Source of the DNA: Candidatus Mediterraneibacter avicola
Lineage (GTDB): Bacteria; Bacillota; Clostridia; Lachnospirales; Lachnospiraceae
Assembly (NCBI GenBank): GCA_019115385.1
Contig: DXDR01000030.1
Coordinates: forward strand, 1 to 50,441
DNA length: 50,441 nt
Direction of reading: 5' to 3'
The translations under genes and the position numbers were made by a program. The notes under the pieces are model-generated. The model was not told the origin of the DNA. It made no database searches and worked only from the letters and a program-made list of their open reading frames with translations. Numbering within the stretch: the first letter of the stretch is position 1; each line of letters begins with the position of its first letter. Positions 1-50,441 of this stretch are shown one piece after another.

Positions 1-2
1 AT

Positions 3-605
3 GAGATTTTTTCTCTTCAAGAATTATTAGAAGTGCTGAAATGGAAGGTTAGTGATGAGATAAAAATCCAACTTATGTCCTTTACAAATCAGGCAATTTC
101 TATAATCAACGAGCACTATTCAACTAAAGTATGTATATACATTCTTGAAAATAATTTTTTGAAATCCGATTTACCGGAATTGCTGCAGTCATATGATAAT
201 TGGGATAAAGAAATGCAGGCTAAGATATATGCTTTAGCATTAGCATATATCTCCGACATAATAGCGGATCCCCAGAATGTCTCTTCTCAATTGAAGAACA
301 GATTGCTGTACTCTAGGGAACTGAATATTGAGAGTAGAATTGACTTGCTGATAGCGATGCTGTCCGACTTAGACATGGAATATGTAAAGCCTGTACTGGC
401 GGAATGGGGGTTCGATGATTATATTAAAATTTTCGATAACCGCAGCCGGCCTAGATTTGAAATCAGCCCGATTAGTAAGAAAATCCTGGAGGCATTTAAA
501 AAGAAGAGATGGATTCAAAATTATGAAGAGGATGGGAAAAAGCCCGGGCTTTATAAAATTATTAGAAGAAAAGTTCCTAAAGAATTACCAAAAGAATTAT
601 TGTAG
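3..605 (+). CDS. C-terminal part of an unrecognised protein (possibly a YobI-like NTPase tail)
   Basis: The reading frame is open from the left edge (base 3) to a stop at 603-605, so the gene starts outside the window and only about 200 C-terminal residues are visible. The part seen is mostly helical and lacks membrane segments. It ends in a small winged-helix-like stretch (ISPISKKILEAFKKKRWI, then a charged turn and GLYKIIRRK) and a Lys/Arg/Pro-rich tail. I do not recognise it with certainty. The pattern of short helices closing with a winged helix recalls the C-terminus of large YobI-like P-loop NTPases found in mobile and defence islands, but no NTPase motif lies in this fragment, so that is a guess. 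Base composition is clearly more AT-rich than the rest of the window, and the segment abuts a broken comEC, which suggests cargo of an inserted element. Confidence 0.6.
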   Translation, partial: EIFSLQELLEVLKWKVSDEIKIQLMSFTNQAISIINEHYSTKVCIYILENNFLKSDLPELLQSYDNWDKEMQAKIYALALAYISDIIADPQNVSSQLKNRLLYSRELNIESRIDLLIAMLSDLDMEYVKPVLAEWGFDDYIKIFDNRSRPRFEISPISKKILEAFKKKRWIQNYEEDGKKPGLYKIIRRKVPKELPKELL

Positions 606-672
606 CAATGCATTTGATTACGCCATTGATAATCAGAAAGGCGTACATTATCTACATATGTAAACGGTGTTA

Positions 673-758
673 AAATAGCTATTTTACGCTGGCTTTACAT
701 GGAACACATTATCAAAAATAGATGTGTATTGTGTGTAAAGCCTGTAAAATGGCTATTT
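673..758. repeat. Near-perfect inverted repeat, 673-699 against 734-758
   Basis: The left arm AAATAGCTATTTTAC + GCT + GGCTTTACA (673-699) and the reverse complement of the right arm AAATAGCCATTTTAC + A + GGCTTTACA (734-758) differ by one substitution and a two-base length difference. The arms are separated by 34 bases. The left arm also contains a perfect 16-base palindrome (671-686). The repeat lies between the stop of the foreign-looking reading frame and the point where comEC homology resumes. Paired recombinase or transposase binding sites near an element end would look like this. A long RNA hairpin is the other possibility. Confidence 0.75.
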
Positions 759-773
759 CCACTTTTTAAGTGG
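759..773. repeat. Perfect 6-bp hairpin next to the comEC junction
   Basis: CCACTT (759-764), loop TTT, AAGTGG (768-773). It sits 11 bases before the codon where comEC similarity resumes and directly follows the larger inverted repeat. Subterminal hairpins occur at the ends of some single-strand transposons, and short inverted repeats occur at recombinase core sites, but no transposase or integrase gene is visible to decide between them. Confidence 0.5.
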
Positions 774-2557
774 TGCCGAAAATTATCTCCGGGCTCCATA
801 TGTCTTTTATCGGATCCGGCATATACGGCATGCTCAGAAAGGCCGGACTGTCTTTTGCCGTCGCCGGGCTGTGCGGCGGCGGGATCCTGATCTTTTATAC
901 ACTGATGATAGGAGGGAGCGTATCAGCCGTACGCGCCCTGCTCATGTTTCTTATAAGGGCCGGGGCAGATGTGGCAGGAAGAGATTATGATCTGCCTACC
1001 AGTTTGGCTGCAGCGGCTGCCGTTACGGGAGCGTGGCAGCCGCTGTACCTGATGGACGCTGCGTATCAGCTCTCTTATGGGGCCATACTGGGGATCGCGC
1101 TTTTGACCCCTCTGTTTGAAGATATGATGGCCGGACAGAAAGCTGCCCGGCCGGATTCCTCTAAAAAGACAAAAAAGAAAGGCATAAAAGGGAAGATCGC
1201 AGGGAGAACCGCGGCGCTGGCGCAGCAGCTGACTGCGGGGGTTGCGGCCAGTCTGTCGGTCAGTATTTTTCTGATGGGTCCCCTTCTGTATTTTTATTTT
1301 GAAATCCCGCCATATTCTACGGTGCTGAATCTTGCAGTGATACCGGCCATGTCTCTGGTCATGGGAGCCGGTCTCCTCGGCTCCGTTCTTACTCTTTTGT
1401 GGGACGGCCTGGGAGGAATGGTTTTGACGATCTGTAAGGCGGTGCTTGCAGCATATGACGGTATATGCGCCACGGCAGGATATTTGCCGGGCAGCCGGTT
1501 TGTGACGGGACAGCCGTCTCCCCTGTGGCTGGCTGTGTATTATTGCGGATTGTTCCTGGTGTATCTGGTTTACCGGTGCATCAGGCATTGCCGGAAAAAA
1601 AGAGCTGCGGAGGGTATTCCAGAACCGGAAGAGCGCTCGTGGGCAGCAAGGCTCCCCGGAGCCGTACTGCTGTGTTTTGCAGCCTTTATGGCTGCGGCCT
1701 GCCGGTGGGACAGCTGCCATATGAACGGGATTCAGATTACCGTGCTGGATGTGGGACAGGGAGACGGCATCTTTGTCCGAAGTTGTTCCGGTAAGTCATA
1801 TTTTGTGGACGGCGGGAGCAGTGACGTCTCTTCTCCGGGGACATACAGAATCGAGCCGTTTCTTCTGGCGTCCGGCGCCGGAAGCCTGGAGTATGTATTT
1901 CTAACACACGGAGATGCGGATCATATAAACGGCATGGAAGAAATGCTGGAAGACCAGGAACTGGGCATTCGTATCAAAAATCTTGTCCTTCCTCCAAAAC
2001 CCTATATTGATGAAAAATTGTCCCGAATAGCGGGTATCGCCAGAAAGAACGGAACCCGGGTGATAACAATGGAACCCGGAGACAGTATCTGCGAGGAGGG
2101 CACAGGTCAGAAATTCGGCCTGACCTGTCTTGCGCCGGACCATTCTCTCCCTGACGGCACAGAAGGCAATGCGGCTTCCATGGTCCTTGAACTGTCATAT
2201 GGGGATTTTTCCATGCTGCTCACGGGAGATCTGGAGAAAGATGGAGAAAAGAGTCTGGTGGAAAGCGGGAACCTTAAACAGTGTACGGTTCTGAAGGCTG
2301 CCCATCACGGTTCCGGCTCTTCCGGGACGGAGGACTTTCTTGATATTGTCAGACCCTCCTGTGCGATCATATCTGCGGGCAGGGACAACCGGTACGGCCA
2401 TCCCCACCCTGAGACACTGGAACGGCTGGAAAAAGCGGGGTGTACGGTGTACTCCACCCAGGACTTCGGAGCCGTGTCTGTATGGACGGACGGAAGCCGG
2501 GTAAAGATCACCGGGTTCCATTCCCCGCCCGCGGATGGGAGGAAGAAGGGATTTTAA
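770..2557 (+). pseudogene. comEC: ComEC DNA-uptake channel, N-terminally truncated
   Basis: ComEC forms the inner-membrane channel that takes up single-stranded DNA in transformation. The visible 595 codons begin in the conserved ISGLH motif of the competence (membrane) domain. They continue through several hydrophobic helices (about residues 10-300) and end in a metallo-beta-lactamase-like domain with LDVGQGDG, THGDADHINGM, TGDLEKDGE, AAHHGSGSSG and the YGHPHP motif. Intact ComEC proteins are about 700-800 residues, so the N-terminal soluble domain and the first membrane helices, roughly 200 residues, are missing. Similarity begins at about 785, right after AT-rich foreign-looking DNA. The first possible starts (GTG at 770 and 773) have no ribosome-binding site. 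The remaining frame has no internal stop, which suggests a recent disruption or some residual use. Natural transformation through this gene is probably lost. Confidence 0.8.
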
Positions 2558-2604
2558 GCCGCCTCTTGTCAAAAAGGACAGGTTTCAGATATAATAGAGA
2601 AGTT

Positions 2605-3588
2605 ATGAAAAGTTTAAATGAAGATCTGAAGACAGGAAAATTTAAACAGATATATCTGCTGTACGGCTCTGAGGGCTATCTGAAAAAGCAGTACAAGGAG
2701 CGCTTTATAAAAGCCATGCTCCCGGAAGGCGATACGATGAACTATGCCTATTATGAGGGGAAAGGAACCGATATAAAGGAAGTGATCGATCTGTCAGAGA
2801 CGCTGCCTTTTTTTGCTCCGCGCCGTCTTGTTGTGTTCGAAAATACCGGCTTTTTTAAAAGTGGGGGGAATGATCTGGCCGATTATGTCAGAGAACTGCC
2901 GGAAACAACGTTTTATATTTTTATTGAAAGCGAGATCGACAAAAGAAGCAGACTGTACAAGACAGTAAAGACCAAAGGGCATATTGTGGAACTGGCCACG
3001 CAGGATGAAAATACGCTGAAGCGCTGGATACAGAGCATTTTAAAAAAGGAAGGGAAAAGCATGGCGGATGCCGACATCCTCTATTTTCTGAACAAAGTCG
3101 GCACAGATATGGAAAATATCCAGAAAGAACTGGAAAAACTGGTGTGTTATGCGCTGGAGCGCCAGACACTGGGAAGAGAGGATGTAGACGCGGTCTGTGT
3201 CACACAGATATCCAATCATATTTTTGATATGGTCAGCGCGGTCTCCGAGAAAAACCAGAGACGTGCGCTGGATCTTTATTATGAACTGCTGGCCCTGAAG
3301 GAGCCGCCCATGCGGATCCTGTTTCTGCTGACCAGACAGTACAGACTGTTATTTCATGTGAAATCCCTTGTACAGCAGGGGTACGGCAGAAAGGAGATCG
3401 CATCCAGGGCCGGCCTGCATCCTTTTGTGGTGGGGAAATATATGGATCAGTCAAAAAGGTTCCGGTTGGGAGAACTGCGTTCCGTAATGGAAGAAGGGGC
3501 GCGCATCGAACAGGATGTGAAAACGGGACTTCTGTCCGACAGTCTGGCGGTAGAGCTGTTTATCGTAAAATATTCCGCGAAAAGTTGA
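2605..3588 (+). CDS. holA: DNA polymerase III subunit delta
   Basis: The delta subunit is the wrench of the clamp-loader complex that opens the beta sliding clamp during replication. The 327-residue length is normal. The N-terminus has the family pattern ([13 protein letters not shown] near residue 15, the degenerate P-loop region of the AAA+ fold), then [17 protein letters not shown], and a C-terminal helical collar domain around [22 protein letters not shown]. The ATG at 2605 is chosen because family similarity starts there, although the frame stays open upstream into comEC; its ribosome site is weak (AGAG). The comEC-holA-lepA order is common in Clostridia. Its stop lies 44 bases before the lepA start. 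Confidence 0.93.
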
Positions 3589-3632
3589 CGGAGCTGTTTC
3601 AGGATAAAAATGAGGTAATTGGAGGAAGAAAA

Positions 3633-5447
3633 GTGTCAGTTATAGATCAGAGCAGAATAAGAAATTTTTGTATTATCGCACATATCGATCATGGTAAATC
3701 CACTCTGGCGGACCGTATCATAGAGATGACGGGTCTTCTGACCAGCAGAGAGATGCAGGCTCAGGTTCTGGATAATATGGAACTGGAACGGGAGCGGGGG
3801 ATCACGATCAAAGCCCAGGCGGTCCGCACGGTATACAGAGCGGACGACGGGGAGGAGTATATATTCAACCTGATCGACACCCCGGGGCATGTGGATTTTA
3901 ACTACGAAGTGTCCAGAAGCCTGGCGGCCTGCGACGGAGCGATCCTTGTTGTGGATGCAGCCCAGGGCGTGGAGGCGCAGACTCTTGCAAATGTATATCT
4001 TGCATTGGATCATGACCTGGATGTAATGCCTGTGATCAATAAGATCGACCTGCCCAGCGCGGAGCCGGACCGGGTGAAAGAGGAGATAGAGGACGTGATC
4101 GGCATTGACGCCGAAGACGCTCCGCTGATCTCCGCAAAAACAGGAGAGAATGTTCATGACGTGCTGGAGCAGATCGTAAAAAAGATTCCCGCTCCGGGCG
4201 GAGATCCGTCCGCACCGCTCCAGGCTCTTATTTTTGATTCAAAATATGATTCTTACAAGGGCGTTATCGTGTTCTGCCGGATTAAAGAAGGAACGGTGAA
4301 AAAAGGCACGCCGATGCTTATGATGGCTACCGGAGCAAAAGCCGAAGTGGTGGAAGTGGGGACATTTGGCGCCGGACAGTTTATTCCCTGCGATGAACTT
4401 AGCGCAGGTATGGTAGGCTATATTACAGCAAGCCTTAAAAATGTAAAGGAAACCCGAGTTGGAGATACGATCACAAACGCAGAGCATCCCTGCAGCGAGC
4501 CCCTGCCCGGGTATAAGAAAGTCAATCCCATGGTCTACTGTGGCCTTTATCCGGCGGACGGCGCGAAATACCCGGATTTAAGAGACGCGCTGGAAAAGCT
4601 GCAGCTAAACGATGCGGCTCTTCAGTTTGAAGCGGAGACCTCAGTTGCGCTTGGATTTGGATTCCGCTGTGGATTTCTGGGGCTTCTTCACCTTGAGATC
4701 ATCCAGGAGCGTCTGGAGAGAGAGTATAACCTGGATCTTGTCACAACCGCCCCCAGCGTAATCTATAAGATACACAAGACAAACGGAGAGGTCGTAGATC
4801 TGACCAATCCGACGAATATGCCGGATCCGGCGGAAATCGACTATATGGAAGAGCCAATGGTAAAAGCGGAGATCATGGTAACGTCTGAGTATATCGGCGC
4901 TATCATGGATCTGTGCCAGGAGCGCCGAGGTATCTACCAGAGCATGGAATATATTGAAGAAAAGCGTGCTGTACTCCATTATCATCTGCCCCTGAACGAG
5001 ATTATCTATGATTTCTTTGATGCGTTGAAGTCCAGATCAAGAGGCTATGCATCTTTTGATTACGAGATGATGGGATATCAGAGATCAGAGCTTGTCAAGC
5101 TGGATATCCTTATCAATAAAGAAGAGGTAGATGCCCTTTCTTTCATCGTTTTTGCGGGAAGCGCTTACGACAGAGGCAGAAGGATGTGCGAGAAGTTAAA
5201 AGCAGAGATACCCAGACAGCTGTTTGAGATTCCGATTCAGGCGGCCATCGGCAGCAAGATCATTGCCAGGGAAACGGTCAAGGCGATGAGGAAAGATGTG
5301 CTGGCGAAGTGTTACGGCGGAGATATTTCGCGTAAGAAGAAGCTGCTCGAGAAGCAGAAAGAAGGAAAGAAACGGATGCGCCAGGTTGGAAATGTAGAAA
5401 TTCCGCAGAAGGCGTTTATGAGCGTGTTAAAGCTGGATGACGACTGA
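3633..5447 (+). CDS. lepA: Elongation factor 4 (LepA) GTPase
   Basis: Ribosome-associated GTPase that back-translocates or otherwise remodels stalled ribosomes. The 604 residues carry the G1 loop AHIDHGKST (16-24), switch I RGITIK (55-60), DTPGHVDF (82-89) and NKIDLP. EF-G-like domains follow, then the LepA-specific C-terminal domain with [20 protein letters not shown] and the basic end [20 protein letters not shown]. The start is the GTG at 3633, preceded by GGAGGAAG (3621-3628). The frame stays open further upstream into holA, but family similarity begins at [18 protein letters not shown]. Its stop lies 16 bases before the chosen hemW start. Confidence 0.97.
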
Positions 5448-5463
5448 TACAACGGAGCAGTGT

Positions 5464-6717
5464 ATGAAAAACAAGAAAGAACTGGAACTATATGTGCACA
5501 TCCCGTTTTGTGTAAAGAAGTGTGCATACTGTGATTTTTTGTCCGCTCCCGCCTCCGGGCGGGAACGGACCGCTTATGTGGACGCTCTGACCAGAGAAAT
5601 CAGGAGCAGAAAAAACGATTATGGTGATTACCGCGTGAGCACGATATTCCTGGGCGGCGGCACCCCTTCAATTTTGGCAGGGGATGACACCGCCCGTATT
5701 TTTCGCGCTCTTTATGAAAGCTTCCGCATCTCAGGCAATGCTGAGATCACCATGGAGGTAAATCCGGGAACCGTGTCCGAGGAGAAAGCCGCGGCGTGGA
5801 AAACCTGCGGCGTCAACCGGCTGAGTATCGGGCTTCAGTCTGTAAACGATGAAGAACTGCAGATGCTCGGACGCATCCACACATACCGGGAATTCCTGAA
5901 TACATGGAAACTGGTGCGCAGGGAAGGGTTTGAAAATATAAATATCGATCTGATCTCAGCCATTCCAGGACAGAGTTTAAAAAGCTGGGAGGAGACGCTC
6001 CGCATAACGGCAGGATTAAACCCGGAACATATCTCCGCGTACAGCCTGATCGTGGAAGAGGGAACTCCCTTCTACGAGAGGTATGGGGAGAAAGAAAGTA
6101 CAGGGGCATCTTTCTGTAAAACTCATCCTATGCCGCCGCTTCCCGACGAGGATACAGAGCGTGAGATATACAAGGCCACGGAGAAGATCCTGGCAGAATT
6201 CGGCTACCATCGATATGAAATATCTAATTATTCGAAAAGCGGGTATGAATGCCGCCATAATCTCGGCTACTGGGAGAGAAAAGAATATCTGGGACTCGGG
6301 CTGGGCGCCTCGTCCCTGATCGGCGGATGCCGGTTCCATAATACCGCCGATATGGAAAAGTATATGGAAATATGTACGACCTGCTCTGCGGCGGAACATA
6401 GATGTAGATCTGGTGATGCCGGAGACCGGAAAAATATCCGAAGAGATACAGATGTTACAGAACTCAGTGAAGATATCGAAAATCTGACCACCGAAGATCA
6501 GATGGAAGAATTTATGTTCCTCGGCCTTCGGAAGATGGAGGGCATTTCTGAAAAAGACTTTTATGAGGCATTTGGAAGAAATATCAGAGAAGTGTACGGA
6601 TTGCAGCTGAAAAAACTGGAAGAACAGAAACTGATCGAATGCCGCCGCAAAAGAGTAAGGCTGACAGAGCGAGGAATCGATGTCAGCAATTATGTGTTCA
6701 GTGAGTTTATCTTTTAG
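5464..6717 (+). CDS. hemW: Heme chaperone HemW (radical SAM)
   Basis: HemW-type protein, formerly often annotated as oxygen-independent coproporphyrinogen III oxidase; the family binds heme and passes it to apoproteins. Residues 10-25 carry the radical-SAM cluster motif HIPFCVKKCAYCDF (Cys16, Cys20, Cys23), followed by the SAM-binding glycine motif FLGGGTPSIL and NPGTV. The C-terminal HemW domain shows EDQMEEFMFLGLR. The ATG at 5464 has GGAG six bases upstream (5454-5457). An in-frame ATG at 5437 would overlap lepA and has no better site. About 25-30 extra residues with three cysteines sit near residues 300-330, where most homologues have a short loop. A HemN oxidase role is less likely because the length and neighbours fit HemW. 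Confidence 0.93.
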   Translation: MKNKKELELYVHIPFCVKKCAYCDFLSAPASGRERTAYVDALTREIRSRKNDYGDYRVSTIFLGGGTPSILAGDDTARIFRALYESFRISGNAEITMEVNPGTVSEEKAAAWKTCGVNRLSIGLQSVNDEELQMLGRIHTYREFLNTWKLVRREGFENINIDLISAIPGQSLKSWEETLRITAGLNPEHISAYSLIVEEGTPFYERYGEKESTGASFCKTHPMPPLPDEDTEREIYKATEKILAEFGYHRYEISNYSKSGYECRHNLGYWERKEYLGLGLGASSLIGGCRFHNTADMEKYMEICTTCSAAEHRCRSGDAGDRKNIRRDTDVTELSEDIENLTTEDQMEEFMFLGLRKMEGISEKDFYEAFGRNIREVYGLQLKKLEEQKLIECRRKRVRLTERGIDVSNYVFSEFIF

Positions 6718-6762
6718 CAGCTGAACTGCTACATTATTTCAATAAAAAATGTATAAACATGG

Positions 6763-6791
6763 TTGACAAACCGAAAAGTGAGTGCTATCTT
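6763..6791 (+). promoter_or_regulatory. SigA-type promoter of the hrcA operon
   Basis: TTGACA (6763-6768), a 17-base spacer and TATCTT (6786-6791) match a vegetative promoter with a perfect -35. A solitary CIRCE half, GAGTGCTA (6780-6787), overlaps the start of the -10 box. The full CIRCE operator begins 16 bases further on. Confidence 0.75.
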
Positions 6792-6806
6792 AATATACGG
6801 AAGGTG

Positions 6807-6833
6807 TTAGCACTCAAAACAAGGGAGTGCTAA
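6807..6833 (+). promoter_or_regulatory. CIRCE operator (HrcA binding site)
   Basis: TTAGCACTC (6807-6815), nine bases, then GAGTGCTAA (6825-6833): a perfect match to the CIRCE consensus. It lies just after the promoter and 23 bases before the hrcA start, so HrcA is expected to repress the whole heat-shock operon by binding here. Confidence 0.97.
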
Positions 6834-6855
6834 TAGCGAGAAGGGAGGGAATGCA

Positions 6856-7905
6856 GTGGCAGTCGATACTTCGTTAAGCGAAAGAAAACTTATCATATTG
6901 AAGGCTATCATTCAGAACTACCTTGAGACCGGAGAACCGGTCGGCTCGCGGACTCTTTCAAAATATACGGAATTGAATCTCAGTTCTGCGACGATCCGAA
7001 ATGAGATGGCGGATCTGGAGGATCTTGGATACATTTTCCAGCCGCACACTTCTGCAGGCCGTATCCCTTCGGATAAAGGATACCGGCTGTATGTGGATAT
7101 GCTGATGGAGGACAAAGAAGAGGAAATCACAAAACGCGAGAACGCCATGCTTGAGAAAGCTGACAAGGTCGAAAAAGTGCTGCAGCAGGCGGCAAAAGTG
7201 CTTGCGTCCAACACAAATTATGCGACCATGGTGTCCGCTCCGGTCAACAGCCGGAACACGCTGAAATTTATCCAGCTCTCACAAGTGGATGCAGAACAGG
7301 TCGTGGCAGTTATCGTGCTTGGAGGAAATGTGATCAAGAATAAGATCATTGAAGTCGGCGAAACATTAAGTAATGAGACACTGCTTAAGCTGAATATGCT
7401 TCTGAACACGACGCTTAACGGCATGCCGATCGATCAGATCACTCTGGGACTGATCGCAAGGCTCAAAGAACAGGCGGGGATCCACAGCGAGGTGGTCGGC
7501 CATGTGCTGGACGCAGTGGCAGAGATCATACATGTGGATGACGATATGAAGATCTACACAAGCGGAGCCACGAACATCTTCAAGTATCCGGAACTCAGCG
7601 ACAAGCAGAGCGCTCAGGAGATCATAAGTGCATTTGAGGAGAAGCAGCAGCTTGAGGAATTGGTTACAGAAACTCTTGCCAGCGAGAACAACCATGGAAT
7701 ACAGGTTTACATCGGTGACGAAGCGCCGGTGAAAACGATGAAGGACTGCAGTGTGGTGACAGCCACATACGAGTTGGGCGAGGGGATGAAAGGAACGATC
7801 GGCATCATTGGCCCGAAGCGGATGGATTATGAACATGTCATGAAGACGCTGAAGACTCTCCAGGGAGAGTTGGACGCGATTTACAATAAAAATCCGAAAG
7901 AATAG
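6856..7905 (+). CDS. hrcA: Heat-inducible transcription repressor HrcA
   Basis: Repressor that binds CIRCE and shuts off chaperone genes when GroEL is free. The 349 residues start with a winged-helix DNA-binding domain (SERKLIILKAIIQNYLETGE, then the recognition region LSSATIRNEMADLEDLGYI and QPHTSAGRIPSDKGYR). A GAF-like domain with an inserted dimerisation segment follows. The GTG start at 6856 has GGGAGGG (6843-6849) at a good distance; the ATG at 6851 is out of frame. It is first in hrcA-grpE-dnaK-dnaJ and lies just after a perfect CIRCE, so autoregulation is expected. Confidence 0.97.
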   Translation: MAVDTSLSERKLIILKAIIQNYLETGEPVGSRTLSKYTELNLSSATIRNEMADLEDLGYIFQPHTSAGRIPSDKGYRLYVDMLMEDKEEEITKRENAMLEKADKVEKVLQQAAKVLASNTNYATMVSAPVNSRNTLKFIQLSQVDAEQVVAVIVLGGNVIKNKIIEVGETLSNETLLKLNMLLNTTLNGMPIDQITLGLIARLKEQAGIHSEVVGHVLDAVAEIIHVDDDMKIYTSGATNIFKYPELSDKQSAQEIISAFEEKQQLEELVTETLASENNHGIQVYIGDEAPVKTMKDCSVVTATYELGEGMKGTIGIIGPKRMDYEHVMKTLKTLQGELDAIYNKNPKE

Positions 7906-7920
7906 GAAGGTAGAAAGCTG

Positions 7921-8634
7921 GTGAGTGACAAGATGAGCAAAGAAGATATGGTAAAGGAAGCCGTAGAAGAGGCAAAAGCAAAAGCTGCTGCAGATGCAGA
8001 AAGCGATGAGCAGTCAAAGGCTGCCGGGGAAGTTTCGGAGGAAACGTCCGAAGCCGGGGAAGCTGCCCCGGAGGAAGACGAGACCGTCGAAGAACAGGAG
8101 GACGCGGCGGAGACAGAAGCGGAAAATGCAGATCCTGCCGATGAAAAGGACTCTAGATCAGAGAAAAAGAAGCTTTTCGGAAAAAAGAACAAGAAAGATA
8201 AAAAAGACGAGAAGATTGATGAGCTTACCGATCGTCTTACCCGTCAGATGGCAGAGTTCGATAACTTCCGCAAACGTACAGAAAAGGAAAAATCCCAAAT
8301 GTACGAGATAGGAGCGAAAGATATCATAGAAAAGATCCTGCCGGTGGTTGACAATTTTGAGAGAGGATTGGCCTCCATGCCGGAAGATGAAAAAGCCACC
8401 CCCTTTGCAGAGGGAATGGAAAAGATCTACAAACAGTTCATGACAACACTGGAGGGGATCGGAGTAAAACCGATCGAGGCAGTGGGCCAGGAATTCAACC
8501 CGGATTTCCACAATGCAGTGATGCATGTGGAGGACGAGGAACTGGGTGAGAACATCATCACAGAGGAATTCCAGAAAGGCTATATGTACCGTGACAGCGT
8601 CGTGAGACACAGCATGGTAAAAGTGGCAAATTGA
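7921..8634 (+). CDS. grpE: Nucleotide exchange factor GrpE
   Basis: Exchange factor that releases ADP from DnaK. Of 237 residues, about the first 80 are a disordered Glu/Ala/Asp-rich tail. A basic patch (KKKLFGKKNKKDKKDEK) and the long dimerising coiled coil follow. The conserved core LTRQMAEFDNFRKRTEKEK, ILPVVDNFERGL and the beta domain with GQEFNPDFHNAVMH and GYMYRDSVVRHSMVKV end the protein. The GTG at 7921 is preceded by GGAAGG at ten bases; an in-frame ATG at 7933 is the alternative. The acidic tail is longer than in many homologues. Confidence 0.95.
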   Translation: MSDKMSKEDMVKEAVEEAKAKAAADAESDEQSKAAGEVSEETSEAGEAAPEEDETVEEQEDAAETEAENADPADEKDSRSEKKKLFGKKNKKDKKDEKIDELTDRLTRQMAEFDNFRKRTEKEKSQMYEIGAKDIIEKILPVVDNFERGLASMPEDEKATPFAEGMEKIYKQFMTTLEGIGVKPIEAVGQEFNPDFHNAVMHVEDEELGENIITEEFQKGYMYRDSVVRHSMVKVAN

Positions 8635-10658
<2,024 letters not shown>

Positions 10659-10735
10659 ATTCCCGTTCACGGCTGTGAGATGTGAATAGAGCACAGGGAA
10701 TCTTCCCATTGTTTCATGATAGGAATAAGAAAAAT

Positions 10736-10770
10736 TCTACGGAACCACTGGGTGGTTTCGTAGATTTTTT
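10736..10770 (+). terminator. Terminator/attenuator between dnaK and dnaJ
   Basis: TCTACGGAACCAC (10736-10748) pairs with GTGGTTTCGTAGA (10752-10764) over a three-base loop, followed by six Ts (10765-10770). This is a good rho-independent terminator. dnaJ lies only 24 bases beyond with no clear promoter of its own, so partial read-through is likely. Confidence 0.85.
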
Positions 10771-10794
10771 CGTGAAAGGTAGAGTATTCAAGTT

Positions 10795-11985
10795 ATGGCA
10801 GAGGCAAAGAGAGATTATTATGAGGTGCTCGGAGTAAGCAAAGACGCTGATGATGCGGCGATCAAGAAAGCTTATCGTGCACTTGCGAAAAAATATCATC
10901 CCGATATGAATCCGGGAGACAAAGAGGCCGAAAAGAAATTTAAGGAGGCCTCCGAGGCTTATGCCGTCTTAAGTGATGCCGAAAAACGGCGTCAGTATGA
11001 CCAGTTTGGTCATGCGGCATTTGAGGGCGGTGCCGGCGGTGCAGGCGGATTCGGCGGCTTTGATTTCAGCGGTGCCGATTTCAGCGACATTTTCGGCGAT
11101 ATATTCGGCGATCTGTTCGGCGGAGGACGCAGAGGCGGCCGCGGAGGAAACGGCCCAATGAAAGGCGCGAATATCAGAAAGAGCATCCGCATTACATTTG
11201 AGGAGGCGGTCTTTGGCTGTGAGAAAGAGCTTGAACTGATCCTGAAGGATCCCTGCGAAGACTGCCACGGCACAGGTGCGAAGCCGGGAACATCACCGGA
11301 GACTTGTCCGAAGTGCGGAGGAAGGGGGCAGGTGGTTTATACTTCCCAGTCGTTCTTCGGGACAGTGCAGAATGTCCAGACTTGTCCGACCTGCGGCGGT
11401 TCCGGTAAAGTGATCAAAGAGAAATGCCAGAAGTGCGCAGGTACCGGATATACTTCAAGCAAAAAGCGGATTAAAGTTTCCATTCCTGCGGGAATTGACA
11501 ATGGCCAGAGCGTGCGTATCCGCGACAAAGGAGAGCCGGGCATAAACGGCGGGCCGAGAGGCGATCTGCTTGTAGAGGTAAATGTATCGCATCATCCGGT
11601 TTTCCAGAGACAGGATGTCCATATCTTTTCAACCGTGCCGATCTCATTTGCTGTCGCTGCACTGGGAGGCGATATCCGCATTAAGACGGTGGACGGCGAT
11701 GTGATCTATACTGTAAAACCAGGGACAAAGACAGACGCCAAAGTACGCCTGAAAGGAAAAGGTGTGCCGTCGCTCCGCAATCCGCAGGTGAGAGGCGACC
11801 ATTATGTCACACTTGTCATCCAGACCCCGGAACGCTTAAGCGCTGAGGCGAAAGAAGCCCTTAGGAAGTTTGATGAACTGACTGGAAACACTCTGCATCA
11901 AAACGACGATGCCGGGGACAATAAATCCGAAAAAAAGAAAAAGAAAGGGTTTATGGACAAAGTAAAAGAAGTTTTTGAAGATTAA
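10795..11985 (+). CDS. dnaJ: Chaperone protein DnaJ (Hsp40)
   Basis: Co-chaperone that delivers substrates to DnaK and stimulates its ATPase. The 396 residues have the usual order. The J domain ([20 protein letters not shown], with the HPD triad in KYHPDMN) comes first. A long Gly/Phe-rich linker ([19 protein letters not shown]) follows. Four CxxCxGxG-type zinc repeats come next ([32 protein letters not shown]), then two C-terminal substrate-binding beta domains ([15 protein letters not shown]). The last residues are Lys-rich, ending VKEVFED. The ATG at 10795 follows a weak ribosome site (AAAGGTAG). It is the last gene of the CIRCE operon. Confidence 0.97.
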
Positions 11986-12057
11986 AAGTCACATTTGGGT
12001 GTGAGAAGGGATGGCCGTTGTATTTGTTGCGGACATTTCCGATCGGATGAATGCAGG

Positions 12058-12107
12058 AAACAGCGGATTACGGATGACAGAATGAGTCTTTCGCAATCCG
12101 CTGTTTT
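12058..12107 (+). terminator. Terminator after dnaJ
   Basis: AAACAGCGGATT (12058-12069) pairs with AATCCGCTGTTT (12095-12106) as a perfect 12-bp stem with a 25-base loop, ending in TTTT. It closes the hrcA-grpE-dnaK-dnaJ operon. The next 160 bases (12108-12270) hold nothing I can recognise. Confidence 0.8.
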
Positions 12108-12270
12108 CGGATGTTTAACATACTTTGTGTCGTAGATAAATATAAGATCCGGGGCTGCGCTCACAAAAACTTTCAGACATCTTCATATGTATAAGGCGCG
12201 GAAAATCGGGAATGATAATAGAAGATTGCGAACCGTTTGCTCGAATATGGTAAAAATTGTGTGAACTTTA

Positions 12271-12299
12271 TTGACAGATTTCCCAAAATCAATTATATT
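12271..12299 (+). promoter_or_regulatory. SigA-type promoter for the riboswitch-controlled ATPase
   Basis: TTGACA (12271-12276), 17-base spacer, TATATT (12294-12299). This close match to the consensus lies immediately upstream of the riboswitch, so transcription would start a few bases before its P1 stem. Confidence 0.85.
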
Positions 12300-12307
12300 A
12301 TCCATTG

Positions 12308-12443
12308 ATAAAAGGGAGTAACTGGCGCTTGAAAAGGCGTTTGCGATGTCGTCAGTACGATGGGCTGCTGTTCATCCGTATCGCGATTAAACGGTGAGAC
12401 TTTTATTGCATAGAGAAGAGGTGCAATAAAAAGTCTCTTTTTT
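12308..12443 (+). promoter_or_regulatory. yybP-ykoY (Mn2+) riboswitch with terminator
   Basis: After the closing stem the 5' side reads AAAAGGGAGTAACTGGCG and the 3' side CGGTGAGAC, the conserved loops of the yybP-ykoY class. The outer stem P1 pairs ATAAAAG (12308-12314) with CTTTTAT (12400-12406). The same CTTTTAT is part of the left arm of a strong terminator (12396-12410 with 12422-12437, then TTTTTT at 12438-12443). Ligand-stabilised P1 would therefore prevent the terminator, so Mn2+ should turn the gene on. The class is known to control P-type cation ATPases such as the one downstream. Confidence 0.87.
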
Positions 12444-12524
12444 ATGCTCTGCTACTGGGGGAAAGCCGCCAATGACAGGTTTCCCGTATTGCACAGTATA
12501 TCGAACAGTAAAAGGAGGTCAAAA

Positions 12525-15143
12525 ATGAAAACCTATTATCAGATGTCCGGCGAGGAAGTCATGCGCCAGGTTAACGGAAGCACAGAGCCTCTTACGGAAG
12601 GACAGGTAAAAGAGCATCAGGAGAAATATGGGCCGAACGAGCTTGTTGAGGGAAAGAAAAAGACAGTCCTTCAGATTTTTCTCGAGCAGTACAAGGATTT
12701 TCTTGTCATTATCCTGATCATTGCAGCGATCGCATCCGGGTTTATGGGAGATGTGGAGAGTGCGCTCGTAATTCTGATCGTGATCACGATGAATGCGATT
12801 CTCGGAACCGTTCAGACGATCAAGGCCGAACAGTCTCTTGCCAGTTTAAAGAAACTGTCAGGACCGGAGGCAAAGGTGCTGCGCGGCGGAAATGTGGTTC
12901 AGATCCCGTCCTCTGAGGTTACGGTAGGAGACATCGTTATGCTGGACGCCGGTGATTATATTCCGGCTGACGGACGGCTGACGGAATGTGCCAGCCTGAA
13001 GGTGGATGAGAGTGCGCTGACAGGAGAGAGCCTTGGCGTAGAAAAATCAACAGATATTATCGCGGAAGAAGAGGTGCCGCTGGGAGACCGGCTTAATATG
13101 GTTTATTCCGGCAGCTTTGTGACATACGGAAGAGGTTCTTTTGTTGTGACCGGTATCGGTATGGAGACAGAGGTCGGCAAGATCGCAAGTCTTTTAAAGA
13201 CGACTTCAGAGAAGAGAACGCCGCTGCAGATCAATCTGGATCAGTTCGGCCAGAAACTTTCTATTCTGATCCTTGTATTCTGTGCTATCCTGTTTGGCAT
13301 CAGCATTTTCAGAGGAGACAATATCGGCGATGCCTTCCTTTTTGCAGTTGCCCTTGCGGTCGCTGCAATTCCGGAGGCGCTCAGCTCTATTGTTACGATC
13401 GTTCTCTCCTTCGGTACGCAGAAGATGGCGAAAGAGCACGCGATCATGCGCAAGCTTCAGGCGGTGGAGGGCCTGGGGAGCGTATCGATCATCTGTTCTG
13501 ATAAGACAGGTACGCTCACGCAGAACAAAATGACGGTGGAAGATTATTATGTAGATGAGAAGTGCATCAAAGCAGCGGATGTAGATATTAATGATCCTTC
13601 ACAGAGCCGTCTGCTGATCGGCAGTATGCTCTGCAACGACTCGAAAAACACAGACGGGGTGGAAATCGGAGACCCGACTGAGACCGCCCTGATCAACCTG
13701 GGCATCAAACTGGGACTTGACCCGGAAGCTGTCCGCGCGAAATATCCAAGAGAAAGCGAAAATCCTTTTGACAGCGACCGGAAGCTGATGTCTACGAAGC
13801 ATACGATGGAAAACATACCTACTATGGTGATCAAAGGAGCCGTTGATGTGCTTCTTGACCGTATGACCCAGATCCAGATCGGCGGCGAAGTACGTCCGAT
13901 GACGGAAGACGACCGCAAAAAGATTGAAGAGCAGAATCAGCAGTTTTCCAGAGAAGGGCTTCGTGTGCTGGCCTTTGGCTATAAAGTTGTGTCGGATGAA
14001 GAAGAACTCACCCTGGATGATGAATACGATCTTACATTTATTGGATTGATCGCCATGATGGATCCGCCGAGAGAGGAGTCCAAGGCGGCCGTGGCAGAAT
14101 GTAAGAGGGCTGGTATCCGTCCGATCATGATCACCGGAGACCACAAGGTGACTGCGGCAGCTATCGCGAAACGCATCGGTATTCTTGAAAATGAATCGGA
14201 AGCCTGCGAGGGCGCCGAAATCGACAAGATGTCGGATGAAGAATTGAAGGACTTTGTAGAAGGAATCTCTGTGTATGCGCGTGTGTCACCGGAACATAAG
14301 ATCCGTATCGTGCGTGCATGGCAGGATAAAGGCAATATTGTATCCATGACGGGAGACGGCGTAAACGATGCTCCGGCTCTGAAGCAGGCGGATATCGGCG
14401 TCGCTATGGGAATCACCGGCAGCGAAGTGTCTAAAGACGCTGCGGCTATGGTGCTGACCGATGACAATTTCGCAACGATCGTAAAAGCGGTTGAGAACGG
14501 AAGAAATATTTACCGTAATATAAAAGCTTCCATCCAGTTCCTGCTGTCAGGTAATTTCGGCGCTATTCTGGCCGTGCTTTATGCATCCATCATGGCGCTT
14601 CCCGTACCGTTTGCACCGGTGCATCTGCTGTTTATCAATCTTCTGACGGACAGTCTCCCGGCAATCGCGCTGGGGCTGGAACCGGGAACAAAAGATGTGA
14701 TGAACGAAAAGCCAAGGCCGATGAACGAGTCGATCCTTACGAAAGATTTTCTGCTGAAAATCGGCACAGAAGGACTTTCTATCGCTGTAACGACAATGAT
14801 CGCCTTTATGATCGGCTATCAGGGAGGAAACGAACTGCTTGGAAGTACGATGGCCTTTGCAACATTGTGCTCCGCAAGGCTGTTCCACGGGTTTAACTGC
14901 AAATCCGACAGACCGGTCGTATTTACCCGTAAAGTGGTCAACAACAAGTTCCTGATCGGGGCGTTTGTCCTCGGTATCGTCCTGATCACAGGCGTTGTCA
15001 TGATACCGGGACTGCACAATGTATTTAAGGTACAGACGCTGACTCTGACACAGCTGTTCACGGTATACGGGCTGGCTGCAGTGAATATTCCGATCATTCA
15101 GCTTCTGAAAGGATTCCGGCTACTTCTTAAGAAAAACAGATAA
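12525..15143 (+). CDS. P-type (PMCA/SERCA-like) Ca2+/Mn2+-exporting ATPase
   Basis: Membrane pump of 872 residues that uses ATP to expel divalent cations. An N-terminal cation-ATPase domain is followed by two helices (DFLVIILIIAAIASGF; ALVILIVITMNAILGTVQT), then the actuator TGES (DESALTGESLGVEK) and helix M4 with PEALSS (283-288). The phosphorylated aspartate Asp326 lies in CSDKTGTLTQNKM, then comes the nucleotide domain, the hinge MTGDGVNDAPALKQADIG and four to six C-terminal helices. The ATG at 12525 has a strong AAAGGAGG (12511-12518). Family Ca2+ pumps usually carry PEGLP in M4; the PEALSS variant and the upstream Mn2+ riboswitch point to Mn2+ (possibly also Ca2+) export, which is inference. 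The frame is open upstream to 12444 but lacks a ribosome site there. Confidence 0.93.
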   Translation: MKTYYQMSGEEVMRQVNGSTEPLTEGQVKEHQEKYGPNELVEGKKKTVLQIFLEQYKDFLVIILIIAAIASGFMGDVESALVILIVITMNAILGTVQTIKAEQSLASLKKLSGPEAKVLRGGNVVQIPSSEVTVGDIVMLDAGDYIPADGRLTECASLKVDESALTGESLGVEKSTDIIAEEEVPLGDRLNMVYSGSFVTYGRGSFVVTGIGMETEVGKIASLLKTTSEKRTPLQINLDQFGQKLSILILVFCAILFGISIFRGDNIGDAFLFAVALAVAAIPEALSSIVTIVLSFGTQKMAKEHAIMRKLQAVEGLGSVSIICSDKTGTLTQNKMTVEDYYVDEKCIKAADVDINDPSQSRLLIGSMLCNDSKNTDGVEIGDPTETALINLGIKLGLDPEAVRAKYPRESENPFDSDRKLMSTKHTMENIPTMVIKGAVDVLLDRMTQIQIGGEVRPMTEDDRKKIEEQNQQFSREGLRVLAFGYKVVSDEEELTLDDEYDLTFIGLIAMMDPPREESKAAVAECKRAGIRPIMITGDHKVTAAAIAKRIGILENESEACEGAEIDKMSDEELKDFVEGISVYARVSPEHKIRIVRAWQDKGNIVSMTGDGVNDAPALKQADIGVAMGITGSEVSKDAAAMVLTDDNFATIVKAVENGRNIYRNIKASIQFLLSGNFGAILAVLYASIMALPVPFAPVHLLFINLLTDSLPAIALGLEPGTKDVMNEKPRPMNESILTKDFLLKIGTEGLSIAVTTMIAFMIGYQGGNELLGSTMAFATLCSARLFHGFNCKSDRPVVFTRKVVNNKFLIGAFVLGIVLITGVVMIPGLHNVFKVQTLTLTQLFTVYGLAAVNIPIIQLLKGFRLLLKKNR

Positions 15144-15168
15144 GGCTCGGGTTTTGTCAGTAAGGGAG

Positions 15169-15205
15169 GCCGGTATGCAGAATGAACTTCTGCGTACCGG
15201 CTTTT
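15169..15205 (+). terminator. Terminator between the two P-type ATPase genes
   Basis: GCCGGTATGCAGAA (15169-15182) pairs with TTCTGCGTACCGGC (15188-15201) over a five-base loop, followed by TTTT. The strong stem suggests the riboswitch governs only the first ATPase gene. Confidence 0.85.
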
Positions 15206-15342
15206 CCTGATTGACACGGCAGGAAAGAAGAGGGATAATCAGAATATGGCGGAACTGCCATATCAATGAGAAACAGATCCCGAGCATGTGATTTTTTACA
15301 CACGATGACATCGAAAAAAGCAGACAGAGGAGATAAACCGAC

Positions 15343-17775
15343 ATGCCATTAAGAAAAAAACAACAGGCTTCGGAGGCGCAAAGGCCCCGGAGGATTGAGA
15401 CGACCCGATATAATCCGGATTACAGAACAGGGCTTTCCAGCCAGCAGGTTCAGGAACACTGGCTTCACGGGTGGACAAACCGTGCGGTGGAACCACCGTC
15501 GAAAACAACAGGAGAGATCATACATGAAAATATATTTACGTATTTCAACCTGATTTTTGCAGTGCTTGCAGTCATGCTGTGTCTGGTGGGCTCTTTCCGT
15601 GATCTTACGTTCCTTCCCGTGATCATCGCAAATACCCTGATCGGTATTGTGCAGGAAATCCGGGCAAAACAGGTGCTGGACAAACTGACCATGCTGAACG
15701 CGCCTCATGCCACTGTGGTCCGGGACGGGAAAAAATCTGTTGTCGATGCGGAGGAACTCGTGCTGGACGATATTGTTATATTTTCGGCGGGCAATCAGGT
15801 GTGCGCGGACGCGGAAGTATGCGCAGGCGAGGTACAGGTCAATGAGTCTCTCCTGACCGGGGAGGCAGATGAGATCACAAAACGCAGAGGGGCAAAACTG
15901 ATGTCAGGAAGCTTTATCGTATCAGGACAGTGCCATGCGAGGCTGGATAAGGTCGGGGAAGATTCCTACATTTCAAAACTGACCCTTCAGGCAAAGGAAA
16001 TGCAGGATGGCGAGCAGTCGGAGATGATCCGCTCTCTTGATAAACTTGTAAAATGTGTGGGCGTTGCCATTATCCCCATCGGACTTGTCCTTTTCTGGCA
16101 GGCATTTTTTGTCCAGCATGACGGGTTCCGGGACAGCATTACTTCCATGGTGGCGGCCGTGATCGGTATGATTCCCGAGGGACTGTACCTGCTTGCCAGT
16201 GTGGCTTTGGCGGTCAGTTCCATCCGTCTGGCAAAGAAAAAGGTTCTTCTTCATGACATGAAGTGCATCGAGACGCTTGCGCGCGTGGATGTCCTGTGCG
16301 TGGACAAGACCGGAACGATCACCGAGAATACGATGCAGGTACAGGATGTGATCCAGACAGAAGAATATGATGCGGGTACAATGCCTCCGCTCAGTATGAT
16401 GATCGGCGACTTTGCAGCAGCCATGGACAGAGATAATATTACTATGGCTGCCGTAAAAGAACATTTTCAGTCTTCGTCAGGGGAAAAGGCTGTCTCAAAG
16501 ACCGGTTTTTCTTCTGCCACAAAATACAGCAGCGTCACATTTAAGCATGGGGCATATGTCCTTGGGGCCCCGGAGTTTGTACTCCGGGAGAAATATGAAG
16601 ATTATGCAGAGAAGATCACAGAACATGCATCAACCGGAGCCAGAGTGCTTGTGTTTGGCTCGTATGACGGGGAAATAGACGGGAGGCCCCTGACTCACGG
16701 CGTCACTCCGCTGGCCTTTCTTCTGCTGGCAAACCCGGTCCGCGAAGCGGCGGAAGAGACTTTCCGGTATTTCGCCGAGCAGGGGGTAGAGGTGAAAGTA
16801 ATCTCCGGGGATAATCCCGTCACTGTTTCAAGGGTCGCGAAGCAGGCAGGAATCGTGAATGCGGACAAATATGTGGATGCATCGGAGCTGGACAGCGATG
16901 AAAAGATGAGGGAAGCAGTCCTGGATAATACTGTATTCGGACGCGTCACTCCCAATCAGAAGAGAAAGTTTGTGCAGATATTAAAGGATGCCGGACACAC
17001 AGTCGCCATGACGGGAGACGGGGTGAACGATGTGCTGGCACTGAAAGATGCGGACTGCAGCATTGCCATGGCCTCAGGCAGCGACGCAGCGGCCCAGGCT
17101 TCTCAGCTTGTCCTTCTGGAATCTGACTTCTCCTGTATGCCTCAGGTGGTTCTGGAGGGGAGAAGGGTTGTAAATAATATACAGAGATCGGCAAGCCTGT
17201 TCCTTGTAAAAAATATATTTTCTTTCCTGCTCAGCCTGATCTCCGTTGTATTCATGTTCACGTATCCGCTGGAGCCATCTCAGATCTCGCTGATCAGTAT
17301 GTTTACCATCGGGGTTCCTGCATTTTTCCTTGCACTGGAGCCGAACAAGAACAGGATCAAAGGCCATTTCCTTACAAATGTGTTTTTGAAGGCGCTGCCT
17401 GCCGCGGTTACTGATGCGCTGGCAGTCGGAGCGCTTGTGATATTCGGCCGTACTTTTGGCGTAGGAGCTACAGATATCTCAACAGCGGCCACCATGCTGC
17501 TTGCAATCGTAGGGTTTATGATCCTCTACAAGATCAGCGCGCCGATGAATGTACTCAGAACAGTGATCCTGGCGGGCTGCATTGTGGGACTTGTATTCTG
17601 CAGCATCTATCTGAACGATCTGTTTGCGATCACCGGAATGACGACGGAATGCATTATGCTGTTCGTTGTATTTGCCATTGCGACAGAGCCGGTACTCAGA
17701 TATCTGACAATCCTTGTGGGAAAACTGAGATTTTACTATCAAAGGCTCAGAGGACGTGATCCGGAGGCGGAATGA
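15343..17775 (+). CDS. P-type cation ATPase, CtpE/Exp5-like
   Basis: An 810-residue P-type ATPase of a different subfamily from its neighbour. Two N-terminal helices are followed by the actuator loop NESLLTGEADEITK and helix M4 with GMIPEGLYLLASVAL. The phosphorylation site is CVDKTGTITENTM with Asp321. The cytosolic domain has VISGDNPVTVSRVAKQAGI and MTGDGVNDVLALKDADC, and the protein ends in several helices and a charged tail. GSDAAAQASQLVLLESDF is typical of the CtpE/Exp5 group, where mycobacterial CtpE is linked to Ca2+ uptake; the substrate here is unknown. The ATG at 15343 follows AGAGGAG (15326-15332). A terminator separates it from the preceding gene. Confidence 0.9.
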   Translation: MPLRKKQQASEAQRPRRIETTRYNPDYRTGLSSQQVQEHWLHGWTNRAVEPPSKTTGEIIHENIFTYFNLIFAVLAVMLCLVGSFRDLTFLPVIIANTLIGIVQEIRAKQVLDKLTMLNAPHATVVRDGKKSVVDAEELVLDDIVIFSAGNQVCADAEVCAGEVQVNESLLTGEADEITKRRGAKLMSGSFIVSGQCHARLDKVGEDSYISKLTLQAKEMQDGEQSEMIRSLDKLVKCVGVAIIPIGLVLFWQAFFVQHDGFRDSITSMVAAVIGMIPEGLYLLASVALAVSSIRLAKKKVLLHDMKCIETLARVDVLCVDKTGTITENTMQVQDVIQTEEYDAGTMPPLSMMIGDFAAAMDRDNITMAAVKEHFQSSSGEKAVSKTGFSSATKYSSVTFKHGAYVLGAPEFVLREKYEDYAEKITEHASTGARVLVFGSYDGEIDGRPLTHGVTPLAFLLLANPVREAAEETFRYFAEQGVEVKVISGDNPVTVSRVAKQAGIVNADKYVDASELDSDEKMREAVLDNTVFGRVTPNQKRKFVQILKDAGHTVAMTGDGVNDVLALKDADCSIAMASGSDAAAQASQLVLLESDFSCMPQVVLEGRRVVNNIQRSASLFLVKNIFSFLLSLISVVFMFTYPLEPSQISLISMFTIGVPAFFLALEPNKNRIKGHFLTNVFLKALPAAVTDALAVGALVIFGRTFGVGATDISTAATMLLAIVGFMILYKISAPMNVLRTVILAGCIVGLVFCSIYLNDLFAITGMTTECIMLFVVFAIATEPVLRYLTILVGKLRFYYQRLRGRDPEAE

Positions 17776-17911
17776 GCATCTGGGGATACACGTAAAGGTG
17801 TCGGGAACCCCTGGACCTGACGCCGGAACAGCATATTATGCCGGAGAATATGCGATTTACAGCGCAGTGACCGGAGAAGATTAAAAAGAAAAAGGAGGAT
17901 GATTCATCATC

Positions 17912-18208
17912 ATGGTACATCATATTGTAATGTGGAAGTTTAAAGCAGAAATTCCAGAGGAGAGAAAACCGGAACTGAAAGCAGCAATGAAGGAGAACCT
18001 GAACAGCCTTGTGGGAAAGGTGCCGGGGCTTCTGGAAATGAAATTTGTGGATGAACCGCTTTCGTCCAGCACCCATGATATTGCTCTGGTGAGCGTGCTG
18101 GAAAAAGCAGAAGATATTGCCGTTTACGGAAACCATCCGGCTCATGTGGCGGTGGCAGACACCTACGTTCGTCCTTTTGTTACAGAGAGAGCCTGTCTGG
18201 ATTATTAA
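17912..18208 (+). CDS. Dabb (stress-responsive A/B barrel) family protein
   Basis: Small 98-residue protein with the family start MVHHIVMWKFKAEIPEE and the closing pattern YGNHPAHVAVADTYVRPFV, typical of the ferredoxin-like dimeric A/B barrel. Members are small soluble proteins of mostly unknown biochemistry, some linked to stress or to degradation enzymes. The ATG at 17912 follows AAAGGAGG. It is preceded by 136 bases of non-coding DNA and followed 30 bases later by a nucleoside phosphorylase gene. They may be co-transcribed, but no functional tie can be read from the sequence. Confidence 0.87.
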   Translation: MVHHIVMWKFKAEIPEERKPELKAAMKENLNSLVGKVPGLLEMKFVDEPLSSSTHDIALVSVLEKAEDIAVYGNHPAHVAVADTYVRPFVTERACLDY

Positions 18209-18238
18209 AGGCCGGCGGGAAAGGGAGGTGAGTCTCTT

Positions 18239-19543
18239 ATGACAATGTGCGACCTGATCATAAAGAAAAAACGCGGACATATGCTGACAGGACAGGAGAT
18301 CGACTGGATGATACAGGGCTATACCGAGGGCAGGATCCCGGATTACCAGATGTCGGCTATGATGATGGCGGTCTGTTTTAACGATATGAACGCGGAGGAG
18401 ACGAAAGAACTGACCCTTGCCATGGCCCGCAGCGGGGATGTGCTGGACTTGTCGGGCATTGAAGGAATAAAGGTAGATAAACACAGTACCGGCGGAGTGG
18501 GAGACAAAACATCTCTTGTGCTTGCTCCTCTGGCCGCGTCCATCGGAGTCCCGGTGGCAAAGATGTCTGGAAGAGGGCTGGGACATACCGGCGGCACGAT
18601 CGATAAGCTGGAGAGTTTCACTGGCTTTTCTACCAGCCTGACACCGGAAGAGTTTATCCGCAATGTAAATGAGATCCATATTGCCGTCGCCGGGCAGACG
18701 GCAAACCTCGCTCCGGCAGACAAAAAACTGTACGCGCTCCGGGATGTGACAGGCACCGTAGACCAGATGTCTCTGATCGCATCCAGCATAATGAGTAAAA
18801 AACTTGCCTCCGGGGCAGACGCCATCGTGCTGGATGTGAAAACTGGAGACGGCGCTTTTATGAAAAAGATGGAAGATTCCATGGCTCTTGCCAGAGAGAT
18901 GGTGAGCATAGGAAAGCTTGCAGGGAAAGATATGACTGCAGTTATTTCAGACATGGATCAGCCTCTCGGCTATGCTGTTGGCAATGCACTGGAGGTAAAG
19001 GAGGCGATCCTCACACTGCAGGGGGAAGGGCCGGAAGATCTGAGGGAACTTTCCCTTGTACTTGGCTCATACATGGCGGTCAAAGCCGGCAGGGCGCAGA
19101 CGCCCCAGGAAGGCCGGAAAATGCTGGAGGATTCGATAGAAAACGGAAAAGCATTTCAAAAATTTCAGGAATTTATCCAGAGCCAGGGCGGAGATCCACG
19201 GGAAGCCCTCTGCCCGGAACTGCTGCCGGAGGCAGCCTATCAGGAAGAAGCGGTTTCTGATAAAGAAGGATATGTAAGCGGCATTCACACGGAGGAGGTT
19301 GGGAGAGTCTGTCTCCTGCTCGGCGGCGGAAGAGAGACAAAAGAGAGTGTGATCGACCTTTCGGTGGGGATAGTACTTTATAAGAAAAAAGGAGATTATG
19401 TGAGGAAAGGTGAACCGCTTGCTGCAATTCATGCAAATGACAGAAAGCTTCTGGAAAAAGCAAAAGAAAGGCTTGCATCCTGCTACGAGTTTTCCGGGAC
19501 CAGGCCGGAAAAACAGCCCCTGATCAGAGCGGTTATTGAATAG
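18239..19543 (+). CDS. pdp: Pyrimidine-nucleoside phosphorylase
   Basis: Cleaves uridine or thymidine with phosphate to the free base and (deoxy)ribose-1-phosphate in pyrimidine salvage. The 434 residues show the family N-terminal helical domain (DLIIKKKRGHMLTGQEIDW, GYTEGRIPDYQMSAMMMAV), then KHSTGGVGDKTSLV and SGRGLGHTGGTIDKLES, which form the phosphate and nucleoside site. The C-terminal alpha/beta domain ends with the family's small PyNP_C domain. The ATG at 18239 has GGGAGGTGA upstream; an ATG two codons later is an alternative. Thymidine phosphorylase (deoA) is the close relative; the Gram-positive context favours the broad-specificity enzyme. Confidence 0.93.
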   Translation: MTMCDLIIKKKRGHMLTGQEIDWMIQGYTEGRIPDYQMSAMMMAVCFNDMNAEETKELTLAMARSGDVLDLSGIEGIKVDKHSTGGVGDKTSLVLAPLAASIGVPVAKMSGRGLGHTGGTIDKLESFTGFSTSLTPEEFIRNVNEIHIAVAGQTANLAPADKKLYALRDVTGTVDQMSLIASSIMSKKLASGADAIVLDVKTGDGAFMKKMEDSMALAREMVSIGKLAGKDMTAVISDMDQPLGYAVGNALEVKEAILTLQGEGPEDLRELSLVLGSYMAVKAGRAQTPQEGRKMLEDSIENGKAFQKFQEFIQSQGGDPREALCPELLPEAAYQEEAVSDKEGYVSGIHTEEVGRVCLLLGGGRETKESVIDLSVGIVLYKKKGDYVRKGEPLAAIHANDRKLLEKAKERLASCYEFSGTRPEKQPLIRAVIE

Positions 19544-19604
19544 AATATGCCCTTGTATAGAGAGGGAAAGGAAAATAGAAAAAGAAAAGGAATAGGACGG
19601 AAAG

Positions 19605-19649
19605 CGCTGCACATATACTGATTATAAAAGGCGTATGTGTGGCGTTTTT
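19605..19649 (+). terminator. Terminator after pdp, running into yqfC
   Basis: CGCTGCACATA (19605-19615) pairs with TATGTGTGGCG (19634-19644), including two G-U pairs, followed by TTTTT (19645-19649). The T-run ends exactly at an ATG (19650) in the yqfC frame. CATATACT (19612-19619), inside the left arm, resembles a sigma-E -10 box. Confidence 0.65.
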
Positions 19650-19937
19650 ATGGAAAGAGAACAAATCAGGGAAAAGCTTGCGTCGGCTGCAAGTATGCCG
19701 AAGGACGTTGTGCTGGGAGCGTCTATCATCACAATAACCGGCATAACGGAAGTATGTGTGGAAAATTACAGGGGTATCATAGAATATACAGACTGTCTTG
19801 TAAGACTGCAGACAAAGGACGGTCAGCTCCGGCTCACAGGAAAAAGGCTGAATATCGAGTATTATACAAATGACGAGATGAAGATCACCGGTATTATAGA
19901 AGGCCTGGTATTTGCTGATGGGAGGAGAGAGGATTGA
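19650..19937 (+). CDS. yqfC: Sporulation protein YqfC
   Basis: Small protein (95 residues from the ATG at 19650) matching the YqfC family: MPKDVVLGASIITITG, then VCVENYRGIIEYTD and RLTGKRLNIEYYTNDEMKITG. In Bacillus subtilis the gene belongs to the mother-cell sigma-E regulon; its biochemical role is unknown. An in-frame ATG at 19635 is also possible (adds MCGVF) with AAAAGG three bases upstream. The ATG at 19650 follows directly on the T-run of a terminator and so has no normal ribosome site. The stop overlaps the yqfD start (TTGA), so the two are translationally coupled. Confidence 0.87.
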   Translation: MEREQIREKLASAASMPKDVVLGASIITITGITEVCVENYRGIIEYTDCLVRLQTKDGQLRLTGKRLNIEYYTNDEMKITGIIEGLVFADGRRED

Positions 19938-21190
19938 TCCGTTCGCTGATACGCTGTATGAAAGGATATGTTAAGGTCCGTGTCGAAGGATATTCGCCTG
20001 AAAGATTTCTGAATATGTGTTCCTTTCACGGAATCTATATCTGGGGACTTTCACCGATGGGGAATGCCTATGAAATGTACATGACGGTTTCGGGATTTAA
20101 AAAGCTGCGCCCTCTGGCGAGGAAGACCCATACGAAAATTTTTGTGATCAGAAAATACGGGCTTCCGTTTTTTCTGATCCGCTACCGGAAACGCAGGCTT
20201 TTTTTTGTGGGCGCCATCCTTTGTATGGTGCTTTTAAAGCTGTACTCCTTATTTATCTGGGACATTCACTTCGAGGGAAATGAAAAGTGGACGGACGCTG
20301 CGCTGACGGAATTTCTGGCCTCAGAAGAGGTGGCGCCTTTTATGCTGAAAAGCCAGGTTGACTGCCAGGGTATTGTAAAAGCCATCCGAAAGGAATATAA
20401 TGATATCGTTTGGGTATCGGCTTCTGTGGATGGCAGCCGGCTGAAAATCCAGATCAAGGAAAACGAGGATACTTTTCGGGAAGAGGAAGATACGCATACA
20501 AAAGGAGAGCAGCCAACGGATCTGATCGCTTCTTCAGACGGGGTGATCACAGATATCGTGACCCGTTCCGGCGTTCCCCAGGTGCATGTGGGGGATGAAG
20601 TAAAAAAAGGAGATATCCTCGTTCTGGGGAGGATCGAAGTCCTGGATGACAGCGGGGAGGTAACCGGGTATCAGTATCAGCAGTCCGATGCGGATATTTA
20701 TGCGGACACAGAACTGTGGTATGAAAACAGTATTCCTCTGACCAGAAAGGAAAAGGTGTATGACGGAAAAGAGAGCCGTCAGGGATTTGTGCGTATTTTC
20801 GGCTGGACTGTTTCTGCAGGCAGCATAAATAATAAATATGAGAACAGTGAAATCCATACGAAGGAGAAGCAGGCGAAAATAGGGGAGAACTTTTACCTTC
20901 CGTTTTCCTGGGGCACGAAGACGGCAAGATCCTATTCCTGGCAGTCGGAAAAATACACCAGAGAGGAAATCCGTCAGAAACTGAGCGAGGATTTTCAACT
21001 TTTTTGCAGCGAATTAGAGGAAAAAGGTGTTCAAATAAAAGAAAATGATGTTAAAATACAACTGTATGAAAATTCCGCATCTGCCTCCGGCACTCTGTAT
21101 CTGAACGAAAAGATCACCCGGGAGGCTGATACGGAGATTTTAAATGTTGAAAGGAAAGAAACAGATGAGTCTGGCGGAACTGATGATTGA
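19934..21190 (+). CDS. yqfD: Sporulation protein YqfD
   Basis: The 418 residues match the YqfD family, needed for efficient sporulation in Bacillus and made in the mother cell. A basic N-terminal domain (residues 1-75) precedes one membrane helix (about 76-94, RLFFVGAILCMVLLKLYSL). A large extracytoplasmic part follows with VWVSASVDGSRLKIQIKE, SSDGVITDIVTRSGVPQVHVGDEVKKGDILV and a C-terminal coiled segment. The TTG start at 19934 has GGAGGAG (19921-19927) and overlaps the yqfC stop. The lipoyl-like GVITDI...VGDEVKKGD motif is typical of the family. Confidence 0.92.
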   Translation: MIRSLIRCMKGYVKVRVEGYSPERFLNMCSFHGIYIWGLSPMGNAYEMYMTVSGFKKLRPLARKTHTKIFVIRKYGLPFFLIRYRKRRLFFVGAILCMVLLKLYSLFIWDIHFEGNEKWTDAALTEFLASEEVAPFMLKSQVDCQGIVKAIRKEYNDIVWVSASVDGSRLKIQIKENEDTFREEEDTHTKGEQPTDLIASSDGVITDIVTRSGVPQVHVGDEVKKGDILVLGRIEVLDDSGEVTGYQYQQSDADIYADTELWYENSIPLTRKEKVYDGKESRQGFVRIFGWTVSAGSINNKYENSEIHTKEKQAKIGENFYLPFSWGTKTARSYSWQSEKYTREEIRQKLSEDFQLFCSELEEKGVQIKENDVKIQLYENSASASGTLYLNEKITREADTEILNVERKETDESGGTDD

Positions 21191-22157
21191 AATTCCGGCC
21201 GAACATGAGGCGAATGTGTTCGGTCAGTTTGATTCATATGTGAAAAAGCTCGAGCGGACATTCCATGTCACCCTGATCGCCAGGGACGGGCAGACAAAGA
21301 TCGTGGGTGAAAGGGCGGCGGCTGAAAAGGTTCTCCGCATCCTGACCCAGCTCGTAGAACTGTCAAAGCGCGGCAATACAATTACAGAACAAAATGTGGA
21401 CTACGCCATATCCCTGGTGTTCGAAGACCAGGAGGAGAACCTGGTGGAGATCGACAAGGATCTGATCTGTCACACACTTCAGGGAAAACCGATCAAGCCG
21501 AAAACACTTGGACAGAAGCGATATGTGGATTCCATACGGGACGGAATGATCACATTTGGCCTGGGGCCGGCGGGAACCGGAAAGACCTATCTTGCAATGG
21601 CGATGGCGATCACAGCATTTAAGAGAAACGACGTGAGCAGGATCATCCTTACCCGGCCCGCTATCGAAGCAGGCGAAAAGCTGGGATTTCTGCCCGGAGA
21701 TCTTCAAAGCAAGATCGATCCGTATTTGCGTCCTCTCTATGACGCTCTTTATCAGATCATGGGGGCGGAAAGCTTTCTGAGAAATTCGGAAAAGGGCCTG
21801 ATCGAGGTGGCGCCTCTGGCCTATATGCGCGGGCGCACGTTGGACAACGCTTTTATTATCCTGGACGAGGCGCAGAATACGACGCCGGCGCAGATGAAAA
21901 TGTTCCTGACAAGAATCGGTTTTGGATCCAAGGTCGTTATTACCGGAGATTCCACGCAGAAAGACCTTCCGGCCGGAGCTGTGTCCGGGCTGGACGTGGC
22001 CGGTAAGGTACTGAAGGGAATCGAAGGGATCAGCATCTGCACACTGACCAGTAAAGACGTTGTCCGTCATCCCCTTGTCCAGAAGATCGTAAAGGCTTAT
22101 GAAGAGTATGAAAAGAACAGCGCAAAGCAGAAAAACAACAGAAGGAGAAAGGTATGA
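21144..22157 (+). CDS. phoH: PhoH-like ATPase
   Basis: Cytoplasmic P-loop ATPase of 337 residues, often coupled with YbeY in RNA metabolism. The N-terminal domain has EIPAEHEANVFGQFD, followed by the Walker A loop GPAGTGKTYLAMAMA, ILTRPAIEAGEKLGFLPGDL, Walker B FIILDEAQNTTPAQMKMFL and VVITGDSTQKDLP. Starts are ambiguous: the ATG at 21144 has GGAG seven bases upstream, and the ATG at 21165 has AAAGGA nine bases upstream. Either overlaps the end of yqfD. The basic C-terminus (NNRRRKV) overlaps the ybeY start (ATGA), implying coupled translation. Confidence 0.94.
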   Translation: MLKGKKQMSLAELMIEIPAEHEANVFGQFDSYVKKLERTFHVTLIARDGQTKIVGERAAAEKVLRILTQLVELSKRGNTITEQNVDYAISLVFEDQEENLVEIDKDLICHTLQGKPIKPKTLGQKRYVDSIRDGMITFGLGPAGTGKTYLAMAMAITAFKRNDVSRIILTRPAIEAGEKLGFLPGDLQSKIDPYLRPLYDALYQIMGAESFLRNSEKGLIEVAPLAYMRGRTLDNAFIILDEAQNTTPAQMKMFLTRIGFGSKVVITGDSTQKDLPAGAVSGLDVAGKVLKGIEGISICTLTSKDVVRHPLVQKIVKAYEEYEKNSAKQKNNRRRKV

Positions 22158-22651
22158 GTATCTTTATTGAAGAGGAAGGCGGCACAGTTCTGCCGTTCTC
22201 TGCAGAGGCCGTTGCACGTACGGTCATAGAAGCAGCCCTGGAATACGAAAAGTGTCCTTACGAGACAGAAGTCAGCCTTTTGCTCACAACAGATGAAGAA
22301 GTGAGAAAGCTGAACTGTACTGCGCGTGGGATGGATCGGCCTACAGATGTCCTGTCCTTTCCCATGTTGGAATATGACGCACCGGGCGACTTTTCATGGC
22401 TGGAGGATGAGCCGCAGGATGCATTCAATCCAGAGACCGGAGAACTGATATTGGGCGACATTGTCATCTCAAAGGACCGTGTTATGGCGCAGGCTGAAGA
22501 GTACGGACACTCTCCGCTGCGGGAGTATGCCTTTCTGATCGCCCACAGTATGCTCCACCTGTTTGGATACGACCATATTGAAGATAACGACCGTCTTCTG
22601 ATGGAAGAGCGGCAGCGGGGGATCATGGATAAAATAAATATTCTGAGATAG
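22154..22651 (+). CDS. ybeY: Endoribonuclease YbeY
   Basis: Zinc-dependent single-strand RNase involved in 16S rRNA 3'-end maturation and ribosome quality control. The 165 residues carry the signature H-x3-H-x5-H in AHSMLHLFGYDH (His131, His135, His141) and the conserved RGMDRPTDVLSFPM. The start overlaps the phoH stop. phoH-ybeY adjacency is widely conserved in bacteria and supports the call. Confidence 0.96.
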   Translation: MSIFIEEEGGTVLPFSAEAVARTVIEAALEYEKCPYETEVSLLLTTDEEVRKLNCTARGMDRPTDVLSFPMLEYDAPGDFSWLEDEPQDAFNPETGELILGDIVISKDRVMAQAEEYGHSPLREYAFLIAHSMLHLFGYDHIEDNDRLLMEERQRGIMDKINILR

Positions 22652-22736
22652 CTGACCGCAGCGGCCTGCCCCGGGAGAGGCGGGCAGTTTCATATGACAT
22701 CAGATGCAGTACCGGATGAGACCGAGGAGGAATGAA

Positions 22737-24413
22737 ATGCCGGAATCACATACAAACAGAAAAAAGAAAAAAGACGATTATCTTGTGCAGGGCGCAATCC
22801 TGGCTGCAGCGGCCGTGATGACCAAAGTGATCGGGGTCGTCTACCGAGTGCCTCTGGCCAACATACTTGGGGACGAAGGAAACGGTTTTTATGGATATGC
22901 ATATCAGGTGTATGCAATGGCACTGATGCTTTCCTCTTACAGTCTGCCCACGGCAGTATCGAAGCTTGTGTCCGAGCGTGTGGCAGCGAAAAAGAAGAGG
23001 AATGCATTTCGGGTATTTCTGTGCTCCCTTGTATTTGCCTTTACAGTGGGGCTGATCATCACGCTGGCCGTCTTTTTCGGAGCGGGAGCCATCTCAGAGC
23101 ATGTGATGAAGTCCCCTTTGAGCGTATATGCCCTTAAAGTTCTGGCGCCCGGACTGTTTATTGTAGCGGTTATGGCTGTCCTTCGAGGATATTTTCAGGG
23201 ACTTAATACAATGGTTCCTACTGCGATCTCACAGATCATTGAACAGCTGATCAATGCGGTAGTAAGCATTGTAGGAGCCAGCGTGCTTTTCGGGATCGGA
23301 ACGCGCGCCGGAGAGAAAGCAGGTGAAGAGCTGCTGGGGCCTGCCTATGGCGCTGCAGGCAGTACGATCGGTACAGTATCCGGGGCTGTGGCGGGCCTTC
23401 TCTTCCTGCTGTTTGTCTTCTGGCTGTACCGCAATGTGATCAAAAGACAGCTGAAAAGAGATCATTCCAGCGGAAGGGAGAGCTACCGGCATATATTAAA
23501 GGTGCTTGTTTTTACCGCAGTGCCGGTTATACTGAGTACTGCGGTTTACAATATCAACCAGATCCTGGATCTGACGATCTTTAACCATATTATGGACGCA
23601 CAGGGGTATGTAGAGCAGGAATATATGGCGCTTCAGGGGATCTACACTGCAAAATACGATACCCTGATCAATGTGCCTATGTCCATTCCATATGCACTCA
23701 GCGCCTCGGTTGTCCCAAGCCTGGTAGCTGTGGTGACAACAGGTACAAAAAGAGAGGTTCACTATAAGATAGACCAGACGCTCCGGCTGACGATGTTTCT
23801 CACCATTCCATGCTGTATCGGATTTCTTACGCTTGCGTCCCCTCTCATGGTTCTGCTGTACAATGACGCCAGCGCCACCCCGGCAAATCTGCTCATGCTC
23901 GGAGCGGGCGTGATCGTGCTTTTCAGCTGGTCCTCCGTATCCAACTCCATCCTGCATGGACTGAACCATATGTCCAGTCCGGCAAAGAATGCGGGGATAT
24001 CGCTGGTCATCCATCTGATCGCCTTTGTGATCATGATGACGGTATTTAAAATGAATGTATATGCCCTTGTATGCAGCAATATTGTTTTCGCTGTATGCAT
24101 GTGTTATCTGAACCAGAGAAAGATCCGAAAAGTGTGCGGCTTCCGTGTAAATATTGTACATACATTTATAAAACCGCTGATCGCGGCCGTGATCATGGGT
24201 GTTGTGACCTATGCGGTTCATCTTGTGCTCGATCTTCTGATCGGCGGCAGGTTTATCCCGACGATCGCAGCGATTCTTGTGGCAGTTGTGGTTTATATTG
24301 TGATCGCGCTTAAAATCGGTACGCTGTCAGAAGACGATATAGAGGCTCTGCCAATGGGAGCAAGACTTCTGCGCCTGTGCAGGCGGCTGAATCTTCTGCC
24401 GGCAGCACACTAG
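22737..24413 (+). CDS. SpoVB/MurJ-like lipid-linked saccharide flippase
   Basis: The 558 residues form about 14 hydrophobic helices of the MOP flippase superfamily. The N-terminus (DYLVQGAILAAAAVMTKVIG, then VYRVPLANILGDEGNGFYG) is characteristic of the SpoVB/YtgP/MurJ branch in Firmicutes. Such proteins flip lipid II or other undecaprenyl-linked sugars across the membrane. Which of the paralogous roles (vegetative MurJ or sporulation SpoVB) applies cannot be read from one copy. The ATG at 22737 has GAGGAGG six bases upstream (22724-22730); the frame extends upstream to 22704 without such a site. The basic N-terminus (NRKKKKDD) is cytoplasmic. Confidence 0.88.
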   Translation: MPESHTNRKKKKDDYLVQGAILAAAAVMTKVIGVVYRVPLANILGDEGNGFYGYAYQVYAMALMLSSYSLPTAVSKLVSERVAAKKKRNAFRVFLCSLVFAFTVGLIITLAVFFGAGAISEHVMKSPLSVYALKVLAPGLFIVAVMAVLRGYFQGLNTMVPTAISQIIEQLINAVVSIVGASVLFGIGTRAGEKAGEELLGPAYGAAGSTIGTVSGAVAGLLFLLFVFWLYRNVIKRQLKRDHSSGRESYRHILKVLVFTAVPVILSTAVYNINQILDLTIFNHIMDAQGYVEQEYMALQGIYTAKYDTLINVPMSIPYALSASVVPSLVAVVTTGTKREVHYKIDQTLRLTMFLTIPCCIGFLTLASPLMVLLYNDASATPANLLMLGAGVIVLFSWSSVSNSILHGLNHMSSPAKNAGISLVIHLIAFVIMMTVFKMNVYALVCSNIVFAVCMCYLNQRKIRKVCGFRVNIVHTFIKPLIAAVIMGVVTYAVHLVLDLLIGGRFIPTIAAILVAVVVYIVIALKIGTLSEDDIEALPMGARLLRLCRRLNLLPAAH

Positions 24414-24414
24414 T

Positions 24415-24456
24415 GCACTGTTTCACTTACAATGATGAAAGTAAGTGAACAAGTGC
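24415..24456. repeat. 16-bp inverted repeat after the flippase gene
   Basis: GCACTGTTTCACTTAC (24415-24430) and GTAAGTGAACAAGTGC (24441-24456) pair except for a two-base mismatch, with a ten-base loop. There is no T-run on the plus strand, so it is not a classical terminator; it may stabilise or process the transcript. Confidence 0.5.
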
Positions 24457-24513
24457 TGGTGAATAAAAAACAGAAAAACAGCCAATACTGTAGAAAAAAA
24501 GGAGCGGATCCTT

Positions 24514-24888
24514 ATGAAGACAAAATATGTGATTGGCATTTTGGCTGTTTTTCTTCTGGTAGTGGCGCTTCTGGCAGCCGGTTATCAGATCAGTTACCGC
24601 CATGTGATGGACAGGCAGGCTTCCCGGTCTGAGGAGGAGTCTTCTACGGAGAGCATTGCCGCGGAAGGACAGGCGGTCAAAGAAGAACCGGGAGAAGAGG
24701 AAGGGTATTACCTCTGTGAACTGCAGGGATATGTGGCTGTATATTTGAGCGACCGCAGCACGATATATGAGCTGACGGATATTCCGCTGACGGATCTTCC
24801 AAAAGAGGTCCAGCAGGAGGTGTCGGAAGGGAAATACGTCTCGACAGACGGAGAATTATATGCATTTCTTGAGAATTATTCGAGCTGA
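24514..24888 (+). CDS. Small membrane-anchored protein with a BofC-like C-terminus
   Basis: 124 residues. An N-terminal signal anchor (about residues 4-25, YVIGILAVFLLVVALLAAGY) is followed by an acidic, Ser/Glu-rich linker (40-70). A compact C-terminal domain has the pattern GYYLCELQGYVAVYLSD, TDIPLTDLP and DGELYAFLENYSS. That last domain resembles the C-terminal part of the forespore signalling regulator BofC and of similar small Clostridial proteins. The resemblance is from memory of the pattern and not proven. AAAGGAG precedes the ATG at 24514. The domain would lie outside the cell membrane. Sporulation-linked genes nearby (yqfC, yqfD) are compatible. Confidence 0.75.
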   Translation: MKTKYVIGILAVFLLVVALLAAGYQISYRHVMDRQASRSEEESSTESIAAEGQAVKEEPGEEEGYYLCELQGYVAVYLSDRSTIYELTDIPLTDLPKEVQQEVSEGKYVSTDGELYAFLENYSS

Positions 24889-24900
24889 TACCGGCTGGTG

Positions 24901-24929
24901 TGGACGAAGAGGCAGGAATAGTGTATAAT
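24901..24929 (+). promoter_or_regulatory. SigA-type promoter before the DUF896 gene
   Basis: TGGACG (24901-24906), 17-base spacer and a perfect TATAAT (24924-24929). It lies 48 bases before the DUF896 start, with AAAGGA ahead of that start. Confidence 0.6.
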
Positions 24930-24977
24930 ACCGTTTTGTGACAGAAGATCCAGGAAATTGTCTGAAAGGAATCAGGT

Positions 24978-25205
24978 ATGGAAAAACAGAAGATAAACAG
25001 GATTAATGAGTTATACAGAAAATCAAAGGCAGAGGGGCTGACCGAAGCAGAGAGAAAGGAGCAGAAACTGCTCAGGGAAGAATATATCACTCTTGTCAGA
25101 AGAAATCTGCGCGGTCAGCTCAACAACATAGATATAGAAGAAAAGGACGGAACAATCGTCAACCTTGGAGAAAAATACGGAAACAAGGGAAAACTTCCCT
25201 CATAG
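24978..25205 (+). CDS. DUF896 (YnzC family) protein
   Basis: 75 residues matching the short YnzC/UPF0291 family: an N-terminal helical hairpin (INRINELYRKSKAEGLTEAE, then EQKLLREEYITLVRRNLRGQ) and a short tail. The family is found across Firmicutes; the Bacillus member is SOS-linked, but the molecular role is unclear. The ATG at 24978 is preceded by GAAAGGA. The next small gene begins 26 bases after its stop, so the two probably share the promoter at 24901-24929. Confidence 0.88.
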   Translation: MEKQKINRINELYRKSKAEGLTEAERKEQKLLREEYITLVRRNLRGQLNNIDIEEKDGTIVNLGEKYGNKGKLPS

Positions 25206-25231
25206 CAGGCGAAGGAAAAGAGGAGTGGAAC

Positions 25232-25414
25232 ATGCAGAACAGACTTCCCCGCGATCCGGTTATGCTGCTTGGCGTCGTAAATACAAAATTGAGAGACTTT
25301 TACGGCTCGCTGGACGAAATGTGCGAGGATATGCAGATCAGCCGGGCGGAACTGGAAAGTGATCTGAAAACGATCGACTATGAATATGATGCGGGCAGGA
25401 ACCAGTTTGTATAA
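25232..25414 (+). CDS. DUF4250 family protein
   Basis: 60 residues with the pattern LPRDPVMLLGVVNTKLRDFY, SLDEMCEDMQISRAELE and IDYEYDAGRNQFV, matching the small DUF4250 family of Clostridia and Bacteroidia. The middle looks like a helix-turn-helix of the kind used in small regulators, but function is unknown. AAAGAGGAGTGG precedes the ATG at 25232. Followed by 76 non-coding bases before miaB. Confidence 0.85.
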   Translation: MQNRLPRDPVMLLGVVNTKLRDFYGSLDEMCEDMQISRAELESDLKTIDYEYDAGRNQFV

Positions 25415-25490
25415 GCCGGAAGCAGTGTCTGCTTTTATGCATACGGATCAGGAATTCCTGCCTCCCAATAATACATAAGGAAAAGAAAAA

Positions 25491-26936
25491 ATGGAGAGAA
25501 ACAGACTGTATACAGAAAGTGTGTATCCGACAGCCCCAACAGAGGAGCCGGAAAGACAATATTATTTTATAGACAGAGCCAGAAAGCATCTGGAGGAACA
25601 GAAAAAGGAGGCGGGACGGCCTCTTACTTTCTGTGTTACGACCTTTGGCTGTCAGATGAACGCCCGGGATTCGGAAAAACTTTCGGGCATCCTGGAACAG
25701 ATCGGATATGTACAGGAGCTGGAGGAGGAAAAAGCGGACTTTGTGATCTATAATACATGTACAGTTCGTGAAAACGCCAATCTGCGTGTCTACGGCAGAC
25801 TGGGGCAGCTTGGGCGGGCAAAGAAGAAAAATCCCCATATGATGATCGCCCTCTGCGGATGTATGATGCAGGAAGCCCAGGTGGTAGAAAAGCTGAAAAA
25901 AAGCTACGGATTTGTAGACCTTATTTTTGGAACCCACAATATCTACAAGTTTGCCGAACTGCTCAACACCCGCATGGAGTCGGGCGGAATGGTGATCGAC
26001 ATATGGCAGGATACAGACAAGATCGTGGAAGATCTCCCGGTGGAGAGGAAATATCCTTTCAAGTCCGGCGTCAATATTATGTTTGGCTGCAATAATTTCT
26101 GCAGCTACTGCATCGTGCCATATGTGCGGGGCCGGGAGAGGAGCAGAGAACCGGAGGCGATCCTCGGGGAGATCAGACGCCTTGCCGCTGACGGAGTCGT
26201 GGAGGTCATGCTCCTCGGACAGAATGTAAATTCCTACGGAAAGACGCTGGAGCGTCCGGTGACATTTGCCGCCCTCCTCAGAGAGGTGGAAAAGATTGAC
26301 GGCATAGAGCGTATCCGTTTTATGACATCCCATCCGAAAGATTTATCAGATGAGCTGATCTCGGTGATGGGCAGCTCGAAAAAAATCTGCAGGCATCTGC
26401 ATCTTCCTGTTCAGTCGGGGAGCAGCCGGATCCTTGAGAAGATGAACCGGCGTTATACAAAAGAACAGTACCTTGAACTGGTCGGGAAGATCAGGAAGGC
26501 TGTGCCGGATATCTCCCTGACAACGGATATTATAGTGGGATTCCCCGGAGAGACGGAGGAAGATTTTCAGGAAACTCTGGATGTGGTGCGGAAGGTCAGG
26601 TATGACAGCGCATTTACATTTATTTATTCAAAGCGGTCCGGGACTCCGGCGGCAGCAATGGAGGATCAGGTCGAGCCTGCGGTGGTAAAAGAACGGTTTA
26701 ACAGGCTTTTAAAAGAGGTTCAGGAGATCGCGGCCCAAACCTGTGCTGTACATCAGGGCACTGTGCAGACTGTTCTGGCGGAATCAGTGAACGAGCATGA
26801 TCCCTCTCTGATAACGGGAAGGCTCAGCAATAATCTCCTCGTACATTTTCCGGGAGACAGCTCCATGATAGGCCGGCTTCTTCCGGTAGAACTGAAAGAG
26901 TGCAGAGGGTTTTATTATCTGGGAGAAAGGGTATAA
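25491..26936 (+). CDS. miaB: tRNA-2-methylthio-N6-dimethylallyladenosine synthase MiaB
   Basis: Radical-SAM methylthiotransferase that converts i6A37 into ms2i6A37 in tRNAs reading U-starting codons. The N-terminal UPF0004 domain has TTFGCQMNARDSEKL, YNTCTVRENAN and LCGCMMQ, whose three cysteines bind the auxiliary cluster. The radical-SAM core has CNNFCSYCIVPYVRGRERSR, and the C-terminal TRAM domain ends the 481-residue protein. An N-terminal extension of about 45 residues before FCVTTFGCQMN is usual in Clostridia. Weak ribosome site (AAGGAAAAG). MiaA, the enzyme making its substrate, is encoded at 32306-33247. Confidence 0.96.
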   Translation: MERNRLYTESVYPTAPTEEPERQYYFIDRARKHLEEQKKEAGRPLTFCVTTFGCQMNARDSEKLSGILEQIGYVQELEEEKADFVIYNTCTVRENANLRVYGRLGQLGRAKKKNPHMMIALCGCMMQEAQVVEKLKKSYGFVDLIFGTHNIYKFAELLNTRMESGGMVIDIWQDTDKIVEDLPVERKYPFKSGVNIMFGCNNFCSYCIVPYVRGRERSREPEAILGEIRRLAADGVVEVMLLGQNVNSYGKTLERPVTFAALLREVEKIDGIERIRFMTSHPKDLSDELISVMGSSKKICRHLHLPVQSGSSRILEKMNRRYTKEQYLELVGKIRKAVPDISLTTDIIVGFPGETEEDFQETLDVVRKVRYDSAFTFIYSKRSGTPAAAMEDQVEPAVVKERFNRLLKEVQEIAAQTCAVHQGTVQTVLAESVNEHDPSLITGRLSNNLLVHFPGDSSMIGRLLPVELKECRGFYYLGERV

Positions 26937-26960
26937 ACTGCCACTAATTAAATCAGCATA

Positions 26961-27016
26961 AACCGTCCAGACTATGTATGCAGATGTTTCTAAATACATG
27001 GAGAGGACGGTTTTTT
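26961..27016 (+). terminator. Terminator after miaB overlapping the next ribosome site
   Basis: AACCGTCC (26961-26968) pairs with GGACGGTT (27005-27012), with an inner ATGTAT/ATACAT stem, followed by TTTT (27013-27016). The next ATG is at 27017. Its probable Shine-Dalgarno GGAGAGG overlaps the right arm. Confidence 0.75.
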
Positions 27017-27433
27017 ATGAAGAAACTCAGTGAGTACCTGTTCCTGCTCGTTCTGGGCGGGACAGCCTATTATGGATTTGAAATGCTTTTCCGGGGTTTC
27101 TCCCATTGGACGATGTTTTTTCTGGGAGGAATCTGCCTGGTCTTCTGTGCCCAGCAGGGCATATGGACCCACTGGAGCGAACCTCTGTGGAAACAGGTCG
27201 GCTGGTGTATTATTTTTGTGACGGCATGTGAGTTTATCACCGGAATAATTGTCAATAAATTCCTGGGATGGAATGTGTGGGATTATACCGGGCTTCCGTT
27301 CCAGTTCATGGGCCAGATCTGCCTCCCATTTGTTATAATTTTTTCCGGGCTGTGCGCTGTTGGAATCTTTCTGAGCGGATATACACTCTTCTTTCTTTAC
27401 GGCGAGGAGCGGCCCGAATTTCATGTGCTATAG
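27017..27433 (+). CDS. Small membrane protein, putative ABC-transporter type IV (CmpB-like)
   Basis: 138 residues with four hydrophobic helices and the family pattern GWNVWDYTGLPFQFMGQICLP, matching the DUF of 'putative ABC-transporter type IV' membrane proteins (CmpB-like). No ATPase partner lies nearby, and biochemical function is unknown. The ATG at 27017 follows directly on a terminator whose right arm contains the best Shine-Dalgarno-like sequence. The frame is open upstream to 26978 but without a suitable site. Confidence 0.78.
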   Translation: MKKLSEYLFLLVLGGTAYYGFEMLFRGFSHWTMFFLGGICLVFCAQQGIWTHWSEPLWKQVGWCIIFVTACEFITGIIVNKFLGWNVWDYTGLPFQFMGQICLPFVIIFSGLCAVGIFLSGYTLFFLYGEERPEFHVL

Positions 27434-27496
27434 AAGCTGCTGTCCGCACCGCACTCGGGAACCCATAGCTTTTAGAGCCGGATATGCCCTTGCGGG

Positions 27497-27527
27497 AGGC
27501 CTCGTCCGCTTGAAGCGGCTGGTTTTT
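27497..27527 (+). terminator. Probable terminator upstream of mutS
   Basis: A GCC...CCGC / GCGG...GGT stem around 27498-27522 is followed by TTTTTT. The stem is short and interrupted, so confidence is moderate. The 198-base gap between the membrane-protein gene and mutS (27434-27631) otherwise holds only a loose GCGGGA/TCCCGC inverted repeat (27545-27594). Confidence 0.5.
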
Positions 27528-27631
27528 TGTGATAATCTAATAGAGCGGGAACGGAAGGATCTTACATGGATATCTGTATCCCGCCATACTTGTATCAGCT
27601 GTGAATAACATGTTTAAAAGGAGTAGGGAAT

Positions 27632-30283
27632 GTGGCTGAATTAACACCAATGATGAAACAATATATGGAGACAAAATCCCAGTATCAGGACTGCATTCTG
27701 TTCTATAGATTGGGTGATTTTTACGAGATGTTCTATGACGATGCGCTGACTGCATCCAGAGAACTGGAAATCACGCTGACCGGAAAAAACTGCGGTCAGG
27801 AGGAGAGGGCGCCCATGTGCGGTGTTCCTTATCATGCTGTGGAGAGCTATCTGAACAAGCTGGTCTCCAGGGGCTATAAAGTGGCCATATGCGAGCAGGT
27901 GGAAGATCCGAAGCAGGCGAAAGGAATCGTAAAAAGAGAGGTCGTCCGCATCGTCACCCCCGGCACAAATGTGGACACACAGGCGCTGGACGAAACAAAA
28001 AACAATTACATTATGTGTATTGTTTATATTGCTGACCGATACGGCATATCTGTGGCGGATATTTCCACGGGAGAGTATCTGGTGACGGAGCTTCCGGACA
28101 GTGCCGGGCTCCTGGATGAGATCAGCAGGTTCCTTCCCGCTGAGATCATATGCAACGAAGCTTTTTATATGAGCGGGATGGATCCGGAAAGCCTGAAAGA
28201 CCGGTTCGGCATGACGATCTACTCTCTGGAATCCTGGTATTTTGACGACGCTCTGTGCAGGGAGGCGCTGCTGGAGCATTTTCATGTCTCCGCTTTTGCC
28301 GGTCTGGGACTGGAGGATTATGACTGCGGGATCATCAGTGCGGGGGCGCTCCTCCGGTATCTTCTGGAAACCCAGAAAAATTCACTCTCAAACCTGACCC
28401 ACATTACTCCGTATGTAACGGGAAAGTATATGATGCTGGACAGTGCGACCAGAAGAAACCTGGAGTTGTGCGAGACGCTTCGGGAAAAGCAGAAAAGAGG
28501 TTCTCTTCTCTGGGTGCTCGATAAGACGAAAACAGCAATGGGAGCCAGAACCCTGCGAAAGTATGTGGAACAGCCGCTGATCGACAAAAAAGAGATCGTA
28601 CGCCGCCTTGACGCGGTAGAGGAATTAAAAGATCAGGCGATTTCCCGGGAAGAGATCCGGGAATACCTTTCCCCGGTCTATGATCTGGAGCGGCTGCTCA
28701 CAAAGATCGCATACGGGACTGCCAACCCAAGGGATCTGACTGCATTCAAAACATCTCTTGAGATGCTGCCGTCTGTGCGGTATCTTCTGGAGGAGATGCA
28801 GTCTGCCCTGCTACGGGAGATTTATGAGGAGATGGATCCCCTGGAAGATCTGTGCGGGCTTCTGAAAAGTGCGATCTGCGACGAGCCTCCCATAGCCATG
28901 AAGGAAGGAAATATTATCCGCGACGGCTATAACGAAGAAGTGGACAAACTGCGGACTGCCAAATCAGACGGAAAAGACTGGCTTGCAAGGCTGGAAAATG
29001 AAGAGAGGGAAAAGACGGGGATCAAAAACCTGCGCATAAAATATAACAAGGTGTTCGGATATTATCTGGAAGTGACAAACTCTTATAAGTCCATGGTGCC
29101 CGACTATTATACGCGGAAACAGACGCTGGCCAACGCAGAGAGGTACATAACCCCGGAACTCAAAGAACTGGAGGACATGATCCTGGGAGCCGAGGATAAG
29201 CTTTATGCGCTGGAGTATGAGTTGTATTGCGGGATCAGGGACCGGATCGCCTCCCAGGTGGAAAGGATCCAGCGCACGGCAAAGGCCGTGGCGCGGTTGG
29301 ATGTATTTGCCTCACTTGCGCTCACTGCCGAGAGAAACGGCTATGTACGCCCCGGGATCAACGAGAAGGGAATCATCAATATTAAAGACGGCCGTCACCC
29401 GGTAGTGGAACGCATGATACCGAATGGGATGTTTATTTCCAACGATACTTATCTGGATGATAAAAAGCACCGGATCTCTGTGATCACCGGACCGAATATG
29501 GCCGGAAAATCCACATATATGCGCCAGACTGCGCTGATCGCGCTTATGGCGCAGATCGGTTCTTTTGTTCCCGCCGCCCAGGCAGATATCGGGCTTTCCG
29601 ACCGTATTTTCACGAGAGTCGGCGCCTCGGACGACCTGGCGTCGGGTCAGAGTACCTTTATGGTGGAGATGACGGAGGTCGCAAATATTCTGCGCAACGC
29701 TACCTCCAGAAGCCTGCTTATCCTGGATGAGATCGGAAGGGGAACCAGTACGTTCGACGGTCTGTCTATCGCCTGGGCCGTTATTGAATACATCAGCGAC
29801 AGCCGGCTCCTGGGAGCAAAAACCCTTTTTGCCACACATTATCACGAGCTGACCGAACTGGAAGGGAAAATCGACAATGTCAACAACTACTGTATTGCGG
29901 TAAAAGAGAAGGGCGACGACATTGTGTTCCTCCGTAAGATCGTAAAAGGCGGGGCAGATAAAAGTTACGGGATCCAGGTTGCGAAGCTGGCCGGCGTTCC
30001 CGACCTGGTGATCGAGCGGGCAAAGGAAATCGTAGAAGAACTGAGCAACGAAGATATTACTGCAAAGGTCAGTGAGATCGCTGTAAAGGAACGGACGTCA
30101 AAAAAGAAACGCAGGCCGCAGAGATACGATGAGGTGGATATGGCTCAGATGTCCCTTTTTGATACAGTAAAGGACGATGATGTGCTCGAGGAACTGAAAA
30201 ATATCGACGTGGGCAATATGACGCCCATCGACGCGCTCAATACGATCTACAGACTGCAGAACAAGCTGAAAAACAGATGGTGA
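27632..30283 (+). CDS. mutS: DNA mismatch repair protein MutS
   Basis: Recognises mispairs and small loops and recruits MutL. The 883 residues have the mismatch-reading motif GDFYEMF with Phe30 and Glu32, and the lever and clamp domains. The ATPase follows: GPNMAGKSTYMRQ (about 620-632), LLILDEIGRGTST (about 697-709) and the signature FATHYHELTEL. A C-terminal helix-turn-helix dimerisation segment and a tail ending LQNKLKNRW complete it. The GTG start at 27632 is preceded by AAAAGGAG. mutS and mutL are adjacent (46-base gap) as in most Firmicutes. Confidence 0.97.
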   Translation: MAELTPMMKQYMETKSQYQDCILFYRLGDFYEMFYDDALTASRELEITLTGKNCGQEERAPMCGVPYHAVESYLNKLVSRGYKVAICEQVEDPKQAKGIVKREVVRIVTPGTNVDTQALDETKNNYIMCIVYIADRYGISVADISTGEYLVTELPDSAGLLDEISRFLPAEIICNEAFYMSGMDPESLKDRFGMTIYSLESWYFDDALCREALLEHFHVSAFAGLGLEDYDCGIISAGALLRYLLETQKNSLSNLTHITPYVTGKYMMLDSATRRNLELCETLREKQKRGSLLWVLDKTKTAMGARTLRKYVEQPLIDKKEIVRRLDAVEELKDQAISREEIREYLSPVYDLERLLTKIAYGTANPRDLTAFKTSLEMLPSVRYLLEEMQSALLREIYEEMDPLEDLCGLLKSAICDEPPIAMKEGNIIRDGYNEEVDKLRTAKSDGKDWLARLENEEREKTGIKNLRIKYNKVFGYYLEVTNSYKSMVPDYYTRKQTLANAERYITPELKELEDMILGAEDKLYALEYELYCGIRDRIASQVERIQRTAKAVARLDVFASLALTAERNGYVRPGINEKGIINIKDGRHPVVERMIPNGMFISNDTYLDDKKHRISVITGPNMAGKSTYMRQTALIALMAQIGSFVPAAQADIGLSDRIFTRVGASDDLASGQSTFMVEMTEVANILRNATSRSLLILDEIGRGTSTFDGLSIAWAVIEYISDSRLLGAKTLFATHYHELTELEGKIDNVNNYCIAVKEKGDDIVFLRKIVKGGADKSYGIQVAKLAGVPDLVIERAKEIVEELSNEDITAKVSEIAVKERTSKKKRRPQRYDEVDMAQMSLFDTVKDDDVLEELKNIDVGNMTPIDALNTIYRLQNKLKNRW

Positions 30284-30329
30284 TACATAATAACACAGGA
30301 AAGAAAAAGAGACAGGAAAGGAGAAAAAC

Positions 30330-32306
30330 ATGCCACATATACAGGTGCTGGATCAGGTTACCATTGACAAGATCGCTGCCGGAGAAGTGATCGAGCGTCC
30401 GGCTTCAGTGGTCAAAGAACTTGTGGAAAATGCGATCGACGCAGGCGCCGGCTCTGTAACGGTTGAGATAGAGGACGGCGGGATTTCCCTGATCCGGGTT
30501 ACGGACAACGGATGCGGGATCTCACGGGATGAAGTGAGGAACGCTTTTCTGCGCCATTCCACCAGTAAGATCCGTTCCGTGGAGGATCTGACAGGCATCA
30601 CCTCACTGGGATTCCGCGGAGAGGCGCTGTCTAGTATCGCAGCCGTGTCCAGAACAGAGCTGATCACAAAAACGGCTGATTCGGAACTGGGTACAAGATA
30701 TGTCATCGAAGGCGGCAAAGAGCATATCCTGGAGGAGACAGGTGCCTCGGACGGGACGACTTTTCTTGTACGGCAGCTTTTTTATAATGTGCCTGCCAGG
30801 AGAAAGTTCCTGAAAACTCCCATGACAGAAGCGGGGCATGTCCAGGATCTGCTGATCCGCCTCTCCTTGTCCCACCCGGAGGTGGGATTTCTGTTCGTGA
30901 ACAACGGCCAGGAAAAACTCCGCACATCTGGAAACGGAAAACTGAAAGATGTGATCTATAATGTATACGGACGAGATGTGGCGGCCAATCTTCTGGAGAT
31001 AACATATGAAAAAAATGGCTTTGGTATCTCCGGTTATCTGGGAAAGCCTGTCATTACAAGAGGAAACCGGAATTTTGAGAACTTCTTTGTCAACGGGCGT
31101 TATGTAAAAAGTCCCATGATCTCAAAATCTCTGGAAGACGCATACAAGGATTTTGCCATGCAGCACAAATTTCCCTTTGCTGTGCTCCATTTCCATGTAA
31201 AAGGGGACGAGATTGATATTAATGTACATCCGACTAAGATGGAACTGAGATTTCAGCGACAGCAGGAGGTGTACAATGCCGTCTTTGAAGGGGTGCACCG
31301 GACGCTCCTGGAGCCGGAGCTGATCCAGAAAGCTCAGGTTCCCGATCCGGTGTCTCCGGCGGAGAGCGGCACGGGAAAAAGCCCCTTCCTCCTGCGGCCG
31401 AAAACAGTACAGAATGTGCTACGGGATACCGGCCCTGACTTCGGCTCAGGTGCAGGAGCCCCCCGGGAAGATAAAACAGAAAAAGCGGCAGCTCCCGGCG
31501 CAGAGCCGGAGATTCGGGATGAGGATTACTTTATCCGCAAGATGAAAGAGCGGGTGACAGCTTACCATCAACGGGCTTCCTCCGCTGAGGCTCCGGCAAA
31601 TGGCGGGATCTTCCGCCCGCAGGAGCAGGAGGAGAGGATCAGCGAGCAGGTACGGCAGGCGCGCAGCGGGGAGAAGCCCGTGCAGCTCGATCTGTTTGAA
31701 GAAAATTTCCTGAAGCGGGAAGTACGTGCAGAGTACCGGCTGATTGGCCAGGTATTTGAGACCTACTGGCTGGTAGAATACCAGGACAGCCTGTATATCA
31801 TAGACCAGCATGCCGCTCACGAGAGGGTTCTGTATGAAAAGACACTTAAGGAAATGAAAAACCGGGAATTTACATCCCAGTATTTAAGTCCGCCTGTTAT
31901 TCTGTCTCTCACCATGCAGGAGGCAAAACTTTTGAATGAAAATATGGACAGATTTTCCCGGATCGGCTTTGAGATCGAGCCATTTGGGGGAGAAGAGTTC
32001 GCTGTACGTGCAGTCCCGGACAATCTGTTCGGGATCGCAAAAAAAGAACTGCTCATGGAAATGATAGACGGCCTGTCGGACGGCCTGACTACATCCATGG
32101 CTCCAGAACTGATCGACGAAAAAGTGGCCTCTATGTCCTGCAAGGCGGCTGTAAAAGGAAACAGCAGGCTGTCTCCGCAGGAGATGGATGCGCTGATCGG
32201 GGAGCTGCTCACACTGGAAAACCCGTATCACTGCCCCCATGGAAGGCCTACGATCATCGCGATGACCCGCCGGGAACTGGAAAAGAAGTTTAAGAGGATT
32301 GTGTGA
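30330..32306 (+). CDS. mutL: DNA mismatch repair endonuclease MutL
   Basis: The N-terminal GHKL ATPase domain has DKIAAGEVIERPASVVKEL, VENAIDAGA, DNGCGI and GFRGEALSSI. A variable, partly disordered Pro/Glu-rich linker (about 340-460) follows, then the C-terminal dimer domain. That domain carries the endonuclease motif DQHAAHERVLYE (starting at residue 492), SCKAAVKGN and CPHGRPT. These metal-site motifs mean it nicks DNA itself, as in bacteria without MutH. 658 residues, normal for the family. The ATG at 30330 follows AAAGGAG. Its stop overlaps the miaA start. Confidence 0.97.
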   Translation: MPHIQVLDQVTIDKIAAGEVIERPASVVKELVENAIDAGAGSVTVEIEDGGISLIRVTDNGCGISRDEVRNAFLRHSTSKIRSVEDLTGITSLGFRGEALSSIAAVSRTELITKTADSELGTRYVIEGGKEHILEETGASDGTTFLVRQLFYNVPARRKFLKTPMTEAGHVQDLLIRLSLSHPEVGFLFVNNGQEKLRTSGNGKLKDVIYNVYGRDVAANLLEITYEKNGFGISGYLGKPVITRGNRNFENFFVNGRYVKSPMISKSLEDAYKDFAMQHKFPFAVLHFHVKGDEIDINVHPTKMELRFQRQQEVYNAVFEGVHRTLLEPELIQKAQVPDPVSPAESGTGKSPFLLRPKTVQNVLRDTGPDFGSGAGAPREDKTEKAAAPGAEPEIRDEDYFIRKMKERVTAYHQRASSAEAPANGGIFRPQEQEERISEQVRQARSGEKPVQLDLFEENFLKREVRAEYRLIGQVFETYWLVEYQDSLYIIDQHAAHERVLYEKTLKEMKNREFTSQYLSPPVILSLTMQEAKLLNENMDRFSRIGFEIEPFGGEEFAVRAVPDNLFGIAKKELLMEMIDGLSDGLTTSMAPELIDEKVASMSCKAAVKGNSRLSPQEMDALIGELLTLENPYHCPHGRPTIIAMTRRELEKKFKRIV

Positions 32307-33247
32307 TGAAACGACCATTGATCATATTGACAGGCCCCACTGCAGTGGGAAAAACAGAGGCTTCGATCGGGCTGGCAAAGGCGGTCGGCGGTGAGATCAT
32401 CTCAGCGGACTCCATGCAGGTGTACAAAGGCATGGATATCGGTTCGGCTAAGATTACTCCACAGGAAATGGACGGGGTCAGACATCATCTTATTGATGTG
32501 CTGGAGCCGGAGGAAGATTTTAATGTGGTAAAATTCCAGAGTCTTGCACAAAAAGCGATGGAAGAAATTTATGCACGCGGGCGGATTCCCCTGATTGTCG
32601 GCGGGACCGGATTTTATATTCAGTCAGTTCTCTATGACATTGATTTTACAGAAAACGATGGAGATGTGTCTCTGCGCAGGGAACTGGAGGTGACTGCGGC
32701 AGAAAAAGGCCCCGAATATCTTCATCGCATGCTCCGGGATGTCGACCCCGAAGCTGCGGATGAACTGCACCCGAATAATGTAAAAAGGGTGATCCGGGCG
32801 CTGGAGTTTTACAGGCAGACAGGAACAAAAATCTCGGTACACAACAGAAAAGAGCGCGAAAAGGAATCCCCTTATCAGTTTGCTTACTTTGTGCTTACTG
32901 ACGACCGTGCACGGCTCTATGAAAGGATTGACAGAAGGGTGGATAAAATGATGCAGGACGGACTTCTGGAAGAGGTAAGGACTCTCCGGGACAGAGGAGT
33001 AAAGCCTGCCTGCACCTCCATGCAGGGACTGGGATACAAGGAACTGTATGCCTGCCTGGAGGGAGAGTGCTCTCTGGAGGAGGCTGTGCGCATCATAAAG
33101 CGGGACACCAGACATTTTGCGAAGCGGCAGATCACCTGGTTTAAAAGAGAAAAAGATGTGATCTGGCTGGATAAAAGACAGTTTTCCGACAGAGACGGAC
33201 TTCTGGAGGAAATGCTGGGATATCTGAGGAAAAAAGGAATCCAGTGA
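32306..33247 (+). CDS. miaA: tRNA dimethylallyltransferase MiaA
   Basis: Adds a dimethylallyl group to A37 of tRNAs reading UNN codons, the step before MiaB. The 313 residues have the P-loop GPTAVGKT (10-17), SADSMQVYKGMDIGSAK, VGGTGFYIQSVLYDIDF and the family RxxTRHFAKRQITWF at the C-terminus. The ATG at 32306 overlaps the mutL stop (TGATG), with AAGAGGA upstream, so the genes are translationally coupled. mutL-miaA adjacency is widespread. Confidence 0.97.
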   Translation: MKRPLIILTGPTAVGKTEASIGLAKAVGGEIISADSMQVYKGMDIGSAKITPQEMDGVRHHLIDVLEPEEDFNVVKFQSLAQKAMEEIYARGRIPLIVGGTGFYIQSVLYDIDFTENDGDVSLRRELEVTAAEKGPEYLHRMLRDVDPEAADELHPNNVKRVIRALEFYRQTGTKISVHNRKEREKESPYQFAYFVLTDDRARLYERIDRRVDKMMQDGLLEEVRTLRDRGVKPACTSMQGLGYKELYACLEGECSLEEAVRIIKRDTRHFAKRQITWFKREKDVIWLDKRQFSDRDGLLEEMLGYLRKKGIQ

Positions 33248-33306
33248 CATAGATCGCCGGACAATAGAACATGAGAATGAATATGGATCAGACGGGAAGG
33301 AGAAAA

Positions 33307-34617
33307 ATGGATCATACAGCATCAGAAACGATATACAGACAGCTTGGGATATCAGAGGAAATATTAAAGTTTGGACGGAAAACAGAGAAAGAATTAGAAG
33401 CGCGTTTTCTGGAATTTGATCAGACGGCCGAGTACAACCAGCTCAAAGTCCTGCATGCCATGCAGGAGAACCGGGTAAACGAAGGCTGCTTTCAATACGC
33501 CAGCGGATACGGGTATAACGACCAGGGCCGGGATACGCTGGAAGCAGTATACGCGTCTGCATTCCATACGGAAGCGGCTCTCGTGCGCCCGCAGATCACA
33601 TGCGGCACACATGCGCTGGCGCTGGCGCTCTCCGCAAATCTCCGGCCTGGAGATGAACTGGTTTCCCCGGTGGGAAAACCTTACGATACACTGGAGGAGG
33701 TGATCGGTATTCGACCGTCCCGGGGTTCTCTTGCAGAATACGGGATCACATACAGACAGGTCGAACTTCTGGACAATGGATATTTTGACTATCCGGCGAT
33801 CGAACAGGTATTAACGGATAAGACCCGGCTTGTTACCATCCAGCGTTCAAAGGGATACCAGACCCGGCCCAGCTATTCGGTAGCGGAGATCGGCGAGTTG
33901 ATATCCTTTATCAAGGCGCGCCGTCCTGATGTGATCTGCATGGTCGATAACTGTTACGGTGAATTCGTGGAGCGGCTTGAGCCGTCCGATGTGGGTGCAG
34001 ATCTGGTAGTGGGCTCACTGATCAAAAATCCTGGAGGGGGACTGGCTCCCATTGGAGGATATATAGTTGGAAAAGAGTCTCTGATCGAAAACTGTGCGTG
34101 CCGTCTTACATCACCGGGACTGGGACGGGAGGTGGGAGCCTCCCTCGGAGTCATGCAGTCCTTCTACCAGGGATTTTTCCTGGCTCCTGTGGTTGTATGC
34201 AGCGCACTTAAAGGGGCTGTATTTGCGGCTAACATATATGAAAAACTGGGTTATCCGGTTGTCCCGGGAGGCGGTGAAGACAGGCATGACATCATTCAGG
34301 CGGTTACGCTTGGATCAGCAGAGGGCGTCATTGCATTCTGCAAGGGCATCCAGGCTGCTGCTCCGGTGGACAGCTATGTCAGCCCGGAGCCCTGGGCTAT
34401 GCCGGGCTATGACAGTGACGTGATCATGGCCGCCGGTGCGTTCGTACAGGGATCTTCGATCGAACTGAGTGCGGACGGCCCCATAAAGCCGCCCTATGCG
34501 GTATATTTCCAGGGAGGGCTTACCTGGCATCATGCAAGATTCGGCATCCTGAAATCACTGCAGAGCATGGTGGACGCGGGGGCCATTTCTATGGAAAAGA
34601 TCAGAAGTCTTCTGTAA
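33307..34617 (+). CDS. YnbB-type PLP enzyme (methionine gamma-lyase / aluminium-resistance family)
   Basis: Fold-type I pyridoxal-phosphate enzyme of 436 residues, the family often annotated 'methionine gamma-lyase family' or 'aluminium resistance'. The PLP-binding lysine is probably Lys240 in GSLIKNPGGG. FQYASGYGYNDQGRD, QITCGTHALALAL and MVDNCYGEFVE are family-typical. The true substrate is not established for this group. The ATG at 33307 has GGAAGGAG just upstream; the frame is open to 33271 without a good site. Adjacency to miaA is common in Firmicutes (as with ynbB in Bacillus). Confidence 0.9.
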   Translation: MDHTASETIYRQLGISEEILKFGRKTEKELEARFLEFDQTAEYNQLKVLHAMQENRVNEGCFQYASGYGYNDQGRDTLEAVYASAFHTEAALVRPQITCGTHALALALSANLRPGDELVSPVGKPYDTLEEVIGIRPSRGSLAEYGITYRQVELLDNGYFDYPAIEQVLTDKTRLVTIQRSKGYQTRPSYSVAEIGELISFIKARRPDVICMVDNCYGEFVERLEPSDVGADLVVGSLIKNPGGGLAPIGGYIVGKESLIENCACRLTSPGLGREVGASLGVMQSFYQGFFLAPVVVCSALKGAVFAANIYEKLGYPVVPGGGEDRHDIIQAVTLGSAEGVIAFCKGIQAAAPVDSYVSPEPWAMPGYDSDVIMAAGAFVQGSSIELSADGPIKPPYAVYFQGGLTWHHARFGILKSLQSMVDAGAISMEKIRSLL

Positions 34618-34627
34618 AATACAGATT

Positions 34628-34650
34628 TCCCTGCCAGATCCTGGCAGGGA
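34628..34650 (+). repeat. Perfect 10-bp hairpin before the BaiN-like gene
   Basis: TCCCTGCCAG (34628-34637), loop ATC, CTGGCAGGGA (34641-34650). No T-run follows; instead the AGGAGG of the next gene comes six bases later. It probably shapes RNA stability or access to that site. Confidence 0.6.
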
Positions 34651-34665
34651 GAACAGGAGGAAAAC

Positions 34666-35883
34666 GTGAAAAAGAAAACTGTGGCGGTAATCGGAGGAGG
34701 CGCGTCCGGCATGATGGCAGCCATTACGGCTGCTTCAGAGGGAGCGCATGTCATTCTTCTGGAACATAAGGACCGGATCGGGAAGAAGCTCCTGTCAACG
34801 GGAAACGGCAGATGCAACTTTACCAATATCTGCCAGGAGCCGATCTGCTATCATTCCGATAATCCCGGATTCCCCTGGAAAGTCATAGAAAAGTTTAATT
34901 CCCGGGATATAGTTGCCTTTTTTCTTCAGCTGGGGGTGTACTCGAAGAACAGAAACGGTTGTCTTTATCCGAATTCGGATCAGGCCTCCGCGGTGCTCGA
35001 TGCTCTGCGCCTGGAGCTTGACCGGCTCGACGTGGAGCTGAGGACCCAGGTGGAATGCCGGGAGATCCGTCCTGGAAAGAACGGATTTATCATTTATACG
35101 GGAAAGGAAACTGTCCGGGCAGACCGTGTGATCATCTGCACCGGTTCAAAAGCAGCTCCTTCCACAGGCTCTGACGGTTCGGGGTACGATCTGGCAAAAA
35201 AACTGGGACACCGGATCGTTCCGGTCCTTCCGGCGCTTGTACAGCTGAAGTGCAGAGGAGATTTTTTCAAAGGTCTTGCGGGAGTCCGGGCAAATGGAAG
35301 CGTTTCTGTCTGGTCTGAAGGAAAATGCATCGCAAAAGACACCGGGGAGCTTCAGCTGACCGGCTACGGGATCTCAGGCATTCCGGTATTTCAGGTGAGC
35401 CGTTATGCCTCCCGCCTTCTGTATGAGAAAAAGGAAGTGTGTGCGGTTCTTGATTTTATGCCCGACTTTACCGGAAAACAGATGGAAGCATTTCTGCGCG
35501 CGCGCGCAGAGACGAGGCCGGAGAAACCGGCGGGAATGTTTCTGATCGGCATTTTTCATAAAAAGCTGTCTGAACTGTGGATAAAGCTTGCACGCATTCC
35601 ACGGGAAAAGAGAGCGGGAGACCTGTCCGAGCAGGAAATCGGATGTCTGGCAGAACTGATCAAAGATTTCAGGGTTCCTGTTACCGGCACCAATTCCTTT
35701 GAGCAGGCGCAGGTCTGCAGCGGCGGGGTTGACACTGCCGGGGTGGATCCGGATACGATGGAATCCCTCTATGTGCCGGGACTTCATTTTGCAGGAGAGA
35801 TCCTGGACGTGGACGGGATGTGCGGGGGCTATAATCTGACCTTTGCGTGGGCCAGCGGCTATATAGCCGGAAAATCAGTTTGA
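34666..35883 (+). CDS. BaiN/HI0933-family flavoprotein
   Basis: NAD(P)/FAD-dependent oxidoreductase of 405 residues. The N-terminal FAD loop is VAVIGGGASGMMAAITAAS, followed by LLEHKDRIGKKLLSTGNGRCNFTN, the hallmark of the HI0933/YhiN/BaiN family, and the C-terminal GG motif GGVDTAGVDPDTM...GEILDVDGMCGGYNLTFAWASG. The family includes BaiN, implicated in bile-acid dehydroxylation in related gut Clostridia, but most members have no known substrate, so that role should not be assumed. The GTG start at 34666 has AGGAGG upstream. Confidence 0.9.
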   Translation: MKKKTVAVIGGGASGMMAAITAASEGAHVILLEHKDRIGKKLLSTGNGRCNFTNICQEPICYHSDNPGFPWKVIEKFNSRDIVAFFLQLGVYSKNRNGCLYPNSDQASAVLDALRLELDRLDVELRTQVECREIRPGKNGFIIYTGKETVRADRVIICTGSKAAPSTGSDGSGYDLAKKLGHRIVPVLPALVQLKCRGDFFKGLAGVRANGSVSVWSEGKCIAKDTGELQLTGYGISGIPVFQVSRYASRLLYEKKEVCAVLDFMPDFTGKQMEAFLRARAETRPEKPAGMFLIGIFHKKLSELWIKLARIPREKRAGDLSEQEIGCLAELIKDFRVPVTGTNSFEQAQVCSGGVDTAGVDPDTMESLYVPGLHFAGEILDVDGMCGGYNLTFAWASGYIAGKSV

Positions 35884-35899
35884 AAGAGGAGAGATATTT

Positions 35900-37489
35900 A
35901 TGCTCCGTGTGAGCCAGCTAAAGCTGCCGGTGGGACATTCCCCGGATCAGTTAAGAAAAAAAATCATAAAAACACTCCGGCTTGGAGAAAATGATCTGAA
36001 GCAGCTTCATATCAGAAAGCGATCTCTTGACGCCAGAAAAAAACCAGAGCTGTATTATGTATATTCGGTTGATGTGATGGTAGAAAGGGAAGAGTACGTT
36101 TTAAAAAAGGCAAAAGGCAGGGCGCAGAGAGTGTCTGAGAAACGCTACCGTATGCCGGAGCATGGATCGGAACAAATGCATTCCAGGCCTGTTGTCGTCG
36201 GGAGCGGTCCCGCCGGACTGTTTTGTGCCTGCCTCCTGGCGAGGGAGGGTTACCGCCCTGTCGTGATCGAACGGGGAGCTCCGGTGAGAGAGCGGAAAGC
36301 GGATGTAGAACATTTCTGGCAGACAGGAATCCTCAATCCCGCGTCAAACGTTCAGTTCGGAGAAGGGGGAGCGGGAACTTTTTCCGATGGAAAACTAAAT
36401 ACTCTGGTAAAGGATCCGTACGGGAGAAATCGTTTTGTCCTGGAGACGTTTGTGTCATTCGGAGCGCCTGAGGACATCCTCTGGGAGCAGAAGCCGCACA
36501 TCGGCACAGATATCCTGATTAATGTCGTGGAAGCCATGCGGAACCATATTGCGGAACTGGGCGGGGAGTTCCGGTTTCACAGCCAGGTGACGGACATTCT
36601 CCCGGATGAGAGCTGCCTTGTGATCAACGGGCGGGAGAAAATGAAAACAGAGGCGGCCGTTTTTGCGATCGGGCACAGCGCCAGGGATACCTTCGGGATG
36701 CTGTATGAAAGAGGCGTCCGCATGGAGGCAAAATCTTTTGCCATAGGCGTCCGCGCGGAACACCGGCAGGAAATGATCGACCGGAATATGTATGGCGATC
36801 ACAAAGGGGGGAAACTCCCCGCCGCGTCCTATAAGATGGCGGAAAAGATTGAGAACGGACGAGGCGTGTACACTTTTTGCATGTGTCCCGGAGGATATGT
36901 TGTCAACGCATCCTCTGAGGAAAGAAGGCTTGCGGTCAACGGCATGAGTTACCACGGACGGGCAGGCGAAAATGCCAACAGCGCTGTCATCGTGACCGTT
37001 ACGCCGGATGATTTCCCCAGCCTTCATCCTCTTGCAGGGATCCAGTTCCAGAGGGAACTGGAGGAGAAGGCATGGCAGGCGGGGAAAGGAAAAGTTCCCG
37101 CCCAGCGGCTGGAGGATTTCCTGAAGAACCGGGTAACCAGAGAATTTGGGAAAGTGCGTCCTAATATTATGGGTGGATATACAAAGGCAAACGTCAGACA
37201 GATATTCCCGGAAGAACTGGCATGGTCCATCGGGGAGGGTATCTGCAGGATGGGAAGAAAAATCCCCGGATTTGACGATGCGGACACGGTTCTCTCTGGT
37301 GTGGAAAGCCGGACCTCGTCTCCTGTGAGAATCCTCAGAGACGGGGAATACAGGGCCAATTTTTCATGGATATATCCCTGCGGAGAGGGCGCAGGATATG
37401 CGGGCGGGATCACTTCCGCCGCCATGGACGGGATGAAGGCGGCAGAAGCTGTGATACGCCGGTTCCGGCCTGAATTCACAGAAAATTAA
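35900..37489 (+). CDS. FAD-dependent dehydrogenase (COG2509 type)
   Basis: 529-residue flavoprotein. About 95 N-terminal residues form a small extra domain (LRVSQLKLPVGHSPDQLRKK, then IRKRSLDARKKPELYYVYSV). The FAD-binding Rossmann motif VVVGSGPAGLFCACLLAREG and SNVQFGEGGAGTFSDGKLNT follow. It ends with the NAD(P)/FAD closing motif CGEGAGYAGGITSAAMDG. This pattern fits a conserved group of FAD-dependent proteins of unknown substrate. AAAGAGGAG lies upstream of the ATG at 35900. Only 16 bases separate it from the preceding flavoprotein, so the pair is probably co-transcribed. Confidence 0.9.
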   Translation: MLRVSQLKLPVGHSPDQLRKKIIKTLRLGENDLKQLHIRKRSLDARKKPELYYVYSVDVMVEREEYVLKKAKGRAQRVSEKRYRMPEHGSEQMHSRPVVVGSGPAGLFCACLLAREGYRPVVIERGAPVRERKADVEHFWQTGILNPASNVQFGEGGAGTFSDGKLNTLVKDPYGRNRFVLETFVSFGAPEDILWEQKPHIGTDILINVVEAMRNHIAELGGEFRFHSQVTDILPDESCLVINGREKMKTEAAVFAIGHSARDTFGMLYERGVRMEAKSFAIGVRAEHRQEMIDRNMYGDHKGGKLPAASYKMAEKIENGRGVYTFCMCPGGYVVNASSEERRLAVNGMSYHGRAGENANSAVIVTVTPDDFPSLHPLAGIQFQRELEEKAWQAGKGKVPAQRLEDFLKNRVTREFGKVRPNIMGGYTKANVRQIFPEELAWSIGEGICRMGRKIPGFDDADTVLSGVESRTSSPVRILRDGEYRANFSWIYPCGEGAGYAGGITSAAMDGMKAAEAVIRRFRPEFTEN

Positions 37490-37500
37490 TATTACCGCTC

Positions 37501-37529
37501 TATACACATTTTTTAAACTGTGCTAAAAT
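37501..37529 (+). promoter_or_regulatory. Candidate promoter for radC and the mre-min cluster
   Basis: TATACA (37501-37506), 17-base spacer and TAAAAT (37524-37529) with an extended -10 TG (37521-37522). It lies 41 bases before radC. Confidence 0.5.
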
Positions 37530-37569
37530 AAATCATTGTATGAATGGCATCGCAGCGATAAGATGATGC

Positions 37570-38268
37570 ATGAATACAGGAAAAACAATAAAAGAGATGT
37601 ACCGCGACGAGCGGCCTTATGAAAAATGTGAACAGTACGGCGCTGAAAATCTCACAGACGCAGAACTGCTGGCAGTTTTGCTGAGGACAGGAACAAAAGG
37701 TGAGAATTCCCTTGAACTTGCCCAGAAACTTCTGCATCCGGATTTTGCAGAGCACGGGATCCTGAACATCCATAAATGGACCAGGGAAGGTCTGCTTCGG
37801 ATAAAGGGAATCGGCAGGGTCAAGGCGGTTCAGATCCTCTGTCTGTCAGAACTTGCCAAACGGCTTGCAAAGGCATCTGCCGCATCGGGACTGAATTTTT
37901 CTGCGCCGGAGACGATCGCACGGTACTATATGGAAGATATGCGCCATCAGAATACAGAGGTGCTCAAGCTTTTGTTTCTGAATACGCGGTCAAAGCTGAT
38001 CGGAGAGAGCGATATTTCCACGGGCACTGTGGACACTGCACTTGTCTCTCCGAGAGAGCTGTTTATTGAAGCGCTTCAGCGGGGGGCTGTTTCCATTGTC
38101 CTTCTTCACAATCATCCCAGCGGAGATCCGACTCCCAGCAAGGCGGATGTGAGGATAACAAGGAGACTTAAGGAAGCGGGGAGCATGATCGGCATTACAC
38201 TGCTCGATCATATAATTATCGGGAATAATTGTTTTATAAGTCTGAGGGAAAAGGGATTCCTCCAGTAA
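37570..38268 (+). CDS. radC: RadC family JAB/MPN-domain protein
   Basis: 232 residues. The N-terminal UPF0758 helix-hairpin-helix region (RPYEKCEQYGAENLTDAELL, IKGIGRVKAVQIL) precedes the MPN metallo-domain. The zinc site is HNHPSGDPTPSKAD (180-193), and the family C-terminus is LLDHIIIGNNCFISLRE. Named for a DNA-repair phenotype later disputed; the biochemical role is uncertain. radC directly before mreB is a conserved arrangement in Firmicutes. Confidence 0.93.
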   Translation: MNTGKTIKEMYRDERPYEKCEQYGAENLTDAELLAVLLRTGTKGENSLELAQKLLHPDFAEHGILNIHKWTREGLLRIKGIGRVKAVQILCLSELAKRLAKASAASGLNFSAPETIARYYMEDMRHQNTEVLKLLFLNTRSKLIGESDISTGTVDTALVSPRELFIEALQRGAVSIVLLHNHPSGDPTPSKADVRITRRLKEAGSMIGITLLDHIIIGNNCFISLREKGFLQ

Positions 38269-38300
38269 AACAGGAGTAAATAATAAGGGATGGAAAAAAG

Positions 38301-39326
38301 ATGGCCAGGAATGTTTATGGACTGGATTTGGGAACCTATGAAATAAAAGTGTTCGATAAGAAAAAAGATGAGATATGGTGCGAGAAAAATGTAATTGCCA
38401 TGAAGGACAGAAAATATATTTTCTCGCTGGGAGACAAGGCTTACGAAATGTATGAAAAGTCCCCCGATAATATACAGGTGGTTTTTCCCATGAAAAACGG
38501 AGTGATCGCACATTTCGACGATATGCAGTACCTTCTGGGAAATCTGCTCAAAACAGGAAAACAGTTTGTAAGAGGCTCGGAATATGTGATCGCCGTCCCC
38601 ACAGATGTGACAGAGGTAGAAAAAAAGGCGTTTTTTGACCTTGTCTTCCACTCGGAAGCGAGGGCAAAATCCGTGCGTATCGTGGAGCGCGGCCTGGCTG
38701 ACGCTCTGGGCTGCGGCATTGATGTAATGGAAGAAAAGGGCGTGTTTATCGCCAATTTCGGTGGGGGAACAACTGAACTTTCGGTACTGTCATCAGGCGG
38801 TATCGTCTTAAACCGGCTGATCAAGATCGGCGGCGAATATTTTGACAGCGCGATCATCTCGCTTGTCCGGCACAGCCGGGATTTTCTTATCGGAAGAGTG
38901 ACGGCCGAAAGACTCAGAAAAGAATTCGGCGTATTTGACCAGAGAACGGACAGTTCGATCACTGTATCGGGAAGGGATCTGATATCCGGGGTGCCTTCTC
39001 AGACAGAAATCCCGATCGGCCTGGTCAGGGCGGCGATGAAAGAGCCTATCGAAGAATGTGTCCGTGCGATACGTTCCATGATCGAACGTACGCCCCCGGA
39101 TGTGAGAAGAGCGATCGAGGCAAAGGGAATTTACCTGACGGGCGGCCTGTCAAATATGAAAGGGCTCTCTACATATCTCCAGGAGAGTACCGGGCTTCCC
39201 GTTATGAGTCAGCCGCACGCACAGCTGTGCGCCGTCAGGGGACTGCAGAAGATCATTTCAGATAAGACCTACTACAGGCGGCTGCTTTACTCTATGTTGG
39301 ATGATAATTACAGGTGGTTAAGATAA
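38301..39326 (+). CDS. mreB: Rod shape-determining protein MreB (divergent)
   Basis: Actin-like filament protein that guides side-wall peptidoglycan synthesis. The 341 residues have phosphate 1 YGLDLGTYEIKVF (where classical MreB has DLGTANTLIY), FPMKNGVIAHFDDM, the phosphate-2 loop ANFGGGTTELSVLSSGG, the adenosine loop LTGGLSNMKGL and QPHAQLCAVRGLQK. The divergence is typical of Lachnospiraceae MreB proteins. It is followed after one base by mreC, and mreD and mrdA come next, which secures the assignment. Confidence 0.93.
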   Translation: MARNVYGLDLGTYEIKVFDKKKDEIWCEKNVIAMKDRKYIFSLGDKAYEMYEKSPDNIQVVFPMKNGVIAHFDDMQYLLGNLLKTGKQFVRGSEYVIAVPTDVTEVEKKAFFDLVFHSEARAKSVRIVERGLADALGCGIDVMEEKGVFIANFGGGTTELSVLSSGGIVLNRLIKIGGEYFDSAIISLVRHSRDFLIGRVTAERLRKEFGVFDQRTDSSITVSGRDLISGVPSQTEIPIGLVRAAMKEPIEECVRAIRSMIERTPPDVRRAIEAKGIYLTGGLSNMKGLSTYLQESTGLPVMSQPHAQLCAVRGLQKIISDKTYYRRLLYSMLDDNYRWLR

Positions 39327-39327
39327 T

Positions 39328-40194
39328 ATGAAAAAGAAAAATCAGACATCCGTTACAAACAGATATATCCTGCTGGGACTTTCTCTGTTCTGTGTGCTCA
39401 TGATGCTGCTCTCCTCACTCTCAGATAAGGTGGGCGGTCCGTTCCGGGCAGTGGCGAACGTCACTGTCATCCCGTTTCAGCAGGGAATCAATCAGATCGG
39501 TCGCTGGCTTGGAGACATGACGGATAATTTTGATACAATGGAACAGCTGAGATCAGAAAATGAGAAGCTGCAGGAACAGGTTGACAATCTGATCATGGAA
39601 AATAATAATCTGCAGGCAGAACAGTCGGAACTGGAACGTCTGCAGGAGCTGTATCAGCTTGACCAGAATTATGCGGACTATGAAAAGACAGCGGCTCACG
39701 TTATCGGAAAAGATTCCGGAAACTGGTTTAATTCCTTTACGATAGACAAGGGGAGCAGAGACGGCATTGAGGTAGATATGAATGTGATGGCGCAGAGCGG
39801 GCTTGTCGGGATCGTAGTCGACGTGGGCCCCACGTGGGCGAAAGTGAGGTCCATCATTGATGACTCCACCAATATCAGCGGAATGGCCCTGTCAACGTCA
39901 GATACCTGTATTGTAAGCGGCGACCTTTCTTTGATGAGCGAGGGACAGATCCGCTTTGAACAGATGGAAAATAATGACAATGTAGTTGCGGTGGGAGATC
40001 AGATCGTCACCTCCTATATCAGCGACAAGTATCTTCAGGGGATACTGATCGGATATGTAAGCGAAGTAAACGTGGATTCCAATAATCTCACCCGTTCCGG
40101 CTATATTACGCCTGCGGTAGATTTCAAAAATCTTCAGGAGGTTCTTGTTATCACCATGACAAAGGCTGATCTTACCGGAGAGAATCAATCGTAA
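39328..40194 (+). CDS. mreC: Rod shape-determining protein MreC
   Basis: Bitopic protein linking MreB filaments to the periplasmic-side PBP2-RodA machine. The 288 residues comprise a short basic cytoplasmic start, one membrane helix (about 12-28, YILLGLSLFCVLMMLLSSL), an extended coiled coil (about 65-112, rich in Leu/Gln/Asn/Glu) and the paired beta-barrel domain (VIGKDSGNWFNSFTIDKG, MSEGQIRFEQ). The ATG at 39328 follows the mreB stop by one base. Confidence 0.94.
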   Translation: MKKKNQTSVTNRYILLGLSLFCVLMMLLSSLSDKVGGPFRAVANVTVIPFQQGINQIGRWLGDMTDNFDTMEQLRSENEKLQEQVDNLIMENNNLQAEQSELERLQELYQLDQNYADYEKTAAHVIGKDSGNWFNSFTIDKGSRDGIEVDMNVMAQSGLVGIVVDVGPTWAKVRSIIDDSTNISGMALSTSDTCIVSGDLSLMSEGQIRFEQMENNDNVVAVGDQIVTSYISDKYLQGILIGYVSEVNVDSNNLTRSGYITPAVDFKNLQEVLVITMTKADLTGENQS

Positions 40195-40217
40195 GCAGAA
40201 GGGATGTCCGGATTATT

Positions 40218-40754
40218 ATGATGAAATCAGTAAAAATAAAAAGAATCGCCGTTACTGCTGTTTTGATTTTTACGGCATATCTGCTGCAGTGTACGGTTTT
40301 CCCGTTCCTGGAGATCGCAGGGATCAAGCCGAACCTGATGATCATCGTAACGGCTTCTGTCGGTTTCATGCGCGGGACAAGGGAGGGGATGTTTGCCGGA
40401 TTCGCATCGGGGCTTCTGATCGATATTCAATTTGGGGATATGATCGGGTTTTACGCTGTGATTTATCTTCTGATCGGCTATATTAACGGGATATTCCATC
40501 AGACATACTACGATGAAGACATCAAATTTCCGCTGTTCCTGATCGCCGTCAGTGAGTTTTTGTACGGCATTGTGATCTATTTCCTTATGTTCCTGCTTAG
40601 AAGTGACTTTGATTTTCTGTATTATCTGAACAGGATCATTGTGCCGGAGATGATCTACACGATCGTCATAACTCTCGGGCTTTATCCTCTTATCCTGTTG
40701 ATCAATCAGAAGCTGGAAGCAGAAGAAAAAAGGAGTGCAAGCAAATTTGTTTAG
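40218..40754 (+). CDS. mreD: Rod shape-determining protein MreD
   Basis: Integral membrane partner of MreC. Of the 178 residues, most form five or six helices (LIFTAYLLQCTVFPF; FASGLLIDIQFGDMIGFYA; EMIYTIVITLGLYPLILLI). GTREGMFAGFASGLLIDIQFG is the usual MreD signature. Two ATGs in tandem (40218, 40221) lie about 16 bases after AAGGGA, a long spacing. The end overlaps mrdA, implying coupled translation. Confidence 0.93.
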   Translation: MMKSVKIKRIAVTAVLIFTAYLLQCTVFPFLEIAGIKPNLMIIVTASVGFMRGTREGMFAGFASGLLIDIQFGDMIGFYAVIYLLIGYINGIFHQTYYDEDIKFPLFLIAVSEFLYGIVIYFLMFLLRSDFDFLYYLNRIIVPEMIYTIVITLGLYPLILLINQKLEAEEKRSASKFV

Positions 40755-43605
40755 AGAAATCATTGACCGCATAAAAGAGGCGGGCGAATATATCATACGG
40801 AGCAGACTTGTCACGCTGATCGTGATATTTATCTTCACCTCCTCTATTCTGGTAGGGCGTGTTTTTTATCTGCAGATCGTAAGAGGAGAAGATTATCTTG
40901 AAAACTACGAGCTGAAAATCAGAAAAACGCGGGACATTGCTGCGACAAGAGGAAATATTTACGACAGAAACGGGAATCTCCTGGCCTACAATGAACTTGC
41001 CTATTCTGTCACAATAGAAGACACCGTCCCTTCAGATACCGGAACAAAGGAGAAAAATAAAATCCTGAACAATATCCTTGACCAGGTTCTCACCATTGTG
41101 GAATCCAACGGCGATTCTGTTATCGACAGCTTCGGGATCATACTTGATTCTTATGGAAATTATCAATTCACAGAGACAAATGAAACCCTGCGTCTCAGAT
41201 TTGTTGCGGATGTCTACGGGAAGGCATACATCGACGATCTTTCAGAAAACCAGAAAAATCAGTCGGCCGCTGAGATCATCCATTATCTGTGCACGGAGAG
41301 ATACGGCCTGGATGATGAGAAGGAAAGTCCCGAATATCTTTTGAAGATGATCAATATGCGCTATGCTATGGGGCTGAACAGTTTTCAGCAGTTTATGACC
41401 ACCACTCTGGCTTATGACGTAAGTGATGAGACTGCTGCAGCGATCATGGAGAACCAGAGTTCTCTTACAGGGGTCGATATCGAGGAGGATTCTCTTCGCA
41501 GATACACGGACGGAAAATACTTTGCTTCGGTCATTGGATATACGGGACAGATTTCCCAGGAGGAATATGATGAACTGAGCGCGGATGACAAAAAGAGGTA
41601 TTCCCTCTCAGACATTGTTGGAAAATCAGGAATTGAACAGACCCTTGACAGCGTCCTTCAGGGAGAAAAAGGAAAGACTACATTTTATGTTGATAATCTG
41701 GGAAAAGTGACGGAGACCGTCAGCACAACAAATCCGAAAGCCGGGAACGACGTATACCTTACGATAGACAGGGATCTTCAGATCAGCGCCTACAATCTCC
41801 TGGAAGAAAAGCTTGCGGGAATCGTTCTTTCCAAACTCAGAAATGTCCTTGAATATGATCCGTCAGTGGAAAAAGATACCAGTGATATTATCATCCCTGT
41901 GAGCAATGCGTATAATTCGTTTATAGCCAACAGGATCATAGATATGGATCACTTTAGCAGTGACGATGCAGGCGCTGCTGAAAAAGAAGTCTATGCAGTC
42001 TTTCAGGAGAAAAAGTCTTCGGTGCTTCCGCAGATCCTGTCTGAACTCCAAAGCAAGAGCGCGCGGCAGTACAACGATCTGTCTGACGAAATGCAGGCTT
42101 ACATGGACTATATTTATGACGAGGTGCTTTCAAACGACACAGGGATCATCCTGAGAGATGAGATCGACTCGGGGGACGAGATGTATGTGTCCTGGAAGAC
42201 GGAAGGCGACATCAGTCTCCGCGATTACCTGAATTATGCGATCTCGCAGAACTGGGTTGACACATCACGGCTCGAAACGAGCGCATATTCAAGCTCGGAG
42301 GAGATTTATCAGGAATTATTGATATTTTTGGAAGAATATTTGAAGGAAGACAGTGATTTCGACAAACTTCTCTATGAATATCTTATAAAATCAGGAAGTG
42401 TCACCGGTGCACAGATTTGTGCCATTGTATATGAGCAGGGCGTGCTTTCCATGGACGAGGCGGCCTACAACGGACTGCGCAGCGGAAGCGTCAGCGCTTT
42501 CTCCTGGCTCCAGGACAAGATCAGGAATCTTGAGATAACGCCGGGCCAGCTGGCTCTGGAGCCCTGTTCCGGCGGCCTTGTCATAACAGACCCGAGATCC
42601 GGCGATGTGCTGGCATGCGTATCCTATCCCGGGTATGACAATAACCGGCTGGCAAATACAATGGATTCGGCTTATTATAATCAGCTTAACACCGGCCTGG
42701 CAAACACATTTTATAACAGGGCGACGCAGGAAAAGACAGCTCCCGGTTCAACCTTTAAAATGGTTTCCGCAGTCGCAGGCCTTACGGAAGGCGTGATCGA
42801 TTCGGGGACGACCTTTTTCTGCGACGGTGAATTTACAGAAGTTACACCCAGCCCGCGATGCTGGATCTATCCGAGAGGACATGGATCGCTGACCGTAGTT
42901 GGCGGTATTCAGAACTCCTGTAACGAGTTTTTCTACAATGTGGCTTATAAACTGGGAATGGATGGAAATGGGAACTATAACAGCGAGACAGGTGTGGAAA
43001 AACTTGCAAAATATGCGGCGATGTTTGGCCTGTCCGAAAAATCAGGCGTTGAGATACCGGAATCGTCTCCGGAAATATCGAATGAATATGCGGTTCAGTC
43101 CGCCATCGGCCAGGGCACGAACAACTATACGGTCAGCCAGTTAAACCGGTACGTCTCGGCTGTTGCAAACAGCGGTACCGTTTATGATCTGACGCTGATT
43201 GATAAAACCACCGACTCAAACGGAAATCTGATCAAAGATTATGAGGCGGAAGTTGTCAGTACAATAGAAGATGTCAGCTCTTCCACATGGGATCTGGTTC
43301 ATGAAGGCATGCGCCGGATGGTCCAGAATTCCTCCACCTTTTCCGGGATTGATTTTACAATGGCCGGAAAAACAGGTACCGCTCAGCAAAGCTCAGAGCA
43401 CGCGGATCATGCATTGTTTGTCGGATATGCGCCGACAGATTCCCCGGAGATCGCCGTCGCTGTCAGAATGGCGTACGGGTACAGTTCATCATATGCGGCG
43501 GAAATAGGAAGAGATATTGTTCAGATTTATTTTGATCCGGATTCTGCAAATGAGCTGATTACCGGAACAGCAGGAGAACTTGGAGATACACTTGCCGGTG
43601 ATTAA
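40747..43605 (+). CDS. mrdA: Penicillin-binding protein 2 (elongasome transpeptidase)
   Basis: Class B transpeptidase that cross-links side-wall peptidoglycan with RodA. A membrane anchor lies at about residues 22-40, then the pedestal domain with RKTRDIAATRGNIYDRNG. The transpeptidase domain has Ser668 in PGSTFK, SCN at 724-726 and KTG at 875-877. The 952 residues exceed the usual 600-750 because a ~250-residue, mainly helical, acidic insertion lies between TIDRDLQISAYNLLEEKLAG (339-358) and EPCSGGLVITDPRSGDVLA (from 605). Cys692, Cys705 and His712 (CDGEF...PRCWIYPRGHG) could bind zinc as in some Clostridial PBPs. The TTG at 40747, 11 bases after AAAAGGAG, is preferred; a GTG at 40735 overlaps that site. 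Confidence 0.93.
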   Translation: MFREIIDRIKEAGEYIIRSRLVTLIVIFIFTSSILVGRVFYLQIVRGEDYLENYELKIRKTRDIAATRGNIYDRNGNLLAYNELAYSVTIEDTVPSDTGTKEKNKILNNILDQVLTIVESNGDSVIDSFGIILDSYGNYQFTETNETLRLRFVADVYGKAYIDDLSENQKNQSAAEIIHYLCTERYGLDDEKESPEYLLKMINMRYAMGLNSFQQFMTTTLAYDVSDETAAAIMENQSSLTGVDIEEDSLRRYTDGKYFASVIGYTGQISQEEYDELSADDKKRYSLSDIVGKSGIEQTLDSVLQGEKGKTTFYVDNLGKVTETVSTTNPKAGNDVYLTIDRDLQISAYNLLEEKLAGIVLSKLRNVLEYDPSVEKDTSDIIIPVSNAYNSFIANRIIDMDHFSSDDAGAAEKEVYAVFQEKKSSVLPQILSELQSKSARQYNDLSDEMQAYMDYIYDEVLSNDTGIILRDEIDSGDEMYVSWKTEGDISLRDYLNYAISQNWVDTSRLETSAYSSSEEIYQELLIFLEEYLKEDSDFDKLLYEYLIKSGSVTGAQICAIVYEQGVLSMDEAAYNGLRSGSVSAFSWLQDKIRNLEITPGQLALEPCSGGLVITDPRSGDVLACVSYPGYDNNRLANTMDSAYYNQLNTGLANTFYNRATQEKTAPGSTFKMVSAVAGLTEGVIDSGTTFFCDGEFTEVTPSPRCWIYPRGHGSLTVVGGIQNSCNEFFYNVAYKLGMDGNGNYNSETGVEKLAKYAAMFGLSEKSGVEIPESSPEISNEYAVQSAIGQGTNNYTVSQLNRYVSAVANSGTVYDLTLIDKTTDSNGNLIKDYEAEVVSTIEDVSSSTWDLVHEGMRRMVQNSSTFSGIDFTMAGKTGTAQQSSEHADHALFVGYAPTDSPEIAVAVRMAYGYSSSYAAEIGRDIVQIYFDPDSANELITGTAGELGDTLAGD

Positions 43606-43623
43606 AGGGTATGGTGATGATAA

Positions 43624-44295
43624 ATGGACAGGCTTGTGACAATCCGAAGCTGCCGATACGGAATGGACATCCGGCTCAGCCAGGACGCAGACTTTGACGT
43701 CCTGGCTGAGGAACTTGCCGGAAAATTCCGGGACTCCGCCAAATTTTTCAAGGATGCCAGGATGGCGCTGAGTTTCAGCGGAAGGATCCTGACCCGGTCA
43801 GAGGAGGAGGAAATCTTAAAAATTATCGGCGACAATACAGATATCAATATCCTCTGTATTATAAGCCATGATGAAAAAATGGAGGTTATGTACAGAAGCG
43901 TTGTAGAGCAGACCCTTCTTGATATGCAGAAAAGGGACGGTCAGTTTTACAGAGGTACACTTGCAAAACGTCAGGTGCTGGAATCAGACTCCAGCATCGT
44001 TATTCTCGGAGATGTAGAACCGGGAGCAAAGATTATTGCAAAGGGGAATATCGTCATTGTCGGAGCTCTTTACGGTTCAGTTCACGCGGGTGCTTCCGGA
44101 GACAGAAATGCTTTTGTCGCTGCGCTTTCCATGCAGCCCAGAAAACTCTGCATCAGTGATATCGAGGCAAAACGTCAGATCATCTGTCAGGAGAGCCTTA
44201 CCATAAAAGGACCGCAGATCGCAGTTGTAGACGGAAAACGCATCTATCTCGATCCACTCGTAGACGAAACATCCGGGTGCATTCGGCTTGTGTAA
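43624..44295 (+). CDS. minC: Septum site-determining protein MinC
   Basis: Inhibits FtsZ assembly away from midcell. The 223 residues have a poorly conserved N-terminal FtsZ-binding domain and the well conserved beta-helix C-terminal domain. The latter shows VLESDSSIVILGDVEPGAKI, AKGNIVIVGALYGSVHAG and the closing AFVAALSMQPRKLCISD. It begins 18 bases after mrdA with a weak ribosome site (AGGGTATGG), followed by minD and minE, which confirms the identity. Confidence 0.93.
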   Translation: MDRLVTIRSCRYGMDIRLSQDADFDVLAEELAGKFRDSAKFFKDARMALSFSGRILTRSEEEEILKIIGDNTDINILCIISHDEKMEVMYRSVVEQTLLDMQKRDGQFYRGTLAKRQVLESDSSIVILGDVEPGAKIIAKGNIVIVGALYGSVHAGASGDRNAFVAALSMQPRKLCISDIEAKRQIICQESLTIKGPQIAVVDGKRIYLDPLVDETSGCIRLV

Positions 44296-44393
44296 AAATC
44301 TGTTTAAGATCAGACGAAGAAAGATGAATTCCGTTTGCTCTTTTTCCGCACCGGTCGGAGTGCCTTTATAATATGAGTAGGAGGGAAAGCAGC

Positions 44394-45200
44394 ATGGGAG
44401 AAGTAATTGTCATTACATCAGGAAAAGGCGGTGTCGGCAAAACGACAACGACAGCAAATATAGGGATCGGTCTGTCACGGCTGGACAAAAAGGTAATCGT
44501 CATTGACACGGATCTCGGCCTTAGAAATCTGGATGTCGTAATGGGGCTCGAAAACAGGATCGTATATAATCTGGTCGATGTGATCGGGGGAAACTGCCGC
44601 CTGAAACAGGCGCTGATCCGGGACAAACGTTTCCCGGAGCTTTATCTGCTCCCTTCCGCCCAGACAAAGGACAAGAGCAGCGTCTCGCCTGAGCAGATGA
44701 AAAAGCTGGTCGATGATCTGAAAGAAGAGTATGACTTTATCCTTCTGGACTGTCCGGCCGGAATTGAACAGGGATTTCAGAATGCCATAGCGGGAGCGGA
44801 GCGTTCCATTGTGGTCACTACGCCGGAAGTGTCAGCCATACGAGACGCAGACCGGATCATAGGGCTGCTTGAGGCGTCGGGCATTAAGAAAAATGAACTC
44901 CTTATCAATCGTCTCCGCGTGGATATGGTAAAGCGGGGGGACATGATGTCTGTGGAAGATGTGACGGAAATACTTGCCGTGACGCTGCTCGGAGTTATCC
45001 CGGACGACGAACAGGTAGTAATCTCCACAAATCAGGGAGAGCCTGTCGTTGGCGAGGGAAGTCCCGCGGGAGCGGCATATGAGAGAGTATGCAGAAGGCT
45101 GACGGGAGAGGAGATCCCTGTCTGCGATTTCACGAAGCCGGATGGCTTCCTCGGCAAACTGTCCAGTCTCTTTCACAGAAACCAGGGAGGCGTTTTATGA
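44394..45200 (+). CDS. minD: Septum site-determining protein MinD
   Basis: Membrane-cycling ParA-type ATPase that recruits MinC and, with MinE, defines the division plane. The 268 residues start with the deviant Walker A SGKGGVGKTTTTANIG (Lys11 and Lys16). They contain IDTDLGLRNLDVVMGLE and ILLDCPAGIEQGF, and end with the amphipathic membrane-targeting helix GFLGKLSSLFHR. The ATG at 44394 follows TAGGAGGG (44379-44386). An in-frame ATG at 44373 would contain that ribosome site, so it is rejected. The stop overlaps the minE start. Confidence 0.97.
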   Translation: MGEVIVITSGKGGVGKTTTTANIGIGLSRLDKKVIVIDTDLGLRNLDVVMGLENRIVYNLVDVIGGNCRLKQALIRDKRFPELYLLPSAQTKDKSSVSPEQMKKLVDDLKEEYDFILLDCPAGIEQGFQNAIAGAERSIVVTTPEVSAIRDADRIIGLLEASGIKKNELLINRLRVDMVKRGDMMSVEDVTEILAVTLLGVIPDDEQVVISTNQGEPVVGEGSPAGAAYERVCRRLTGEEIPVCDFTKPDGFLGKLSSLFHRNQGGVL

Positions 45201-45406
45201 ATTGCCCCTCGGTATATGTTGCGAAAGCGCGGCTGAAAAATCTTCTTATCTCAGACAGGATACAATGTGCGCCGGACGCTGTGGACAGGCTTTCAAAAGA
45301 TCTGTACAATACAGTTTCAAAATATGTAGAAATCACGCCTGAAAATTTTAATGTTGAGATTACACGCACGGATATACATATAAGATATACAGGAGAAAAA
45401 AATTGA
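45197..45406 (+). CDS. minE: Cell-division topological specificity factor MinE
   Basis: Small 69-residue protein matching MinE. The N-terminal anti-MinCD helix/strand (VYVAKARLKNLLISDRIQCA) is followed by the topological domain (LSKDLYNTVSKYVEITPENF). It stimulates MinD ATPase and makes the Min system oscillate. AGGGAGG lies six bases before the ATG at 45197, which overlaps the minD stop (ATGA). The stop in turn overlaps the rodA start (TTGA). Such Min oscillators are common in Clostridia, unlike the MinJ/DivIVA system of Bacillus. Confidence 0.92.
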   Translation: MNCPSVYVAKARLKNLLISDRIQCAPDAVDRLSKDLYNTVSKYVEITPENFNVEITRTDIHIRYTGEKN

Positions 45407-46533
45407 AACATTTTCTGAAGAATATCAAATTGCATTATAATATAAAAGACTATCGCTTCAGTCTTGTAATACTGGTAACGACTCTTTCCATTATCGGGGT
45501 GTTTATGGTCAGAAGTGCAAGGCCGGATCTTGTAGGACGCCAGATCATGGGCGTGGCTCTGGGACTGGCTGCAATGGTCGTGATCTCCCTGATCGACTAC
45601 AAATGGGTGCTGAGCCTGTACTGGCCGCTGTACGGGCTTAATATCCTTATGCTCATTGCGGTTCCGATCTTCGGGATAGAGGCAAACGGAGCGAAAAGAT
45701 GGCTGGATCTGGGCTTTACACAGTTTCAGCCTTCTGATCTGACCAAAATTTTGATGATCCTCTTCTTTGCAAGGTTTCTTATGGACCGGAAAGAAAAAAT
45801 AAATAATCCGAAAACACTGCTGCAGGCCATTGCTCTGATCATTCCGTCCCTGTTTATGATTTATGAGCAGCCGAATCTGTCAACGACGATCTGCATTGCG
45901 GCTCTGTTCTGTTCTCTTATTTTTCTGGGAGGATTGAGTTACAAGTATATTCTTCCGGTGATCGCCGTGATCGTGCCTTCGGTCATCATCCTTCTAGTCG
46001 TGGCTGTACAGCCCAACCAGCCTTTTCTGGAGGATTATCAGCAGAAAAGGATCCTCGCGTGGCTTGATCCGGAAAAATATGCGGATGACAGCGCCTACCA
46101 GCAGCTGAATTCTGTAATGGCGATCGGCTCGGGACAGCTTTCAGGAAAAGGCTACAACAATGATGAGACAACCTCTGTAAAAAACAGCAATTTTGTATCA
46201 GAACCTCAGACGGACTTTATTTTTGCTATCATAGGAGAAGAATTAGGATTTGTGGGTTGTTGTGTAGTCATATTTTTGCTATTATTAATTGTGATAGATT
46301 GTATTTTGATCGGCTTAAAGGCAAAAGATACAGGTGGTCGGATTATCTGTGGAGGGGTGGCTTCGCTGATTGGCATACAGAGTTTTATAAACGTCGGCGT
46401 GGCTACTATGCTCCTTCCCAACACAGGTTTATCTCTTCCGTTTGTAAGCTATGGACTGACTTCCCTTGTGTGCTTTTTTATGGGAATCGGTTTCGTGCTG
46501 AATGTCGGCTTGCAGCCGAATAAATATCAGTAA
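45403..46533 (+). CDS. rodA: Rod shape-determining protein RodA (SEDS glycosyltransferase)
   Basis: Integral membrane peptidoglycan polymerase working with PBP2. The 376 residues contain about ten helices. SEDS motifs are ANGAKRWLDLGFTQFQPSDL, EQPNLSTTICI, the end of the large loop AIGSGQLSGKGYNN, DFIFAIIGEELGFVG and the closing NTGLSLPFVSYGLTSL. The TTG at 45403 with AGGAG upstream overlaps the minE stop. In a cluster with mrdA and no ftsI nearby, RodA rather than FtsW or SpoVE is the natural reading, although sequence alone does not fully exclude the others. Confidence 0.92.
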   Translation: MKHFLKNIKLHYNIKDYRFSLVILVTTLSIIGVFMVRSARPDLVGRQIMGVALGLAAMVVISLIDYKWVLSLYWPLYGLNILMLIAVPIFGIEANGAKRWLDLGFTQFQPSDLTKILMILFFARFLMDRKEKINNPKTLLQAIALIIPSLFMIYEQPNLSTTICIAALFCSLIFLGGLSYKYILPVIAVIVPSVIILLVVAVQPNQPFLEDYQQKRILAWLDPEKYADDSAYQQLNSVMAIGSGQLSGKGYNNDETTSVKNSNFVSEPQTDFIFAIIGEELGFVGCCVVIFLLLLIVIDCILIGLKAKDTGGRIICGGVASLIGIQSFINVGVATMLLPNTGLSLPFVSYGLTSLVCFFMGIGFVLNVGLQPNKYQ

Positions 46534-46549
46534 GGAGAGGGTAGCGGTT

Positions 46550-46945
46550 ATGAATATCGGACTAGTAGCACACGATGCGAAGAAAAAACTAATGCAGAAT
46601 TTCTGTATAGCATACCGGGGTATTCTCAGTAAGCATGAACTGTTCGCCACAGAGACTACAGGTATTCTTGTTGAAAGCGTAACCAATTTGACGATTCACA
46701 AATTCCTTGCAGGACATCTGGGTGGCAAGCAGCAGCTTGGATCTCAGATAGAGCACAATAATATTGATCTTCTGATTTTTTTCAGAGATCCCCTTTCTCC
46801 GCGTTCCCATGAACCGGATGTAAATGATATTGTGCAGCTGTGCGATATGTATAATATCCCGATTGCGACAAATATAGCAACTGCCGAGGCTTTGATCCTG
46901 GCGTTGGATAGAGGAGATCTGGACTGGCGTGAAATGTACAAATAA
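46550..46945 (+). CDS. mgsA: Methylglyoxal synthase
   Basis: Converts dihydroxyacetone phosphate to methylglyoxal and phosphate, a glycolysis overflow bypass. The 131 residues show VAHDAKKKLM with the substrate-binding His and Asp, LFATETTG, GGKQQLGSQI, and LLIFFRDPLSPRSHEPD, which includes the catalytic aspartate region. The ATG at 46550 has AAGGAGAGG (46532-46540). It sits between rodA and a carboxypeptidase, a placement seen in several Clostridial genomes without obvious functional reason. Confidence 0.95.
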   Translation: MNIGLVAHDAKKKLMQNFCIAYRGILSKHELFATETTGILVESVTNLTIHKFLAGHLGGKQQLGSQIEHNNIDLLIFFRDPLSPRSHEPDVNDIVQLCDMYNIPIATNIATAEALILALDRGDLDWREMYK

Positions 46946-46982
46946 TCACAGGAGACGACGCAGAAGAAGGAGAAGAAACCGC

Positions 46983-47954
46983 ATGAAAAAAATAGCAGGG
47001 CTGATTTTGTGCCTTGTGCTTTTCATGGGAGCGGGGACTGCTGCCGTTCTGCTTTTCCTCTCCAATAATGGAAGTAATATAAAAGAATACGAAAAGGACT
47101 CTTACACCGGCAGTATATATCAGGGGCAGATGTTCGCACAAGATCTGTGTGTCGCTTCAGATGATGTTCAGCTGTCAGGATTTGAAGATGACACAACCCT
47201 TCACGGAGCGGCTCTGTTTGATCTGGAAAATGAGTCTGTTGTATATGGATACAATCTTTATGACCGGCTTTACCCGGCAAGCACAACAAAGGTACTGACG
47301 GCATATGTTGCTTTGAAATACGGCAACCTGGAGGATCAGGTCACAGTCAGCGCGAACGCTACGGACTTTAACTGGGATGAATCAATCTGCGGTCTGCAGA
47401 CAGGAGACACGCTTTCGATGTATGACCTCCTGTGCGGTCTGATGCTTGTGTCCGGAAATGATGCCGCAGCCGCGATCGCGGAACACATATCCGGAAGCAC
47501 AGAAGAATTTGCCGAACTGATGAATCGTGAGGCCGCAGCGCTGGGCGCTACCGGAACACATTTTGTCAATCCTCACGGACTTCCCGATGACAACCATTAC
47601 ACTACAGTATATGATCTGTATCTCTTCTTCAATGCGTGCATGAAGGATGAGCGTTTTGTTGATATCATATCCATGGACTCATATACGGTTGAACTGAAAG
47701 GCGCAGACGGAACAGTGAGGACCGATGAGTGGGAACCCACGCATTTTTATGCTTCAGGCGAAGCAACGGCGCCGGAAGGGATACATATAGTGGGAGGAAA
47801 GACCGGAACTACATTAAAAGCCGGAAACTGTGTAATACTATATGAAGAAGCTTCTGACGGCAGTCCGTACATTTCCGTGATCATGGGCGCCGAGACAAAA
47901 CCACTGCTGTATGAGGAGATGAATCGTCTGCTTTCTGCCGGCATACAGAAATAA
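46983..47954 (+). CDS. D-alanyl-D-alanine carboxypeptidase (DacA-like, S11 family)
   Basis: Trims the terminal D-Ala of peptidoglycan stem peptides. The 323 residues begin with a hydrophobic signal or anchor segment (IAGLILCLVLFMGAGTAA). The catalytic motifs are S100-T-T-K103 in YPASTTKVLTAYVAL, SGN at 157-159 (LVSGNDAAAAIAE) and KTG at 273-275 (VGGKTGTTLKAGN). No C-terminal amphipathic anchor is seen, so the N-terminal segment may hold it. The ATG at 46983 follows AAGGAG (46967-46972). A GTG at 46929 would add 18 residues with nine consecutive arginines and overlap mgsA. Confidence 0.92.
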   Translation: MKKIAGLILCLVLFMGAGTAAVLLFLSNNGSNIKEYEKDSYTGSIYQGQMFAQDLCVASDDVQLSGFEDDTTLHGAALFDLENESVVYGYNLYDRLYPASTTKVLTAYVALKYGNLEDQVTVSANATDFNWDESICGLQTGDTLSMYDLLCGLMLVSGNDAAAAIAEHISGSTEEFAELMNREAAALGATGTHFVNPHGLPDDNHYTTVYDLYLFFNACMKDERFVDIISMDSYTVELKGADGTVRTDEWEPTHFYASGEATAPEGIHIVGGKTGTTLKAGNCVILYEEASDGSPYISVIMGAETKPLLYEEMNRLLSAGIQK

Positions 47955-47957
47955 ACG

Positions 47958-48004
47958 AAAAAGCCTTCCTCAATTCTGATGTGTTCAGAACGGAAAGGCT
48001 TTTT
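47958..48004. terminator. Bidirectional terminator between the carboxypeptidase and DUF378 genes
   Basis: AAAAAGCCTTCC (47958-47969) pairs with GGAAAGGCTTTTT (47992-48004, one bulge), with an inner TTCTGA/TCAGAA stem. As (then Ts) on both sides make it work for the two convergent genes. Confidence 0.85.
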
Positions 48005-48010
48005 GTTTAT

Positions 48011-48214
48011 TTATTCTGACATACTTCTGATTCTTCCGAACAGACTGATCAGATACAGACCGCACAGACCTACGATTGTATATACAATCCTTGAAAGCCA
48101 GCTTAAATTTCCAAAAAGGAAAGCCACGAGATCAAAGCGGAAAATTCCAACCAACAGCCAGTTTACTGCACCTATGATTACTATGGTAAGCGCAGTGTTA
48201 TCGAACCATTTCAT
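48011..48214 (-). CDS. DUF378 small membrane protein
   Basis: 67 residues with two membrane helices. The family pattern FDNTALTIVIIGAVNWLLVG, FRFDLVAFLFG and RIVYTIVGLCGLYLI identifies DUF378. Function is unknown; members are small inner-membrane proteins in many Firmicutes. On the minus strand AAAGGAGG precedes the ATG. It is the only minus-strand gene in the window, lying between convergent and divergent neighbours, so it has its own transcription unit. Confidence 0.9.
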   Translation of the reverse strand: MKWFDNTALTIVIIGAVNWLLVGIFRFDLVAFLFGNLSWLSRIVYTIVGLCGLYLISLFGRIRSMSE

Positions 48215-48326
48215 GTTATTTCCTCCTTTTCATGTCAATAATCCTATTATTTCCTTAAAAACTGGAAATATACATCAGAAAATGGTATACTGTTTTAGTT
48301 ATAATTTGAAGGAGGTGTTCCCCTGT

Positions 48327-49715
48327 TTGGCTCTGAAGAAGAATAAATCCATCAGTATAAAAAAATATAAAAAGAAAAGAGAGCTGAATCTTGGCATCTT
48401 CCTGTTTGCTATTGTATTTCTATATCTCGTAATTATGATCATTTTGTATTTTACAAATGACAAAATTTCTGCCTACGAGGTGCGGGAGGGAAGCATTGTC
48501 AGAGATAATTCCTACACGGGCCTGGTCATAAGAAATGAAACTGTGGTAAATGCAGAGGGAGACGGTTATGTAAGTTTCTATCAGAATGAAAATGCAAAGG
48601 TGAAAAAGGGCGCCAAAATATATGCGCTCACCCCGAAAGAGATAAACGCAGAAGAACCGTCTGCCGAGAGCACGCAGGCAGTTCTGACTGAAGATACGCA
48701 GGCAGGGATTGTCCTGCAGATCCAGAAGTTTAATGAAAACTATGCTTCGTCTGATTTTTCTTCTGTTTATTTATTAAAGAACGAAGTGACATCTCTGCTT
48801 CAAAATGCTCTGAGCGAGACAAAAACCCAGCATCTGGATTCAGCATTAGCAAACAGCGGCATGGAGGCTTCTGTCTTTTCAGCAGCGCAGGACGGGGTTG
48901 TGTCTTATACGGTAGACGGTCTCGAGTCTCTGACGAAAGAAAGCTTTACGGAAGACGACTTTGACAGGATGGAATATGAGAGTACAACAATGTCTGACCG
49001 GATGAAGGTGAGTTCCGGAACTCCGGTATATAAACTGGTCGCAGGAGAGGACTGGTCCGTCATTGTGCCTCTGGACGACGAGACCGCCAAAGAACTGGAA
49101 GAAAAAGAAGTTTCATCGATCAAAGTAAGGATTGACAAAGACAGCGAAACGCTGAACGCCGGGTTTTCCATAATCCAGCGTGAGGGAAAATATTACGGAT
49201 GTCTGGACTTTAATAATTCCATGATACGTTATGCAGAGGACAGATATCTGAACGTTGAATTGATCCTGGAGGATGAAAGCGGCCTGAAGATTCCCAAAAG
49301 CGCAGTCATACAGGAAGACTTCTTTGTGATTCCCAGAGATTACCTGACGACGGGAGGCAACAGCTCCTCAGAGGGAATATTAAAAGAGGATGCGGAGGGA
49401 AATGTTGTATTTCATGAAGTTGATATTTATAATATATCTGATGAGGGAGAGGTGTATTTAAGCGGAAAAGATGTCAGTAAGGGCGATATCCTGATAAAAC
49501 CTGAATCATCGGAGACATATACAGTCAACGGAACAAAAAAGCTTGATGGAGTCTATAATATCAACAAGGGATATGCCGTGTTCCGGAAAGTAACTATATT
49601 ATGTGAAAATGACGAATACTGCATCGTACAGGAAGGAGAAAGCTATGGCCTGTACAATTATGATCATATTGTACAGGACGGTTCCAGCGTGGATCCGGAA
49701 GAGGTTGTATACTAA
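48327..49715 (+). CDS. HlyD-like membrane adaptor protein
   Basis: 462 residues. A very basic N-terminus (about 15 Lys/Arg in the first 25 residues) precedes one membrane helix (about 27-47, FAIVFLYLVIMIILYF) and an extracytoplasmic part. That part has barrel-sandwich halves (VREGSIVRDNSYTGLVIRNE; GDGYVSFYQNENAKVKKGAKIY), a helical hairpin region and C-terminal beta repeats ending GYAVFRKVTILCENDEYCIV. The pattern fits HlyD-type membrane-fusion proteins, yet no transporter is adjacent. In Lachnospiraceae this gene lies with yggS and division genes, so a cell-envelope role seems likelier than toxin export. The TTG at 48327 has GAAGGAGGTG upstream. The frame is open further upstream but without a start site. 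Confidence 0.78.
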   Translation: MALKKNKSISIKKYKKKRELNLGIFLFAIVFLYLVIMIILYFTNDKISAYEVREGSIVRDNSYTGLVIRNETVVNAEGDGYVSFYQNENAKVKKGAKIYALTPKEINAEEPSAESTQAVLTEDTQAGIVLQIQKFNENYASSDFSSVYLLKNEVTSLLQNALSETKTQHLDSALANSGMEASVFSAAQDGVVSYTVDGLESLTKESFTEDDFDRMEYESTTMSDRMKVSSGTPVYKLVAGEDWSVIVPLDDETAKELEEKEVSSIKVRIDKDSETLNAGFSIIQREGKYYGCLDFNNSMIRYAEDRYLNVELILEDESGLKIPKSAVIQEDFFVIPRDYLTTGGNSSSEGILKEDAEGNVVFHEVDIYNISDEGEVYLSGKDVSKGDILIKPESSETYTVNGTKKLDGVYNINKGYAVFRKVTILCENDEYCIVQEGESYGLYNYDHIVQDGSSVDPEEVVY

Positions 49716-49737
49716 AAACAACAGGAGGCTGATAATT

Positions 49738-50430
49738 ATGTTAAAAGAAAATTTGCAGGAAGTTGAGGAAAGGATCGCCGCTGCATGTATGCGTGCCGGA
49801 CGCAGGCGCGAGGATGTCACACTGATCGCTGTCAGCAAGACAAAACCTGTAGATATGCTTCGGGAAGCGTATGACCTTGGCATACGTGTATTCGGAGAAA
49901 ATAAAGTGCAGGAACTGACGGAAAAATATGACAGGCTGCCGGAAGATATCCGCTGGCACATGATCGGACACCTTCAGACGAATAAAGTAAAATACATCGT
50001 CGGAAAAACAGAGCTTATCCATTCTGTAGATTCACTCAAGCTGGCTGAAATGATCGAAAAAGAATCCCAAAAGCACGGATGTGTAACGGACATCCTTGTC
50101 GAGGTGAATGTAGCTGAAGAAGAAAGCAAGTTTGGCCTGAGGATGGAAGAAGTCATTCCTTTTATAGAAAAAATCGTCCAATATCCGCATATCAACGTGC
50201 GCGGACTTATGACTATAGCCCCATTTGTTGAAAATCCCGAAGAAAATCGTACAATTTTCGCGGATTTACATAAATTATATGTTGACATTAAGGAAAAAAA
50301 CATTGATAATGGTACTGTGAGCATACTTTCGATGGGGATGACCAATGATTATGAGGTCGCAATCGAAGAAGGGGCAACTATGGTAAGGATCGGGACCGGG
50401 ATCTTTGGTGCCAGAAATTATAATATTTAA
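49738..50430 (+). CDS. PLP homeostasis protein YggS/PipY
   Basis: Cytosolic PLP-binding protein (COG0325) that buffers vitamin B6; it has no known enzyme activity. The 230 residues fold as the N-terminal-half TIM barrel of alanine racemases. The PLP lysine is Lys34 in LIAVSKTKP, followed by GENKVQELTEKY, WHMIGHLQTNKVKY and the phosphate-binding end SMGMTNDYEVAIEEGATMVRIG. The ATG at 49738 follows ACAGGAGG (49721-49728). In related genomes the next gene is commonly sepF, which would start just past the window edge. Confidence 0.94.
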   Translation: MLKENLQEVEERIAAACMRAGRRREDVTLIAVSKTKPVDMLREAYDLGIRVFGENKVQELTEKYDRLPEDIRWHMIGHLQTNKVKYIVGKTELIHSVDSLKLAEMIEKESQKHGCVTDILVEVNVAEEESKFGLRMEEVIPFIEKIVQYPHINVRGLMTIAPFVENPEENRTIFADLHKLYVDIKEKNIDNGTVSILSMGMTNDYEVAIEEGATMVRIGTGIFGARNYNI

Positions 50431-50441
50431 TTTGTATATTA

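Follow-up and report, generated by a model that had tools for sequence, protein, structure and literature searches.

The stretch of DNA analysed here (the window) is 50,441 bp long and represents the complete contig C10 of a 98-contig draft genome, G000; only about 785 bp of it belong to the element described below. The left end of the window is occupied by an open reading frame on the forward strand (positions 3–605 in the ORF list, 200 aa), which is truncated by the contig start, encodes the C-terminal part of a cargo protein with no family assignment, and is followed by about 180 bp of non-coding DNA. Within the latter, cross-genome identity delimits a conserved, non-coding and partly self-complementary right terminus of the element (644–786, forward strand). 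The C-terminal part of comEC comes next on the same strand (785–2557). Its frame is open from 785 to the stop at 2557, and it comprises the remainder of the Competence domain (PF03772, profile positions 28–266) and a metallo-beta-lactamase domain (PF00753) with a THGDADH motif. The profile search showed that PF03772 is entered at profile position 28, which corresponds to window position 785, and that the N-terminal part of the domain is absent. The G+C content amounts to 34.6% left of the break and 54.9% in the comEC half, vs. 48.8% for the whole window. The G+C contrast and the truncated domain match confirm the view of the initial annotation that comEC is split at its ISGLH motif by foreign-looking DNA. 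The breakpoint, which it had placed at about 785, where comEC does begin, can be refined to the dinucleotide AT at 785–786 (forward strand), i.e., bases 1 and 2 of the Ile codon of LAISGLH. This dinucleotide is common to the left and right junctions and is regarded as the crossover point; the window junction reads ..GAAAATT-AT-CTCCGGGCTCCATATG. The first candidate in-frame start, GTG at 770, is supplied by the terminus of the element (770–784, forward strand; ORF list) and the next one, ATG at 800, lies already within comEC; by eye, no Shine-Dalgarno-like sequence was seen before either of them. To the right of comEC we read the ORFs as holA, lepA, hemW, hrcA, and grpE, and their order is identical in a named relative (L133).

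The missing N-terminal half of comEC, which the initial annotation proposed to seek, was found in the same genome. DUF4131, the N-terminal domain of ComEC, gave a single match in G000, on contig C15, in an ORF of 209 aa that ends with ..LYQKNGIGHILAI-NST*. Genes read as comEA-like, as a two-component system, and as coding for a lipoprotein come before this ORF. Past ..CTGGCT-AT the C15 sequence switches to AAATAGTACC.. and continues for about 6 kb at 31% G+C up to the contig end, so that the N half adjoins element DNA at the point complementary to the break in the window. This left arm encodes a 1305-aa protein with matches to SIR2_2 (6e-22), AAA_22 (2e-9), and TPR, and a second protein, truncated by the contig end, with a match to SIR2_2 (8e-6); PADLOC returned a weak hit for the first (PDC-S20, 1.7e-4) and none for the second. 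Joined across AT, the comEC flanks read HILAISGLHM in frame. The flanks share TAT in G000, the first T by chance, and AT only in G308 and G402. C15 and C10 thus appear to border a single insertion. When 1600 bp of the right arm of G402 were compared with the contigs of G000, only window positions 1–133 were matched, which indicates that the continuation of the element is either missing from the G000 assembly or different.

Recurrence of the split was surveyed in 58 genomes of the genus, which we infer to be Mediterraneibacter, by the continuity of the PF03772 match at the break point. The match was unbroken in 46 genomes and began at profile position 25–30 (C half) in 10; G449 contained the N half only, and in G442 PF03772 gave no match. 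Among the 11 split genomes, seven carry the termini seen in G000, referred to here as type A (AAATAGTAC.. on the left, ..GAAAATT on the right, AT core), and four carry the termini of GG-core prophages. Type A was detected at comEC on both sides in G000, G308, and G402, on the right side in G398 and G418, and on the left side in G449 and G409. In these seven genomes and in one Blautia the termini occur at the identical nucleotide and in the identical orientation, and the AT core was found in every type A junction seen. The right terminus was present in five of the 58 genomes including G000, with 83–95% identity in the other four. The right junction was also found in five named records (three Mediterraneibacter, one Lachnospiraceae, and a new host, Candidatus Blautia faecavium), all of which, except for the Blautia, we took as G308, G402, G418, and G398 themselves. 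Among 397 genomes drawn evenly from the family, the right terminus was recovered from G000 and G308, while G079 and G101 matched over approximately 30–36 bp only. The arms of type A reach contig ends in all seven genomes and in the Blautia record, and no complete copy was seen. The fixed nucleotide and orientation, together with the unbroken gene in most of the genus, support the earlier proposal of a site-specific element with comEC as its attachment site.

One of the split genomes, G409, presents a separate picture. Its left junction is of type A; the right one, on contig C69 (L116) with about 1.25 kb of DNA left of the comEC C half, reads ..GAATCATG-GCTATCTCCGG and is not of type A. It retains one extra codon and provides an in-frame ATG. 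Either an additional kind of element or a mixed bin would account for it.

The second group of insertions at the same motif consists of prophages. Their junctions lie 6 nt downstream of AT, at a GG core that forms bases 1 and 2 of the Gly codon of ISGLH, and their termini (TGTT.. on the left, ..GACG on the right) fall into type B (G407, G450, G391) and type C (G440, G201). Both comEC halves were found on one contig around inserts of about 74 kb in G407, 56 kb in G450, and 56 kb in G440, and around a 68-kb insert in G391, which belongs to another genus. Three of the four GG-type prophages in the genus were hence seen whole, with large serine recombinases; for the fourth, G426, the right side only was available (0.9 kb of type C sequence, with no recombinase in it). 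The PHROG matches of the G407 prophage include terminase, portal, head, and tape-measure proteins. Resolvase and Recombinase domains occur together in three of its proteins, and two of these overlap head to tail. All three recur in G450 and G391 at 84–96% identity and in G440 and G201 at 56–70%. Of the G407 recombinases, two have counterparts in the Lachnospiraceae phage NatCom_40364 (PV036410, Ca. Heliusvirales) at 95% and 97% identity; the record of this phage starts with a sequence that reads as comEC adjoining the type B right end. The third large serine recombinase of G407 has a DUF6551 protein and several other genes as neighbours (L097, 6538–11357), in a region that is conserved both in Ca. 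Heliusvirales phages and in the other prophages of comEC. In its termini, type A differs from the B/C prophages, with an AT core and different ends. None of the 11 split genomes contained both kinds of termini, seven and four cases being too few to show exclusion.

Counts outside the genus are to be read as at least the values given, with 30 genomes of the family draw, picked for two matches or weak scores, re-examined. In two of the genomes, G197 and G160 (L121–L124), both comEC halves stop at contig ends within ISGLH, and in G170 this holds for the N half only. The contig ends of G197 and G160 look as if the assembly graph had branched at the recombination core, or as if a prophage had been trimmed out.

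The attacked stretch is among the most conserved parts of comEC. Conservation was computed on 30 of the 46 unbroken genes. Of the ten 30-nt windows with the highest conservation (among 1775), nine start between -12 and +3 nt from the Ile codon; the 30-nt window that has the AT core at its centre takes rank 35. Both AT and GG are invariant in all 30 intact genes, with variation in third codon bases. A recombinase that requires two central bases and conserved surroundings would be expected to gain a broad host range at this site.

Based on these data, we consider it very probable that the window starts in the right end of a type A element integrated site-specifically in comEC at the LAISGLH codons. 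According to this model, a recombinase would have exchanged strands at AT of the Ile codon, leaving the N-terminal half of comEC beyond the opposite end of the element, on C15 of G000. The split would cost the host its DNA uptake, a loss that is likely from the anatomy of the gene. The initial annotation had suggested this loss to be a side effect, but in published work insertions of this kind are argued to be of benefit to the element. The element would benefit, as a host unable to take up DNA could not replace it via homologous recombination, and its cargo may shield the host from phages.

Another possibility is that comEC is regulated instead of lost, the element acting as a reversible switch (active lysogeny) that is excised precisely when competence is needed. 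The comK prophage of Listeria has been put forward as a case of active lysogeny. The precise 2-bp junctions and the consistent reading frame of the empty site agree with such a switch, and restoration of comEC through excision of the element is possible. The C halves are also well preserved: nine of the 10 were examined (G418 was left out, its contig being too short) and all nine are open, with 530–591 aa from the His codon and the HGDxDH motif kept. Moreover, pN/pS to the nearest intact relative was 0.323 for split genes vs. 0.313 for intact ones (n = 29, after removal of one short gene from 30; p = 0.58, Mann-Whitney). This gives no sign of relaxed selection, in a test that is weak because most pairs are close to saturation at synonymous sites. 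The split C halves do not look like old pseudogenes, and both recent and reversible insertion would fit. The halves of G197 and G160 that end in the motif could arise where integrated and excised forms occur side by side; yet the same contig ends could stem from prophage trimming, no excised form was seen, and the open frames are equally explained by recent insertion. We regard the switch as possible, though rather doubtful.

Recent movement of type A is indicated by the comparison of its arms with the genes around them. Over 785 bp, G000 and G402 have right arms of 98.6% identity, despite comEC genes of which the C halves align in pieces only, at 67–80%, and the N halves in one piece at 71%. 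In blastn the last 179 bp of the right arm of Ca. Blautia faecavium were 99.4% identical to G402, and the comEC C halves of the two could not be aligned. We thus concluded that type A moved recently, as its right arm is nearly unchanged between such divergent comEC genes and its terminus occurs in a Blautia comEC. The initial annotation had also called the event recent; this holds mainly on account of the near-identical right arm in a distant species, whereas the open frame it had relied on proves little alone, being open in all nine split C halves read.

The conserved part of the right end is short. About 145 bp of the right terminus are shared by six hosts and the DNA further inside is of four kinds: one common to G000 and G402, one common to G308 and G418, and one each in G398 and Blautia. 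At the left end, about 110 bp of G000 align with G409 or G449 at 72–75%; the left ends of G402 and G308 gave no blastn match to G000 and agree with it in short motifs only. The ORF at 3–605 of the window has a counterpart of 510 aa in G402, for which 17 relatives were found, a single one of them named in its source (“hypothetical protein”); the ORF and its G402 counterpart gave only weak Pfam matches and no PHROG. In G402 the left arm codes for a 634-aa protein and for proteins of HTH and, by reading, NUDIX-like type. It further codes for an adenylosuccinate synthetase (PF00709, 9e-153; phrog_1211, 7e-110) and for two proteins with weak matches, one to TIR effectors and one to VakA. Two cargo proteins compared by sequence with the PDB gave no match. 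The cargo of type A seems defence-like and exchangeable, with a predicted anti-phage role. Part of the same arm (G402:C128, L115, 6052–9437) forms a cluster resembling nucleotide metabolism, with the NUDIX-like protein, the TIR-effector-like end, the adenylosuccinate synthetase, and a kinase-like protein, which is possibly an unrecognised defence operon.

The cargo bears on whether type A is itself a prophage of the B/C kind, with phage genes and tandem large serine recombinases in its unassembled middle. Prophages of types B and C occupy the identical motif with three large serine recombinases, Phi1207.3 is likewise inserted in comEC at a GA core (excerpts of PMC4260502), and a hidden middle is compatible with the lack of any complete type A copy. 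The adenylosuccinate synthetase of G402 matches a phage family, phrog_1211, although it matches the general PF00709 too. On the other hand, no phage structural gene was recognised in the left-arm ORFs (about 6 kb in G000 and 9 kb in G402), and three cargo proteins had no match in PHROGs. Window positions 1–787 matched neither the plasmid collection nor any of 50,697 phage records. A search of 2.9 million viral contigs with three type A end patterns and the predicted pattern of a circle junction found none; patterns for the left and the right end do match known type A loci, and the search was a weak one, as the type C junction pattern matched just one contig. We consider the prophage interpretation unlikely. 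We also put forward, tentatively and with low confidence, that type A represents a new, non-phage family of site-specific elements with interchangeable anti-phage genes, sitting on the attachment site of Ca. Heliusvirales-type phages. If true, the type A crossover, 6 nt from that of the phages, should destroy the phage attB; the host would be protected twice, by the occupied docking site and by the defence genes, and the element would be protected by the shutdown of DNA uptake.

The enzyme that would integrate type A was sought in the assembled arms. No type A recombinase was found in about 6 kb on the left and 0.8 kb on the right in G000, and the available parts of the right arms of G000 (0.8 kb) and G402 (2.2 kb) contain no tandem serine recombinases. 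The integrase or transposase gene that the initial annotation had suggested looking for beside the comEC insertion was accordingly not found in the assembled element DNA. Elsewhere in the genomes, PF07508 was present in five of the seven type A genomes (absent from G398 and G409), with at most 41% identity between genomes, and PF00589 matches occurred in all seven. When 30 PF00589 matches were clustered at >38% identity, no tyrosine recombinase common to all seven type A genomes was found among the matches listed. One group, in six genomes, was judged a chromosomal gene from its uniformity (89–94% identity), and a second, also in six genomes, was set aside for its conserved chromosomal neighbourhood. 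In G409 a tyrosine recombinase lies about 0.45 kb inside the type A left end (C93, L117, 266–2276), next to a gene that we take to encode an IS91-like transposase; the pair was judged a nested insertion.

A common core of 2 bp is typical of serine recombinases, and the chances that the type A enzyme is serine-type are in our estimation about even. The AT core is palindromic, yet the orientation of insertion was constant in all cases seen, and a simple serine integrase would not be expected to show this constancy. Each terminus of G000 contains one exact TGTGTWTTGTGT repeat, and the left end a second copy with two mismatches; these repeats could be sites for another kind of recombinase.

Transposition by a Tn554-like (TnpABC) or Tn7-like element was also considered. 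An 11-kb contig of G402 (C34, L174) is Tn554-like and encodes three tyrosine recombinases, a DUF6262 protein and, after these, an nSTAND3 protein as cargo; it represents a further mobile element of defence-like content in a host of type A. Its 563-aa recombinase was, however, unmatched in G308, G398, G418, and G449, i.e., in four of the other six type A genomes, and marginal in G000 (4e-5) and G409 (4e-4), and no TnpA/TnpB/TnpC set occurs in the type A arms seen, the middle of the element being unassembled. Tn7-like elements duplicate 5 bp of the target, whereas the junctions of G402 and G308 share 2 bp. Even with defence-carrying elements described in comM of Acinetobacter (excerpts of PMC11472951), transposition of this kind is very improbable. 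A chimeric contig or another artefact of assembly or binning, as a 98-contig draft, a window that begins at a contig end, and arms on separate contigs might suggest, has a negligible probability because the right junction is identical to the base in the assemblies of other species and of another genus, and the N half carries the complementary left junction.

Site-specific integration of type A into comEC, as favoured here, has wider implications. In Lachnospiraceae, one and the same stretch of comEC is used by elements with at least three sets of termini and two crossover dinucleotides, which suggests that phages and a defence-carrying element may compete for one attachment site. The gain to elements from disabling transformation, argued mainly for pathogens, would extend to gut commensals.

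The use of comEC as an attachment site is already known. Phi1207.3 is a 52-kb prophage in streptococcal comEC with a duplicated GA dinucleotide and three serine recombinases, two of them in tandem at the right end (excerpts of PMC4260502 and PMC12587576). Insertion of Phi1207.3/Tn1207.3, Phi10394.4, and Tn1207.1 splits streptococcal comEC (excerpts of PMC12587576 and PMC8321556), and for Tn1207.1 in pneumococcal comEC an advantage to the element has been argued (PMC8321556, in the part available). In the available part of PMC12955456, comEC of Piscirickettsia salmonis is interrupted by transposable elements. Other transformation genes are disrupted by elements as well, namely comK (Listeria), comYC, comFA, comM, and comGA, and theory holds that such elements escape removal by transformation (excerpts of PMC4774983, PMC12637031, and PMC7029219). 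In Acinetobacter, islands in comM carry CBASS and Zorya defence systems, and a Tn7-like element has been named there (PMC11472951, as excerpted). The literature searched, which reaches few subscription papers or preprints, yielded no comEC insertion in Lachnospiraceae and no paper on the NatCom phages; the main text of PMC9226167, as far as it was available, mentions neither comEC, an integration site, attB, a serine recombinase, an integrase, nor competence.

Type A resembles Phi1207.3 in its insertion inside comEC at a fixed dinucleotide and differs from it in the dinucleotide itself, AT vs. GA. Its arms, from an element that is incomplete, contain defence-like genes; neither a phage structural gene nor a recombinase belonging to type A was recognised in them, unlike in Phi1207.3. 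The Ca. Heliusvirales phage NatCom_40364 is like the prophage of G407, and both are unlike type A in their GG core, other termini, and phage genes. Insertion is site-specific in type A as in comK, comYC, comFA, comM, and comGA; the genes and the elements are others. The comM islands of Acinetobacter share with type A the defence cargo in a transformation gene, but the gene is a different one and type A shares 2 bp only. What is new here is the use of another dinucleotide in the LAISGLH codons, together with the defence-like cargo and the convergence of several kinds of element on one site.
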